64,000 nt of DNA from Diplonema papillatum (lineage: Eukaryota > Euglenozoa > Diplonemea > Diplonemida > Diplonemidae): the NCBI GenBank assembly GCA_030068145.1, contig JAPJBO010000001.1:682001-746000 (forward strand), given 5' to 3'. Under the pieces are notes generated by a model that was not told the DNA's origin, did no database searches, and saw only the letters and a program-made list of their open reading frames with translations. The position numbers and the translations under genes are program-made. Positions 1 through 64,000 of this stretch are shown here, one piece after another; within the stretch, counting starts at the first letter, position 1, and each line of letters begins with the position of its first letter.

Positions 1-174
1 CACTGAGGTGCCCTTATGGGTTCGAACCTCAGAGCATCACGGAAATGAGGTCAAACAAAACAAGGAAGAATGGCCTGCCATCGTGGTCAGATCTGGACAT
101 AGCCATACTGAGTCGCTACGAGGCACACTGCGCTGCATTCACTTGTGCAGGAAGCGGCTTCACATTTCTTTTTA

Positions 175-288
175 GCCACATGTGTGAGGAAGCTGAACCA
201 CCAAGTACCTTCTGATCGGCCAATTTGCCACCTGAAACCACGTCCAGGATTTGGGCTCAGGGTAGTGCGGTCAACGAAAAACGAAGTC
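175..288 (+). repeat. Dispersed repeat C, copy 1
   Basis: About 110 bp that recurs in the same orientation at 16161-16288. Shared landmarks are GCCACATG, GTGAGGAA, a block around GAAACCACGTCCA and the end block GGGTA(G/A)TGCGGTCAA. The second copy lies in a probable intron of the LRR gene. No coding potential is visible. The flanking bases 1-553 contain no recognisable gene. Confidence 0.7.
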
Positions 289-553
289 GAAAGCGGTAAC
301 AATCAAAGGGCCCGCCATTTACGTACTCCCCCAATCGGACTCGTCGGCATTTTTTCGATGCCCAGTGCATCTAACATGTGTTCGCTGCGTTGAAGCGAAG
401 CAACTAAGGAGAGAAACAGAGGAACGCCAGTTGCTGGTCGTTGTAGTACCGTCAGCTATTACCGTGGTGGTGTCTTGTCCGATGCGGGGCCTTAAAAGAT
501 TGGGCCAGGGCGGGGTCACTTAAGGCTCAGTACCAAGAACGAACCCCTCACAG

Positions 554-690
554 GCATACGTCAAGCTCGTGATTCGGCAGAAGGATCACACGTACCGTCG
601 GGCCATCCTCCCCGTCATCGGTCTCGCGATTTTAGCGGCGTTGGCCGTCGGTGTAACGTTCGACTTTCTCATGCTGATGAAGGCCCGCAG
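554..690 (+). CDS. Possible internal exon with one transmembrane segment
   Basis: A GC-rich open stretch runs from a CACAG acceptor (ends at 553) to a CGCAG|GTACCC donor (691). It encodes about 45 residues. A basic segment (IRQKDHTYRR) is followed by a strongly hydrophobic helix (AILPVIGLAILAALAVGV) and then LMLMKAR. The phase is 0 at the start and 2 at the end. Joining to an acceptor at 1645 (AACAG|G) would keep frame with the RING-CH frame, which is open upstream of its first ATG (QQQDQPPSQRVSD before M). It may therefore be an upstream exon of that gene, or the exon of a gene that starts before the window. This is an inference from splice signals, composition and phase. No family is recognised. 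Confidence 0.35.
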
Positions 691-1645
691 GTACCCTACA
701 TTCTCTGCTTTCGAACGACTAATTACGCAGCGAGCCGGGCAAACTGTGTCGGTCGCTACGTCACATCTCCAAGCATGACTGTGCCAGCGATCAATACACG
801 TCGGCTTTAGATAGAGGTTGAGGGTCACAAAGCATGGGGGGAAGGGAAACAGCTATCACCCGGCTCTCTTCCCTGAGAAGCCAAATAGGGGCTTGAACAT
901 TCGCACACATCGTATAAAGTTGAAAACAAAGTAACATTTACTCAAAAAAACCTCACCCTGTACTACGTGGGAGGCCCAAGGAAACTCTCCTAACCTGAGG
1001 AGATCTTGGTGTCGGTCATAAATTGTTACGAACCTAGCTTGCCAAAGCAAGCAGGTGAAGTGTTCACGAAAGAAGCCATGCATCCTCCCAACCCCCGTGG
1101 GTAGCAGGAGTCTTTTTGCTAGGCAAAGTGAGTTAAAGAGTGAAAGGGCACGTACAGTGAGTCAAGAAGAGTACGAGTGTAAAAGAGCGGTGATAGTGCT
1201 CAAACATTTTTCAGCTGAGCATGAGTTTGATCAAAGTAACATCAAGGCAGCTCTTTCAAAGACCAGCCACAGTCAACGCCGCGCGGGTGCGGGCTATTGC
1301 TATTAATCATCGTGTTTCAAACCCCCGATTCGCGTAACCTGGAAGCACACAGAGGGTGTCGGTTGTACAAAGGTGGCAATCAGCTCGCATCGGGGAGGTG
1401 ACGCTACCCACCTGGACAAGTAGGTGTCCTGCTGCCCCTGCTCAAACTATCGAACCGACGGATACCACCGCCAAGAAGAATTTAATTGCCTTCCCCGATT
1501 CCTCGAAACCAGCACCATGAACAACTACCCCAACCCCCCTCGTACGTATTAGCTTCAAAATAACCCATTCGACGTAGGTCACCCGGAGACTACAAAATCT
1601 CGGTTTCTTAAGCGAGCGTTTAGCTTAAAAGTCTATAAACAACAG
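691..1645 (+). other. Repeat-containing spacer or intron before the RING-CH gene
   Basis: No gene is recognised. Bases 965-1050 and 1577-1630 resemble parts of dispersed repeat D, which is complete at 11881-12106. The second part has the signature GGAGACTACAAAATCTC followed by AAGCGAGCGTTTAGC. In the LRR gene the same repeat lies near the end of an intron, just before an exon. That supports, but does not prove, that this stretch is an intron. Confidence 0.4.
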
Positions 1646-1697
1646 GACGCGCACAGACCAGCAGCAGGACCAGCCGCCGTCGCAGCGGGTCAGCGAC

Positions 1698-2759
1698 ATG
1701 TTTATCCGCATTGTGCCGGATGCTGGAGCAGCCGTCCGAGGGTTGTACAGCAGGCTGGAGGGGCGGGGCCAGGGCCTGGAGCCGGAAGGCGGTGGGCCGC
1801 CGCCCGCGGTCGTCGAAGAGGAGGAGGAGGACGAAGACCGGTGCTGCAAGATCTGCCGGAGCACGGTGCCGTCGGCCGACTTATTCTCGCCCTGCGTGTG
1901 CAAGGGCTCGACGAAGTACGTCCACCGGCAATGCCTCGAGGAGTGGAGGCGGACGACGACGTCGATCGAGAACAAGAAGAAGTGCACGGAGTGCAAGACT
2001 CCCTTCACTCTCGCCACGATGCGGACCGACCGGCCGCTCGACTACTCCCGCTGGGCAGTGGGCTCCGTGGCGAAGGTGATATGCAAGCTGCTGCTCCTCG
2101 AGGCCCTCTTGCTCACCCTCGGATACACCTTCAAATTGGTGGCGGGGGTCATCACCAACGACCTCGGCAACATCATTTGGTACCCAGATCTGTACCATCA
2201 CATTGTAGCCGGTGCGATGATCTCGACGTACGTCATGCACTATGACCTGTTCGGTCACCTGCTGGAGGGCGCGTTTCGCAACCCATTAGTGCAATCCGTC
2301 GTGCTGTGGTGCACGCTTCTGTTCGAGTTCGCCGCCGGGTATTTCGTGCACTTCGTGTTCCTGTTCCTGACGCCGATGCTCTGGGACTGGCAGGTGTACT
2401 ACTGGCACGGGTTCTTGCTGCTGTGCATCCTGCGTCCGATGACGGAGCACATCAAGCACTTGTACATGGCTTGCACCCGGCGCCGGCGGTCTGCTCAAGA
2501 CAACTCGTCGTCGTCGTCCTCTGCTGGAGACGCCGAAGAGCGGCAGATGGAGCCCGCCAGCGACGGCGATGAGGCGGTGGGAGAGCAGCCGCAGCGGGCG
2601 GACGAACCGGACGAAGAAAACCCGCGCATCGAACCCGACGCACCACCCGCCGCCGCCGCCGCCGCCGCCGACGGGGCGCCGCAGCCGCCGCCGGAGCGTG
2701 CGGCGAGCCCGGCGCCGGTCGGCCGCTTGCCGCAGCTTTCGGCGCCGGCCTTGGATTGA
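1698..2759 (+). CDS. RING-CH (MARCH-type) membrane E3 ubiquitin ligase
   Basis: This is a 353-aa protein starting at the ATG at 1698. A complete C4HC3 RING-CH (RINGv) finger lies at residues 50-99: C50-x2-C53, C66-x-C68, H76-x2-C79, C96-x2-C99. The Cys/His order and the HRQCLEEW signature are those of MARCH ligases, which use an E2 to ubiquitinate membrane proteins. Four hydrophobic segments follow (about residues 127-150, 165-185, 195-228 and 230-248), so the protein is multi-spanning. The last ~95 residues are an acidic, Pro/Ala-rich tail with long GCC-type codon runs. The frame is open for at least 14 codons upstream of the ATG, so an earlier start or upstream exon is possible. The 3' part of the gene is tandemly duplicated downstream. 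Family assignment is firm. Substrate and compartment are unknown. Confidence 0.88.
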   Translation: MFIRIVPDAGAAVRGLYSRLEGRGQGLEPEGGGPPPAVVEEEEEDEDRCCKICRSTVPSADLFSPCVCKGSTKYVHRQCLEEWRRTTTSIENKKKCTECKTPFTLATMRTDRPLDYSRWAVGSVAKVICKLLLLEALLLTLGYTFKLVAGVITNDLGNIIWYPDLYHHIVAGAMISTYVMHYDLFGHLLEGAFRNPLVQSVVLWCTLLFEFAAGYFVHFVFLFLTPMLWDWQVYYWHGFLLLCILRPMTEHIKHLYMACTRRRRSAQDNSSSSSSAGDAEERQMEPASDGDEAVGEQPQRADEPDEENPRIEPDAPPAAAAAAADGAPQPPPERAASPAPVGRLPQLSAPALD

Positions 2760-3115
2760 TGAATCTCGGGGAGCATCGTCGACGGCCCCCTCGCAGCCAG
2801 AATGGTGGTTTTCGTCCGGTCGCGATCTGAGTCTCTGCTGGGCCAGTCCACCCCTACCTCCTGGAAGTGCATCGAATTGCCTACCGCTGTCTAACACAGT
2901 AATCTATCAGCAGGTGGTGGACCGCCTCTGCTGATCGGAGTTGCCAGGCGCCGGCGCTGCTTTGCCAGAACTACTCGAGAGGCCGCCAGGCGCAAAATCG
3001 CGAAGGACGAAATGGGCTTCGAGTGGGCTGCTGCCCACTCGAAACACAGGTAGGTCCGGGTGCTTTTCGTCGCTATTATGCTGAGTGGAACCATGCCCTA
3101 GACGACTCGTAATAT
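2517..3115 (+). repeat. Tandem duplication unit 1 (gene 3' end plus downstream DNA)
   Basis: The unit starts inside the RING-CH gene at TCCTCTGCTGGAGACGCC and runs through its tail, stop codon and about 350 bp downstream. The same landmarks recur 599 bp later at 3116. The spacing of later landmarks is 567 bp (CGCAGCCAG at 2792 and 3359), so the two copies differ by indels in the GCC-rich tract. The downstream part includes a copy of dispersed repeat H (about 2838-2930). Confidence 0.85.
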
Positions 3116-3722
3116 TCCTCTGCTGGAGACGCCGAAGAGCGGCAGATGGAGCGCCAGCGACGGCGACGAGGCGGTGGAAGAGTAGCCGCAGGGCGGACGA
3201 ACCGGACGAAGAAACCCCGCGCGTCGAACCCGACGCACCACCCGCCGCCGCCGCCGCCGCCGGAGCGTGCGGCGAGCCCGGCGCCGGTCGGCCACTTGCC
3301 GCAGCTTTCGGCGCCGGCCTTCGATTGATGAATCCCGGGGTGCATCGTACGGCCCCCTCGCAGCCAGAATGGTGGTTTTCGTCCGGTCGCGATCTGAGTC
3401 TCTGCTGGGCCAGTCCACCCCTACTTCCTGGAGGTGCATCGAATTGCCTACCGCTGTCTAACACAGTAATCTATCAGCAGTGGTGGACCGCCTCTGCTGA
3501 TCGGAGTTGCCAGGCGCCGGCGCTGCTTTGCGAGAACTACTCGAGAGGCCGCCAGGCGCAAAATCGCAAAGGACGAAATGGGTTTCGAGTGGGCTGCTGC
3601 CCACTCGAAACACAGGTAGGTCCAGGTGCTTTTCGTCGCTATTATGCTGAGTGGAACGAATGGTGGGTTCCGTCCGGTCGCGATGTGAGTCTCTGCTGGG
3701 CCAGTCCGCCCCTATTTCCGGC
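3116..3722 (+). pseudogene. Decayed tandem copies of the RING-CH gene 3' end
   Basis: Bases 3116-3328 repeat the coding tail of the E3 gene (acidic stretch, Pro/Ala run, ending near LPQLSAPAFD). They are frame-shifted and contain early stops, for example at the start of the copied acidic segment. There is no RING-CH domain, so no functional protein is expected. Non-coding sequence follows as in unit 1. A third, shorter partial copy starts at about 3657 and runs to about 3722, entering unit 1 at its AATGGTGG landmark. This looks like stepwise unequal exchange or slippage duplication. Confidence 0.75.
3404..3500 (+). repeat. Dispersed repeat H copy (inside tandem unit 2)
   Basis: The landmarks are GGGCCAGTCCACCCCTA, then AAGTGCATCGAATTGCC, then GCTGTCTAACACAGT. 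Related copies occur at about 2838-2930, 6688-6860, 63540-63760 and 63880-64000. The later copies include several CTATCACGGTCC-type words. Confidence 0.6.
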
Positions 3723-3785
3723 GTTTTTTAGCTGATGCAGGGTGCACCTGGAAGTGCGGGACTTATTGTCTGCGTTTCCATCTTC

Positions 3786-4060
3786 TGTAAAAAAAGACAG
3801 GCGCTTCGTTTTGTTTGTGCGTGCCGGTTGATCTTTTTTCCCACTTGTATTTACCCTGTGTATATTCAGGTAAGGAATTCTGATCAACCACCAAAACACG
3901 CTGCCTTCGTCTTTTTAGCCTGCACAATACATTGAAGGGCAACCCGCAAGTGCTAAAAAAGAAGAAAGAAACTGCCCGCGGGAACGTGGAGCGCCATGTA
4001 GCGACAGGCCTGCAACAGGTGCACTTGTTATTGAAGGGCAACCCGCAAAATTGTTAGTAC
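3786..4060 (+). repeat. Dispersed repeat I, copy 1
   Basis: Copies also occur at 60318-60555 and 62018-62185, all in the same orientation. Landmarks in order are GACAGGCGCTTCGTTTTG, TTCCCACTTGTATTT, GGTAAGGAATTC, AACCACCAAAACACGCTGCC, ACATTGAAGGGCAACCC and GAACGTGGAGCGCCATGTAG. The copy at 62 kb lacks about 10 bp just before GGTAAGG. No coding capacity is seen. Confidence 0.8.
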
Positions 4061-5439
4061 TAAAAAGCGGGTGGAAAGGAGCTCACCTTGCCCTCACTGC
4101 TTCAGTGGAGGCGGGTGTGGTCCCGAACAACCGCGATATTCTGTTTCTACTGCTACTCGCGTCCTCCGCATCGCGGCGTGCCTATTGGCGCAACGAGAAA
4201 GCGAAGATTCCGATTCCTTTTCGGATTATGAACTAGTCAGTAACTTCCAAGAACAGTTGCAACCGACAAGGGTTCCACCACGACGAAAGCGCGGCAAGAG
4301 TGACCCTTCTGGAGTCACGTAGCGAAAAGCTGGCATAGTGTGGTACTCATTTGCATGCAAATGACTCCCACTAACGCAACAAGAAGATGAACAACCGAGA
4401 TATTCTGTTTCTCGCTTTGTCTTAGAAAACTTCCTTGGAGTTCGAGCTGCGGACTTGTTGAGTGGCAGGCCGGATTGTAGTCGGAGCTTGAGGGTTCGGA
4501 ACTGTAACAACTAGCACGTGCATTTCCTCCTCTAGATCACGACCACGCTCTTGTTTGCTGAAATAAAAGGTGTCACGGGATAAGCCGGCAGCTGCTTAAC
4601 GGTTGGCTGTGCATGCTGATCCACGTGGTCGATGTACTTAAAAGTACCCAGTGCTTAACGGCTTTAACACGTGGGCGGTCCGATTACCCCCCTCAGGTGA
4701 CACTATTTTATTTGTATCCATCGTCCATACTTCAACGCTCTTTCGCTTTCTTTCTTTTCCTTTGCCCCTTTCCGCCCCGCGTCGCATCTTGCTCACAAGC
4801 TTCGCACCTTTCCTTCGTTCGTACATCTGATTTTGGTTTGGATCTGTCGCCGTCTTTGTTTCTTTCTCTCATTTCTAGTCTTGGGAAACAGGCCCTTCTC
4901 TGTTTCTTAAACATCAACCATCTCCACCCCGAGTTGTCTCGGCACTTTGTGTTGTCTCGAGGTACCTTAAGTATTTCTCGAGCATGTGTTGCGTTGCATC
5001 TTGTGGTCCACCGCGGTCTTTTCCTCACCCCACTCGGCCGTTTGTACAGCTATCCGGGTCAAGAGGTGCCAGGCTATGCTGACTGCAACACGAGCAACGA
5101 CGCGCGACAAAGAACCAGACACAAGAACTGACCCCCTCGCCCATCGCTTGCGAGCAAATGAGAGCGTGCGACGTTTCCTGAGTCGTCTAGTCGGAGGCTC
5201 GCACAGCAAGTCTTTCTACTGCAACTTCTACTCTGTTAGTTGTGGTTTCGTGCCCAGTAAACTTCTTCGAAAGACGAAGCGAGCGCAAGCACAAGAACGG
5301 TTTCCAAGGAGTGGGCCCGCTGCCTTGAGAGGAAGCACAGGGATAGTATTTGGAATTGGATAGATCAGGCAACCCTTTCGGGCGCGCGTTGAACCGTGAA
5401 CCTGAGAAGCGTGCTCACCCCCAGGACTCGCTTCATTCA
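4061..5439. other. No recognisable gene; pyrimidine-rich in part
   Basis: Open frames here lack recognisable domains and do not have the GC-rich character of the real genes. A pyrimidine-rich stretch runs from about 4720 to 4910. I see no RNA gene or clear repeat boundary. Confidence 0.4.
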
Positions 5440-5640
5440 CAGACAAAGGGATCAAGAACTTCGTTAACGCAGTGAACGAAGTTCTGCATAACCTTAGACC
5501 GCAGAGCGGACTTGGCGTGGGTGTGACTTGTCGGTCGCTACAAAACACACAAAGACCACCGGCGCAACCAGCAACACTCCTCCCGGCAAAGTCTGAGGGC
5601 AGCAACGCGGCCAGTTCCCAATTTAAGCTCAGAGTGAGAG
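5440..5640 (+). repeat. Dispersed repeat G, copy 1
   Basis: It starts with GGGATCAAGAACTTCG and contains the hairpin-forming word AACGCAGTGAACGAAGTT and the block AAACACACAAAGACC. A reverse-orientation copy lies at 59640-59850, and a fragment of the first ~60 bp at 5809-5875. The two fragments bracket an rRNA-like piece. Confidence 0.65.
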
Positions 5641-5699
5641 AGAGGACACACAAAACAAAAATAATTCCGTGTCGGGCATGCCGGTAGATTCGGACCGGG

Positions 5700-5802
5700 T
5701 CTCCCCGGCCACAAGCCAGTTATCCCTGTGGTAATTTTTCTGTCACCTCCGGCTTCATCCTGACATGAAGCGAGACCAAAGGATCGTTAGGCCATGCGAG
5801 AG
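5700..5802 (-). pseudogene. Partial large-subunit (28S-like) rRNA fragment
   Basis: The plus strand reads CCACAAGCCAGTTATCCCTG followed by TGGTAATTTTTCTGTCACCT, and further on GGATCGTTAGGCC. This is the complement of the highly conserved peptidyl-transferase-adjacent region of nuclear LSU rRNA (CCACAGGGATAACTGGCTTGTGG on the sense side, here in two overlapping words). Similarity fades on both sides after roughly 100 bp, so this is a fragment rather than an rDNA unit. It is flanked by pieces of repeat G. It could be a retroposed or transposon-carried rRNA piece. Identification rests on my knowledge of the conserved LSU sequence. Confidence 0.7.
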
Positions 5803-6866
5803 GGATCAAGAACTTCGCAAGCGAAGTGAGAGAAGTTCTGGATGAAATGATACCGAACGGCGGATCGGGCGTGCCAGGGGGTGGGCCTGTTGGTCAAGTA
5901 CAGAAGCAACCAACAACTGGCGGACGGTCCGAATAAGCCCGAAGTAACAGTTCGGAGAGAGACCCGGATCTCTAAGCGAACTTACACTCTAGAAAGAAAA
6001 CACATCAAAACCCCTAAGGGGTGCAGGGCCTCCATGGTTACGCGGCCTGCTAGATCTGGGGCGGCTTCCTCGGAGTGATAGTCCCAGAGCCTGAGCCTTC
6101 CCACCCGCCTTCGATGTGCTCTCATCGTTATCGCGCTGATCTTTGCCGAGAAAAGAGAGAGATAAAAAGAGTGTCGCAAAACGCCAGTTCCAGCACCCCC
6201 GCGTGTTTTATTACCTCCTGTCGAACCGTCTATCCCCCCTTCCCCGGCTTTTTCTCGCTGCCTGCCGGACAACTCGCGTAGAAGACCTTTTTCCCTTCCC
6301 GTTCGCCTGTATTCCCTTGCGGCATGATCGAATTCAGTGTCGGCGCAGCCACAAAGCGGTCGATGGGCCTACAGAACCGACCCCCCAGTGTGTCGGCGGT
6401 GACGCAAGTTTCTATTCGCCATTTAAAGCTGCGATAACCAGTAACACTGAGTAACTGCCTCGTTTGGAGAGCATGCTTGTTGCAGCTGAACGGGAACCCT
6501 GACAGCGCGGGTCCCCGAGTTCGCAAATGCCCAATAACAACCCGCTGAGACAGCAAAACCAAATAGCTTCGACACGTGCTTCGCACGTTAGCAGCGATAG
6601 ATGTAGATTGACACCTAAGCTCGTCAATGAACAAGGTGCACAGTTGTACCAGCGGATCTGAAGTTCGACTGGGTACCCCAATAGTTGAGCCGGTCCGTAC
6701 CTATCTCTTGAAACTGCATCGAAGTGCCTGCCGCTGTTTATCACAGTGAATCACGGTCCACCACGGTCTATCAGGTCCAACCCTAGTCCCTAGAATTGCC
6801 CGGTGCTGTATTCTTCGGTCGATCACGGTCTATCAAGAGGGGATGGACGGGCTCAATAGTCTCAAC
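5803..6866. other. Repeat-derived spacer
   Basis: It contains a fragment of repeat G (5809-5875), a repeat D tail signature (5951-6003: GGATCTCTAAGCGAACTTAC) and a repeat H copy (about 6688-6860, with GCATCGAAGTGCC and CACGGTCTATCA words). No gene is recognised. Confidence 0.5.
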
Positions 6867-7090
6867 TTTTTTTACATAAGCGCCAGCTTGAAAGGAAATG
6901 CTCGACGATGCTGCCCGACAAAGAACAGAAGGGATCCCAAGTGCTGTAACTACCGAACCACGTGTTGAACGGACGTGAGGTCATGCGGGTCTACCCTACA
7001 GGTCAAAGTCCTGAGTGAGAAAGCAACACACGGTGGTGTAAGCGAAGAACCAATCAGATTGTGTTTGTATACGTCGAGTACTTTCGTGCC
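6867..7090 (+). repeat. Dispersed repeat A, copy 1
   Basis: It begins TTTTTACATAAGCGCCAGC and continues with GAAATGCTCGACGATGC, ACCGAACCACGTGTTGAAC, GAGGTCATGCGGGTCTACCC, AACACACGGTGGTGTAAGCG and TACGTCGAGTA. Other copies are 11446-11715, 52326-52625 and a short internal-deletion copy at 26667-26723. Two of the four copies lie just upstream of, or within introns of, predicted genes. Here it ends about 110 bp before the LRR gene's first ATG. Confidence 0.85.
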
Positions 7091-7205
7091 ACCAGTTCGA
7101 GTGTGTTTCAAGCTACGTGTTGTCCTTACTTCGAACTGTCATACAGGGCGTTCTCCTGCGTTCACCTGAGAAAGGCGAAGCGGAGTAGTTGTGGGGGGGT
7201 GGTGC

Positions 7206-8645
7206 ATGGCGCGCAATGCTTCCCTGACCCCGGACGAGATGATCGAAGCGCACGCAGTCCACTGGGAGCGGTCGAAGGGGTACCTGCCGCGGGTCTACGG
7301 AGGCGACCCCGAGCTGGCGGAGCTCGATCTGTCGGCGTCTGAGATGACCGATGTCAGCCTCGTGTCCCTGTGCGATGCACTTCGGGGCAATACGGCAGTG
7401 ACCGCGCTGGACCTCAGCAAAAACTACATCGAAACCGACGGCTGCCACGGCCTCGCGTCCCTGTTGGAAACCAACCCGCCGATCCGTCGCGTCGACCTGA
7501 CCCAGAACCACCTCACGGACGAAGGCTGCAACAGCCTGCTGCAGGCCCTCGACGCCAACGACACGCTGACTGAGCTGCTCGTCTCCCCGTCGCCCCTCCT
7601 CAGCAAGCGCGCGGCGGAGAACCTGGCGGTCGCAGTCGCGCTCAACTCCCGCCCTGCAGCCTTGAAGGCGGCAATCTCGGCGGTCCGCATGGGCGCCGTG
7701 CAGCTGCTAGATCTCTCGTTCGGCGGCGATGACTTCCGCGACTTGGAGCACCAGCCGGCGCGGAAACTCGACTGCTGGGCCGCGAAGAGGGTCGCCGAGG
7801 TGCTGGCGAAGTGCAGGAGTGTAACGGAGCTGCGGCTGCGCAGCCAACAGGTCGGCGACGAAGGTGCGGTGGCCCTCGCGGAGATGCTGCGGCTTAACGA
7901 CCGGATAGACGTGCTCGACTTGTTCGACAACGCAGTGACGGACGTCGGGGCCGGCGCCCTGGCAGCGTGCATCGACGACAACAACACGGTGACGGTCATC
8001 AACGTGAAGGCCAACTGCGTCTCGCAGACCGGCGTCTTCGCCCTCGAGCGGCGGCTGCTCGAAAACCGGCAACCGCTGTTCCTCAAAAAGTGCCTCCGGA
8101 AGCTCGCCGACGACGACCCGACGATGGTCGCGCTGAGCCTCGATGAGCACGAGAGCTGCCGGTACTACGACGACCTCTCGGCGTCGATGCTGGCGGAGTG
8201 TCTCGGCGGCAACACGCATCTCACCTCGTTGGACCTGTCCAACAACGCGTTCACGGACGTGGGCGTCCACGTGCTGGCCGACATGCTGGGGAAGAACGAG
8301 GGCATCCGAACGTTAAACCTGAGCCACAACCGGATAGGGGGTCTGGGCGCGAAGCATTTGGCGGAGGCGCTTCGGGGCAACCGGAGTGTGGCGTCGCTGG
8401 TGTTGAAGGACTGCGGCCTCGATGACCGCGGGGGCGAGGAGCTGGCGGACGCCGTCGCGCAGAACGACTCCATCACGCACCTCGACCTCAGCGACAACTG
8501 GGCGATCAAGGAGAGCGGCGCGACGTTCGTGCGCGCCGTGCAGTGCAACTGCAACCTGAAGAGCTTGGACCTCGCGAACACCGGTGTGTCCCGCATGACG
8601 CTTCGCACACTGGCAGACAGCAGGGCCATCGCAACCGAGCCTGAG
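7206..8645 (+). CDS. Large LRR protein, exon 1
   Basis: This is the first recognised exon of a multi-exon leucine-rich-repeat gene. I chose the ATG at 7206 (MARNASLTPDEMIEAH). An in-frame GTG 15 bp upstream is an unlikely start. It encodes 480 residues of ribonuclease-inhibitor-like LRRs of ~28 residues (LxxLDLSxNxIxDxG...L...L), interrupted by longer units (for example RPAALKAAISAVRMGAVQLLDLS). The donor GAG|GTGTGT at 8646 is phase 0. Read-through stops 6 codons later inside a dispersed repeat. Joined with the next four supported exons the protein is about 1,750 residues or more. No NACHT, kinase or membrane domain is seen in it. LRR-RI proteins are protein-interaction scaffolds, and the partner here is unknown. 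Upstream exons are possible. Confidence 0.85.
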
Positions 8646-8994
8646 GTGTGTTTTCTTGTGTAAGCATCTGTAGGAAATACTTGAGGAGACTGCCACTTGC
8701 GAAATCTCAAAGGAGGTGTAGTACTCATAGTGTGGTGCTTATCAGCGGTTGCCGATGACTCCCCACTATTGCAACTGGATTCCAATTCTTTTTTTTGCCG
8801 ATTTCCGGGGGCGTCTCTGCCAGAGCTTATTGCGGCACATATGCTGGTCCTGGGAGGCCACCAGTTGCAACTGCACACTCTCAAAAGGAGGAGGAAATGC
8901 CCCACTCGAAACACGGGTAATTTCTTGGGTGTAGTTAGTGCCGGGCATGAGCATCCAACGAAATACAATACTGTCAACACGCACACGCACGCAG
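8646..8994 (+). other. Intron 1 of the LRR gene, carrying repeat B
   Basis: This 349-bp GT-AG intron runs from GTGTGT to CACGCAG. Splicing phase 0 to phase 0 restores a normal LRR unit (IATEPE joined to ALRTVVAKLHRGD, matching RPAALKAAISAV in exon 1). Most of the intron is dispersed repeat B (from about 8669: GTAGGAAATACTTGAGGAGA, then GCGAAATCTCAAAGGAGG, then CACTCGAAACACGGGTAA). Confidence 0.75.
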
Positions 8995-11418
8995 GCGCTT
9001 CGGACAGTCGTGGCGAAGCTGCACAGAGGGGATGTGGGGTACAGTACAGTTTGCCTCAGCGGTAGGCAAGGGGAGTTTGCGCTGTCGGACGGGTCTGCGA
9101 GCATTCTTTCGAGTATCTTGCGGGACAGCTACGTGCTGACCGACTTGGACCTGTCCAACAACGAGATCACGAAGAAGGGCGTCCACCTGCTCTGCGAAGG
9201 TCTGACGGTCAACCGGTACACGTTGAAGCGGCTCAATCTGTCGAAGAACGTCGCGCTCGACTACGAGGTGGCACGCATGCTTTGCGGCGTCCTCAGCCAG
9301 CACCGGGCGTTGTCCGCGTTGGATTTGTCGAGCAACCGGCTGCTTGACAGCGGCGGGATGGTGCTGTACGACTACTTGAAGAACGAGGAGAACGCCACCA
9401 TTTTGCGGGAACTGCACGTCGCCGACAACCGGATGGAACCGTCGCTGGAGCGGAACATCACAGCGCTGGTGGAGAGCCACAAGTGCCTCCCGGCGCTGAA
9501 GGGAAAGCTCATCGCGTTCCTCGAGCGGAGAAGCCGGTTGGAGGACGACGCTTTAACCATCGACCGCCTCCACGACGCCATAGACCCGGACACGCCGAGA
9601 GCCGTTTTGGATCACGCCGCAGCTGTCATAGCCCTGGCCGTCGACACGGCGCCGGACGTTAAGAAGATATCGTTCAGGGGAAACCGGCTGGGAGACCCGG
9701 GCGTCGCGAGCCTCGTCGAGCTGTTCGGTAAAAACAAGAACCTGACGTCCCTCGATCTCTCCGACAACCACGTGACCGACACGGGCGTCCGCTACATCAT
9801 CGACCTCGTCCGGGCCCACCCGCACATCACGAGGGTCGCCTTGCACGGGAACCTCTACATCACGGAGGAAGGCCTCAACAGCTTGCAGTACACCCTTCGG
9901 TTCAACGCGCAAAGCGACAAGCTCAAGCTCCTCCTGCTCCAAATCCTGAGGAACGACCCTTCGTTCACTACCATCGACTGTTCGGGGTTCACGTCGGGCG
10001 CGCAAGTCACCGACTTTCAACTCGCGTACATCTGCGAGGCGCTCGCCAAAAACGACTACGTTCAGACTATGAACCTCGGCCACAACCACATCAGTCTCTC
10101 GGGGGTCGTCCAGCTGATCGACACGCTGCGAACGAGGGGCAACGTCGTGTCGTTGTCGCTCCGGAACAACATCCTGGACGGTTCGAACGTCGGGCGGGCG
10201 TTTGCGGAGTTCTTGGCGGGCCCGTACTCGGCGGAGCTGGCGTCGCTTGATCTGTCGCACAACGACGTGAACGAAGCGGGGGTCCGGGCATTGCTCGAGG
10301 CGTTGGAGCACAACGATACGTTGATTGAGCTGAATCTATCGGGCAGCTGTGTGTCGGATGAGCTTTTGGACGAGGCCTCGCGGTGTGTTAAGTTGAACAG
10401 GGAGCTGGAGGTGAAGCGGTTGCTGCCGCGGGTAAAAGAGGACGATCCGACCATCGTGGCGATCAACCTGTCGAATCGGAAGACGAGCGACGTTACCGTC
10501 TTCTCCACCTGCGCGGCGCTGCGTACGAACTCGCACGTGACGCACTTGGACCTCTCGAGGAACCGGCACGTGACCGACGCCAGCTCCGTGAACCACCTCT
10601 CGGTCCTGCTGAGGGAGAACGTCACCCCGCTGCGGTACCTTTCCCTCGCGCACACGTCGACGACGACGGTGGGCGCGGCCGCCGTCATCGCCGCCCTCGT
10701 CGACAACTCGACGCTGCAGTCCCTCGACCTGACCGGCACGAGTCTACACCCGGGCAAGCCCGTCGTCGACGCGGCGGAGTCGGCGTTCGAGGTGAACACG
10801 TGCTTTCTCTCCCTCATCCTCGACGACACGGGCCTTACGACGGCGGAGGTCAACCGTATCAACGGGAAGAACTTGAACGCGCAGCCCCTCCTGCGCGTAT
10901 CGCTCCCTCGGTTGCACGTGGACGACGCCACGTTGACAGTTCTCGACTTTTCGACCTCCGGAGCACACGACAACACCACGTGCTTTTTGCTGTCGGAGGC
11001 GTTGCTTTTCAACACGGCGCTGCAGAGCCTGGACTTGTCGGACGCGGCAAAAATCACGGACACGGGTGTCGGCTACCTAGCCCACATGCTGCATCAGAAC
11101 AGGGCGCTGACGTCGTTGGGGCTCCGATCTTGCTCTGTCAGCGACGTCGGTGCGGGGGACCTTGCGGTGGCGCTGCGCGTCAACAAGACGCTGACGGCGC
11201 TGGACCTCAGCAACACCAGCGTGGGGAACCCCGGGTGTCGGAAGCTGGTGGACCTGTTGCGGTCCGATGTGTACGGCAACGACGCTTTGAAGGACCTGCG
11301 GCTGGCGCACAGCTCCAACATCAGAGAAGATACCATGGCCGACCTTTCGGTGCAGCTGGCCCTTAACAACGGGCCTATCGGGCTCAAGTACGACCTCCCG
11401 AAGATCGCAGCGAATGCG
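8995..11418 (+). CDS. Large LRR protein, exon 2
   Basis: It encodes 808 residues of LRR-RI repeats and is the core of the gene. The frame is open upstream to an ATG at 8947, but those 16 codons lie in intronic repeat sequence. The acceptor CACGCAG|GCG fits the repeat register better. Repeated sub-blocks of two or three short LRRs followed by a long LRR with a (K/R)xxLxxLxxDDPT pattern suggest duplication of a supra-unit. The donor is GCG|GTATTG at 11419, phase 0. Without splicing the frame would end in LLSLLLFYISASF and then a stop inside repeat A, a hydrophobic tail that I regard as an artefact. Confidence 0.85.
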
Positions 11419-11445
11419 GTATTGCTTCTCTCTCTTCTATTGTTT

Positions 11446-11715
11446 TACATAAGCGCCAGCTTTTGGGAGCAGATGCTCGACAAAAGCTCTTAGACAAAGA
11501 GCCGAAGGGATCAAGCGCTGTAACTACCGAACCACGTGTTAAACGGACATGAGGTCATGCGGGTCTACCCCAACACGACAAGACACACAAACACAACAGG
11601 TCAAAGTCCTGAGTGATTAAACAACACACGGTGGTGTAAGCGAAGAACAAATCAGATTGTGTTCCCTCTACCCTCCCTTCCATTCGGAGTCAAAGCAGCT
11701 ACGTCGAGTATTTTT
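11446..11715 (+). repeat. Dispersed repeat A, copy 2
   Basis: The landmarks match copy 1, from TTTTACATAAGCGCCAGC through GAGGTCATGCGGGTC to AGCAGCTACGTCGAGTA. It has a small indel near the start. It sits inside intron 2 of the LRR gene. Confidence 0.85.
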
Positions 11716-11880
11716 TACGAAACAGACTGCTCAGATCATTTTGCGTTCTGGTGGTCTTCTCCCGCAAAACGGTCGTGTTCAGGTTGCGTTGCATTCAAGG
11801 AGTAGCTAGTAGGGTGGCCGTATTCATGCTCTGCTGATATTGCGAAGGTCACAAAAGGTTCGAGGACGCATGCACAGAGA

Positions 11881-12106
11881 AAACGTAGAACGTGGGGGGC
11901 CCAAGACTACACTCCACGAAGGAATGTACTTGATGTCAGTCACAAACAGTCCCGGACATGGCTAGCCATAACCCATAACGAAAGCGTGCACTAAATATAC
12001 AACCCGTAACCATATAGCCCTTTCTTGCTCTAAGAGAACCCATTCATGAACGGTCACACGGAGACCCTAAAACCCCGAATTTCAAGCGAACTTTAGCTCT
12101 AAAACA
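11881..12106 (+). repeat. Dispersed repeat D, full copy
   Basis: About 220 bp, nearly identical to 47815-48030. Landmarks are GTAGAACGTGGGGGGCCC, CAGTCCCGGA(C/T)ATGGCTAGCC, CTAAGAGAACCCATTC and a 3' end with CAAGCGAACTT(T/C)A(G/A)CTCTAAA. A diverged copy is at 62690-62885. 3'-end signatures alone recur at 1577, 5951, 23145, 41900, 55715 and 61965. The short length and 3'-biased fragments are SINE-like, but I do not see clear A and B boxes. Confidence 0.75.
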
Positions 12107-12214
12107 AGTGAAACAGAAACCTGCCGAAGCCAACAAAGTTTGTTGTTTAACAAGAAGTGTCGAGTGAAAACCACCGAACTTCTCACTCCGCTGATTGCAC
12201 AACAAAATCCGCAG

Positions 12215-12656
12215 ATCACAATGCTGGACTACGCTGACACGTGCTTCAACGATCAGTACGCGGCGATATTGGTAACCGCGTTGAAGGGGAATACGTCGGT
12301 CAAGAGCATCGATTTGAGGAACTGCAACATCCAGTGGGGAGGCGGTGAGCTGATAGCGGGGTACCTGGAGACGAATGCGACGCTGACCTGCCTGCGCCTG
12401 AACAACAACAAAATCGGCCCGGCCGCCGCGATGCTTGCCAAGGCCGTCACCGACAACTGCGCCATCATCACCCTCGACCTGTCGGACAACGACGTCAACC
12501 CGTACGACATGAATCGCCTGCGCCACCTTGTAGACCTTAATCAGCATCCGAAGTCGCTGAAAAAGAGCGTCCTGCGCTCGATCGACCGCGACTCGACGCA
12601 GGTCTCGATTACGGTCAGCGGCGCCGACGACGGGGCTGAGCCGCTTTCAGATGAAG
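12215..12656 (+). CDS. Large LRR protein, exon 3
   Basis: It encodes 147 residues plus one base of LRR-RI repeats (LDLSDNDVNPYD, LRLNNNKIGP). The acceptor AATCCGCAG|ATC is phase 0, and the donor GATGAAG|GTCTGG is phase 1. The donor is weak at position +3, but it is the junction that restores the repeat: LSDEG joined to MILLADTLKTD gives the family pattern LxDxGxxLLAxxL. Read-through beyond the donor gives a non-LRR tail. Confidence 0.75.
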
Positions 12657-13383
12657 GTCTGGCCCCATCTTCCTGTCTTTCATCGAATACGATCGCCGGC
12701 ATACTCACGAGATTCTTTGCTTGGTCCATGGTCCATCTGCGTTTGTTACGCATCATCGGTTTTGCATCACGCAGGAGCGAGAAGAGTCTGCTCGTGCTTT
12801 GCAGCTGAGAGCTTGCCATGCCTTCATGGCACCGACTTTACTGATCTCATGCTTGCCTGAGTGCAAGTTCGCTCAGGGATCCGGGGTTTTATAGTCGCTT
12901 TGTGGGAAGTACTCAAGGTGGCTGCTAGGTGCAGAATCTTGAAGGCCATTCTGGGTCGAGCGGGGGGGGGGCGTGGGCATAAGATATACGCACCCAACAG
13001 AACCGTTGGTAGTGGTATTGTTTCTCCCCATGAAGCCTCCGTCGAAATAGCACTCAATCCGCGTATTTTTGTACAAAGACAAGGTGCTGGCTCTGGCCTC
13101 GACGCTGGGGCGGAAAACGTGGTTATCTGCCCCACGGTGGTCACTGTCTCGCAATCAGGTACCAACGGGAGAACACTACACGTATGAAAGGGAGGCAAAC
13201 ACAGAGTGCAGAACTCGGGGATACGTCTTGGGAAGAAGTGTTCTTGGCAAGAAGTGTTATTGGGAAGGTGCAAACACACAAGGTACAGATGAGTGAGGGT
13301 GAACGAGCACGGTGGGGTGATTCGGGGGGTTCGATACCCGCGCTACTCTCTGGATGGTGTTCCATGTCCTTGCACACCGACAG
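12657..13383 (+). other. Intron 3 of the LRR gene
   Basis: A 727-bp intron from GTCTGG to ACCGACAG, phase 1 on both sides. It includes a short repeat B fragment at 12898-12945 and a G run at 12961-12970. No other feature is recognised. Confidence 0.6.
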
Positions 13384-14267
13384 GCATGATCTTGCTCGCC
13401 GATACCCTGAAGACAGATGTGTGCGCGCAGGTTGTCAATGTGTCGCACAACGCATTGACCGACGATTGCATCATGACCGTGTGTCACATGTTGAAGCTAA
13501 ACGACTCGATTACGAAGCTCGACTTATCTCACAACGCCATAGGGGACTCCGGCGCTGAAGAGCTTGCAGCTGTACTAAACACCCACACGTCTTTAACTGA
13601 TATCGACGTCTCCTACAACGCCCTAACCGAAGTCGGCGTGGCGATGCTGATGCAGTGCCTGGTGGTGAACTTCGTGATCAAACGGCTCAACCTGGCTGAA
13701 AACAAAGCTGTTTCCGACGGAGTGTACGCGAAGGCCCGCTTGTTGGAGTCCTTGAACCACAAGGCGAAGCCCTTCTGCGCCCTGTTCCAGAGCATCGCGC
13801 TGGGGAAAGAAATGCCCGAGGTCAACCTCGCTGGCTGGGTGGGACTGGGGTACTACGACGGCGCCTCCCTTGGGCATATCAAAGACGCGGTCTCCCTCAA
13901 TGCGTCGGTGACTGCGCTGGACATGTCGTTTTGCGACGTGAATGACAGCCAGTGCCAGCTGGTGGCGGACCTCGTGGAGCAGTGTCCGCACTTGAAGGTT
14001 CTGAGGCTCCCGAACAACCTGTTCAAGCAAAGCATCGCGCCGCTGGTCCGCACGCTGTGCACACACGAGAGCCTCACCGTGCTGGACCTGCGGGACAACA
14101 ACTTGGGGCTGCCCGGCGCGCGCGAGATAGCCGGCATGATACGAACGAACAACAGCCTCACCGAGCTCGATTTGTCCGGCAACCCGATCACGGACACGGG
14201 TGCCAAGATCATCGTGGAAGCGGTGAAAATGAACGACTCCCTGCAGCACATATGGGTCGAGGGCCCG
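13384..14267 (+). CDS. Large LRR protein, exon 4
   Basis: It encodes about 294 residues of LRR-RI repeats (VNVSHNALTDDC, LDLSHNAIGDSGAEEL, LDLRDNNLGLPGARE, LDLSGNPITDTGAK). It ends in NDSLQHIWVEGP at a strong donor CCG|GTATGT (14268), phase 0. An ATG at 13386 directly follows the acceptor but is probably internal. Continuing past the donor gives only seven or so residues before a stop. Confidence 0.82.
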
Positions 14268-14339
14268 GTATGTTCGATCTGTTCGTTTTTCAGAGGTTAG
14301 CAATACCTGCTCGTACTTTCTAGTAACAGTAGTAGTGCG

Positions 14340-15395
14340 CTCGGCTAAGGCCGGCGCGTGGCGAGACTGGAGGCAGCAGTTAAAGTTCGGGGAACAGTAA
14401 AGTTCGGGCGAAGCTAAGTTCTGGTGAAGCTAAGTTCGGGCGAAGCAAAGTTCGGGCGAAGCTAAGTTCTGGTGAAGCAAAGTTCGGGCGAAGCTATGTT
14501 CGGGCGAAGCTAAGTTCGGGCGAAACAAAGTTCGGGCGAAGCTAAGTTCTGGTGAAGCTAAGTTCGGGCGAAGCAAAGTTCGGGCGAAGCTAAGTTCTGG
14601 TGAAGCAAAGTTCGGGCGAAGCTAAGTTCGGGCGAAGCTAAGTTCGGGCGAAACAAAGTTCGGGCGAAGCTAAGTTCTGGTGAAGCTAAGTTCGGGCGAA
14701 GCAAAGTTCGGGCGAAGCTAAGTTCTGGTGAAGCAAAGTTCGGGCGAAGCTAAGTTCGGGCGAAGCTAAGTTCGGGCGAAACAAAGTTCGGGCGAAGCTA
14801 AGTTCTGGTGAAGCTAAGTTCGGGCGAAGCAAAGTTCGGGCGAAGCTAAGTTCTGGTGAAGCAAAGTTCGGGCGAAGCTATGTTCGGGCGAAGCTAAGTT
14901 CGGGCGAAACAAAGTTCGGGCGAAGCTAAGTTCGGGTGAAGCAAAGTTCTGGTGAAGCAAAGTTCGGGCGCAGCTAAGTTCTGGGTGAAGCAAAGTTCGG
15001 GCGAAGCTAAGTTCGGGCGAAACAAAGTTCGGGCGAAGCTAAGTTCGGGTGAAGCAAAGTTCTGGTGAAGCAAAGTTCGGGCGCGGCTAAGTTCTGGGTG
15101 AAGCAAAGTTCGGGTTCTGGTGTCCGTGGTGATGCGGTAGCAAGTTTGGCCTGTGATGGCAAGTTCGGCGCCAGTACCCGGAGGGGAGACCCCCCGGACC
15201 TCCCCCGACTCCGTTTCCCGGGGTGCCCAAATACCGCGGGATACTGAGAAACTCCGCAAAAAACGCAAATTCCGGAACGCAACAAACGTCGAACAATCTT
15301 CGACCGAAAAAGTGTCATGGGCGGGGATCGAACCCGGGCGCACCGGCCTGAAGGCCACCGCCCGCTCACTGTGCCACCCATTTTCATTTGGGCAG
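14340..15395 (-). mobile_element. SINE-like element with internal minisatellite, copy 1
   Basis: Read on the minus strand it starts with a tRNA-like head. The A-box-like TGGCACAGTGAGCGG is followed by a GGCCTTCAGGCC hairpin and a B box GGTTCGATCCC (about 15390-15310). A ~150-bp body follows, then 16-bp tandem repeats (about 15115-14385) and an end block that includes GCTGCCTCCAGTCTCG and GCGCCGGCC. Inverted relatives are at 30850-31465 (plus) and 41425-41812 (minus). The head does not fold into a clean cloverleaf, so it is a tRNA-derived Pol III promoter relic rather than a tRNA gene. The architecture resembles a tRNA-derived SINE, but mobility is inferred from copy number. Confidence 0.65.
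14385..15115. repeat. 16-bp minisatellite with 128-bp higher-order repeat
   Basis: The unit is AAGTTCGGGCGAAGCT, with two recurrent variants: CGGGC versus CTGGT, and GCT versus GCA. The marker variant CGAAACAAAG recurs at 14521, 14649, 14777 and 14905, spaced exactly 128 bp (8 units), and then after 113 bp. Amplification therefore happened in eight-unit blocks. Confidence 0.9.
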
Positions 15396-15426
15396 GAGGG
15401 GGAAAAGCTAGCTCCGCACTAATTCC

Positions 15427-15525
15427 AGTCAAAAACAATGCACTTTCAAACTCGTTTACAGAAAAGTGGGGTTGGCTCGAATAGAGGCTATTCACATTGC
15501 ATGTTCATAGGACCTCCAGTCTCGA
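15427..15525 (-). repeat. Dispersed repeat F, copy 1
   Basis: It matches 30520-30600 in reverse complement. Shared words are AAAAGTGGGGGTTGGCTCG (one G fewer here), AATAGAGGCTATTCACATTG and CATGTTCATAGGAC. In both places it lies next to the head of the SINE-like element, so it may belong to the same composite unit. Confidence 0.7.
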
Positions 15526-15895
15526 ATCAGTGGTTAGCGGCGTACTACGTGAACCTCACCGAAGCAGGTGAGTTCCTGCTGGTGCGCATAGACGCAATCA
15601 ACGTTTTTTGGAACACATCACGATGTGTCCCAAAGAAATGTAAGCTTTCGAGCAATGAGCGAGCCAACCACACTGAAGATCATGTCACCGGTTCAGTTTA
15701 CATGTCCGCGCTTCACGTTGGAGTCTTGCGCGGCCGTTGACTGTAAATCCCGCTGTGCTGCCTAGTTCTTCGGTTCCCGTTACAGGATCACTCCACTGAA
15801 CTGTTGAACCCACACACCGTGCAATGGCTAGCGTTCGTTCTTATCTCAGTCCAATGCGTTGCCAACACAAAATAATGAACATCACCAACTCGCAG

Positions 15896-15955
15896 ACCGT
15901 GCCGAAAGAAACGCAGCTAGCGCTGGAATTCGCGATTGACATCTCGTACAAAGCG
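15896..15955 (+). CDS. Large LRR protein, candidate 60-bp exon 5
   Basis: Exactly 20 codons (TVPKETQLALEFAIDISYKA) lie between ACTCGCAG and a GTATGG donor, phase 0 on both sides. Joined to exon 4 it gives HIWVEGP-TVPKETQLALEFAI. This has the spacing expected after the LxxLxL strand of these LRR units (compare LRLAHSSNIREDTMADLSVQLAL in exon 2). Support comes from phase, splice signals and the repeat pattern only. Confidence 0.5.
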
Positions 15956-16160
15956 GTATGGAACCCAAATCATGTCTCGTTGCATACTATTTAATGTCGT
16001 TGCGGCCACCAGCGGACAACCCTTTTTGTAAAATTGTCAAGCTGCCGTCGGCGTTTTATCAGTCCCGTACCGGCAATAACAATCACACAGGCGCAGCCGG
16101 CAAATCCGTAGTCCTACGCACGTATCTCAGCAGAAAACCCTCCGGTGAGGATTCTCAGTA

Positions 16161-16288
16161 GCCACATGCAACGCGTGAGGAAACTGTACCGCCCGACGAC
16201 CGTCTGATCATGATCAATTGCCAATTCTTCACCCGAAACCACGTCCAGCATTTGGGTTCAGGGTAATGCGGTCAAGGAAAGGATGAAA
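16161..16288 (+). repeat. Dispersed repeat C, copy 2
   Basis: Second copy of the repeat at 175-288, with the same block order (GCCACATG, GTGAGGAA, GAAACCACGTCCA, GGGTAATGCGGTCAA). Confidence 0.7.
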
Positions 16289-16987
16289 GATTCTTTCAAG
16301 AATAGAGCAGAAGAAACCCTGATGATGAAGGTCAAAACTCAAGGGGTCTTGTGGCTGCAAAGACGGGGTGCTCTCGGCAGGAGCCCCCACGAATCCGTCG
16401 AAGTGGCACGGAACACGACCCTCTCGGTCGCATGGGGATGCGGTCCACGCAGATGGCTTGCCACACCTGCGAAGGGGCCGCATGCCCTGAATTGGGCAAC
16501 GGGAGGCTCGCATAACACGTAACCGCTCAAGAAGCTCACATTTACACTCCATTCGTTTGGCTCCCACGCTTGCTCGTGTCGCCTGTGCTTTTTTTTAGTT
16601 TCTCCGTTTTCCAGTGGAGTGATTATTGAAGGGCGGCCCAGTTGGATCAAGGGTTCGAGAGTAAGGAAAAAGAAGAAGGCCCATGGTCTCCGTCAGTAGC
16701 AGGGTTCATCAACCTGTCTCATGACGGTCCAAACCCAGCTCACGAACACAAGAGGGACCTCCGGGACACCTTTGCGAACGCGTGTGTCTGCGAACCAGCG
16801 AGCAAACCGTCGTGCCGCAGCTCCTGCACTCTACCGACGCACACGCAACGCAAAGGAATCGAATCTCACGAGTTTCCAACGATTCAGAGTCCCCTGCTTC
16901 GGATTGACGCACGCGTCCATTTTGGAAATTGTTGCTCGCTCCGTTACGTCGGACGACAGAGGACAAAGCGGTCTTTTCATGATGCAG

Positions 16988-17062
16988 CTGGATGATAACA
17001 GTGCGCAGTACCACGACGGGAAGCGTTTCGACCCAGACCGCTTCACTGTCGCCCCTGATTGA
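16988..17062 (+). CDS. Possible terminal exon of the LRR gene
   Basis: An acceptor GATGCAG is followed by 24 codons (LDDNSAQYHDGKRF, then DPDRFTVAPD) and TGA, in phase 0 and therefore compatible with exon 5. The codons are GC-rich like the neighbouring genes. It shows no LRR pattern. It could equally be chance or belong to something else. Confidence 0.3.
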   Translation: MDDNSAQYHDGKRFDPDRFTVAPD

Positions 17063-17234
17063 CCCGCACGTGCAAGCAATTTTGCTGCGACCGAGAGCCC
17101 GTTTTCCAGTGTGGAAATGAGCGCCAGACCGGCAACGGAACCGGCTGCCTTGCGGCTGCCGAAGCATTACCTATAGCCCAAGATTATCCCGCCACCTTCC
17201 CCCACTTCCCACCCGCGGCGGCTTCCACACCTTC

Positions 17235-18287
17235 ATGTGCACGGGCATGGTCACCTTTGCGGCGGGCGCCTGCTTCGTAGCCGTCGCCGCTCTCGCGAGG
17301 TTGACCTACGTGATGCGCGCCGAGGCCCGGCGACTGGTAGTGCAGCAGTGGGACGTGGGGGGCCGGACCGCTCGGCCGGCGGGTGGCGGCGGCGCGCCGG
17401 CGTTCGTGGCCGTGCACATGACAGACCTGCATTACGACCCGGCGACTAGCGGGCGGATGGATGCCGTCCTCGAGAGAGCGGTCGACCTCGCGAACGAACA
17501 GGGGGCGGACGCCGTGTTCCTGACGGGCGACTACGTCAACGTCGCGCCGCAGCCGGCGTGGGAACTGGCGGACAAGCACTTGAAGCGGCTGAAGAGCAAG
17601 TGCGGGGTGTTCGCCGTCATAGGCAACCACGACCAGAAGCGCGCAGAGAGCCCCGACATCGTCACGAGGGCGCTGGCAAGCGCCGGCATCACCGTCCTGC
17701 GGAGCTCGTCGACCGAGTGCCTCGACAGGTTCGGCAACCCCGTGCACATCATCGGGCTCGACCACCACTTCTCCTTGAAGAACACCACGCGCCCGGCGGC
17801 CGCGGCCGTGCAGCATGCGTTTACCCGCGACTTCACCGCCGTCGTCGCCGAAGAAGTCCGGATGCGGGCCGAGCGGGGGCCCCGCAGAGCCCATGTAGTC
17901 GTGCTCAGCCACTCGCCCGACTCGGCGGTGCCCATAGCCCAGTGGGCCGACGGCGTGTTGGCGGGTGAGGCGGACAAGCTACAGGCCGGCGGCCCTCCGC
18001 TGGTGCACCTGACGGTGCTCGCGGGGCACGTGCACGGCGGGCAGTTCTGCTTTTGGGAGGGCGGGCCGCCGTGTCTGGCGGTGGCGCGGTGGCTCATGGA
18101 CGCTGTGGGTATCCCGCGCAGAATGTTTGTCAGGCTGCCTGTGTACGCGACGGACTACTGGCAGTGGGCCTTCGGCCAGTTCCAGGTCTCGGAGGTCACA
18201 GACGTCGTGGTATCCCGCGGGCTCGGGTCGCACATGGGTATCAGGCTCTCCTGCCCTCCGGACATCGGCGTTCTCCGTTTCTGGTAG
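17235..18287 (+). CDS. Membrane-anchored metallophosphoesterase (calcineurin-like)
   Basis: A 350-aa protein with all five metallophosphoesterase motifs in order: D64-x-H66, G98-D99, GN131-H132-D, S-H226 and G-H265-x-H267. It ends in a SRGLGSHMGIRLSCPPDI block typical of the YkuE-like branch. These residues bind a di-metal centre that hydrolyses phosphoesters. The N-terminus (about residues 4-25, TGMVTFAAGACFVAVAALA) is a hydrophobic signal anchor, so the catalytic domain probably faces a lumen or the outside. The start is the first ATG, and a second lies 4 codons on. Bases 17180-17234 are pyrimidine-rich, suiting a splice acceptor for a leader or an upstream exon. The family's length is normal and no active-site residue is missing. 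The substrate is unknown. Confidence 0.88.
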   Translation: MCTGMVTFAAGACFVAVAALARLTYVMRAEARRLVVQQWDVGGRTARPAGGGGAPAFVAVHMTDLHYDPATSGRMDAVLERAVDLANEQGADAVFLTGDYVNVAPQPAWELADKHLKRLKSKCGVFAVIGNHDQKRAESPDIVTRALASAGITVLRSSSTECLDRFGNPVHIIGLDHHFSLKNTTRPAAAAVQHAFTRDFTAVVAEEVRMRAERGPRRAHVVVLSHSPDSAVPIAQWADGVLAGEADKLQAGGPPLVHLTVLAGHVHGGQFCFWEGGPPCLAVARWLMDAVGIPRRMFVRLPVYATDYWQWAFGQFQVSEVTDVVVSRGLGSHMGIRLSCPPDIGVLRFW

Positions 18288-20194
18288 CTGCATCGGCGTG
18301 TCTGACGGGGGTTTTCCGCCAGCGCTGGGCCCATTTTGCTTCGCATCATTCTGGAAAAAAAGGTTCTCGCGGTGCCACAAAGCTGAGCGTCTGCGAGCGG
18401 ATACGAGTACAAGAGACGGAAGACGAAGCAGCAGAGTGGGCAAACTGGCTGAGAAGATGTTAGTTGGCATTCTTATTTTTTAATTCCCTTCTCCTCTAGC
18501 TGAGGCGCGTCATCAAAATCCCTTGCCAAACAAACAAAGGTCGCAAGACACTATAAACTGATAGTCCCTCGGGATTGACGGTAACACAAAAAATGGAAAG
18601 AGAGCCCACTGTGAGATCTTACAGTCTCTCGCAGACAGGATCACGTCCGGGAAATTTCAAGCTGTGACGTTCACTCTAACATTGAGGCCCCAAGTTTGAG
18701 TGACCGTTGTGTTCCATGTTGTCCAGTCTTCCAGTCTTTCAGTCGGTCTGGTCGGTGCGGATTGCATGGCAAGTTTAACTTACTGCGAAACTTACGGCCA
18801 GTGCCCTGGCGCGTTTTTCGGCCCCGAGCTGTTGAAGAGTGGGCACTGCGACCCCCGTCCTTGTCTCCCGCCGTGCTTGGCCAGTGCAGTGCCAGGAGGC
18901 GTGCGTGGGCAGTCATGGTAAAGGCACGCGGCATTTGACGAATGAGAGCAACAACAACAACAAGCAAGTTTTCCTACCCCTCCCGAAATGATCGGTTTCG
19001 GGAGGTTCACGCCCCACCCCCCGCCCACCCCCCCCTGTCGAGGCCACGCCACCGGAGAAAGGCACCATATTCTGATTTACCACGGCCAGGATAGGTGTTA
19101 CCTGCGTTGAAGATTCTCGCTTCCTTTGTGCTACCGCGGCCCGCTTCCATCTCTAGCTCCTCAACCGGGCCCGCTCCCAAGACTGGTAGCAAGACCACAC
19201 GAAAGCAAGACGAAAAACGCACACGAGTGCGGGAGAGCCCCTTTTATTTCTGCTTCTAGCTTTTTCTTTCATACCGGATACAGCGCTGTTTTGCGCATTA
19301 CACGTGAAAGATTGTCAAGAACCCGACAATGAGCACTTCGGGTCTCAGGACTACGGCTAGGTGTCGCAGAAGGATGAAGTCATGGCAAGCATTAGCAAAT
19401 CGAAACCGGTCTACCATTCCCTGAAATTTGAAGCTTGCCTGCCACCCAGGGCTTACGCAGCTCTTTGTCTTGGAGTCAGTGTTACATGTCTTTGCCTTTG
19501 TCTCCTCTCCGGCCTCAACCCTCCAGTGTCGCGGTGGTAAGCAACAGCAGGATCTGCCGACCGGAATCCCCGGTACTGCGGTTGATTCCCAAGACGAATC
19601 TGCAGAAAAGATAGTACGTGCTGATAACGTACTGATTTCAACACGTGTACACGTACTGATTCAGCATGTGTACAAAAAGAAAGTAAGAAAATTAGCGTGC
19701 TGAAATCAGTACGTTCAGCATGCTGAACGTAGGGCCTGCTGCCACCGTCTTATACGGTTGGTAGCTAGCGCAGATTATCGCTAAAAATACTTGCATTCAA
19801 ACCCTCAAACTATCACGGTGCGATGGAAGAGGTAATCACCTAGTGACCGATGTAGGCCATCGCTCTCTCGCACAGAGAATCTGCATTCTAGCTTCTAGCT
19901 ACGATACACCACACAGCTTTGGAGAGCAAAAGACGCCGTCCACGCTGCAAGGCAGCGTGGATGTAGCCTGAACGCTGAAGCTCCCGGGACGATGATCTCA
20001 TCTTCCGTTGTCCAAAACAGAACACGATTCGAGAAAGCTCCTTGCCTTTCAAATAAACCAGCCACGTTCTAGGTGGGCCCAGCCCAACACGAGAAATAGG
20101 TGGGGGCGCGAAGTTGCTCAAGCATCTAACTACCGACCCAAGCAGTAGATCAGCCCTTGAGGAAAGACATTCCGAACATACACGCAAGGCTGCG
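18288..20194. other. Intergenic region without recognised gene
   Basis: No domain-bearing frame is seen. From 19615 to 19731 there are repeated CACGTGTAC/TACTGATT words and a perfect 20-bp palindrome at 19712-19731 (ACGTTCAGCATGCTGAACGT). It is unclear whether this is regulatory. Confidence 0.5.
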
Positions 20195-21487
20195 ATGCAC
20201 GCTTCGAAGGCACTGCCGCCGCCGGGGATGGGCAGCGCCCCGCTGCCAGGGCTGGGCTCAGTGAGCTCGCGCTACCGCAAGACCTCGAGTGCCGACGACC
20301 TCACGTTTCGTTCCCGGACTCCGAGAGCGCAAGAGGGTGTCCTGCGACCGCACAAGTACCAAGAGGTTCGTCGACACGATCACACGGCAATGCGATCACG
20401 GTCAACAACCCCGACGTTCACACCACCTAGGTTCACATCCATGGTCGACGGCTACACGGGCGAGTACAACATCGTCGTCGAAGGCACTTCCCGCCTTCTC
20501 CTCGCACTCTCCGTCCCGTACTACTTCCTCGTCTCTCTCAAATGGTGGAAGCTCATGGTGATGTCGCTGTTCTTCTACATCATCATCAACCTCTCGTTCG
20601 CCGTCGTGTACACGCTGCCCTGCAACCTCGCTTACTGGGTGCCCAGCTTGAAAGACTCGTTGATCGACGAAAACAGGCGGAACACCCACGCGTGCGACTT
20701 CAGCTTGGCCTACGCGTTCAGCGTCGAAACGCTGTGCACCATCGGGTACGGCGTGCAGTTCCCGCACGGCCCGTGGGACCAGTTCTGGGTGATGGTCGAA
20801 GGGTGGGTGTCGCTGCTGATCGTCCCGTGCTTCGCGGCGGTGATCTTCCAAAAGGTGCTGTCCGCGAGGAGGATGCGGCACACGCTCGTGTTCAGCCAGA
20901 GCGCCGTCATCAACGACGCGACCCAAGTTTGGGGAAAAGGCAACACGCTGGAAACAAAAAGAGCTTTGTCCATCCGCGTGTGCTCACTCATGAAGCACGC
21001 ACCTGTTGAAGTCGCCGCCGTCCTATACTTAATCCAGGACCGTGGAGCCTCGGATGCCCCTGAAATTTCGATCGAGCCGCTTAGTTGGATCGCGAGCTTC
21101 GAGAAACGAGAGCCTGAAGCCGGGAAACGGACACTCCCAGCACCTTACCTCGCACTTCCAGCTACGCTGGTGCACGTCATAGATGACACGTCGCCGCTCT
21201 TCGGGTGCTCGTTCGAGAGCATGACGCAGTCGCGGGCTCAGGTGGTCGCTGTCGTCGAGGCCCACGACGACGTTTCGTACCAGGTCGTCCAGGCAAAAAG
21301 CGGCTACGACGCGCATTCGATCATCTTCGATGCCGTCTTCGACCCGGGAATGATCCTCCGCAACGACCACACCGGCACCTACGACCTCGACATGTGCCGT
21401 TTCGACACCACGCTGGCAGTGGTCGACGCGATCACTCCGATTTTCTCGGATTACGGCACGATGAGTGACAAAGCCAAGCCCGTCTGA
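20195..21487 (+). CDS. Inward-rectifier-type (Kir/KirBac-like) potassium channel
   Basis: A 430-aa protein using the ATG at 20195. An upstream TTG at 20114 is not a credible start. The first ~85 residues are a basic Ser/Pro-rich cytoplasmic region. Next come an amphipathic slide-helix region ending in WWK (W117-W118), TM1 (about 120-141), the pore helix and selectivity filter T182-I-G-Y-G186 (context SVETLCTIGYGVQFP), and TM2 (about 200-222) ending in FQKVLSARR. The C-terminal half is the Kir immunoglobulin-like cytoplasmic domain, with recognisable blocks such as LVHVIDDTSPLFG and SYQVVQAKSGYDAHSI. Kir channels are K+-selective tetramers set by cytoplasmic ligands. The filter is intact, so the protein is probably functional. 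No intron is needed. Confidence 0.92.
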   Translation: MHASKALPPPGMGSAPLPGLGSVSSRYRKTSSADDLTFRSRTPRAQEGVLRPHKYQEVRRHDHTAMRSRSTTPTFTPPRFTSMVDGYTGEYNIVVEGTSRLLLALSVPYYFLVSLKWWKLMVMSLFFYIIINLSFAVVYTLPCNLAYWVPSLKDSLIDENRRNTHACDFSLAYAFSVETLCTIGYGVQFPHGPWDQFWVMVEGWVSLLIVPCFAAVIFQKVLSARRMRHTLVFSQSAVINDATQVWGKGNTLETKRALSIRVCSLMKHAPVEVAAVLYLIQDRGASDAPEISIEPLSWIASFEKREPEAGKRTLPAPYLALPATLVHVIDDTSPLFGCSFESMTQSRAQVVAVVEAHDDVSYQVVQAKSGYDAHSIIFDAVFDPGMILRNDHTGTYDLDMCRFDTTLAVVDAITPIFSDYGTMSDKAKPV

Positions 21488-21749
21488 CTCTGTTCCTGAG
21501 CTCGAGCAGGCTGCGTCGAAGTAAATAGCGGGCGTCAACCGTAATCCCGGATGCCGTCAGGTTCTCAAATTGGGAATTATGGCCTTGGACCCACCTGTTG
21601 TGGAACGGGCGGAGGGCCGCGAACCTGGTATTTGTTGTTTATGCTCGCCAGTCAGAACTGTACCGTGCCAATCCTCATGCACGAGACCCAGAGACGGGAA
21701 GATGCCAGGAAACGTCTAGCCGAAGTGAGCAGACGGCAAAGTTTGTATC

Positions 21750-22217
21750 ATGCAGGGTCAAAACCTTGTGTCTTTTTGGTAGCAGGGGTTTAGACCCAAA
21801 AAAAATGGCCACCCATTTTTTTCTGGAAAAAAAATGGGTTCAACGGCGCAAATTCAATGTTTGCTTCGGGACAGAGAGAGCATCTCACGCGCTGAAAGAG
21901 GGAGGGAGCCACTAACCCGTGCAGCGGCTCTTTTGTAAGAGGGGCGTCAACGAGCGTGGAGAAGCCCGAGTCGACTCAAACAAAAATAAGCATCATGCAG
22001 GGTCAAAACCATGTGTCTTTTTGGTAGCAGGGGTTTAGACCCAAAAAAAAATGGCCACCCATTTTTTTCTGGAAAAAAAATGGGTTCAAAAAAAACTAAT
22101 GGAACAAAAACTGCGGTGATTTTTGATGAAGTTGAGCAAATTTTTTTTTTTCCAATTTTTTTTCTTGGGGGCCGTCGGCCCCGCGGCAGCGTTTACCACA
22201 AGGTTTTGACCCTGCAT
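21750..22217. mobile_element. TIR element (MITE-like), with nested partial copy
   Basis: Perfect 21-bp inverted ends lie at 21750-21770 and 22197-22217 (ATGCAGGGTCAAAACCTTG and complement). A second left end begins at 21995. The left ends are followed by GACCC, a poly(A) run, GGCCACCCATTTTTTTC and then poly(A) plus TGGGTTCA. No transposase frame is present. GTATC lies close to both outer ends, but a clean target duplication cannot be defined. Confidence 0.6.
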
Positions 22218-22429
22218 GGTATCTTATCGGAAACTAACAGCCCTCTCCGTAGACTGTAGTCGAAGCTAGAATTATGACCTGCCTGGCGCAAATTCAATGT
22301 TTGCTTCGGGACAGAGAGAGCATCTCACGCGCTGAAAGAGGGAGGGAGCCACTAACCTGTGCAGCGGCTCTTTTGTAAGAGGGGCGTCACGAGCGTGGAG
22401 AAGCCCGAGTCGACTCAAACAAAAATAAG
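21845..22429 (+). repeat. ~146-bp direct duplication around the TIR element
   Basis: Bases 21845-21990 and 22285-22429 are nearly identical. Both run from GGCGCAAATTCAATGTTTGC through GGCTCTTTTGTAAGAGGGG to CGACTCAAACAAAAATAAG. A TIR-element end follows the first copy and a foldback element follows the second. Confidence 0.85.
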
Positions 22430-23640
22430 AGAAAAGTACCTTAGGGGCCTAGGAACAAATTTAAATGACCTTAGGGGCCTAATCGGGGACCTTTAGGTCC
22501 TCAAAATGATTTAAAAATTTGTTTTTCCCGGGGGAAAAATACGAACATGCTCAAAAATCGCTAAGTACAATGCCTGCACAAAATACTGGGCAAAATTTGT
22601 CAACAATTCGAAAAATGCATTTTGGGGCCTTTAGGTCCTCAAAATGATTTAAAATTTGTTGTCCATTGGGAATTGTGCCGAAAATGTACTTGTCAAAAAA
22701 TTTCGAAAAAAATTTCGAAAAAAAATTCGAAAAAAATTTCGAAAATTTTTTTGAAAAAAATTTCGAAAAAAATTTCAAAAAAAATTTCGAAAAAAATTTG
22801 AAAGAACACAGAACCAACAACAGGAGGCGGGGGTTAAGCAGGACGCGAACATTAGGCTCGAAGAACGGCCACAGTCACAGAATGTGAAAACAGGAGGGTT
22901 CACCTGTATAGAGTGCAATTCTCTAAAATCCTTCAGGAACCGAAAATGCAGCCACAAAACAACCCCACAACTAGCACCCAACACAACAGGGTGCCCGAAA
23001 AACATCCAGAAAGTTCGAAAACTTGCTCCAGGTCGGTGCAGGTTGAAGAACCGGCCGGTAGAAGAATAATGTCCCAGAGCAGACAAAGAGACAGTCCCTG
23101 AATTCCTGGTGTGTTTGCCTGTCGAGTGCTATTCCCTCCGAAACCTCGGATCTCTAAGTGAACTTGCACTCTCAAATCTCATATGGATCAGGCATTAACA
23201 AAACGGAATAGGGTGGGATGACCCTTGTGGAGCCTTGGGGGAAGTTCATCGGCTTTCTGCACTTTGAACGCAAATTCACTTTGCTTGTCAATTCAATGAA
23301 CAGCCCATGTTATGTGTGTTTTACGTGGTGTGCAGCAATCAGCAGTCGTCTTCTCTTCCTTTGACGTCCCACCTGTGAGTTTGTGGAAAATTTTTTGGAA
23401 AAATTTTTGGAAATTTTTTTGGAAATTTTTTGGAAATTTTTTTGGATTTTCTTTTGGAATTTTTTTTGGAAATTTTTTGGAATTTTTTTTTTTGAGAAGT
23501 ACATTTTCGGCACAAGTTCCCAATGGGCAACAAATTTTTAAATCATTTTGAGGACCTAAAGGTCCCCGATTAGGCCCCTAAGGTCATTAAAAATTGTTCT
23601 TAGGCCCCTAAGGTAGGTGACCCCAAAAATAAGCATCATT
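22430..23640. mobile_element. Foldback element with A/T-rich tandem arrays in its arms
   Basis: The left arm begins ACCTTAGGGGCCTA near 22439 and continues CTAATCGGGGACC, GTCCTCAAAATGATTT, GTGCCGAAAATGTACTT, then a (TTTCGAAAAAA)n array (about 22695-22800). The right arm is its inverted counterpart (about 23380-23613), with a (TTTTTGGAAA)n array. The arms are about 200-350 bp and the spacer about 570 bp. CAAAAATAAG flanks both sides and may be a 10-bp target duplication. No transposase is seen. The short open frames in the arrays are low complexity. Confidence 0.65.
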
Positions 23641-24630
23641 TCCAAAGAAAATACGGAGCTGGTCTCCTCCTTTTCCCCGTCGGCAGGGCAACCGATGCCA
23701 CTGTGCAAAGACAGCGACGGGCAGTGCAGGGAAGGTAGTCCACCTCCCTTCTATCCGATTCTAATAAAAAGCAGAAGAAAGAAAGAACGTATTCCGCGAA
23801 AGATCCTTTTGAAGTGCTCGGGCTCCGCGCGCACATGTCTTCTCCGAGACGTGTGCCATCCTCGTTGATGCTGTCCCGACGGAAAGCAGCTGCGGGCTTG
23901 CTCTCTCTAACTCTCCCTTTTACTTTGCATTCTACAGGTGTCAGTCACGGCAGCCGCACACTACTCAAATGACGTGGGCGGCCGGGGTTGTCATCTAAAC
24001 GACCCTCAAGTTGCGAACAGGTAAGAAGCGCAAACCAAAACCACGCTTCTTCTAATTCAAAAGTTCAAGGACAGTCGGTCTAGGCTCAAAGCAAGATCCA
24101 GTATAACTTTGTATGGCCTGGACCGACTGTCCTTGAGTTATTCCGGATCTTGCTTTTTCTGGGGGGAAGGGAGGCGCGGAGTTGTGATTTTCGTATTATC
24201 GGGGCAGCCCAACTCCCTAGCAGTGAGTGGTTGCGGTGCCTACTCGCGAATCGTAGTCTCTACCCACCTACGGTGGAGCTTGACTCGACGCCGATTCCAG
24301 CGCTGTCCGTAGGATGAGGTCTGTGGCCGGACTACCGTGCGAATATCTGGAGAGGACGTGCTATTCCATCATTCGCAAGAGATCTTTTCGACACGTGCTA
24401 GCCAGTTGCACATGTGCTACAAGAGATCCCAATCCAGTAAAACCGCTCAAGGACTTCCTGACGGGTTGGCAGTTGGAGCGCACTTACACAACACACTACA
24501 AGGAACACTCAACACGTAAAAAGGGGCATCACCCCCCCTTCTGGGGGCTCCGGAGGGTGTGTAGCTCAAGCCCGGTGTGAGCGGGAAGAACACGTAAGGG
24601 TCGAAGGACAACGGACTGACGTTCGTCGTC

Positions 24631-24632
<2 letters not shown>
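23641..24632. other. Spacer with a stem-loop
   Basis: No gene is recognised. A 15-bp perfect inverted repeat (CAAGGACAGTCGGTC at 24065-24079 and its complement at 24119-24133) is followed by a second pair, AGCAAGATCC / GGATCTTGCT. It may form a bulged hairpin. Confidence 0.45.

Positions 24633-24716
<84 letters not shown>
24633..24716. repeat. (AC)42 microsatellite
   Basis: An uninterrupted dinucleotide tract of about 84 bp ends 34 bp before the start codon of the ARFRP1-like gene. It lies in the probable 5' leader or promoter and is likely length-polymorphic. Confidence 0.95.
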
Positions 24717-24719
<3 letters not shown>

Positions 24720-24750
24720 ACACACGCATACACAAAAGAAGAAGCGGAAA

Positions 24751-25371
24751 ATGTTCCACCTCTTCTACAGCCTGTGGAAGCTGCTGTTCAGAAAGGACGA
24801 GTTTCGGGTGCTTCTGATCGGACTGGACAATGCAGGGAAGACGACCGTACTGGAGAAGGTGCGCCAGTCGTACGGCATGAAGTCGCTGCCGCCGGAGGCT
24901 ATCGGCCCGACGGTCGGCTTGAACATCGCGAGAATCGAGCTCCGGAGCTGCAAGCTGCTCGTCTGGGACCTGGGCGGCCGCTCTTCGCTGCGACCCATTT
25001 GGGACCGGTTTGTGGTGCAGGCGCACGCCGTCGTCTTCGTCATCGACTCGTCGGTGCCCACAGCCAACCGGGATCGGTGGAATGAGACGAAGGATGCTCT
25101 GCGGGGTGTGCTCGACAACCCGTCGCTGTCCGAGACGCCGCTGTTGATTTTTGCCAACAAAACGGACGTTGCGGGGTCGCTCTCGCCTTCGGAGGTGTTC
25201 AACATCCTGACCGAGGACACCGCTATCTCGCCGTCTCTCACCCCGTACTTCCACTCACGCCCGGCGTACCGCATCTTGCCTTGCTGTGCATTGACCGGTG
25301 CGTCGCTCATTGAGGGGCTGGACTGGCTCATTCCGCTGCTTCAAATGACGGCACGACTGACCGATATGTGA
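24751..25371 (+). CDS. ARFRP1: ARFRP1/Arl3p-type small GTPase
   Basis: A 206-aa ARF-family GTPase. The P-loop is G24-LDNAGK-T31, the switch I threonine is T54 (IGPTVGLNI), the DxxG motif is WDLGG, the guanine-specificity motif is N136-K-T-D139, and ALTG replaces the SAK loop. The start MFHLFYSLWKL lacks the myristoylated Gly2 of ARFs. It resembles yeast Arl3p and human ARFRP1, whose acetylated N-terminus docks on Sys1 at the trans-Golgi. In those proteins this GTPase acts upstream of Arl1 and golgin recruitment. Unusually, the residue after WDLGG is Arg77, where the family has the catalytic Gln. Intrinsic GTP hydrolysis may therefore be impaired or rely on another mechanism. The gene is intact and intronless, and is followed by decayed partial copies. 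Confidence 0.88.
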   Translation: MFHLFYSLWKLLFRKDEFRVLLIGLDNAGKTTVLEKVRQSYGMKSLPPEAIGPTVGLNIARIELRSCKLLVWDLGGRSSLRPIWDRFVVQAHAVVFVIDSSVPTANRDRWNETKDALRGVLDNPSLSETPLLIFANKTDVAGSLSPSEVFNILTEDTAISPSLTPYFHSRPAYRILPCCALTGASLIEGLDWLIPLLQMTARLTDM

Positions 25372-26065
25372 ACCTCGCCTTCGGAGGCCCTCACAACGTC
25401 CTGACCGAGGCCGCCGCTATCCCGCCGTCTGTCACCCCGTACTTCCACTCACGCCCGCGTACCGTATCCTTGCACTTGTTGTGCATTGACCGGTGCGTCA
25501 CCCACACAGGACATGTGATCCTCTCTCGTGACAAGGTAGGGGCGCGTCGCCCCTTTGCGAGAACTCGTATCGATGCCCAGCACGGACTGACACGCCGCTG
25601 CTCGTGCGGGCGAAAAGAGAACCGTCATGGGCTGTGCTCAGCCCGTGTTTGGATAAGCCGTTCGGGACTGCTATGGTGGGTGTGGCATTTACGTTGCGAA
25701 GTTGGGCATGTGCGAACAAGAACCAGACAGTACTTAAACGAACCTAAGAATGCCTTGTGCTGCATCTTGGTGACGTTAGTGCTCATGTCCGTGGACGGAA
25801 CATCCATCGTGGACTGTGCTCCCGCTTCGGATCCCGACAAGGTCTCCTACTGAAGATCGTGTATCGAGCAAGCTTTTACTCTTATGCTCTACGCGAGATT
25901 TCTGTTCCCGGTTGCGTGTTCGGATGCTCCAAATGTCGACACGGTTCACCTCTGTTGCATTGCGTACCCGTGTGTACTAGAACGTGTCGAAGAAACGATG
26001 CGTTGCTGGAGACGCTGGTGCTCACGTCCGCGGACAAATAGACGCGGCTCTGTTCTTGCTGTACC
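25372..26065 (+). pseudogene. Decayed partial duplicates of the ARFRP1-like gene
   Basis: Bases 25372-25505 repeat the gene's 25185-25310 (CTCGCCTTCGGAGG, CACCCCGTACTTCCACTCAC, GCATTGACCGGTGCGTC) with indels and stops. A more diverged copy covers about 25690-25790: GTGCGAACAAGAACC aligns with the gene's GTGCCCACAGCCAACC, and NEPKNALCCIL corresponds to NETKDALRGVL. A third trace is at about 25980-26040 (GAAACGATGCGTTGCTGG, GTGCTCACGTCC). None has a complete G domain. The gradient of decay suggests repeated partial duplication. Confidence 0.65.
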
Positions 26066-27075
26066 CGACCCTGATAGGCCAAAAAGACCTATCCAGATGC
26101 TTCAATGCCGAACTATCAGCTTGCTATGTCCGCATGTAGACGGCCCCTGTTTGGGCTGCTCGACAGCCCGTTACCGCAGCCGCGACGTTGATGCTGCTCA
26201 TGTTTAGTAATCCCGTACTCCGGAGCACGCTCATGCGAAGCCTACTGCGTCACTCTGACTCGTTCCGTCTTTGTCAATGTGCCGCTGTTCTGTCTCCTTC
26301 TTCGTAGCCTCAACAAGTAAAAAGGAACCTTGCTTGCCCTTCGTTTACACTCCGCTTTCAGGTGTCCAGAACGTCGTCGCAGATCCCTAGCCGTAGTCAC
26401 ACTGCGGAAATTGAGGAATGATGTTCGGACCTGTGCTCGGCAACAGAGTGTGTGCAGGTCGCTGCAACTCACTCATTAACCTTGCAAAAAAGTTAGAATT
26501 TAAACGTGGTCCGTGGGTGTATCGTTCATTCGGACTCGATGAGGATGTCTGACTGGTGGACAGCCAGTCGTGGACCGAAGATCCGATGAGCCAGAAAAGG
26601 AACGCGCGACGAGAGTTTGGGACAGAATCTGCGAGAGGGAGAGAACTACCTCAACCGTGCCGCGCTTCGGTTTTACATAAGCGCCAGCTTGAAAGTCAAA
26701 GCAGCTACGTCGAGTATTGTTGTACATCACAGAGTCGTCGACCCGGCGCATCTTTATGTCGTGCGTTCAATCTTACCCAACGCACAGGCGGCAGACCAGG
26801 CATAAGCCAGGCGCGCCAGGGGGAGGAAAAAGAACCGAGGCGAAGGGGGGAACACAGCAGTGAAAAGCAGCCACACACCCCCAAAGCGGGACGAGTTCGG
26901 GGGGTCACAGCAACCGCCCCCCCACCCGACCTCCCACCTCTTCAGTCAATCGCGCGTTGAAAAACAACGTCGTCAGTGGCCCTTTGCGTCTTCTACGCGG
27001 GGTGTTCGTCGTGTTTGCTAGGGTCAGGCTGCGGTGCGGGGGGAGAGAGAGGGCGGTCGGTAGTCTGGCGTGCCG
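26066..27075. other. Spacer upstream of the myosin gene
   Basis: No gene is recognised. It includes a short form of repeat A at 26667-26723 (TTTTACATAAGCGCCAGC joined directly to AAAGCAGCTACGTCGAGTA). That copy has lost the central ~200 bp of the full-length repeat. Confidence 0.6.
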
Positions 27076-30000
27076 ATGATCAAAGAAGAGGAAAAGCTCA
27101 ACCGCGAGCTCTGCAAGCCGGGGGCGCAGGTATTCTACTGGGAGCCCAACCACGCGTGGAGCCTGGGCCGCGTCGTGTCGGACAATGGGAAGGTGTTCAA
27201 AGTCTCGGGCGTCGGCTACTGTGCTTCGAAGAAGGCCGACCTCGAAACCGTGTCCAACCTGAAAGAAGACAAAATCTGGCCCGCCCGAGAAGACGTGCTG
27301 GAGGAAGACGTCGACGACCTTCTCAACCTCACCGAGCTCCATGACGCCACACTCCAGCGCTGTTTGTACATCAGATACATGAGGGACGTTGTGTATACAA
27401 ATATCGGTGCCATCGTAGTAGCCGTGAACCCATGGAACTTCAAGATTCCGTGGTACACGGATGACAACATGCCGAGGTACCTGGCAGAAGGGGAGGTGGT
27501 GAAGGATTGCCTCCCGCACTCGTGGTCGCAAGCGCACAACACCTGGATGGACATGCGCCGGGACACCGATAACCAGACCATTTTGATCTCCGGCGAGAGC
27601 GGCGCCGGAAAAACCGAGGCGGCGAAAATCGTGATGAAGTACCTCGGGTGCTTGTCCTGCATGCAAGGCGTCGAGGCCGATAGGGAGAACGCGAGGAAAG
27701 TCGCTTTCAACATCAACCAAGCCTCTCCGGTGCTCGAGGGCTTCGGCAACGCGAAAACGGTGCGTAACGACAACTCGTCTCGGTTCGGGAAGTTCATGAA
27801 GGTCCAGTTCAACAGCGTCGGGAACCTCGTCGGGGCCTTCACGGTCAAGTACCTTCTGGAAAAATCGAGGATCATCTCCGCCAACCCCAACGAGCGAGTC
27901 TACCACGCGTTCTACTTGCTGTGCAAAGGCAGGGACGCTGGGAAGTACGGCGTCACGGACCCCACAAAAACCCACTGCAACTCCGGAAACTGCGTGGACA
28001 TCCCCGGAGTGGACGACAACGAGGACTACAGCCTCTGCATAACCGCGATGGACAACTGCGGGTTCTCGCCCGCGGACATAGACGGGGTCTGGTCGGTCGT
28101 GGCGGGAGTTGTGCACGCGTTGCAAGTGGGGTTCGAAACGCTCGACGAGGATAGCTGCAAGGTCAGTGACGCCTCCGCAGACACGTTAGGGAAGGCCACG
28201 GGGATATGGAAAGTGGATAAGGAGAAGTTGATGAAGGAGCTGACCACGACGACGTTCGAGACGAGGGACGGGCCGGTGGTGAGCAAGCTGACGACGGTCA
28301 AAGCCACCGACGCTCGGGACGGAGTCTGCAAGCTTTTGTACGACGAAGTTTTCGGTTGGGAGGTCGAGAAAATCAACCAAAACACCGACTCGGGGAAAGG
28401 CGAGAACTTCATCGGCCTCCTCGACATCTTCGGCTTCGAAGATTTCGAGCTGAATTCGTTCGAGCAAATCTGCATCAACCTCGCGAACGAGACGCTGCAG
28501 AATCACTACAACGCGTTCATCTTCACGAAGGACATGGATGAGTGCCGGAGTGAGGGCATTGACGTCACGGAGGTGAAATGCCCAGACAATACGTTGTGTT
28601 TGAAGCTGATGTGCGACAAAATCGGCATCTTCGGATTGCTCGACGACGAGTGCACGATGGGGAAAGGAAGCGACGCCGGGTTCATCGACAAGGTGATGCA
28701 GAACTGCAAGCAGAACCCGTTTTTCGCCGCGAAGAAGCTGTCGAAGGAGTGCTTCATCGTGCACCACTACGCGGCGTCCGTCACGTACACGGTGAAGGGG
28801 TGGCTCGACAAGAACAGAGACACCGTGAAGCCGGACATGAAGCGGTTGATGCGCGCGTCCGAGCTCCCGTTCGTGGCCGGCCTCATCGCCCTGCCCGACG
28901 AAAACGCGAAGAAGATCACCGTCGGCGGCGTCTTCCGCGAGTCGCTCACTTCCCTGATGGCCCTCATCAACAGCACCGCGCCGCACTGGATCCGGTGCGT
29001 GAAGCCGCACCCCGCGAAGAAGCCGCTGATGGTCGACGGGATCACGACCATGTCCCAGCTCGAGTCCTCCGGCGTGCTCGGCACCGTCAAAATCAGAAAA
29101 GCCGGATTTCCGGTCCGCCCGACGTTCCAAAAGTTCATCGCCCGATTCAAGGTCACCGTCCCGGGGCCCCATCCGCCGCTTTCCTCCGACATCAAAGTGC
29201 TCGCCGAGTTCTGCAAGAAGATCGTCGCCGCCGGCGGGATGGACAAGAAGAAGGCGCAGGTGGGCAAATCGCGCGTTTTCTTGAAGAACGAGTCGAGCCA
29301 AGGGCTCGAAGCCCTCCGCGAGCGGGCCCTGCAAAAGCATCTGAAGGTGATCAAGCAGTGCGGATACACGGTCGTCAGCTCGTTTATCGTCCGCCGTGTC
29401 CGGCTTGTGACCAGCGCGAAGCTGGTGCAAAAGGAATTCCGCGACTGGACCGTGCGTACGGGCATCGAGCGCGCGGAGATCAAACGCATCAAGAAGGAGC
29501 TCGCTGCGGCGATGGCGGCTGAGCAGAAGTTGTTGACCGACGAGCACGACGCCGGGACCTCCGCGATCCAAAAAGACGAAGAGTCCGGGTTCGCGGCCAT
29601 CCGCAAGCAGATCGGCGACGTCACGAAGCACCTCCGCGTGAAGGCCGAAAAGGACGCCGAAGTCCGCTCGACCCTCGTCGTCGAGGCCGCGCAGGAAAAG
29701 CTGGACATCTTCCACGAGCACTTGCCCGCCTTCGACGAATTCCGGTACGAGCTGGTCACCCTCCTCCTCGATTCCCTCGAGGCCGCCGAGACGGACGCGA
29801 GGAGCGAGTTCGATCCGAAGCGCGCGCTCGAATGGGAGCGGATAACTGTCCTGTTTGAAGCGGAGCTGTCGACGGTCGAGCTCACGACGATGTACCGCCG
29901 GGAAAAGCTGCTCCGCACCGTGCTCGTCCGGTTTGAGAGTCTGCACCGGCAGGAGATGCACGAGCGGGTGTCGATGCTCCCCGAATTCCTCTCGTCGCTC

Positions 30001-30537
30001 GACGAACACGCCCTGCCCTGGCTCGAATCCTTGGGGGCGGTTCGGTTCTGGAGCGATCACTTTTTGAAGCGAAAGCGTCGGATCCAGGACACGCGGATCC
30101 ACCTTCGCGAGGTTCGCCTGTACGAAGAGCAGCAGAGCGCGACTGCAGGCATTCCCGTGGGAGTGTACAGGGATCAGATCGAGAGGCTGGCGGACCTCGA
30201 CAGGGTGTGGAAGGGGTGCACGGGGGTGCCTGATCATGACCAGATGAAGAAAACAATCGACCGCGCCCCCCTGTCCAGACCGCACCGCTCGCCTGTCAGC
30301 CGCCCTACACTCGACGGCAGCAGTAGCAACCCATCCAGGGACGCGAGCCCTTGGCGCACACGCGCCATGAGCGGCAGCCCCTCACGTACAGGAGGAGGCA
30401 CGAGGCTCATAGCGAAGTCGCCGATCCTCCCCGATCACGCAGGGCATCAGCAGTCAAAGAGGTCTCCACCCTCCCCCCCCTCTCTTTCATTCGCCCGAAA
30501 AAGCCATTTTATCGTTTGTTCGAGACTGGTCCTATGA
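27076..30537 (+). CDS. Unconventional myosin heavy chain
   Basis: 1,153 residues from the ATG at 27076. An SH3-like N-terminal fold (about 12-50, CKPGAQVFYWEPNHAWSLG) precedes a full motor: P-loop G173ESGAGKT180, switch I N231-DNSSR236, switch II D450-IFGF454, actin-binding region around APHWIRCVKPH, and the relay/converter block LESSGVLGTVKIRKAGFP. All nucleotide-contact motifs are intact, so an active actin motor is expected. After the motor (about 735) there is at most one IQ-like segment. A charged, probably coiled-coil region (about 800-1010) follows, then a Ser/Pro/Arg-rich tail. No MyTH4, FERM, TH1 or cargo domain is recognised, so I give no class. The last ~15 codons run into dispersed repeat F, so the true C-terminus may end or splice earlier. 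Confidence 0.92.
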   Translation: MIKEEEKLNRELCKPGAQVFYWEPNHAWSLGRVVSDNGKVFKVSGVGYCASKKADLETVSNLKEDKIWPAREDVLEEDVDDLLNLTELHDATLQRCLYIRYMRDVVYTNIGAIVVAVNPWNFKIPWYTDDNMPRYLAEGEVVKDCLPHSWSQAHNTWMDMRRDTDNQTILISGESGAGKTEAAKIVMKYLGCLSCMQGVEADRENARKVAFNINQASPVLEGFGNAKTVRNDNSSRFGKFMKVQFNSVGNLVGAFTVKYLLEKSRIISANPNERVYHAFYLLCKGRDAGKYGVTDPTKTHCNSGNCVDIPGVDDNEDYSLCITAMDNCGFSPADIDGVWSVVAGVVHALQVGFETLDEDSCKVSDASADTLGKATGIWKVDKEKLMKELTTTTFETRDGPVVSKLTTVKATDARDGVCKLLYDEVFGWEVEKINQNTDSGKGENFIGLLDIFGFEDFELNSFEQICINLANETLQNHYNAFIFTKDMDECRSEGIDVTEVKCPDNTLCLKLMCDKIGIFGLLDDECTMGKGSDAGFIDKVMQNCKQNPFFAAKKLSKECFIVHHYAASVTYTVKGWLDKNRDTVKPDMKRLMRASELPFVAGLIALPDENAKKITVGGVFRESLTSLMALINSTAPHWIRCVKPHPAKKPLMVDGITTMSQLESSGVLGTVKIRKAGFPVRPTFQKFIARFKVTVPGPHPPLSSDIKVLAEFCKKIVAAGGMDKKKAQVGKSRVFLKNESSQGLEALRERALQKHLKVIKQCGYTVVSSFIVRRVRLVTSAKLVQKEFRDWTVRTGIERAEIKRIKKELAAAMAAEQKLLTDEHDAGTSAIQKDEESGFAAIRKQIGDVTKHLRVKAEKDAEVRSTLVVEAAQEKLDIFHEHLPAFDEFRYELVTLLLDSLEAAETDARSEFDPKRALEWERITVLFEAELSTVELTTMYRREKLLRTVLVRFESLHRQEMHERVSMLPEFLSSLDEHALPWLESLGAVRFWSDHFLKRKRRIQDTRIHLREVRLYEEQQSATAGIPVGVYRDQIERLADLDRVWKGCTGVPDHDQMKKTIDRAPLSRPHRSPVSRPTLDGSSSNPSRDASPWRTRAMSGSPSRTGGGTRLIAKSPILPDHAGHQQSKRSPPSPPSLSFARKSHFIVCSRLVL

Positions 30538-30600
30538 ACATGCAATGTGAATAGCCTCTATTCGAGCCAACCCCCACTTTTCTACACTCAAAAGTGTTTT
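30520..30600 (+). repeat. Dispersed repeat F, copy 2
   Basis: Reverse-complement match of 15427-15525. It overlaps the last codons and stop of the annotated myosin frame. Confidence 0.7.
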
Positions 30601-30639
30601 GTTTTTCTGGAGCTGGGGATGTGCATAGCTAGCCACCTG

Positions 30640-30845
30640 CTTTGTAGGAAATGCTTGAGGAGACTGCCAGTTGCGATAGATCAAAGGAGGTAAATGTGCT
30701 GTAGCCCACACGAAACACAGGTAAAGCTGGGTTTAGTGGCGGGCGTAAGTGTTCAACAAAAAAGACCCACTTTGTAGTTGTATCCCCCTTTAGCCTCCTT
30801 CGAAATGAGCACAAGGCAGTCACTCGAGTATTTCCCTGCCAAAAT
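30640..30845 (+). repeat. Dispersed repeat B, copy
   Basis: The landmarks are TTTGTAGGAAATGCTTGAGG, GACTGCCAGTTGCGA, AAAGGAGGTAAATGTGCTGT, CACGAAACACAGGTAAAGC, GTTCAACAAAAAAGACCC and CACTCGAGTATTTCC. Related copies are at 8669-8940, 55070-55310 and 62320-62660, with fragments at 12898 and 60185-60255. Confidence 0.8.
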
Positions 30846-30849
30846 GCAA

Positions 30850-31465
30850 AGGGGTGCGGGAGCCGGCCTTCAGGCCGGTAGGCCCGGGTTCGAGCCCCGC
30901 CCATGACACTTTTTCGGTCGAAGATTGTTTTCGAGGTCTGTTGCGTTTCGGGGTCCAATGTGCCCGAAATTTGCGTTTTGCGGAGTTCTCAGTATCTCGC
31001 AGTATATGGGTTACCCCGGGAAACGGAGTCGGGGGGGGTCTCCTCCCCGGTTACTGGCGGGCGAACTTGCAATCACATGCCAAACTTTGCTTCGCAGAAC
31101 TTAGCTTCGCCCGAACTTTGCTTCACCAGAACTTAGCATCGCCCGAGCGTTGCTTCGCCCGAACTTTGCTTCACCAGAACTCAGCTTCACGAACTTTGCT
31201 TCGAACTTAGCTTCGCCCGAACTTAGCATCGCCCGAACTTTGCTTCACCAGAACTCAGCTTCGCGAACTTTGCTTCGAACTTTGCTTCGCCCGAACTTTG
31301 CTTTACCAGATCTTAGCATCGCCGAGCTTTGCTTCGCCCGAACTCAGCTGCACCCGAACTTTCTTCGCCCGACCATTGCTTCACCAGAACTTTGCTTCGC
31401 CCGTCGCCCGATCTTTACCGTTTCCCGAACTTTAACTGCTGCCTCCAGTCTCGCCCCGCGCCGGT
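30850..31465 (+). mobile_element. SINE-like element with internal minisatellite, copy 2
   Basis: Plus-strand copy of the element at 14340-15395. The head has lost its A box but keeps GGCCTTCAGGCC and the B box GGTTCGAGCCCC. The body contains GAAATTTGCGTTTTGCGG and ACCCCGGGAAACGGAGTC. The minisatellite (31080-31430) reads AACTT(A/T)GCTTCGCCCG. The end block is CTGCTGCCTCCAGTCTCG. It lies just left of the satellite array. Confidence 0.65.
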
Positions 31466-31821
31466 CTTTAGCCGAGCGCACGTACTTTTTTCAGGAGGCC
31501 GGAAACTTCCGGAGAGATGGTCCCTGCATCTTACTCTACCTCGCTCTCGTTTTCGGACCACTAGCCTGCCTAAATTTCCCTACAGCGCAGTCCTTCTTTT
31601 TCGCACGCGCCCCCACGAACTAAGATTCCCCCCGCGGGGCCGGCGGTTTGCCATCTTTTGCGACGGTTCCCGCAGCGGCTGCCTGAACAGGCTTTGTGTC
31701 GGTTATGTGGCGAGATCTTGTGTTCGCAGATTTTCATCCTCGTGCTGTAGCTGGGGTGCGTACTACTTCCTCCTGCATTCCTCGCGGGTCAAACGTTTTC
31801 GTCATCTCACTTTATTGCGTT
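31466..31821. other. Spacer before the satellite array
   Basis: No gene is recognised. The block GGAGAGATGGTCCCTGCAT near 31510 resembles blocks near 56175 (GGGGAGATGGTCCCTGATT) and 63460 (GGAGATAGTCCCTGCC), each followed by a CTCTCTC-rich stretch. This suggests another short dispersed repeat. Confidence 0.4.
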
Positions 31822-34800
31822 GGCTAATTTTGGGGTGAAACAAGCTCATGAGACCGTCCAAAAATCATTTCAAACGTCTCCTAAGCATGATGCATAACTT
31901 TGCGGTGAAGTAAGCTAGTGAGACCGTCAAAAATAATGTCAAACTCAACAGGACTGAAGATAGTGAATGGTCCTTCCTTGTCACCTCTGGTTGTCACTTT
32001 TGTCTGCTGAACATGATGCATAATTTTGCGGTGAAGCAAGCTAGTGAGACCGTCAAAAATCATGTCAAACTCAACAGGACTGAAGCTCTTCCACGGTTGT
32101 TTTCCTTGTCACCTCTGGTTGTCCTTTTCGTCGGGTAAAAATGATGCATAATTTGGCGGTGAAGGAAGCTAATGAGACCGTCAAAAATATTGTCAAACTC
32201 AACAGGACTGAAGCTATTCCACGGTTGTTCTTCCTAGTCACCTCTGGTTGTCCTTTTCGTCGGGTAAACATGATGCATAATTTTGCGGTGAAGCAAGCTA
32301 GTGAGACCGTCAAAAATAATGTCAAACTCAACAGGACTGAAGATAGTGAATGGACCTTCCTTGTCACCCCTGGTTGTCACTTTCGTCAGGTAAACATGAT
32401 GCATAATTTTGCGGTGAAGCAAGCTAATGAGACCGTCAAAAATAATGTCAAACTCAACAGGACTGAAGCTTTTCCACGGTTGTTCTTCCTAGTCACCCTT
32501 GGTTGTCACTTTCGTCGGGTAAACATGATGCATAATTTTGCGGTGAAGCAAGCTAATGAGACCGTCAAAAATAATGTCAAACTCAACAGGACTGAAGATA
32601 GTGAATGGTCCTTCCTTGTCACCCCTGGTTGTCACTTTCGTCAGGTAAACATGATGCATAATTTTGCGGTGAAGCAAGCTAATGAGACCGTCAAAAATAA
32701 TGTCAAACTCAACAGGACTGAAGCTTTTCCACGGTTGTTCTTCCTAGTCACCCTTGGTTGTCACTTTCGTCGGGTAAACATGATGCATAATTTTGCGGTG
32801 AAGCAAGCTAATGAGACCGTCAAAAATAATGTCAAACTCAACAGGACTGAAGATAGTGAATGGTCCTTCCTTGTCACCCTTGGTTGTCACTTTCGTCAGG
32901 TAAACATGATGCATAATTTTGCGGTGAAGCAAGCTAATGAGACCGTCAAAAATAATGTCAAACTCAACAGGACTGAAGATAGTGAATGGTCCTTCCTTGT
33001 CACCCTTGGTTGTCACTTTCGTCCGGTAAACATGATGCATAATTTTGCGGTGAAGCAAGCTAATGAGACCGTCAAAAATAATGTCAAACTCAACAGGACT
33101 GAAGCTATTCCACGGTTGTTCTTCCTAGTCACCTCTGGTTGTCCTTTTCGTCGGGTAAACATGATGCATAATTTTGCGGTGAAGCAAGCTAATGAGACCG
33201 TCAAAAATAATGTCAAACTCAACAGGACTGAAGATAGTGAATGGTCCTTCCTTGTTACCTCTGGTTGTCACTTTCGTCTGCTGAACATGATGCATAATTT
33301 TGCGGTGAAGCAAGCTAGTGAGACCGTCAAAAATAATGTCAAACTCAACAGGACTGAAGCTTTTCCAGTTGTTCTTCCTAGTCACCCCTGGTTGTCACTT
33401 TCGTCGGGTAAACATGATGCATAATTTTGCGGTGAAGCAAGCTAGTGAGACCGTCAAAAATAATGTCAAACTCAACAGGACTGAAGATAGTGAATGGTCC
33501 TTCCTTGCCACCCTTGGTTGTCACTTTCGTCGGGTAAACATGATGCATAATTTTGCGGTGAAGCAAGCTAGTGAGACCGTCAAAAATAATGTCAAACTCA
33601 ACAGGACTGAAGCTTTTCCACGGTTGTTCTTCCTAGTCACCTCTGGTTGTCCTTTTCGTCGGGTAAACATGATGCATAATTTTGCGGTGAAGCAAGCTAG
33701 TGAGACCGTCAAAAATAATGTCAAACTCAACAGGACTGAAGCTTTTCCAGTTGTTCTTCCTAGTCACCCCTGGTTGTCACTTTCGTCGGGTAAACATGAT
33801 GCATAATTTTGCGGTGAAGCAAGCTAGTGAGACCGTCAAAAATAATGTCAAACTCAACAGGACTGAAGATAGTGAATGGTCCTTCCTTGCCACCCTTGGT
33901 TGTCACTTTCGTCGGGTAAACATGATGCATAATTTTGCGGTGAAGCAAGCTAGTGAGACCGTCAAAAATAATGTCAAACTCAACAGGACTGAAGCTTTTC
34001 CACGGTTGTTCTTCCTAGTCACCTCTGGTTGTCCTTTTCGTCGGGTAAACATGATGCATAATTTTGCGGTGAAGCAAGCTAGTGAGACCGTCAAAAATAA
34101 TGTCAAACTCAACAGGACTGAAGCTTTTCCAGTTGTTCTTCCTAGTCACCCCTGGTTGTCACTTTCGTCGGGTAAACATGATGCATAATTTTGCGGTGAA
34201 GCAAGCTAGTGAGACCGTCAAAAATAATGTCAAACTCAACAGGACTGAAGCTTTTCCAGTTGTTCTTCCTAGTCACCCCTGGTTGTCACTTTCGTCGGCT
34301 AAAAATGATGCATAATTTTGCGGTGAAGCAAGCTAATGAGACCGTCAAAAATAATGTCAAACTCAACAGGACTGAAGCTTTTCCAGTTGTTCTTCCTAGT
34401 CACCCCTGGTTCTCACTTTCGTCGGCTGAAAATGATGCATAATTTTGCGGTGAAGCAAGCTAATGAGACCGTCAAAAATAATGTCAAACTCAACAGGACT
34501 GAAGCTTTTCCAGTTGTTCTTCCTAGTCGCCCTTGGTTGTCACTTTCGTCAGGTAAACATGATGCATAATTTTGCGGTGAAGCAAGCTAATGAGACCGTC
34601 AAAAATAATGTCAAACTCAACAGGACTGAAGATAGTGAATGGTCCTTCCTTGTCACCCTTGGTTGTCAATTTGGTCCGGTAAACATGATGCATAATTTTG
34701 CGGTGAAGCAAGCTAATGAGACCGTCAAAAATAATGTCAAACTCAACAGGACTGAAGCTTTTCCAGTTGTTCTTCCTAGTCACCCCTGGTTGTCCTTTTC

Positions 34801-36447
34801 GTCGGTAAACATGATGCATAGTTTTGCGGTGAAGCAAGCTAATGAGACCGTCAAAAATAATGTCAAACTCAACAGGACTGAAGCTTTTCCACGGTTGTTC
34901 TTCCTAGTCACCCCTGGTTGTCACTTTCGTCAGGTAAACATGATGCATAATTTTGCGGTGAAGCAAGCTAATGAGACCGTCAAAAATAATGTCAAACTCA
35001 ACAGGACTGAAGATAGTGAATGGTCCTTCCTTGTCACCCCTGGTTGTCACTTTCGTCGGCTGTAAATGATGCATAATTTTGCGGTGAAGGAAGCTAATGA
35101 GACCGTCAAAAATAATGTCAAACTCAACAGGACTGAAAATAGTGAATGGTCCTTCCTTGTCACTCTTGGTTGTCACTTTGGTCCGGTAAACATGATGCAT
35201 AATTTTGCGGTGAAGCAAGCTAATGAGACCGTCAAAAATAATGTCAAACTCAACAGGACTGAAGATAGTGAATGGTCGTTCCTTGTCACCTCTGGTTGTC
35301 ACTTTCGTCTGCTGAACATGATGCACAATTTTGCGGTGAAGCAAGCTAGTGAGACCGTCAAAAATAGTGTCAAACTCAACAGGACTGAAGATAGTGAATG
35401 GTCCTTCCTTGTCACCCCTGGTTGTCACTTTCGTCGGCTGAACATGATGCATAATTTTGCGGTGAAGGAAGCTAATGAGACCGTCAAAAATAATGTCAAA
35501 CTCAACAGGACTGAAAATAGTGAATGGTCGTTCCTTGTCACCTCTGGTTGTCACTTTCGTCTGCTGAACATGATGCACAATTTTGCGGTGAAGCAAGCTA
35601 GTGAGACCGTCAAAAATAGTGTCAAACTCAACAGGACTGAAGATAGTGAATGGTCCTTCCTTGTCACCCCTGGTTGTCACTTTCGTCGGCTGAACATGAT
35701 GCATAATTTTGCGGTGAAGGAAGCTAATGAGACCGTCAAAAATAATGTCAAACTCAACAGGACTGAAAATAGTGAATGGTCCTTCCTTGTCACCCTTGGT
35801 TGTCACTTTCGTCAAGTAAACATGATGCATAATTTTGCGGTGAAGCAAGCTAATGAGACCGTCAAAAATAATGTCAAACTCAACAGGACTGAAGATAGTG
35901 AATGGTCCTTCCTTGTCACCCCTGGTTGTCACTTTCATCGGCTGAAAATGACGCTAGAAAATGATGCATAATTTTGCGGTGAAGCAAGCTAACGAGACCG
36001 TCAAAAATAATGTCAAACTCAACAGGACTGAAGATAGTGAATGGTCCTTCCTTGTCACCCCTGGTTGTCACTTTCGTCAGGTAAACATGATGCATAATTT
36101 TGCGGTGAAGGAAGCTAATGAGACCGTCAAAAATAATGTCAAACTCAACAGGACTGAAGCTTTTCCACGGTTGTTCTTCCTAGTCACCCCTAGTTGTCAC
36201 TTTCGTCAGATAAACATGATGCATCATTTTGCGGTGAAGCAAGCTAATGAGACCGTCAAAAATAATGTCAAACTCAACAGGACTGAAGATAGTGAATGGT
36301 CCTTCCTTGTCACCCCTGGTTGTCACTTTCGTCAGGTAAACATGATGCATAATTTTGCGGTGAAGGAAGCTAATGAGACCGTCAAAAATAATGTCAAACT
36401 CAGCAGGACTGAAAATAGTGAATGGTCCTTCCTTGTCACCCTTGGTT
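31822..36447. repeat. ~127-bp satellite array, left part
   Basis: Tandem units of 126, 127 or 129 bp are built around TGATGCATAATTTTGCGGTG, AATGAGACCGTCAAAAAT and GTCAAACTCAACAGGACTG. Two alternative middle segments occur: GATAGTGAATGGTCC, or GCTTTTCCACGGTTG with a 2-3 bp length change. The first units are strongly diverged. Long open frames on both strands follow from the 126/129-bp period and are not evidence for a gene. Higher-order repetition is visible at 33415-34200 (382-bp period) and 35312-35815 (252-bp period). Confidence 0.97.
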
Positions 36448-37569
36448 CAGTGGTGTCTGACGTGGCGAGGTTTTGGCCAAACTCGGTCAAAGTCGTTCAG
36501 CAGTGGTAGTCTAAAATTAGCAAGCAACGTTACCAGCAACGCTTCCCACAGCAGCTGGCAGTAGCCTGCGAACCCCAGCTGCACACGCTGCTCTGTTTAC
36601 GGTGTGCATCAACCCGTCTCAGACCGCAAGACGCCCTGCCACAGTGCTTCATGCGGAAGTGTGGCTTCGGAGCGCCGGTTCTGCCTGCCGGTGTTGAACT
36701 AGGCTGGCCAGATCCGAAAAAGAGGTTGAAAAAAATCTCGGTCAGGGGTCTTTTAAAGAGATCTCCAGTGCTGCACAGCATTGCGACAAGCCAATTATTC
36801 CTCCAGCGACGCGTAGTGCAGCCTCCTTGGGTTTGCACAGAATTTTGCAATGTATTTTGCCAGTGTCTCTTCGTCAATGCCTCGTGCCCCCATTTTACAC
36901 TCCACGCCAACGAAAAGAACAGTTGCCAGATTGTCAGCAGCCAGCTTGCGCAACCTTGTCGACACCAACCGAAGTTTGGAAAACAAGCGCTCCACTGATG
37001 CGGATCCCAGAGGAAGGATGGAGGCAAGCTGGAGAAGTTTGCAGGTTGCCGGGTACTTCACGGACAGGTTCCCTGTTGTGAAGCGCTGAATCACAGTGTT
37101 GAGATCCGAGAGACCCAACTGACGAATCTCGGCACAAACGCTTGCACACTCAGATATGATGGAAGTTTTGTGTGCTTGGATCCACTTTGGCGGATGCACT
37201 GCCGGCGCTTCAAAATCTGGACAGGTATATTTGTCTGTGATGCCTGGTCCGACTGACATGTAATGGTCAGCAATCGAGGGAATCCTGGGACACCTGTCTG
37301 TCAGGCTCCATCAAGTACGGTTGAGCAGTTGTTGTGTGGAAGGCCATGAAGGATTCAAATAAATTTGTGAATTTGAAAAGGAGCCAAAGTTGTCAGCCAG
37401 ACCCAACAGGGCTGAGAGGGTCGCCCTCCAGCTCCCACCCAAAAAAACCTCCCCAAAAATTCAAAATCATAGTTTTTTTTTTTTTTTTTTTGGCCTGACC
37501 GAGTTTTTTCTGGTTTAAAGTGCAAGCTCGGTCAGCTGACCGAGTTTACATGCATAAGCTCGGCCACTG
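36448..37569 (-). mobile_element. hAT-family DNA transposon (deleted copy) inserted in the satellite
   Basis: A 1,122-bp insertion begins CAGTGGTGTC and ends CGGCCACTG. It is bounded by a perfect 8-bp target duplication, CCTTGGTT (36440-36447 and 37570-37577), where the satellite otherwise reads CCCTTGGTTGTCAC. The terminal inverted repeats are short and imperfect, as is usual for hAT elements. Subterminal AAACTCGGTCA words and a palindrome CTCGGTCAGCTGACCGAG (about 37527) lie near the ends. It retains the 3' end of a transposase gene on the minus strand. Confidence 0.93.
36795..37259 (-). pseudogene. hAT transposase C-terminal fragment (dimerisation domain)
   Basis: 154 codons ending at a stop. 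Residues about 83-130 (ASILPLGSASVERLFSKL, then RLVSTRLRKLAADNLATVLF) are the conserved hAT C-terminal dimerisation block, with the SxxVERLFSxL core. The BED finger and most of the RNase-H-like catalytic core are absent. The element is too short to hold them and no matching frame is found upstream. It is therefore a non-autonomous remnant. A small exon of a spliced transposase is less likely given the 1.1-kb size. Confidence 0.85.
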
Positions 37570-40500
37570 CCTTGGTTGTCACTTTGGTCCGGTAAACATG
37601 ATGCATAATTTTGCGGTGAAGCAAGCTAATGAGACCGTCAAAAATAATGTCAAACTCAACAGGACTGAAGATAGTGAATGGTCCTTCCTTGTCACCCTTG
37701 GTTGTCACTTTGGTCCGGTAAACATGATGCATAATTTTGCGGTGAAGCAAGCTAATGAGACCGTCAAAAATAATGTCAAACTCAACAGGACTGAAGATAG
37801 TGAATGGTCCTTCCTTGTCACCCTTGGTTGTCACTTTCGTCGGGTAAACATGATGCATAATTTTGCGGTGAAGCAAGCTAATGAGACCGTCAAAAATAAT
37901 GTCAAACTCAACAGGACTGAAGCTATTCCACGGTTGTTCTTCCTAGTCACCTCTGGTTGTCCTTTTCGTCGGGTAAACATGATGCATAATTTTGCGGTGA
38001 AGCAAGCTAATAAGACCGTCAAAATAATGTCAAACTCAACAGGACTGAAGATAGTGAATGGTCGTTCCTTGTCACCCTTGGTTGTCACTTTCGTCAGGTA
38101 AGCATGATGCATATTTTTGCGGTGAAGCAAGCTAATGAGACCGTCAAAAATAATGTCAAACTCAACAGGACTGAAGATAGTGAATGGTCCTTCCTTGTCA
38201 CCCTTGGTTGTCACTTTCGTCAGGTAAACATGATGCATAATTTTGCGGTGAAGCAAGCTAATGAGACCGTCAAAAATAATGTCAAACTCAACAGGACTGA
38301 AGATAGTGAATGGTCCTTCCTAGTCACCCTTGGTTGTCACTTTCGTCAGGTAAACATGATGCATAATTTTGCGGTGAAGCAAGCTAATGAGACCGTCAAA
38401 AATAATGTCAAACTCAACAGGACTGAAGATAGTGAATGGTCCTTCCTAGTCACCCTTGGTTGTCACTTTCGTCAGGTAAACATGATGCATAATTTTGCGG
38501 TGAAGCAAGCTAATGAGACCGTCAAAAATAATGTCAAACTCAACAGGACTGAAGATAGTGAATGGTCCTTCCTTGCCACCCTTGGTTGTCACTTTCGTCG
38601 GGTAAACATGATGCATAGTTTTGCGGTGAAGCAAGCTAATGAGACCGTCAAAAATAATGTCAAACTCAACAGGACTGAAGATAGTGAATGGTCCTTCCTT
38701 GTCACCCTTGGTTGTCACTTTCGTCAGGTAAACATGATGCATAATTTTGCGGTGAAGCAAGCTAATGAGACCGTCAAAAATAATGTCAAACTCAACAGGA
38801 CTGAAGCTTTTCCACGGTTGTTCTTCCTAGTCACCTCTGGTTGTCCTTTTCATCGGGTAAACATGATGCATAATTTTGCGGTGAAGCAAGCTAATGAGAC
38901 CGTCAAAAATAATGTCAAACTCAACAGGACTGAAGATAGTGAATGGTCCTTCCTAGTCACCCTTGGTTGTCACTTTCGTCAGGTAAACATGATGCATAAT
39001 TTTGCGGTGAAGCAAGCTAATGAGACCGTCAAAAATAATGTCAAACTCAACAGGACTGAAGATAGTGAATGGTCCTTCCTTGCCACCCTTGGTTGTCACT
39101 TTCGTCGGGTAAACATGATGCATAGTTTTGCGGTGAAGCAAGCTAATGAGACCGTCAAAAATAATGTCAAACTCAACAGGACTGAAGATAGTGAATGGTC
39201 CTTCCTTGTCACCCTTGGTTGTCACTTTCGTCAGGTAAACATGATGCATAATTTTGCGGTGAAGCAAGCTAATGAGACCGTCAAAAATAATGTCAAACTC
39301 AACAGGACTGAAGATAGTGAATGGTCCTTCCTTGCCACCCTTGGTTGTCACTTTCGTCGGGTAAACATGATGCATAATTTTGCGGTGAAGCAAGCTAATG
39401 AGACCGTCAAAAATAATGTCAAACTCAACAGGACTGAAGATAGTGAATGGTCCTTCCTTGTCACCCTTGGTTGTCACTTTCGTCAGGTAAACATGATGCA
39501 TAATTTTGCGGTGAAGCAAGCTAATGAGACCGTCAAAAATAATGTCAAACTCAACAGGACTGAAGATAGTGAATGGTCCTTCCTTGTCACCCTTGGTTGT
39601 CACTTTCGTCAGGTAAACATGATGCATAATTTTGCGGTGAAGCAAGCTAATGAGACCGTCAAAAATAATGTCAAACTCAACAGGACTGAAGATAGTGAAT
39701 GGTCCTTCCTTGTCACCCTTGGTTGTCACTTTCGTCAGGTAAACATGATGCATAATTTTGCGGTGAAGCAAGCTAATGAGACCGTCAAAAATAATGTCAA
39801 ACTCAACAGGACTGAAGATAGTGAATGGTCCTTCCTTGCCACCCTTGGTTGTCACTTTCGTCGGGTAAACATGATGCATAATTTTGCGGTGAAGCAAGCT
39901 AATGAGACCGTCAAAAATAATGTCAAACTCAACAGGACTGAAGATAGTGAATGGTCCTTCCTTGCCACCCTTGGTTGTCACTTTCGTCAGGTAAACATGA
40001 TGCATAATTTTGCGGTGAAGCAAGCTAATGAGACCGTCAAAAATAATGTCAAACTCAACAGGACTGAAGATAGTGAATGGTCCTTCCTTGCCACCCTTGG
40101 TTGTCACTTTCGTCGGGTAAACATGATGCATAATTTTGCGGTGAAGCAAGCTAATGAGACCGTCAAAAATAATGTCAAACTCAACAGGACTGAAGATAGT
40201 GAATGGTCCTTCCTTGTCACCCTTGGTTGTCACTTTCGTCAGGTAAACATGATGCATAATTTTGCGGTGAAGCAAGCTAATGAGACCGTCAAAAATAATG
40301 TCAAACTCAACAGGACTGAAGATAGTGAATGGTCCTTCCTTGCCACCCTTGGTTGTCACTTTCGTCAGGTAAACATGATGCATAATTTTGCGGTGAAGCA
40401 AGCTAATGAGACCGTCAAAAATAATGTCAAACTCAACAGGACTGAAGATAGTGAATGGTCCTTCCTTGCCACCCTTGGTTGTCACTTTCGTCGGGTAAAC

Positions 40501-41400
40501 ATGATGCATAATTTTGCGGTGAAGCAAGCTAATGAGACCGTCAAAAATAATGTCAAACTCAACAGGACTGAAGATAGTGAATGGTCCTTCCTAGTCACCC
40601 CTGGTTGTCACTTTCGTCAGGTAAACATGATGCATAATTTTGCGGTGAAGCAAGCTAATGAGACCGTCAAAAATAATGTCAAACTCAACAGGACTGAAGA
40701 TAGTGAATGGTCCTTCCTTGTCACCCCTGGTTGTCACTTTCGTCAGGTAAACATGATGCATAATTTTGCGGTGAAGCAAGCTAATGAGACCGTCAAAAAA
40801 TAATGTCAAACTCAACAGGACTGAAGCTTTTCCACGGTTGTTCTTCCTAGTCACCTCTGGTTGTCCTTTTCATCGGGTAAACATGATGCATAATTTTGCG
40901 GTGAAGCAAGCTAATGAGACCGTCAAAAATAATGTCAAACTCAACAGGACTGAAGATAGTGAATGGTCCTTCCTTGTCACCCCTGGTTGTCACTTTCGTC
41001 GGCTGAAAATGATGCATAATTTTGCGGTGAAGCAAGCTAATGAGACCGTCAAAAATAATGTCAAACTCAACAGGACTGAAGATAGTGAATGGTCCTTCCT
41101 TGTCACCCCTGGTTGTCACTTTCGTCGGCTGAAAATGATGCATAATTTTGCGGTGAAGCAAGCTAATGAGACCGTCAAAAATCATGTCAAACTCAACAGG
41201 ACTGAAGCTCTTCCACGTCCTTGTCACCTCTGGTTGTCCTTTTCGTCGGCTAAAAATGATGCATAATTTTGCGGTGTAGCAAGCTTATGAGACCGTCAAA
41301 AATAATGTCAAACTCAACAGGACTGAAGCTATTCCATGGTCGTACCCTTGGTTGTCACTTTCGTCTGCGGTTGTTCTTCCTAGTCACCCCTGGTAGTCAC
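37570..41400. repeat. ~127-bp satellite array, right part
   Basis: Continuation of the array after the hAT insertion. Between 38104 and 40803 the units are almost all 126 bp, so an 899-codon frame is open on the plus strand and a 524-codon one on the minus strand. Units alternate between CTTGTCACC...CGTCAGG and CTTGCCACC...CGTCGGG forms, giving dimers of 252 bp in places. The last units (after about 41190) are diverged and rearranged, as expected at an array edge. Confidence 0.97.
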
Positions 41401-41424
41401 CCCTCAGATACGTGTGCGCACGGT

Positions 41425-41812
41425 AATGACCGGCGCACGGCAAGACTAGAGGCCGCAGTTAGAGTACGTCTCTCAGTAAAGTTCGGGCGAAGCTTAATTC
41501 TGGTGGAGTAAAGTTCGGGCAAAGCTCTGGCAAAGGAAAGTTCTGGCGGTGCTACGGAGTGGTGGAGCCTAGTTCGGACGATGCTCAGTTCTGGTAGACT
41601 GCCTCAAATTACGCAGGGACCCAAACACCGCCAGATATTGAGGAGTTCTGCACGAAAACGCAAATTTCGGGCACATTAGACCCCGAAAACCAACAAACCC
41701 CGAAAATCGTTTGCTACCGGAAAACTGTCCTGTGGGTGTGTTGGCACCCGGGACCTCCAGCTCTGAAGGCTTGCTCCGTTCACTCTGCCATCACGGTGTC
41801 AACGAGAATGAA
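41425..41812 (-). mobile_element. SINE-like element, copy 3 (diverged)
   Basis: Minus-strand relative of the elements at 14340 and 30850. The end block GCAAGACTAGAGGCCGCAG is followed by a few decayed 16-bp units (AAGTTCGGGCGAAGC), the body (ACGAAAACGCAAATTTCGGG) and a head with an A-box-like TGGCAGAGTGAACGG on the minus strand. It sits at the right edge of the satellite, in opposite orientation to copy 2 at the left edge. Confidence 0.6.
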
Positions 41813-42094
41813 GCTATGACCGCGGCTGTTTGAAAATGTTTGATTGCCACTAACGAAAAGTGCTGCCGGGCTTCGCCCGCGGACTTCCTAAAAAAAATCC
41901 GCAATTTCAAGCGAATTTTAGCTCTAAGAAAGTTGGGTTGGCTCGACGGAGCTATTAGCACACCTTTAGTCTCTGAGAAGTTTTGGGAGCCTGTCGTTGC
42001 CGGCTAGAGAGCCGAAAAAAACAGAATTGGAGCAGCAATCGCGCCCGTGTTAAAACGCCCCGATATATAAGTGAACTTACATTCAAGCGATAAT
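41813..42094. other. Spacer with repeat D 3'-end signatures
   Basis: Contains TTTCAAGCGAATTTTAGCTC (about 41907) and AAGTGAACTTACATTC (42070). No gene is recognised. Confidence 0.4.
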
Positions 42095-42192
42095 TAGCTT
42101 ATAGCCACCACCACCACCACCCAGCCCACAGCCACAAAAAACTTTTTATCCAGCCCATACCCAGGAGGGCCTGAAACTTTTTATTTAGCTTA
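42095..42192 (-). repeat. Short repeat E, host of transposon insertions
   Basis: The consensus on the other strand is GGCTATAAGCTAAATAAAAAG followed by TTTTTTGTGGC (first part 21 bp counting the final G, given here as two overlapping words in other copies). Pieces occur at 42095-42192, 46382-46425, 47700-47722, 48047-48085, 50469-50490 and 52060-52195. Uninterrupted copies give the empty-site sequence for two transposon insertions. Confidence 0.75.
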
Positions 42193-42481
42193 GGGACGCC
42201 GGATTATTACCCGGGCGGGCCAACTGCCCGCCCAAAGGGGGGGGGACCCACCCACCCCCAAATCTCCCGAGCCCGCGGGATTTTTTTTTTTTTTTTTTTC
42301 AGTTTCCATTTTCACCACCTGCCTTCTTGGCTTCCGACACCGCTGAAATGTACGGGTTTGGTTTGTTCTGGAAAGTCGAAATAAGGGGGGGTTCGGGGGG
42401 CTTTGCCCCCCGACCGAACGGTACGGCTCTATCAGGTCCAAGTTGCACTGGCCCTCCCCAAAAACATCAACGCATTGGCCC

Positions 42482-42770
42482 AAACTTGGGCCATTACATC
42501 GATGTAACAGTGGTTTTCGGTCAAATTTGGCATTACATTGATGTAACAGTGGTTTTCGGTCAAATTCTGCCCATTACATTGATGTAACAGTGGTTTTCGG
42601 TCAGATTTGGGCCATTACATTGATGTAACAGTGGTTTTCTGTGAAATCCGGCCCATTACAGTGATGTAACAGTGGTTTTCCGCCAGATTTGGCCCATTAC
42701 ATTGATGTAACAGCGGTTTTCGGTCAGATTTGGGCCATTACATTGATGCAACAGTGGGTTTCCGTCGGAA
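42482..42770. repeat. 41-bp tandem array with palindromic core, 7 copies
   Basis: Units start at 42492, 42531, 42572, 42613, 42654, 42695 and 42736 (spacing 39 and then 41 bp). Each has a TTACATTGATGTAA-type palindrome (perfect in the first, TTACATCGATGTAA) followed by CAGTGGTTTTCGGTCA. Confidence 0.92.
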
Positions 42771-42821
42771 AATCTTCATGCAGTTTTGGGGAAAAATATT
42801 CCCACCAGAGGGGGGGGGGTA

Positions 42822-44035
42822 GGGGGGGTCAAAAGCTGTCAAAATAGGTCATTTTTTTGGGAACCACATAGGGGCTCCTAAAAGGCAATAAAATTTGGTA
42901 AACCGCCCCAGAACCGTATAGAAATGCCTAAAACATGCTTTTTGGCTGCTGAAGTGCCCCGAAAAGGCCTTTTTACGAGTGCCCAATTTTTGGTCTCAGG
43001 GTGGACACCGTTTGGTACCGGTGTTCTTCTTTTTAGGTGACAACCCCAAAAATAGTGACAGCATGAACCGAAGAAGGAAAACAACACTGCCCAAACCATG
43101 TATTTTTACTCAAAAGACTTTCCTGAGAGTTGGGGATGGTGGGGCTTCGTAGGAGGCATTGACAAGCGACTCAATGAGGTACGGCTTCGTAACGTGCCGC
43201 CCCCTCGAGTCCTTGACGTCAGCGCCAGCTTTCGTAGTGGCCTGTGTCGTGTAGCGTGCTACCGCAAGCTGCAGATACCCTGCCCTGAGCTGCTATGTCG
43301 TGGCAGTCCTATAAATCCACCGCCGAACCTTTTCGTTCAAGTCCAGTTTTCTATTTTTGTTCAAGCTCAACGTGCGTTGGGGTTAGGTACCAGAGATACA
43401 CCCCGGTGACCAGTATTGTCTTCCGTGCGTGTGCAATGCGACCCTTTCGGGGTGGTGTACGAAAGGCGAACTTGAATAAAAGACACTGTCGCGTGCATCC
43501 CTTCAACAAAAACGTTGGGATCTGGAAAATCCCACTACGGATGAGAGCATCTCATTGTTTTTCTCGGAAAGACATCGAACTTTGTGAATATCGCTCTAGC
43601 AGAAGTTCGGGGAAGAGCTGCTGCCTGCGGTGTCAACAACACCTCAGCTTGCGCAAGACTCAGAGAGCCTTTTGGGACGTTGTTAACCATCCAGACGAGC
43701 AACGTTCATAGCTGCCTTCCTCCTGGGTGTCGTTTGCCCTTTTCTTGCTTCCATTTGTGGCTGCCTGCACGTGATTGTAGCCTCATCTTTGCATGGTATG
43801 AACAGTGAAGCACACACACAGGCTGCTAGCCGGTACCAAACGGTGTCCACCCTAAAACCATCAACTAATACACCGCCCCCTGGGCCATTTTCCATGAAAC
43901 TTCCCCCAAAAACACGTTTCCGGGCATTTCTGAGGCGGGTTGCATGGGTTTTTAGCCTTAAACTGCCGCTAAGTCTACAGGCTGAAAATGTCACCATTTT
44001 GACGCAAAAAAAGACCTTTTGACCCCCCCTAGGGG
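42822..44035. mobile_element. Nested inverted-repeat unit inside the 4.19-kb element
   Basis: TAGGGGGGGTCAAAAG at 42822 is inverted as CTTTTGACCCCCCCTA ending near 44032. Inside it a perfect 24-bp pair (AGGGTGGACACCGTTTGG... at about 42998, complement at about 43831) forms a second nested stem. The ~800-bp centre has open frames without recognisable domains. This looks like one transposon inside another, but I cannot define target duplications. Confidence 0.45.
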
Positions 44036-44044
44036 GGGGGGGGG

Positions 44045-44410
44045 GGGGTGTGGGGCTAATTTATTCCGGGGTGGCTTTTTTCCCGACTTTTTTTCCGACT
44101 TTTTTATTCCGGGAGGTGAAAATTTGTTCCGGGAGGTGAAAATTTGTTCCGGGAAGTGAAAATTTGTTCCGGGAAGTGAAAATTTGTTCCGGGGAGGGCT
44201 TTTTTTCTGACTAATTTGTTCCGGGAACTGAAAATTTGTTCCGGGGTGGGCTTTTTTTCTGACTAATTTGTTCCTGGGTGAGTTTTTTTTCATTTCTGGG
44301 CTAAAAATGGCTGACACGATCAGTGAGCCTCCCAGAAAAAAAACTCACCCCGGAACAAATTTTCACTTCCCGGAACAAATTTTCAGTTTCGGAACAAATT
44401 TCTCCTCATT
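44045..44410. repeat. ~20-bp repeat array (GAAAATTTGTTCCGGGAAGT)n, left arm
   Basis: About six tandem units run from 44105 to 44280, followed by an inverted run (TTTTCACTTCCCGGAACAAA) at 44342-44400. The outer edge reads GGGGCTAATTTATTCCGGGG. Confidence 0.85.
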
Positions 44411-45317
44411 TCACGGGACCCGGACCGAACCTAGAACTGGGGAGGACTGGGCTGACAACCCAAGGTGGCAACAAACGGAATCTGCACACTGTACGGAGAG
44501 AAGACCACGCAACGGAGCAGGCGCCCACAAGTAGTTTCTAACAGGACTAATCCCTCACACCGAAGTGATCATGAGTTGCCTTAACGAAACGAACCTTGTG
44601 GAGCTGAACTCAGGCTGATAGGTGGGCCTTCTACAAAGTTAGCACCGGTCAGCAAGTAAACGTATCCGACCCCTGGCACAGAAGGCACGCGGTGGCTATC
44701 GGTAAACTGCATCGCGCACTCAGACAGACTTCTTGGAACCCTCAGTAACTTGGACGACAATTACACTGGACGAACGCAGGAAATGACGAATATCCTCGAG
44801 GCTGTCGTAAACTCTCTTCTCAAAAAATAATAAAATACATAGGGTCAAAAGGGCACCCCCCGAAAAAAAAAAAAGACTCCAGATACGCAAACTCTTTCGA
44901 ACGCTGCACACGGGTATCCTTCAAGTGACCTCTAACTATCTGTTGCATACGCGTATCCGGATCTGAAAGCCGAAGACTTTGTAACACTTTACCGCAACCG
45001 AAGTCGCGAACCGGGTTCGGCTTGCACTGCAAAAGCAGCATAATTGTGTCTTGCGCCCGAGCGCGGAAATCCGCCACCCGCCATTCGGCTAGAGTGCAAG
45101 AACACAATTGCGAAGCGTACTACAAACGGATAGTGTTACATAGGCGAACGAATCATGCGAGAACCTATGGAGGGGCCCCTCGACAGCTTTCAGAACACGG
45201 CATAGTAAGTCAAGAGTCGGATAAGCGAGTGTGCACATTCTACTCCCGTTTGATCTGCATTTTCCACCTTTCCCCCCTTTCTTTGATCTGCTGTGTGTAT
45301 TTGAAAAACGTTATCGC

Positions 45318-45996
45318 ATGCGGGTAAGCGGGGTTTGCGGGTTAGGGTTTGCGGGGTTTGCGGGTTAGGGTATGCGGGGTTTGCGGGGTTAGGGTACGCG
45401 GGGTTGCGGGTTCGGGTATGCGGGTTTGCGAGGTTAGGGTATGCGGGTTTGCGGGTTTGGGTATGCGGGTTTGGGTATGCGGGTTTGCGGGGTTAGGGTA
45501 CGCGGGTTAGGGTTTGCGGGGTTAGGGTACGCGGGTTTGCGGGTTAGGGTATGCGGGTTTGCGAGGTTAGGGTATGCGGGTTTGCGGGTTAGGGTATGCG
45601 GGTTTGGGTATGCGGGTTTGCGGGGTTTGCGGGTTAGGGTTTGCGGGGTTAGGGTACGCGGGTTGCGGGGTTCGGGTATGCGGGTTTGCGAGGTTAGGGT
45701 ATGCGGGTTTGCGGGTTAGGGTATGCGGGTTTGGGTATGCGGGTTTGCGGGGTTAGGGTACGCGGGTTTGCGGGTTAGGGTTTGCGGGGTTAGGGTACGC
45801 GGGTTTGCGGGTTCGGGTATGCGGGTTTGCGAGGTTAGGGTATGCGGGTTTGCGGGTTAGGGTATGCGGGTTTGGGTATGCGGGTTTGCGGGGTTTGCGG
45901 GTTAGGGTTTGCGGGGTTAGGGTACGCGGGTTGCGGGTTCGGGTTTGCGGGTTTGGGTATGCGGGTTCGGGTATGCGGGGGGGGTTCGGGTATGCG
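45318..45996 (+). repeat. Telomere-like degenerate minisatellite
   Basis: About 680 bp of alternating GGGTTAGGGT, TTTGCGGG, TATGCGGG and TACGCGGG words. Many units contain TTAGGG, the common eukaryotic telomere hexamer, but it is always separated by GCGGG spacers. This is an internal G-rich array rather than a true telomere. The Gly/Arg/Val/Cys-rich frames across it are low-complexity artefacts. Confidence 0.9.
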
Positions 45997-46054
45997 TACC
46001 TTACACAAAAATTGTAAAAATCACACACAAATGGTGAAAATCTGGAAAATTTGG

Positions 46055-46295
46055 CAAACCCCAAATTTTCAGTTTCCGGAACAAATTTTCACTTCCCGGA
46101 ATAAATTTTCACTTCCCGGAACAAATTTTCACTTCCCGGAATAAATTTTCACTTCCCGGAACAAATTTTCACTTCCCGGAACAAATTTTCACTTCCCGGA
46201 ACAAATTTTCACTTCCCGGAATAAATTTTCACTTCCCGGAACAAATTAGTCGGAAAAAAAGCCTGAAAAAAAGCTCACCCAGGAATAAATTAGCT
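46055..46295. repeat. ~20-bp repeat array, right arm (inverse of 44045-44290)
   Basis: Tandem TTTTCACTTCCCGGAA(C/T)AAA units (about nine), then AAATTAGTCGGAAAAAAAGC and CTCACCCAGGAATAAATTAGC. The outer edge is the inverse of the left arm's edge. The pair bounds 44050-46300, which includes the telomere-like array. Confidence 0.85.
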
Positions 46296-46424
46296 CGACC
46301 CGGGGGGGGGGGGACCCACCCACCAAAATTTTGGCGAAAGTAGTGGGCAGTTGGCCCGCCCGGGTAATAATCCGCTGTCCCTTATAGCCACAAAAAACTT
46401 TTTTATTAGCTTCGAGCCACATTT

Positions 46425-46690
46425 TGCAAATTTTTGGTCATTTTTCTGAGTTGGCAAAATTTTGGCCGAAATTTTGGTCGAATTTTTGGTCAATTTTTTG
46501 GTCGATTTTTTGGTCGATTTTTTTTGGTCGAAATTTTGGCCGAATTTTTGGTCAAATTTTTTTGGTCTACAATTAGACTCCAATCCCTGAGAACACACCC
46601 ATGGCGGCATTCGAACCATTTACCCAGCCATTGACTGTGACAACTGTGCGATTTGGATTCGAACTCTAGCCGAAGTTTCAAGTTGCAAGT
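46425..46690 (-). mobile_element. SINE-like element, (GGTCGAAA)n tail, left copy
   Basis: On the minus strand, a B-box-like GGTTCGAATGCC (about 46600-46611) is followed by GTGTGTTCTCAGGGATTGG and then a tail of AAATTTTTTTGACC/AAAATTCGGCC-type repeats (46565-46430). It is homologous to the inverted copy at 47345-47700. Confidence 0.5.
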
Positions 46691-47344
46691 TTTAAGCTTC
46701 AATGTGTGGGATACGTTTGGGGGAGTCAAGGTGATTCTGGGGTAGCGTCTAATCTCATCCCATTTCAACTTTGCATAGGTCTCGTTTACTTGGACCCCCT
46801 TTCTGCCGATTTGCGACTGCCGACTTGCGGCGCAACACTTTGGCAACCATTGCGTTGTTAACTCTCTTGACCTCCAACAACCTTCTTCGTCAGCGAGTTC
46901 GTGGCGGTGTTCGTGACAGGGACTATCAGATTCCTGCAACCCGGCGGCATCTGGACGGCCGTAGTGGGAGCAAGGGGTGCAACACGCTAAAAGACTGGAA
47001 GTACCGGGCATGAATGTTGCGAGCATACGGGTGCTGAAAGAGAAACCGGGAAACATGATACATAGCTCGCAGAGTTCAGACCAGAGTACTTTTCGATGAC
47101 ACTCTCTTTAACGCAAACGGCGGCAAGCTCTTTGTGGACGATTTTTCAAGTCGGTTCTTATGTAGCCTTCGGGCGTAAACACACGTGGGTGACCCTATCT
47201 AGACTGTTTCGAGTATCAGACTCCAAAAATTCAAGCAATGATAAGATGATACGACTGTTTCGAGTGATGAGATGATAAGACGTGGAGAAGGTTGGACTCG
47301 CTCCGGGTGGGCCCGAAAACCCCTACCTGCAGCGAAGATGATTG
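46691..47344. other. Spacer between the two inverted SINE-like copies
   Basis: No recognisable gene. Reading frames are short and without domains. Confidence 0.4.
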
Positions 47345-47705
47345 TGTGCAAATAGGTGTGGCCACTCCAGTAGCTGGCACAGCACGGCAAAGGGTTTTCT
47401 GGGTTCGAATTCCGTGTGTGATTTTTCTCAGATTGGCTAACAATTGACCAACTTTTTTGACCAAAATTTTGACCGATTTTTCTTGAACAAATTTTTTGGC
47501 CAAAATCTTTTGACCAAAAAAAATTGACCCAAAATCTTGACCAAATTTTTTTGACCGATTTTTTTTGACCAACATTTTTGGCCAAAATTTTGACCGATTT
47601 TTTTTGACCCAAAATTTTTGACCGATTTTTTTTGACCAAATTTTTTGGCCAATTTTTTGACCAAAAAATTTTGACCAAAAATTTCGACCAAGTTTTCACC
47701 AGGTG
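47345..47705 (+). mobile_element. SINE-like element, (TTTTGACCAAAA)n tail, right copy
   Basis: The plus strand carries an A-box-like TAGCTGGCACAGCACGG (about 47370), a B box GGTTCGAATTCC (47402-47413), a short body GTGTGTGATTTTTCTCAG ATTGG, and then ~250 bp of TTTTTGACC-type repeats. The A-to-B spacing is tRNA-like. It is inverted relative to 46425-46690. Confidence 0.55.
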
Positions 47706-47814
47706 GCTATAAGCTAAAAAAAAGTCGCGAAACCCAAGCACTACTCTACGAGAAAATACATAAAAACGCGGACAACAGACCGGTACGGGCTACAAGGCAA
47801 CCCCTGCTCAACTT

Positions 47815-48035
47815 GTAGAACGTGGGGGGCCCAAGATTACACTCCACGAAGTAATGTACTTAGTGTCGGTCACAAACAGTCCCGGATATGGCTAGCCATA
47901 ACCCATAACGAAAGCATGCACTAAATATACAAACCGTAACCATAAAGCCCTTCTTGCTCTAAGAGAACCCATTCATGAACGGTCACACGGAACCTAAAAC
48001 CCCGGTATTTCAAGCGAACTTCAACTCTAAACAGT
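47815..48035 (+). repeat. Dispersed repeat D, second full copy
   Basis: Nearly identical to 11881-12106, from GTAGAACGTGGGGGGCCC to CGAACTTCAACTCTAAA. It lacks a few bases near GGTCACACGGA. Confidence 0.8.
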
Positions 48036-48085
48036 TTCAGGACCTCCTGGCTATAAGCTAAATAAAAAGTTTTTTGTGGCTATAA

Positions 48086-50468
48086 GGGCAGACTATTTTT
48101 TTTTTTTGATCCGCGTCCTAGCGCGCGGAAAATTTTGGGAAACCGTGGAAAATAAAATAGTTGAAAAAAAAGAAAAGGCGTCGTTGAGCACGTGTACCCG
48201 TCGAAGTCGCTTCTCAGAACGGACATATTTTTAGCACGTGTTTTGTGTGTGTGCGAAGGACCTGTTTTGTATCTTTACATGGCAGGTTCCAACGCTGCCA
48301 ACTTTCTTTTTTGTACTGACATGTCCAGCGTGGTATGTTGTTCCAAAAAAAAATAGTTTTTCTTTTTTGCTGTGGGAAGGGTACAACAGGGTGCCATGGG
48401 ACTCCAGATGGTCACTGAAGTCCGAGCTTCGGCTGCGGAAACACCAAACCCCGCTCGTGGGGCCAACAACGACACGTCAGCGGAACGCCGGATTAGAAGC
48501 TCGCTGCGAATCTCTAATTTGTTTTGACCCCCTGACCTATCTGTTGCTGCAGCACCACGAAAGCTGTGATGCCGGCAAATTTCACCTTGACTAAGTGAGT
48601 GTTGCATGCTAATGCAAAAACAGGGCACTAGCAAAGGGAAGGGACACTGCCGTGTTTTTGCGCCATCGATGTTGAGATTGGTGCAGTGAAGGATCGACAC
48701 CTCCTTGAGATCAACGACCTGTCGTTGTCCTTCATGAAGATGTTTCAGCAGATCATAAAAGACCGTCACCTCCAGACGCCTGCCGAGTATGATGATGATG
48801 TGGTGGTGTCGGCTAGGGCTGATAGCAGGAGTGTGTGGAGAGATGTTTCTCTTGGGATGATGCAGGCCATGGACTCCATGCAGTACCGGGAGGTTCGGTA
48901 CGTTGTGAAGCAAAAGTTCCCGTAGCGAAAACCTGTCAACGCCTTCGACCTGTAAAAAAGAGCCAAGCCCGCGTGAAGCCGCTGCAAATGGGTGAAACGA
49001 AGTATTTGACAGGGCCCTCCTGGTCGATGAAAAAGGGCATCCGTTCTATCAGGAAGTGGCCAAGACCCTTCGCAAACTTGATGGGCTCCCACTTTCTGTG
49101 CAGCTGTTGCAGTAGTATGAGGGCACCAACAAGGTGATTGCCCAGCGCCGTACCGCCGACATCCCCCGGTGCACCCTTCAGAACCTGCAAGAACAAGAAA
49201 GTAGCCTGAGAAATGTGTTGGCCTTGCCGTGGGTTGCAGAGCTGAGGTATTCTCAGCATCCACTGCACGAAACTGCAGGAAGTGAGAGATGTGGTGTATA
49301 CCCGTATCGTCACGCAGCAAGCGCAAAACCAGCAGCGCACTGAGCAACGCAGTGCGGGAGTTCCATCCAGAAACCCTGTTTGCGACTGGGAGCAGTCCAT
49401 CGTGAAAGCGGAGGGGTCTTCTTCTGTTGGGGAGAGCTGGAAGGGCAATTCGCCGAGGCAACTCGAGCCGTTTTCACTGGACACCGTGCCCAGCCTCTCT
49501 GACGATCGCCGTGCTCGGTTCAAGCAGATCCACGGGGTACGGGGTAAAGACGAGCTTCCCCTTCGGTGTCCACAAATACAACGCTGGGGGGCAAGCGCTT
49601 GGTATTCAAGCTGCCACCGAGCGACCGCCGCCTACAGGATGATGTCGCAAAGGCGTTCAAGTCGTGCATCGGGACGGGGAAAAGGTTCCACACCCGGGCC
49701 ATGAGGATGAAATTCGTCGAGGTCTGGAAGTCATCTCGGGTTCCGCGTACCATCCTCAAGACGATGTACATGTTCGTGACCGGAGATGTGAATCCCCTGC
49801 GCACACCAACCGAAAGCCACCTGGCTGAACTCCTCACAACTGATTTCACCCCAGTGAGGTTGCATTCCGAAGCTCGTCAAAAGAGTCCAAACACGACGGC
49901 TACTGGGACGCCATGGGCCGCGTTCTTGAGAAGTGCGGTACTGTCGTGGACGAGAGGCGTCATGGAGAAGTTTCACGCCTCACGGTTGAGGCCCCCGCAA
50001 GCATCCGGCTTCTCATGGAAGAAGTGCAGAAGCGGCTTCCGGCCGATGCCCACGTCCCGTCCGAAACGTGGGTACGATACCAATTCTGGCCGAGTACGCC
50101 GAACAACACGGTTGCTCCCAGGCAGTCGCAAGGCCCACGACTAGACGCCTACTACTGTCGGTGGCAGCAGCTCTACGCTGAAGGCTCACCTGGTCCCTCC
50201 GTACAACAAAAAGCCTGAGCACACGCAGACGACAGTTATTTCCCAGTGCAAAAAGTCGCCGAAGAATCAAAGTGAGGGGCGCGTACCCCTCCGGCCCCCC
50301 ACCCCCCGACCGCTTGCCACCAAGACCCCCCCCCCTCCACACAGGAACCCACAGGCCAGGTGACTTGCCAAACTATTTTTTTAAAAAAACTATTTTTTTT
50401 TTGCGCGCGCGCGCGGAAAGTTTTCAAGGGTCGGGGGACGCGGATCAAAAAATAAAAATAGTCTGCCC
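48086..50468. mobile_element. 2.38-kb TIR transposon with TAA target duplication
   Basis: The left end GGGCAGACTATTTTT and the ~33-bp inverse at the right (ending AAATAGTCTGCCC) both continue through GATCCGCGTCC. TAA flanks both sides (48083-48085 and 50469-50471). Removing the element restores repeat E (GGCTA-TAA-GCTAAATAA). The end sequence differs from that of the 4.19-kb element, but the target nucleotide triplet is the same one on the complementary reading. It contains broken coding remnants. Confidence 0.8.
48680..50218 (+). pseudogene. Broken coding remnants inside the 2.38-kb element
   Basis: Several plus-strand fragments in shifting frames look protein-coding. One includes SLSFMKMFQQIIKDRH (48690-48925). 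Another is DDVAKAFKSCIGTGKRFHTR with FVEVWKSSRVPRTILKTMY (about 49610-49800). A third is SIRLLMEEVQKRLPADAHVP with SETWVRYQFWP (about 49990-50100). I associate PS-x-x-W-x-x-x-QFWP with ORFs of transposons in algae and other protists, from memory and without a family name. They are plausibly this element's decayed transposase or accessory gene. Confidence 0.4.
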
Positions 50469-50485
50469 TAAGCTAAATAATAAGC

Positions 50486-50596
50486 ATTTATTCGGCAAGA
50501 TAATTTCCGTTTATTTTGCCGAGGTGTCGGTTTTAGTCCCGAGGGACTAAAACCGACACCGAGGCAAAATTGGCGGAAATTATTGCCGAATAAATG
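50486..50596. repeat. Long hairpin (~53-bp arms)
   Basis: A nearly perfect inverted repeat is centred near 50541. GTGTCGGTTTTAGTCCC is followed after 3 bases by its complement. The outer arms pair TTTATTCGGCAAGATAATT with AATTATTGCCGAATAAA. It directly follows the right end of the 2.38-kb element. Confidence 0.9.
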
Positions 50597-50604
50597 ATTT
50601 TATT

Positions 50605-52066
50605 GGGAAAGCTAAATTCCCGAGGATGGAAAGAAAACCATACTGCTTTGCAGTTATGTTGGTGTCTAGCAGAACGTTGCGTAGCAAATGTGCACGGCAG
50701 AACGTTGTGTAAGACGTTGAGCATATTGCTTTGCAGTTACGTTGGTGTTTAGCAGAACGTTGCGTAGCAGAACGTTGTGTGTCTGAGACATTGCGTAGCA
50801 GAACGTTGTGTAGGAGTGGAGTTGTTGTAAGTGACGGGTCACAGATCAATGTGCCTGGTTGTTCTGCTGCAACTGGGGGAGTCCCGGCAGGTTGACGTTG
50901 TAGTTCACAACATACGATGCTGCTTGCATGGGCGCTTGCATGAAGGACTGCACAGGTGCTGTCGTGCTGGGTAGGACTGTTGGATGAGCGCTGCGGACAA
51001 GTGCTGCGGGTTTCTTTCTGCGAGGTCTTGATATGGATCAGAAAGGATGAATTAGACTCAAAACGAGCTCAAAACACGCGATTTCACTCACCACAGGGAG
51101 AAAAAAAATTTTGCGAGGGGTCTCCCCTACAGATTTCTGCCTACGACCTTATTCTGCGCCGCCAGCTATTTTCAGTCGGAAAAATAAACGAATTTATTTC
51201 CCTAGGGACAATAAATTTTATTTACTGCCTGTCACCTGACTTTTCTGCATCCTTGAGAGCTACTTTTCTTACACGCATAGCTACTTTTCTTGCACGCATA
51301 ACTACTTTTCTTGCACGCATAACTACTTTTCTTGCACGCATAGCAGTTTTGGTTTCCAGGTGCTTTTGTGGGCAATACAGGTGCATTCGTGGGCAATCCG
51401 GTGTCTTCGTGGGCAATTCAGGTGCATTCCTGTGGAAGTCACAGTGCCAGCAAGGGACAAGGTTGACGCGCATGATCTGACACTACTGAGCGAACGGAAG
51501 AATGATTCGAATGGCAGGACCAGCTCATTCGTTGCAGGATGCGGAGCAGGAGTCGGAGACCGCCAGTGCCATGGAAACTTGGGATGCTGACGTGCAGCGT
51601 ACACTGTGTGAGCCGACTGTGCTGTTGTACACGACAGGAACTTGGCCAGTAGCTGGTGTGTGGCACGCCATCTTTCTTGGCCTTCGGCGTCTCCCACACC
51701 CTGTGCGTAGCTCTCTCGGACGCAGAAAAGTCAGGTGATGCGGCAGTAAAGCAATCTTCTTACCTCGAGACGTCGTTTTCTTGCACTCGGTTTTCCAGAT
51801 TGCCACTCGAGCCCTGCGGGCTCTCGTGGCAATCTGGAAAACCTCGTGCAAGAAAACGACTTTTCTCTCGGTGAATAAATAGCTATTATTTGTTTCGACT
51901 GAAAATAGCTGGCGGCGCAAAATAAATTCCGAGATCGGAAAAAATAAATTCGTTTATTTGTCCGGCCTGTGTAAACACAACGGAATCCTGTCAAAAAATA
52001 AACGAAATTTATCGTCACGCTCCTCAAGCCATTTCCACCAGAGGGAATTTGTTTTTCCCAATAAAA
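50605..52066. mobile_element. Possible TIR element with arrays and a hairpin
   Basis: TTGGGAAAGCTAAATTCCC (50605) is inverted at 52046-52066 (GGGAATTTGTTTTTCCCAA), with TA on both outer sides. Inside are an ~84-bp direct duplication (TTTGCAGTTA(T/C)GTTGGTGT, about 50645-50780), five 21-bp units with ACTTTTCTTGCACGCATA (51255-51347), four short GTGGGCAAT(A/C)C units (51365-51440), and inverted copies of GCGCCGCCAGCTATTTTCAG (51160 and 51910). No transposase is recognised. Confidence 0.4.
51772..51860. repeat. Hairpin with 42-bp arms and 4-base loop
   Basis: GTCGTTTTCTTGCACTCGG, then TTTTCCAGATTGCCACTCG, AGCCC, loop TGCG, and the near-complete complement. It is large and regular enough to fold as a precursor-like stem if transcribed, or to be a palindromic mobile element. 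Confidence 0.9.
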
Positions 52067-52195
52067 AGTTTTTTGTGGCTACAAGCTAAATAAAAAGATT
52101 TGAAAGTGCTATAAGCTAATTAAAAAGTTTTACTTTAGGTGGCTATAAGCTAAATAAAAAGTTAGCAGGTGGCTATTAGATAAAAAGCCCTACAT
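52060..52195 (+). repeat. Repeat E array, four units
   Basis: Four units of (G)GCTATAAGCTAAATAAAAAG in tandem with variants (GCTACAAGC, GTGCTATAAGCTAATTAA, GTGGCTATTAGATAAAAAG). These are uninterrupted forms of the site used by both TIR transposons. Confidence 0.85.
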
Positions 52196-52325
52196 TCAAA
52201 GACGTGCAATGTATTGTAGTGGAAACAAGTATTGTCGCAATTAATCAACTCAATTTGGCAACGACTTCAAAGTTGTATCTTCCGCTTTGCGGAAGAGACT
52301 CGTGGGCTACAACGATCAAGCAATT

Positions 52326-52625
52326 ATTTTTACATAAGCGCCAGCTTGAAAGGAAATGCTCGACGATGCTGCCCGACAAAGAACAGAAGGGATCCAAAGC
52401 GCTGTAACTACCGAACCACGTGTTGAACGGACGTGAGGTCATGCGGGTCTACCCCTACACGACAAATCACACAAACACAACAGGTCAAAAGTCCTGAGTG
52501 AGAAAACAACACACGGTGGTGTAAGCGAAGAACAAATCAGATTGTGTTTGTATTGTATTTGCCCCTTACCTCTATATTTCCCCCCTTCCATTCGGAGTCG
52601 AAGCAGCTACGTCGAGTATTTTCTA
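52326..52625 (+). repeat. Dispersed repeat A, copy 4
   Basis: A full-length copy from TTTTTACATAAGCGCCAGC to AGCAGCTACGTCGAGTA. It ends about 30 bp before a probable splice acceptor. Confidence 0.88.
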
Positions 52626-52656
52626 CACAAACGGACGGAAATAATTCTTCTAACAG

Positions 52657-53410
52657 GGTCGCCTCCGGAGCTCCGAAGCTCGGTGATATCGGGACGTACA
52701 CGACGCAGCAGTTCATGACGATGCGAGCGAAGATGATTGAACTGTTCAGCAAGCTGAAGATCGCCGGGCATTACCCCTTTGACGGCACGTACACCTATGA
52801 GTCGAACATCACTAGCCTGAAGACGCTGCGGAAGGCGCAAGACGTGCTGCACGACCTGCGGGCCGACCTGTGCAGCACCCTTAGCAAACAGGTTGCCTCA
52901 AAGATGGCGTTCGCCCGGAGCCATGGGGTCATGGAACAAAACCAGGTGACGGGGAAGTGGACGAAGATCTCGACGGGTGACTTCTCTGCTGCCGAGTTCC
53001 AGGGAGATCCTTCCAATTGGGAGGGCCTGCAGGAGGAGCTGGAGCGGCTTCGGCTGGCGATCAAAAGCTTCAAGGACGAGATGGTGAAGATTTTGAAGAA
53101 GGTGACCGACGACGGCCACACAACCTTGGCCGAATGCACGCTCGAAACCCCGTACTCGAAGGTCAAGGACGTGTTCTCGTACTGGCTGAAGGCGCACCGG
53201 AAAGACTTGAAAGGCGTTTCGGAAGAGGAAGCCTTCACACTGGTTTCCCGGCAATGCGGGGGTGGGCCCCCGATCGTCCCGATCCCGCCCAATCCGCCGT
53301 CTCCAGGCCCGGGGATGAAGTTGCCGAAAACGCCGCGGGCGCACATCGAAGCTACGTCCCCAGAGAGAGCGCGAGGCACGCCGCCAGCAAAACGGGTCGC
53401 CGCCGCGTGA
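52657..53410 (+). CDS. Coiled-coil protein of unknown family (3' exon)
   Basis: The exon begins after a good acceptor (TTCTTCTAACAG at 52656) and encodes 250 residues to TGA at 53408-53410. If it is a first exon joined to a leader, the first ATG is at 52715, giving 231 residues. The frame is open further upstream, but that part lies in repeat A and I exclude it. Features are an N-terminal helical region (QFMTMRAKMIELFSKLKI, DVLHDLRADLCSTLSKQV), a likely coiled coil (LQEELERLRLAIKSF, then KDEMVKILKKV), and a Pro-rich stretch (PIVPIPPNPPSPGPG) before a basic C-terminus. No catalytic motif or known domain is recognised. GC-rich codon use matches the other genes. Confidence 0.6.
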
Positions 53411-54069
53411 CGCAAAGCTCCCTTTCTGAAGGAGTTTTGTAACCGTTCACGACTGGCGCAGGGCAGGTCGACCGGCTGTGAGTACTGCCAACGCGCAACG
53501 TAAGGTCTTCGAAACTCAAAAAAAAAGGAGTGTGGTACCCGTCGAGAAGTTGTCCGCATGAACTTGATGAGTTCATCTCTTGGTAGAGCGAATGGAGACA
53601 ATCGAGCGGCCAGAGTGGAGAAACGAATCCAGCGCGTCAAGATGAAGCACTCCCAGGTCCAACGCAGTCGCTAGTGCGGGTATCTGTCCCGTGACAACTT
53701 GTACAACGTCTGTCGTGACCCCGAAGGTCGTTCCCCCCTGTTTCCTGCTGGGTTTACTTCCGGGCCGGCCCCAGAACGACAACCCGAGGAAATATTTAGA
53801 AGTCTATAGACGGTGGCCTTGACTGCTCGGCTAACCTGCCTGAAGCCTGGCCACTAAAAAGGCCGGTAGGAGCGGGGAATGAATGTGCACTAAAAATTAC
53901 CCGGCGCACCAACGAATCCCACGACTTTCCGTTTTGAACAGAAGCCGCCAGAGGAGAGGTTTTCGGGGTCGGGAATGCTGCAGCTGAACCAGCCTCTCCA
54001 ACGCGTTGCCGAGCTTGCTTCGAAGTCACACCGGCGAAGCGAGGATTCTCAGGCGGGGACGTTCAAACC
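53411..54069. other. Spacer, nothing recognised
   Basis: Short frames only, without domains or clear repeat structure. Confidence 0.4.
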
Positions 54070-54302
54070 CCGTCGCCAGCCTTTGGAACTAAGCTAAGCT
54101 GCCGTGATCGACGAGATCGCCTTATGTAGCCAGAACTCATGCTCGAAGGCTAGGTCGCTGAGAACCGGTCGCCAGACTTTGGAACTAAACTACGCTGCCG
54201 TGGTCGACGAGATCGCCTCATGTAGCTAGATCTCATGCTCGAAGTCTAGCCTTTGGAATAGACTAAGCTGCCGTGGTCGACGAGATCTTACGTAGCTAGA
54301 AG
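54070..54302 (+). repeat. Three tandem diverged copies of a ~60-95 bp unit
   Basis: Each copy has CTTTGGAA(C/T)(T/A)(A/G), then (A/G)CTGCCGTG(A/G)TCGACGAGA, then GTAGC(C/T)AGA and CTCATGCTCGAAG. The second and third copies are progressively shortened. Confidence 0.8.
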
Positions 54303-54639
54303 TCGCATGCGGCAAAAGGGAGATTCACCGCATGAAGACTCGAACTCTGGAAATCTCATAATTTGCCGCAACTACACCCGAAAGGGCCTGGAAGCATGGT
54401 CGCCGCATCTACCACACTCGGGGTTGAAAATTAGTTGCCACACTTTCTCTCTGCTAGCCTCGGCCTGCCTGACAATGATTTATTTGGTTTCCAAAGCCGC
54501 AATACAGCCCGAGGGGTGTTTCGTGACTTTCATGTTTAACTTCGGGAGCTTCGAATGCAAGTGCTGCTCGATGAAAGGAAACGAGGATGAATTAGTGCTT
54601 TCCGGTCGGTTGCGTAGACTTCTGGTTTCAGGCCAAGCT

Positions 54640-54840
54640 GCACTCAGTCTGCTTCGCATGTGCTGCACTCAGTCTGCTTCGCTTGTGCAGCACTCAGTCT
54701 GCTTCGCTTGTGCAGCACTCAGTCTGCTTCGCTTGTGCAGCACTCAGTCTGCTTCGCTTGTGCAGCACTCAATCTGCTTCGCTTGTGCAGCACTCAGTCT
54801 GCTTCGCATGTGCTTCACTCAGTCTGCTTCGCATGTTTGT
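54640..54840 (+). repeat. ~24-bp tandem array, about 8 copies
   Basis: The unit is GCACTCAGTCTGCTTCGCTT plus GTGCA, with variants GCATG and CTTCACTC. The period is a multiple of 3, so all three plus frames stay open. The resulting Leu/Cys/Ser repeat frames are artefacts. Confidence 0.92.
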
Positions 54841-55069
54841 CCCGCGTTGTCCCGTTGTTTGCACTTCCAGTGCCGATGTGTCGAGTTGGGTTCTTCGAAA
54901 TTGAGTAGAACTCCAGAATGTCGACGAGTAATATCCCAGCCAACGCACCACGGGCATTCGTCCGCACGGGAGATGCACTACAGAAACAACGAAGACCCCG
55001 GAGGACTGAGATCGCACCGACCGGTTCGTCCTTGTCGTAGTACTTTGTCATTCTTTGGTTGTATGCGCA

Positions 55070-55310
55070 CCTGCTTGGAAATACCTGAGGAGAGCCAGTT
55101 GCGAATCTCAAAGAAAGGTGTGGTATCAACACGCCGATGACTCCCCACAATCGCAACAATATTTCAATCTCAAAGGAGGTAGATGTGCTGTAGCCCACAC
55201 GAAAGAAACAGAGGTATAGCTGGATTTAATGACGGGCGTAAGCGTTCAACAAGAACGATCCACTTTGTAGTTGTATTGTTTTCTCCTCCTCTAGCCTCCG
55301 AGTATACTCC
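55070..55310 (+). repeat. Dispersed repeat B, copy
   Basis: Shares GGAAATACCTGAGGAGAGCC, CCGATGACTCCCCACAATCG, AATCTCAAAGGAGGTAGATG, GTTCAACAAGAACGATCCAC and TTTGTAGTTGTATTGTTT with the copies at 8669, 30640 and 62320. Confidence 0.8.
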
Positions 55311-57712
55311 AATCGCCGCAGCACATACGTTCTGGTTCTGGCGTCTTCGACAAAAAGAAAAAGAAGTTCGTAACGATCCATCTGTCCTCCCCCAAGACCG
55401 CTTGATGCCACAGGCTCTGTAGCCCCGTGTGGGGGGGGTATGGTAATATGGCCCAAGTGTGTATGGGTCCGGGGATTCAGCCACACATGTAGCCACGCCG
55501 GACGATCGCGCAAGAGAGAGACGTCCCTGTGCTGCAGTTTGTGTATTAGTCGGTTGATACCGATCTTCTAAAGCTGAAAGTGAGATTAAAAAAAGCAGCG
55601 ACGTACAACGTCTGTTTCGAACAAGCGCTCAGCTTGTGCCGAAATCAAAGGAGTTCAAACGTATAACCCACGATGGAAGTGCAAACATTTCCACGAAGAA
55701 ATTTCTCGAACACCCCGGATTCTCAAGCGAACTTCAACTCTAAAAAAACACCGACTTATCCTTTTCCCGGCGACGAGGGTCCATCGCAGCGGAAAGAGTG
55801 CGCGAACAGAGGAGGGAAAGACATGCACGCGATGGAGGCTGACGTTTCCCATCAAAAATCGCTTGCCTCCCCCCCCCTCCCCTTTTGTACGTGGGGGAGG
55901 ATTAGCCTGTTTGTGAGTGAATATGGTTGGTAGTGGCTAGTCTACACGCTGCCAGCGTTCTCTTTCGTGTTTACAATAATTTGTAATCACGAAAAAGGGG
56001 AGAGACGGCAGCACGTCATTAGGCGGCGTGGAGACCGGCCCGCCAGCCAGAACGCCCCCCATCGGCTGCGCCAAAGCATTGATGTTGTCGTAATAGAGCC
56101 CGGCTTGCAAGCTCGCAGCATACGAAACGACCACACGCCCGCCCTAGTAACCTTGGCGACCGGGAGCTTCCCGGGGAGATGGTCCCTGATTTCTTACTCC
56201 GCTCTCTTTTTCTCTCTCTCTTTATGTTGTTTACTTTCGTCCCCCAGTACGAGGCAGCGCGACAATATGAACGGACAAGGAAAACGGGGTTCGCTGCCTT
56301 TTGTTCCTTTTCTCTCTCTCTTTCTCCTTCGTCTTCCTCGATGGCTGTATCCAGGGCCTGTTTGTTTTCGACGAAAGCGGGGTGCGGTATATCGAGGGCA
56401 ATCACGCATCGTGTGCACCAATGCTCCTGCGCAATTTTTAAGTGCATGAAAGTGACAAGGTCTTGCGGATGCATGGAGACGGCATTTCCGTTGGACTCTC
56501 CGTGCACTGTACATGCAGTAGTAGAAAGTGGCAGGCTTTATGAATGCTGCGGTGCATTCAATCAACCCAAACCAGCAGGCACGTCAGGCCGCCAAACGGG
56601 GAAGAAGGGCCTGCGCCACGAAGAGGGTGTACTCACGATACACTAGTCATGCCATTCACTAGTCATTTACAAGTGATCTTACTGGTCATAAATCTGACTA
56701 CATACTCATAGGACAAGTGCCACTAATCATTCTTACTAGTGGCACTAGTAAGCCATTTTGACTAGAAAGATGACTAGTCATTCCATTGTTTTTCCAACGG
56801 CTAGCGCACCGTGTACAGCTGGATACCGCTCACCTACCCCGTGCAAGTTCCACAGCCTTATTACTTCTTGGTCGGCTTGGTCCGTTTGCTTTGCCCATGG
56901 CAGGCCGGACACAACGTGAGTACACCCGGTACTTCTTGCGTGCTCTCCCATGGATGCACCCATCGCCTAACAATCCACTTGTTTCCTGTTCTTGTGCCAA
57001 CCCTCTATTGTATTAAAGGGCTACGCGTTCCTTTCGAGTTTCTCAGGAAAGTGCGCGCTGCGGTCATCTATTCAGGCTGACAGCATTGTAAAAGAATTGC
57101 GCGTTCAAAGTGACACGAAGGGTGCATGAATGGCAGGCACGCCGATTAGCTTCCAGTGGAGCAGAAACGTGGTTGAACCGGCGTTCATTGAGGCAAGCTC
57201 CTTCGGGATACGACCGGCTTCGAGGTGGTAACAGTATTTCCTCGACGAGCCGTGCCGGTTAAATTCTTGCTCGTACGAGTCTCTCAGTGAATGCTGAGCT
57301 AGCGGACAAGATCCCCCTGCCAAGACTATTTGTCCCCAGGATGCCGAGTGATGTAAAGATGACCTCACGGATGCGACTTTCGTATTTCCTCGACGAGTTA
57401 TGTAGGATATTTCTCCTTGCTACCTGCAACACGGCGTCACGGACGTTGCGCCGTGTCACCGGTCATCACGTTTAGTTTATGCACTTTTCGGATTGAGTTC
57501 ACGAGTCCAGACCAATTGTTAGGGTTGAAAGACGGAAAAACAAAACAAAAGACAACCTGACCGCCGACCAGAACCGCGCCGTCTGCGGGTAAGCACATAA
57601 ACGAAGGGCACCCAAGAGGAAAGAGGTTGGAGACAACCCAGGCTTGCCGGGGGCTCCTTCCGAGAGCGGCGAAAGGCTTTGCTGGTCTTAAGCGTTGACA
57701 GGTAGCCCCTCA
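55311..57712. other. Spacer; palindromic ACTAGT cluster
   Basis: No recognisable gene in 2.4 kb. A repeat D end signature is at 55715. From 56636 to 56780 the words ACTAGTCAT, ACTAGTGGCACTAGT and ATGACTAGT recur in both orientations, and could form alternative stems. Confidence 0.45.
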
Positions 57713-57888
57713 ATGGGGGCCTTCGTTCTGCAAGGGAAAAGCAACCCATACCCGGTGTTCGCAACCGTGCTCCTACTGCTAGCCGTGGTCCACTCTGTCT
57801 CGGCATGTGTCGAAAGCAACGACTACCTCGCTGACCTCAACGCGGATGCTTGCTATATGGTTGATAGCAATCACGGAGAACTCTGCAG
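57713..57888 (+). CDS. Cys-rich single-pass membrane protein, exon 1
   Basis: From ATG 57713. Residues 1-31 are a signal peptide with hydrophobic core FATVLLLLAVVHSV and a likely cleavage site VSA-C. A short Cys-containing segment follows (CVESNDYLADLNADAC, then YMVDSNHGELC). The donor is CTCTGCAG|GTGTGT at 57889, phase 2. Joined to the exon at 58507 (AG+C, Ser59) the protein is 189 aa, and the summed exon length (570 nt) is exactly in frame. Unspliced, the frame continues about 40 codons without features. The family is not recognised. It would be a small type I membrane protein at the surface or in the secretory pathway. Confidence 0.6.
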
Positions 57889-58506
57889 GTGTGTAATTCA
57901 CCCGAACATTCGCTCCTGCACCTCACACAAATCAAGTGTGTTCGGAGTAGACACAAAAGAGCAGCTGCTTGTCGGGAAACTTGTGGGGCTGGCTTCGTTT
58001 AACCGCGTCTAGTCAGCAGCCTGACCAGGGGTTTGTCATTTTACGGCTTCGCCACAAGGATGAACCCCGTGCGTCGCCGTCTCTGCCGCGACTTTCAGGC
58101 CAGAACAAACCGTGACGTACACACACAGCTGCACGAACAGCTGTCCATTCTGCATTGCACCATTAGTATCATGGGGAGTGCGGCCGTGCCTTCTACACTG
58201 AACCATTTCAAGGAAAAGCAGCCGTCCCTTCCGCCCTACCGTTAGTCCACTACTCTTGTTGTTGCTTTACTTATCGAATACTACCTTGTGGGGTTAGGGT
58301 ATTCGGATCCGTAGCTTATCCGTTTCCAGCGCCAAACGGGCTTCGGCTTGCGAATCCTAGTTTGGAGCACAGTCAGGTGGGGAGTTTGGCTGGGCGGGAC
58401 ATCTGTTACACATTAACGCAGGTGTCGTGTTGGGCACACGACTGTCCCTTCTACACTGAACCGGCATTCACTTGAACTGCCTTGCATGCACTCCAAACAC
58501 CGACAG
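57889..58506 (+). other. Intron of the Cys-rich membrane protein gene
   Basis: A 618-bp GT-AG intron (GTGTGT to CACCGACAG). An alternative acceptor at 58424 (TTAACGCAG) leads to a stop in the frame needed for the second exon. TTCTACACTGAACC occurs twice (about 58190 and 58450), suggesting an internal duplication. Confidence 0.5.
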
Positions 58507-58900
58507 CTGCCCCTTTTACACGTGCGTCCGCGACGAAAATCCATACGTCGGCCGCTGCAAGCTGACGGACACAGGCACGTACATAATAGCCGGCGCCTCG
58601 ATCGTCGCGGCGCTGGTGCTGCTGCTGTGCGCGTGGTGCCTGTGCTGCAAGGGCCCGTCGTGCACCGTCACGCGGCTGTGCGGCGGCGGGCTGCTGTGCC
58701 GTGGCAGCGGGGGCGGCGACCCCGAAGTGCCTGCGGTCACGGCCGCGGCGGGCGGCCGCCCTTTGGGCCCGACGGAGTCGGCGACCGCGGCCAGCTGCGG
58801 CGCGGAGATGATGCCGGTCGTGCCGGTGCCCAGCAGCAACGGCCTCGAGCACCTGCCCCGCGTCCCCCCTTCTCCTCCACCCCCCGTGCTGAAGCCTTGA
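58507..58900 (+). CDS. Cys-rich single-pass membrane protein, exon 2
   Basis: It continues the ectodomain (CPFYTCVRDENPYVGRC), then a transmembrane helix at residues about 84-105 (YIIAGASIVAALVLLLCAW). A Cys-rich juxtamembrane stretch (CLCCKGPSC, CGGGLLC; possible palmitoylation) and a ~70-residue Gly/Ala/Pro-rich cytoplasmic tail end at TGA. There is no suitable ATG in this exon before the membrane segment, which supports the upstream signal-peptide exon. Confidence 0.65.
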
Positions 58901-59639
58901 ACAATTCGGCTGATTGACTTGCTCGCACAAAACGCAAGCAGAATTGGTGTCATCAGTTGCGAGTTTTGCCGGGTTTGCGCAAGGGTGATCACCCCGTTAA
59001 CCCCAAGAAAGCAAGCTTCTGCGCCATGCCCGTGTGTTTGCCGCCGGACAGCATGGCTACCTTGTACAGGGACAGCAGTGTCGCCTGGTGGCCACGGATG
59101 TCTTGCATTTTCAAGCACAGGCAAACACAATTTGACATGAACAGGGCTGTGGGGTTTTGGATAAGATCTGCGATCGTGCACGGCAAGAAAAATTGAATGG
59201 TACCCACTTCTCCGGCACCCGACAAACCAAGCTCAAGGTCGTAATACCCTTCTCCACGCCACGCGAGCTGGACAACGAGTACCGCGCCATTCGTCCGGTG
59301 CGGGACCTGAGAAGGGCGGCGGTTGGTACCCGTCCTCCGGCAGTGCCGGGTGCGGAGACCTCACAATGAAATCCTGCACATCTCGGCTTGCGACGCTCAA
59401 AGTCGAGGAGGTGCCTCTATTTCTATTTCTAGCCACCGCACCACAGCCGTGGCCCGCCGTGTGAGACTGCTGAGGCGTAACTACCCGCCTGCACGCTTAA
59501 CAACTACGATACTGAAGCAAAGCTACACTTTCGTTCCTGAAGGGTCCTACTTTACACACACAACGCACGACACAGCTAAAGAGCAAAAGGAGACTGGTCG
59601 TACTGTACTCGCTTGTCGACCGCAGAGCAACGATGAGTG
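58901..59639. other. Spacer, nothing firm
   Basis: A GC-rich open stretch at about 59190-59366 (KLKVVIPFSTPRELDNEYR, then AIRPVRDLRRA) looks mildly coding but has no clear start, splice signals or known domain. I do not call it a gene. Confidence 0.35.
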
Positions 59640-59850
59640 AGCTCGAAGTTGTCTCGTCTTCTAACAATACGCACTTCTTTCCGAGTAGTGGGGGGGGGGG
59701 CAGTTGTTAGTTGCTCCTGTGTCGGTCTTTGTGTGTTTCGCACTTTCCTCCGCTCCCGCAGTATAAGTTTGTGCAGAACTTCGTTCACTTCGTTTGTGCA
59801 GCTCTTGATCCCGATGTCTCTTATGGCTTCTTCCGCTGCGCAGATCCACC
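59640..59850 (-). repeat. Dispersed repeat G, copy 2
   Basis: Reverse-complement relative of 5440-5640. On the minus strand, GGGATCAAGAGCTGCAC, ACGAAGTGAACGAAGTTC and AAACACACAAAGACCGACAC appear in the same order. Confidence 0.65.
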
Positions 59851-60317
59851 CTTGTGTTGCTCCTGGCTAGATTGCTTTCTGACTCATACCGCTCATGCCG
59901 ACGGTTGCACGCTAGCTGTAGGCAAACAATGCACTTTCTGGACCGTGAGTTGTTTAGTCGTCGAAAAAGCAGCTGGCGCTGCGAAATGCAGCAGGGGGCA
60001 AAGACCGGCGTACATTGACAACATCAGAAAAGCCCCGGTGAGTTCTTGAAGGGAAAAATAGTACTCGCACATAGCCTGATTTCAAAACGAACCCGGTCGT
60101 TCGTCACCGTGCGCATGTCTCGCCAGTGCGTGACAAGGGACATGTTGCAGCAGGTGCTTTTGTTTAGAAAAGCGTGTTCATCGTTTTTACACGAGTTGTA
60201 TTGGTTCTCCCGTCTAGCCTCCTTCGAAGTATGCGCAAGGCAGCCCCTCGAGCCACTGGACCAGTCTAGTCCGGCGCCGCAGGTCCAAAACCGGGAACGA
60301 ACAATAGAACGACGAAG

Positions 60318-60555
60318 AAAGACAGGCGCTTCGTTTTGTTTGTGCGTGCCGGGTGATCGGTTTCCCACTTGTATTTGCCCTGTGTATATTCAGGTAAGGA
60401 ATTCTTCTGATCAACCACCAAAACACGCTGCCTACGTCTTTTTAGCCTGCACAATACATTGAAGGGCAACCCGCAAGTACTAAGAAAGAAGAAAGAAACT
60501 GCCCGCGGGAACGTGGAGCGCCATGTAGCGACAGGTCTGCAACAGGTGCTCTTTT
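60318..60555 (+). repeat. Dispersed repeat I, copy 2
   Basis: Best-preserved copy, from GACAGGCGCTTCGTTTTG to GAGCGCCATGTAGCGACAGG. It is preceded at 60185-60255 by the 3' part of repeat B (GCCTCCTTCGAAGTATGCG, CAAGGCAGCCCCTCGAG). Confidence 0.8.
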
Positions 60556-60868
60556 TTAGGGCTTTTGAAAAAAGCGCGTTACATACCAAATGGGCCCTGG
60601 GGATGGGTGGTGCCTGATGCATGCGTGAGCGAGGAAAAGAAAACATACCACACCGACCCTCTTGAACGAGGGCTTCGACCGTACTTAGTTGACCCGCAGG
60701 GTACTTTGTTTTTACATGAACTTTGAAGTCCCTCACTATAAAAAAGAAGATGTAGCGGCGGAAAAGAAAAAGGAAAACAAGAGAGCTCGTGACTTTGCGC
60801 GGATCGGACCGACTGAAGGTGTTTTTTAAAAGGCAAAGACTCGCTCCGGTTCCGATGCGCTTGCGTCC

Positions 60869-61072
60869 CTAGTGGTCCAAGTTCGCCGAGACCAGGGCGT
60901 ACAGCGCTGCGACGTGGATCAGCGGCGTCGTGACGATGAGGAACATCCGAGAGGTGCCCGAGTTGCGCCTTTCCACGACATGGAGCTCATGTTGTAGCCA
61001 AGGCGCCAGGCGTCTGCGTGGAAAAAGTCCCGATGCCCCGAGCAGCCTACCATATATTTGCGCGCCTACCAT
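60869..61072 (-). CDS. Possible small exon or ORF with one membrane segment
   Basis: 67 codons on the minus strand, GC-rich. They end SGTSRMFLIVTTPLIHVAAL then YALVSANLDH and a stop. One hydrophobic helix is visible. There is no known domain, and a chance frame cannot be excluded. Confidence 0.25.
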   Translation of the reverse strand: MVGAQIYGRLLGASGLFPRRRLAPWLQHELHVVERRNSGTSRMFLIVTTPLIHVAALYALVSANLDH

Positions 61073-61088
61073 ACCTAAAGGGCCTAAA

Positions 61089-61214
61089 GGGGGGGGGTCG
61101 AATAATAAAAAAAGGTTCTGGGCAGCCGAACAGTAGCAGGATCAAATAGTAGTAGTGTTTTTTAGAGCACCAGACGTGTGTCAAATAACTGTTATTATTC
61201 GACCCCCTCCCCCC
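61089..61214. mobile_element. Small inverted-repeat element (MITE-like)
   Basis: GGGGGGGGTCGAATAATAA at the left is inverted as TTATTATTCGACCCCCTCC at the right, enclosing about 85 bp. No coding capacity. A perfect 18-bp palindrome CTACCACTATAGTGGTAG lies separately near 61770. Confidence 0.65.
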
Positions 61215-62017
61215 GGGGTTTTAACTGATTGCTCAGACACGGTTGTAGGGGCCTTCTCCCCGTGACGGATTCGCCTGTGCTCTAGTAGCACGGGTGGTCC
61301 TGGCTGTGACGAGCTACGAACAGCCGCCTGACAAACCAGACTCACACCGCTGTCCTGTCTGCACGCTGATGATGGTCCGCCTTATGTGTCCGTGGCTTAA
61401 AGGACCGAAACACGGCGCAGACGGGACCAGTGCGGTGTTGAGCACATACCCATTCCAAGCACGTTCTTGCAATCCCCCCCCCCCTTTACCCCATATATTT
61501 ATGTTGAAGAAGCCAGGAGCTAAAGTTCGGATACTGGCGTCCTGGGCAACCTCCCCTCCGTCCGTGAGGGGGTTAACCCCTTAGCACGGAGGGGTGAGTT
61601 GACTTGGGGAAGGGCGGGCTCCATGGCAAACCTCAGGTATCCGTTGAGAGCTCGAAGCAGGATTTCTGCCCGATGAAAGAGGCGCATTTCAAAAGATTTG
61701 TGTCAGGTCTTTCCGATGAAGCGACCACTTTCGACCATTTTTTGACCTCTTTGAACTCTTTTTGAATAAGCTACCACTATAGTGGTAGTTCGTCCTTAAG
61801 TTATTAAGGTAGTTTGAGTGTGCAGACCGGCACTCAACAGTTTACATTGCCTGGACTGGGGATCCTTTCCCTACCCCCAATCCCGGGGTTGGGAAGAAAT
61901 CTGTCATTTGGGGGTACCTGGCCCACCGGGTGCTCAGGTCCTGCGCTGATGAGGGAGCCTCAATGGTCGACCGGAGACCCTAAAACATCGAACCTCTAAA
62001 CCACTATAAACGCTAAA
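61215..62017. other. Spacer, nothing recognised
   Basis: A repeat D 3'-end signature is present near 61965 (GGAGACCCTAAAACATCGAA). No gene or RNA is recognised. Confidence 0.4.
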
Positions 62018-62185
62018 AAAGACAGGCGCTTCGTTTTGTTTGTGTGTGCCGGTTGATCGTTTTCCCACTTGTATTTACCCTAGGTAAGGAATTCTGATCA
62101 ACCACCAAAACACGCTGCCTACGTCTTTTTAGCCTCCACAATACATTGAAGGGCAACCCACAAGATTGTTAGTACTAAAAAAAGA
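62018..62185 (+). repeat. Dispersed repeat I, copy 3
   Basis: Shorter copy. Compared with the other two it lacks GTGTATATTC just before AGGTAAGGAATTC and ends after ACATTGAAGGGCAACCC. Confidence 0.8.
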
Positions 62186-62319
62186 CTTCACGAGTCGGCG
62201 TTGAGCCAAAACCCCGCCTTCCCCGGGGAGCACGGTGTAGTGCCGCGCGCCGCAGTGGCCGGTTGCTCAGATTCCTCCAACACCCACATCGCATTTTTTT
62301 CTTTTCTTTTTGTACAAGC

Positions 62320-62660
62320 ACCTTTGTAGGGAATACTTGAGGAGACTGCCAGTTGCGAAATCTGCTGCAGCCCACGAAACGCTGGTGAATCTGCGTTTAG
62401 TGGCTGGAAAGCGTTCAATAAAAAGAACCCACTTCGCAGTTGTATTGTTTCTTAAGCTTTACGAGCTTCGGCTGACACCATTTGCGCACTTAACCATGGT
62501 TAAGAAGACGACTGAAAGCACAGACACAAAGACAGCTCAAAGCATTTTCAAAATAACACGAAAAGCCTCTAGGCAAAAACCCGTTTTCACATTTCTCCCT
62601 CAAGCCTCCGTCGGGATATGTGCAAGGCAGTCCCTCGAGTATCTCCTTTCGATAGTGGGT
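62320..62660 (+). repeat. Dispersed repeat B, copy
   Basis: From TTTGTAGGGAATACTTGAGG to CAAGGCAGTCCCTCGAGTAT. It contains a ~100-bp insertion relative to the copy at 30640. Confidence 0.8.
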
Positions 62661-62689
62661 CTGATATTAAAGGGAAATCATGAATATGC

Positions 62690-62885
62690 ATGCGCATGGG
62701 GCCCAAGACTAAATTCAAAGCGAATTTCTTCTTGGTGTCGGTCGCAACACTTACAAATTTAGCTAGCCGTAGTTAAAGTGTTTAATCATACCCACTTCCC
62801 TCATACTACCCGCCTCACAGCCTCAATGGTCAATCGGAGACCCTAAACCACCGAACCTCTAAACCATAATAAACGCTAGAAAATA
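62690..62885 (+). repeat. Dispersed repeat D, diverged copy
   Basis: Keeps GGGGCCCAAGACTA, CTTGGTGTCGGTCGCAAC, AATTTAGCTAGCCGTAG and CGGAGACCCTAAACCACCGA with a changed 3' end (ACCTCTAAACCATAATAAAC). Confidence 0.65.
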
Positions 62886-63539
62886 TTTCCGGAAGCAACG
62901 GTTGTGCATGGAAAGTTGATCATGAGGTCTGTTCTGTGAATCCGAGGCAGGGTTTTTGAATTGTTGCAACATTTGTGTCGACTACGTTCGGGGCCGGAAG
63001 TCCTTGAGAGTATCCCGGTCAATACTAACTGGAAGGTCTGTGTCTTTCTTCACAGGGTACTTAGCGTATGAGTCACGCTGCTTCCAGCTCGCAGGATTAC
63101 TTCCTCGCACTCTTTCCTCTGTGTTGCGCATTGCAATCTTAGTCTCTGCTCCACCGTATAAAGACGACAAAGGTCAGTACAATACTGCGTTTCAGTGCGC
63201 CCTCATTCGGTGTATGCGGAAACGCATTTATCATTCGCACCATTAGTTGATGCTGGTCGCCACTTCCGGAAATGTCCCAACTGTTCGCGTGGCCATTAAA
63301 AAGGAGAAAAAAGTGGCTGTTTGCTCGGTGCCCATGGCCTGAGTCCTTCTGGTCTGTTCGTCTGCGTTTTGAAGTCCTTTTTGTCTCCGATCCCGCCCTC
63401 GCATTTGCTAGCTTGCAGTTGCGAAAGAAGGCTACACCACGGCGCAGCTGATTATCCCGGAGATAGTCCCTGCCCTCTCTCTCTTTATTTATTCGGCCAA
63501 TAGTAGCCGCCGACCCACCTCAATTCCCTAAAACTGCTT
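62886..63539. other. Spacer, nothing recognised
   Basis: Short frames without domains. The GGAGATAGTCCCTGCC block near 63460 is shared with 31510 and 56175. Confidence 0.4.
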
Positions 63540-64000
63540 TGCGTTGCCTGTCACTGTCTACCACGGCGCACCGTTACACTACGGTCTATCAGGTCCATCC
63601 CTGTCATCTGGAGCTGCGTAGAATTTCCTGGTACCGTATTGCAGAGTTTATCACGGTCCATCGGGCTCGTGTTACGTTTGCGGGGGGGAGACGTTTGCAT
63701 GCAATTTAGTACCACGCTGCGGTCTATCAGGAGATGGACCGGCTTCGTCAATGAACGGCATCGTCTGGCCGAATGAATTGACCAAACTCCTCGATTGGAA
63801 GAAAGCTTGATGCTAGCTGCCGTTGTTACACCACAGCATCCTACGGCCAGGCGCTGCGTTCAGGGCGAGCTTCAGAGTGTGTGGGCCCCTGTCCGAGCCA
63901 GTCTACCCCCTATATCGTGGAAGTGCATCGAACTGCCTGCTGTCTAACCAGAGTCCATCGGTCTATAGCACAGGCTATCGTAGGCTATCACACTAGTTAG
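63540..64000 (+). repeat. Dispersed repeat H copies, running off the window
   Basis: Two partial copies (63540-63760 and about 63880-64000), rich in CTATCACGGTCC, GGTCTATCAGG and GTGCATCGAACTGCCTG words. They are related to 2838, 3404 and 6688. The last is cut by the window end. Confidence 0.65.

Follow-up and report, generated by a model that had tools for sequence, protein, structure and literature searches.

The repeated ends of one transposon were found to act as a landing pad for others in the genome of Diplonema papillatum. The window analysed, a stretch of 64,000 nt (GCA_030068145.1, contig JAPJBO010000001.1, 682,001–746,000, forward strand), contained two terminal inverted repeat (TIR) elements, elements 1 and 2, inserted at the same TTA/TAA triplet of GGCTATAAGCTAAATAA. 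Repeated in tandem, this sequence makes up the subterminal units of a third transposon, E, within which both elements lie. We consider it probable, at roughly 80%, that families duplicating TTA/TAA share a preference for a wider sequence context which the E units supply, E having been inserted first. The genome offers a natural integration assay with about 1000 near-identical, presumably neutral targets. Since the unit has three TTA/TAA triplets, one of which takes nearly all insertions, selection hardly distorts the view of target choice. The analysis also revealed that the repeated ends of one transposon are able to absorb others, and flagged a putatively DDE-like protein family which the profiles searched here miss.

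Direct reading of the sequence revealed that element 1 begins with GGGACG and element 2 with GGGCAG, while both close with CCC, directly between their duplicated triplets (Table 1). The TIRs of element 1 comprised 38 nt (42192–42229/46345–46382; 95% complementary) and those of element 2 comprised 34 nt (48085–48118/50436–50469; 97% complementary), each arm counting one flanking base. Element 1 contained a GGGTTA-like minisatellite as well as 20-bp arrays in inverted arrangement, and no long ORF was seen in it. When either flank pair was joined with a single triplet, GGCTATAAGCTAAATAA was restored; thus, the preliminary description of two TIR elements with their own 3-bp duplications at the same triplet could be confirmed to the base. 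Uninterrupted GGCTATAAGCTAAATAA was present exactly at 48049 and 52141, with one mismatch at 52077 (GGCTACAAGC) and 47705, and with two mismatches at 52107. Among the empty-site copies named earlier, the two exact ones stood, while the copy placed at 52080 (52077) carries one substitution. With up to three mismatches allowed, six matches were obtained, including the interrupted half at 42179, compared to 0.00 expected from shuffles (n = 100), which ruled out a chance origin of these copies.

Table 1. Coordinates of transposon E and of the sequences nested in it (positions in the window)
Feature	Position	Strand	Basis
E 9-bp TSD TACATTCAA, left copy	42078..42086	.	same 9-mer at 52191-52199
E with nested inserts, 10.1 kb	42087..52190	.	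end match, blastn to E reference, alignment
E, R end, subterminal units in tandem	42087..42192	-	sequence, blastn
TSD TTA of element 1, left copy	42190..42192	+	sequence
Element 1, 4189 bp, TIR GGGACRSCGGATTATTACCCGGGC	42193..46381	.	sequence, TIR comparison
TSD TTA of element 1, right copy	46382..46384	+	sequence
E interior, reference ~135-1602	46382..47723	.	blastn identity 91-94%
~305-bp insert or replacement in E, without clear TIR/TSD	47724..48028	.	blastn, alignment
Inner L-end units of E: one intact at 48049, one interrupted and ending TAA at 48085	48029..48085	+	
Element 2, 2383 bp, TIR GGGCAGACTATTTTT, TAA flanks 48083-48085/50469-50471	48086..50468	+	sequence, TIR comparison
Element 2 broken coding pieces	49026..50182	+	tblastn: 36-45% identity to T3 protein residues 159-568
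Further insert, 1579 bp, same E unit as element 2	50481..52059	.	sequence, alignment
L-end array of E, units 52077, 52107, 52141 and L terminus	52060..52190	+	99% identity to E 1660-1790
E 9-bp TSD TACATTCAA, right copy	52191..52199	.	sequence

The short repeat as such, as first described, had to be rejected as a free-standing sequence, since end matches and the alignment of E copies revealed that the unit forms the end of E, which encloses both inserts. E was 0.7–1.8 kb long when empty and produced a 9-bp target duplication (TSD). A 29/35-bp unit was repeated in arrays at both ends, every repeat bearing the site T-rich / AGC-TTA-TAG / A-rich, and the TIRs of E (GGGCTTTTTATCTAATAGCCACC / GGGATAATTAGCTTATAGCCACC) were imperfect and accompanied by the inverted unit arrays. 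Among the 48 whole copies aligned and inspected, the 9-bp TSD was exact in 38 and had at most one mismatch in 45, compared to 12 of 2256 mismatched pairs. The window copy had 97% identity across 1654 bases of the alignment, with its R end on the left (GCGATAATTAGC, second base altered from GGG) and its L end on the right (GGGCTTTTTATC, - strand). No transposase was seen in the E copies read. ARAGORN predicted no tRNA-like content of E in L009, and a tRNA-like reading of the GGTTCGAATCC motifs made by eye was discarded. The 1579-bp insert had AATAA flanks (50476–50480 / 52060–52064) and ends TAAGCATTTATTCGG...TTTTTCCC that are not inverted repeats; a TTATT-flanked relative was present in C48.

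The location of elements 1 and 2 between the E ends would also be expected if a single large element owned both as its parts. However, 23 of the 48 whole E copies had no insert of at least 60 bp, and each insert had its own TSD as well as many non-E sites, which contradicts a single composite element and makes it close to impossible.

Insertions at the central triplet of the unit were counted across the 271-Mb genome using the half-site pattern TTTTTATTTAGCTTA followed by GGG, which reads one side of the insertion. GGG-started transposon-like ends were present in 54 of 57 half-sites, the other three being left out for a mismatch in GGG. The left-side pattern STGGCTATAAGGG was unusable for counting because a cousin repeat, GGCTATAAGGGAATAAAATTC, natively has GGG there. 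The 54 ends were distributed as 38 of a third family, termed T3, five of element-1 type, five of element-2 type (four and one variant), three of the GGGRGAGAGG type, and three end types found once each. The other two TAA triplets of the unit, 5 and 9 bp off, gave one match each in a one-sided search. This count had been proposed in the preliminary description, and 54 against 1 and 1 within the same unit supports its suggestion of a target preference or landing pad.

Insertions anywhere in E might instead be harmless and survive, so that E seems enriched without any sequence preference. E is generally tolerant, as the 48 copies held 45 inserts of at least 60 bp, of which 28 were located in unit arrays and the other 17 in interior sequence (a 46th row was left out as tandem-unit expansion), and the excess that the target matrices below leave over also fits such survival. 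Nevertheless, the neighbouring TAA triplets are equally numerous and presumably equally neutral, and their single matches on the one side searched contradict survival as the sole cause; we regard it as highly improbable. The arrays also held inserts not of TTA/TAA type, namely TA-flanked CCTACCC, TTATA-flanked TGGTGTGATCC, and ATAAA- or AATCA-flanked TGAGCC.

In the 48 aligned copies, every recognised TTA/TAA-type insertion was at the central triplet (T3 in nine, eight of them with E on either side; element 2 in two; element 1 in one), save an additional element-1 copy displaced by one base (C380). Element 1 had landed in units E107 (window), E1682 (C76), and E43 (C1623), and element 2 in E1653 in both the window and C344, facing opposite ways, as well as in E1624 (C149) and E107 (C360); landings in distinct units or orientations are separate events. 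T3 was located at R-end distances of 45, 73–74, 109, and 138 and at L-end distances of 75–79, 109, 137–138, and 167–173, including unit E1624 in C53, C331, and C219, and the flanks of its host E copies were mostly different. Ordinary E sequence was present on just one side of the T3 copy in C92, C52, and C16. These distances, flanks, and orientations, together with the fact that unit E107 had received not only elements 1 and 2 but also T3 and, in C533, a fourth type, argue against a spread of a few early insertions through E transposition, duplication, or gene conversion. Some copying is evident in C1623/C1740 and C533/C2266, which share the same E flank, and in the T3 copies of C53 and C331, which occupy the same unit with 98.6–99.7% identity. 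Recurrent element 1 flanks (CGGTTGCTGTAA/CAAGCGTGCTTA) in many contigs also resemble spread; as a general explanation, it is nonetheless very unlikely.

The preference outside E was evaluated using matrices trained on insertion sites outside E, with the 843 TTA/TAA sites of the window as background. Distinct 10-mer flanks ended in TTA/TAA in 48 of 69 for element 1, 71 of 86 for element 2, and 69 of 77 for T3 (among 100 listed ends each); element 1 was the least strict, with 21 of its 69 not TTA/TAA. Leave-one-out AUC values were 0.73, 0.87, and 0.94, respectively, compared to null means of 0.47–0.48, though base composition may account for part of this discrimination, as the window background is rich in genes and GC and flatters AT-rich targets. 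The triplet of the commonest unit, E1653, outscored 818, 841, and 841 of the 843 sites for element 1, element 2, and T3, and its neighbouring triplets were predicted at 0.0005–0.07 of the central one. Varied target sites had been named as a possible objection; elements 1 and 2 do occur at many sites, mostly TTA/TAA, but the E triplet is strongly favoured. The E repeat therefore acts as a landing pad, apparently mainly through its fit to a general target preference, with an excess partly unaccounted for by the matrices. For element 1, element 2, and T3, the matrices predicted 4-, 29-, and 17-fold enrichment over the average TTA/TAA site, whereas the observed excess was estimated at about 130-, 70-, and 450-fold, using the TTA/TAA density of a single 54-kb stretch, so that about 2- to 30-fold is unexplained.

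This residual excess could reflect a hypothetical host or transposon protein bound to E units, which would recruit other transposition complexes independently of the bare DNA. Low-scoring units are also entered: E72 and E1624 reached only the 77th and 82nd percentile of the T3 matrix, and E1624 nonetheless carries T3. These poor fits also speak against the shared context preference, as does the top T3 score within E, that of E1720 (8.19 versus 4.90), with no insertion there among 48 copies. The presence of the CCTACCC, TGGTGTGATCC, and TGAGCC types in the arrays would likewise suit such tethering. However, preferences learned outside E already pick the same triplet in the commonest unit, and tethering appears unlikely.

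The full T3 copy that was read carried a 1577-aa protein in a single ORF filling most of the copy. Element 2 contains broken pieces homologous to this protein; thus, contrary to the earlier description of unrelated ends, those entering this triplet include related ones, element 2 and T3. At E 0.01 the T3 ORF had no Pfam match, and searching it whole and in parts gave only four hits (E 0.14–4); the four ORFs of the element 2 coding region likewise had no Pfam match. Searches of NCBIfam and PDB with the T3 protein gave no usable match, one viral_contigs scan gave no viral relatives, and no Myb domain was found in the ORF of the full copy. The protein is putatively DDE-like and would serve as the transposase. 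Acidic residues D700 (DGGPEHN) and E744 (ERVM) were conserved in four of four alignment rows, while D588 was aligned in two, the other two having it in further tblastn pieces; D588, D700, and E744 form a candidate spaced acidic triad. Twelve T3 core matches, including the query, had 100% printed identity, five of them in the 1577-aa open frame, and the family looks recently active. It is possible, though doubtful, that T3 and element 2 represent an undescribed DDE-type superfamily with TTA/TAA targets and a 1577-aa protein unrelated to PIF/Harbinger, which lands together with other families on E subterminal units genome-wide and may spare genes.

E is thus a TIR transposon which duplicates 9 bp and has a site-bearing unit arrayed at either end. 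Under the shared context preference, several TTA/TAA-duplicating families would prefer the T-rich / AGC-TTA-TAG / A-rich context, the T3 protein presumably selecting it through DNA sequence or shape. As each unit carries a preferred site, a full E copy would offer about 10 targets. In the window, E inserted first, producing the TACATTCAA duplication; later, element 1 would have entered a unit of the R end, while the L end would have received element 2 along with other DNA, the order after the E insertion being the probable one.

PIF/Harbinger (PHIS) elements have a TWA TSD and a target preference reaching past the 3-bp TSD (PMC4482050, PMC2836001). Elements 1, 2, and T3 resemble elements so described in their TWA TSD, mostly TTA/TAA and least strictly in element 1, and in a preference beyond it. 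However, the T3 protein is one long ORF without a Pfam match, and a six-frame search of the genome with DDE_Tnp_4 (PF13359) gave no match at E 0.001, where the family rings in one of 14 control genomes and homology below profile sensitivity is possible. Membership of PIF/Harbinger is not claimed because the transposase domain was not found. E has a 9-bp TSD and TIRs as in Mutator-like elements (MULEs), for which a TSD of 8–11 bp is the criterion (PMC3903597). It differs from MULEs in its tandem-unit ends and in the lack of a transposase in the copies read. In the passages of the largely open-access literature searched, no account was found of tandem subterminal units serving several families as a landing pad. 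Jiang and Wessler, in Plant Cell in 2001, reportedly described small transposons (MITEs) nested in one another and inferred insertion preference from the nesting. In contrast, the pad described here is a single triplet in the tandem subterminal unit of a transposon with a 9-bp TSD, entered by several end types and controlled within the same unit. Pokey (piggyBac) is a DNA transposon landing in repeated sequence, the rDNA (PMC3849761). Pokey represents one family in host rDNA, whereas here the host is itself a transposon, E, and several families land in it.

The preliminary description had placed two transposons with terminal inverted repeats (TIRs) at one TTA/TAA of a short repeat; re-reading of the sequence and a check of the TIRs showed its coordinates, TIRs and triplets, as well as the restored sequence, to be correct. 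Both were found to lie inside one copy of a host transposon, E, whose R and L ends are built of subterminal tandem units. Units are named here by position on a 1790-bp E reference, C-numbers denote contigs, the window being C1:682001-746000, and T3 is a third GGG-ended family. Window ORFs carried eukaryotic domains in a domain scan, e.g., ARF GTPase and myosin head.

Features of the E copy in the window
Feature	Position	Description
E copy	42087-52190	TSD TACATTCAA
Element 1	42193-46381	TSD TTA; within R-end array
Inverted arrays, element 1	44074-44196 / 46152-46274	20-bp unit AAATTTTCACTTCCCGGAAC; 123 nt at 92%
Minisatellite, element 1	45322-45996	GGGTTA-like, telomere-like; period 14/22/45
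305-bp stretch		Within E copy
Element 2	48086-50468	TSD TAA; within L-end array
T3-protein-like part, element 2	49026-50182	36-45% identity to pieces of T3 protein
1579-bp insert		AATAA-flanked; in the E unit that also holds element 2

A search of the genome (271 Mb, 2910 contigs) with the 21-mer GGCTATAAGCTAAATAAAAAG gave 1028 matches at two or fewer mismatches and none with the reversed control. The matches formed clusters, spaced mostly by 29 or 35 bp and inverted in orientation at the two ends of E. The repeat proposed as a landing pad is the end unit of a transposon, clustered at both its ends. In terminal searches R ends numbered 229 and L ends 143, and pairing among 100 listed of each yielded 67 pairs, plus one added by hand (C5). 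Of these 68 candidates, 49 were fetched whole and, after exclusion of one pair that had two L ends, 48 were aligned to the reference. Inserts of at least 60 bp were absent from 23 of the 48, which were 696-1804 bp long. An exact 9-bp TSD was present in 38/48 (45/48 allowing one mismatch). Exact matches numbered 1-6 at the other lengths from 5 to 12, and 12/2256 when flanks were mispaired. Judged by eye from the flanks (TATTAGATAAAA or close variants), E has apparently also nested in itself several times, at the L terminus of another copy (C988, C76, C1072, C1460, C2020). An insert GGACGGTCTTT...CGCGCCCAAACC, shared by C360 and C496 near reference position 1143 and seen in C286 near 1194, is possibly the mark of a subfamily of E. 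A related tandem unit of 30 bp, GTGGCTATAAGGGAATAAAATTCTTTTTTC, occurs in many copies (C2:877663-878103, C3:120989-124840 and others), probably as the ends of other transposons; T3 was found in two such units among 100 listed T3 ends.

The half-site TTTTTATTTAGCTTA followed directly by GGG matched the genome 57 times (control, 0), and exclusion of three matches with a mismatch in GGG left 54. This count of GGG-started ends at the central triplet compares with one match (reversed control also one) and one match (a T3-like end) at the unit's other two TAA triplets, likewise searched one-sided at similar stringency, and bears out a preference for the central triplet. The 54 ends, only partly read on both sides, comprised T3 (38), element 1 (5), element 2 (4), an element-2 variant (1), and, read from one side only, GGGRGAGAGGATTTTTACTA (3) and three types once each. 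Relative to the 1028 intact units, occupancy is about 5%. All recognised TTA/TAA-type insertions in the aligned E copies were at the central triplet (T3 in nine, with E sequence on one side only in C92; element 2 in two; element 1 in one), except element 1 in C380, shifted by one base (TAT). Other elements were also nested in E: TA-flanked elements with ends CCTACCCCCCCCCGTGTTTA beside or on the central triplet (C69, C106 twice, C513; L032, L035, L063), TTATA-flanked TGGTGTGATCC elements in E units (C7, C513), and, in the GACCAAAATTTT interior of E, elements bounded by GGGAAACTTACAAATATATGCGC / GGGTAATATACCAGGATATGCGC (C48, C142, C360, C476, C562; L029, L039, L054/L055, L059, L065/L066), two with 9-bp TSDs, AAATTTTTT and GATTTTTTT.

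T3-bearing units lay at several distances from either E end, and the flanks of the E copies concerned mostly differed. Element 1 occupied E107 in the window, where the E copy is one unit short, E1682 in C76 and E43 in C1623; element 2 occupied E1653 (window, and C344 in the opposite orientation), E1624 (C149) and E107 (C360); a fourth end type occupied E107 (C533) and E1682 (C631). Landings in C1623/C1740 and C533/C2266 were duplicates, as perhaps were those of T3 in C53 and C331, judging from their shared unit and 98.6% identity.

Genome-wide, 242 element-1 ends (control 1), 627 element-2 ends (control 87) and 696 T3 ends (query GGGTAGGCGG; control 26) could be detected. When 100 listed ends per family were collapsed to distinct 10-mers, 48/69, 71/86 and 69/77 flanks, respectively, ended in TTA/TAA; the remainder were diverse (element 1: TTT 6, AAA 3 and more). 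Flanks were varied in all three families, and each therefore has many targets. The same flanks, CGGTTGCTGTAA / CAAGCGTGCTTA, surrounded element-1 copies in C27, C36, C73, C102, C186, C333, C339 and C353, probably one element 1 carried by another repeat. CCCTTA or CCCTAA targets were frequent among the listed ends of all three families, e.g., T3 beside T3 at C35:551918-551958, as if insertion often took place in the target duplication adjoining another element with GGG ends.

For each family, a position matrix was trained on one-sided flanks of sites lying outside E (n = 43, 66 and 61 for element 1, element 2 and T3) and compared with 843 window TTA/TAA sites outside E. Leave-one-out AUCs were 0.73, 0.87 and 0.94, with null means of 0.47-0.48. 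In E1653, the commonest unit form, the triplet outranked 818, 841 and 841 of the 843 sites, and its neighbouring triplets were predicted at 0.0005-0.07 of its value. For T3 and element 2, the preferred sequence was T-rich when read inwards to the site from either side, an arrangement that the E unit supplies. The strong target preference suggested earlier is thus upheld, with the excess only partly predicted: matrix enrichment over an average site was 4-, 29- and 17-fold, below observed values estimated at about 130, 70 and 450 from landing counts of 4, 5 and 38, set against roughly 121, 270 and 335 copies, and from the TTA/TAA density of one 54-kb stretch. The remainder may reflect compartment, selection, recruitment or a richer motif. 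The T3 matrix placed E72 and E1624 at only the 77th and 82nd percentiles, with T3 present in E1624 in C53, C331 and C219, and E1720 had the top T3 score inside E, yet was unoccupied in 48 copies. The hot spot is real, and we put the probability that it is mainly due to target preference at roughly 0.8, slightly lowered because T3 also enters low-ranked units.

A 1577-aa reading frame free of stops was present in the T3 copy nested in the C48 E. Pieces of this protein matched the element-2 copy of C360 at 34-45% identity. Several short T3 copies retained only residues ~1462-1507. A 441-aa core gave 116 genome matches; twelve covered the full query at printed 100% identity (ten at 1025.5 bits, query included), five of these within a 1577-aa open frame, and the others were partial or diverged. 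D588, D700 (DGGPEHN) and E744 (ERVM) were kept in the relatives read (D588 covered by 2/4 alignment rows and further tblastn pieces), and from sequence this pattern looks DDE-like. Relatives were not found in Pfam, NCBIfam or one viral scan, and a PDB search gave no match (alignment gave three at E 0.55-0.97); similar unnamed proteins presumably occur in cnidarian genomes. In one nested copy bounded by T3 (6.16 kb), an ORF (L045:3429-5567, minus strand) showed a weak phage-integrase match below the cut-off (E 2e-5), perhaps a further inserted element.

Elements 1, 2 and T3 work like PIF/Harbinger transposons, for which a target preference reaching beyond the TSD has been described (PMC2836001). 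However, PF13359 (DDE_Tnp_4) was not found in the genome, and the elements were therefore not assigned to PIF/Harbinger. Nesting of small transposons through target preference was reportedly described by Jiang and Wessler in 2001; such nesting is already known, and the E-unit case is a variation on it. The present results add a DDE-like protein family that has no profile in the searched libraries, and the shared use, by several families, of one triplet in another transposon's tandem subterminal unit, for which the unit itself provides a control.
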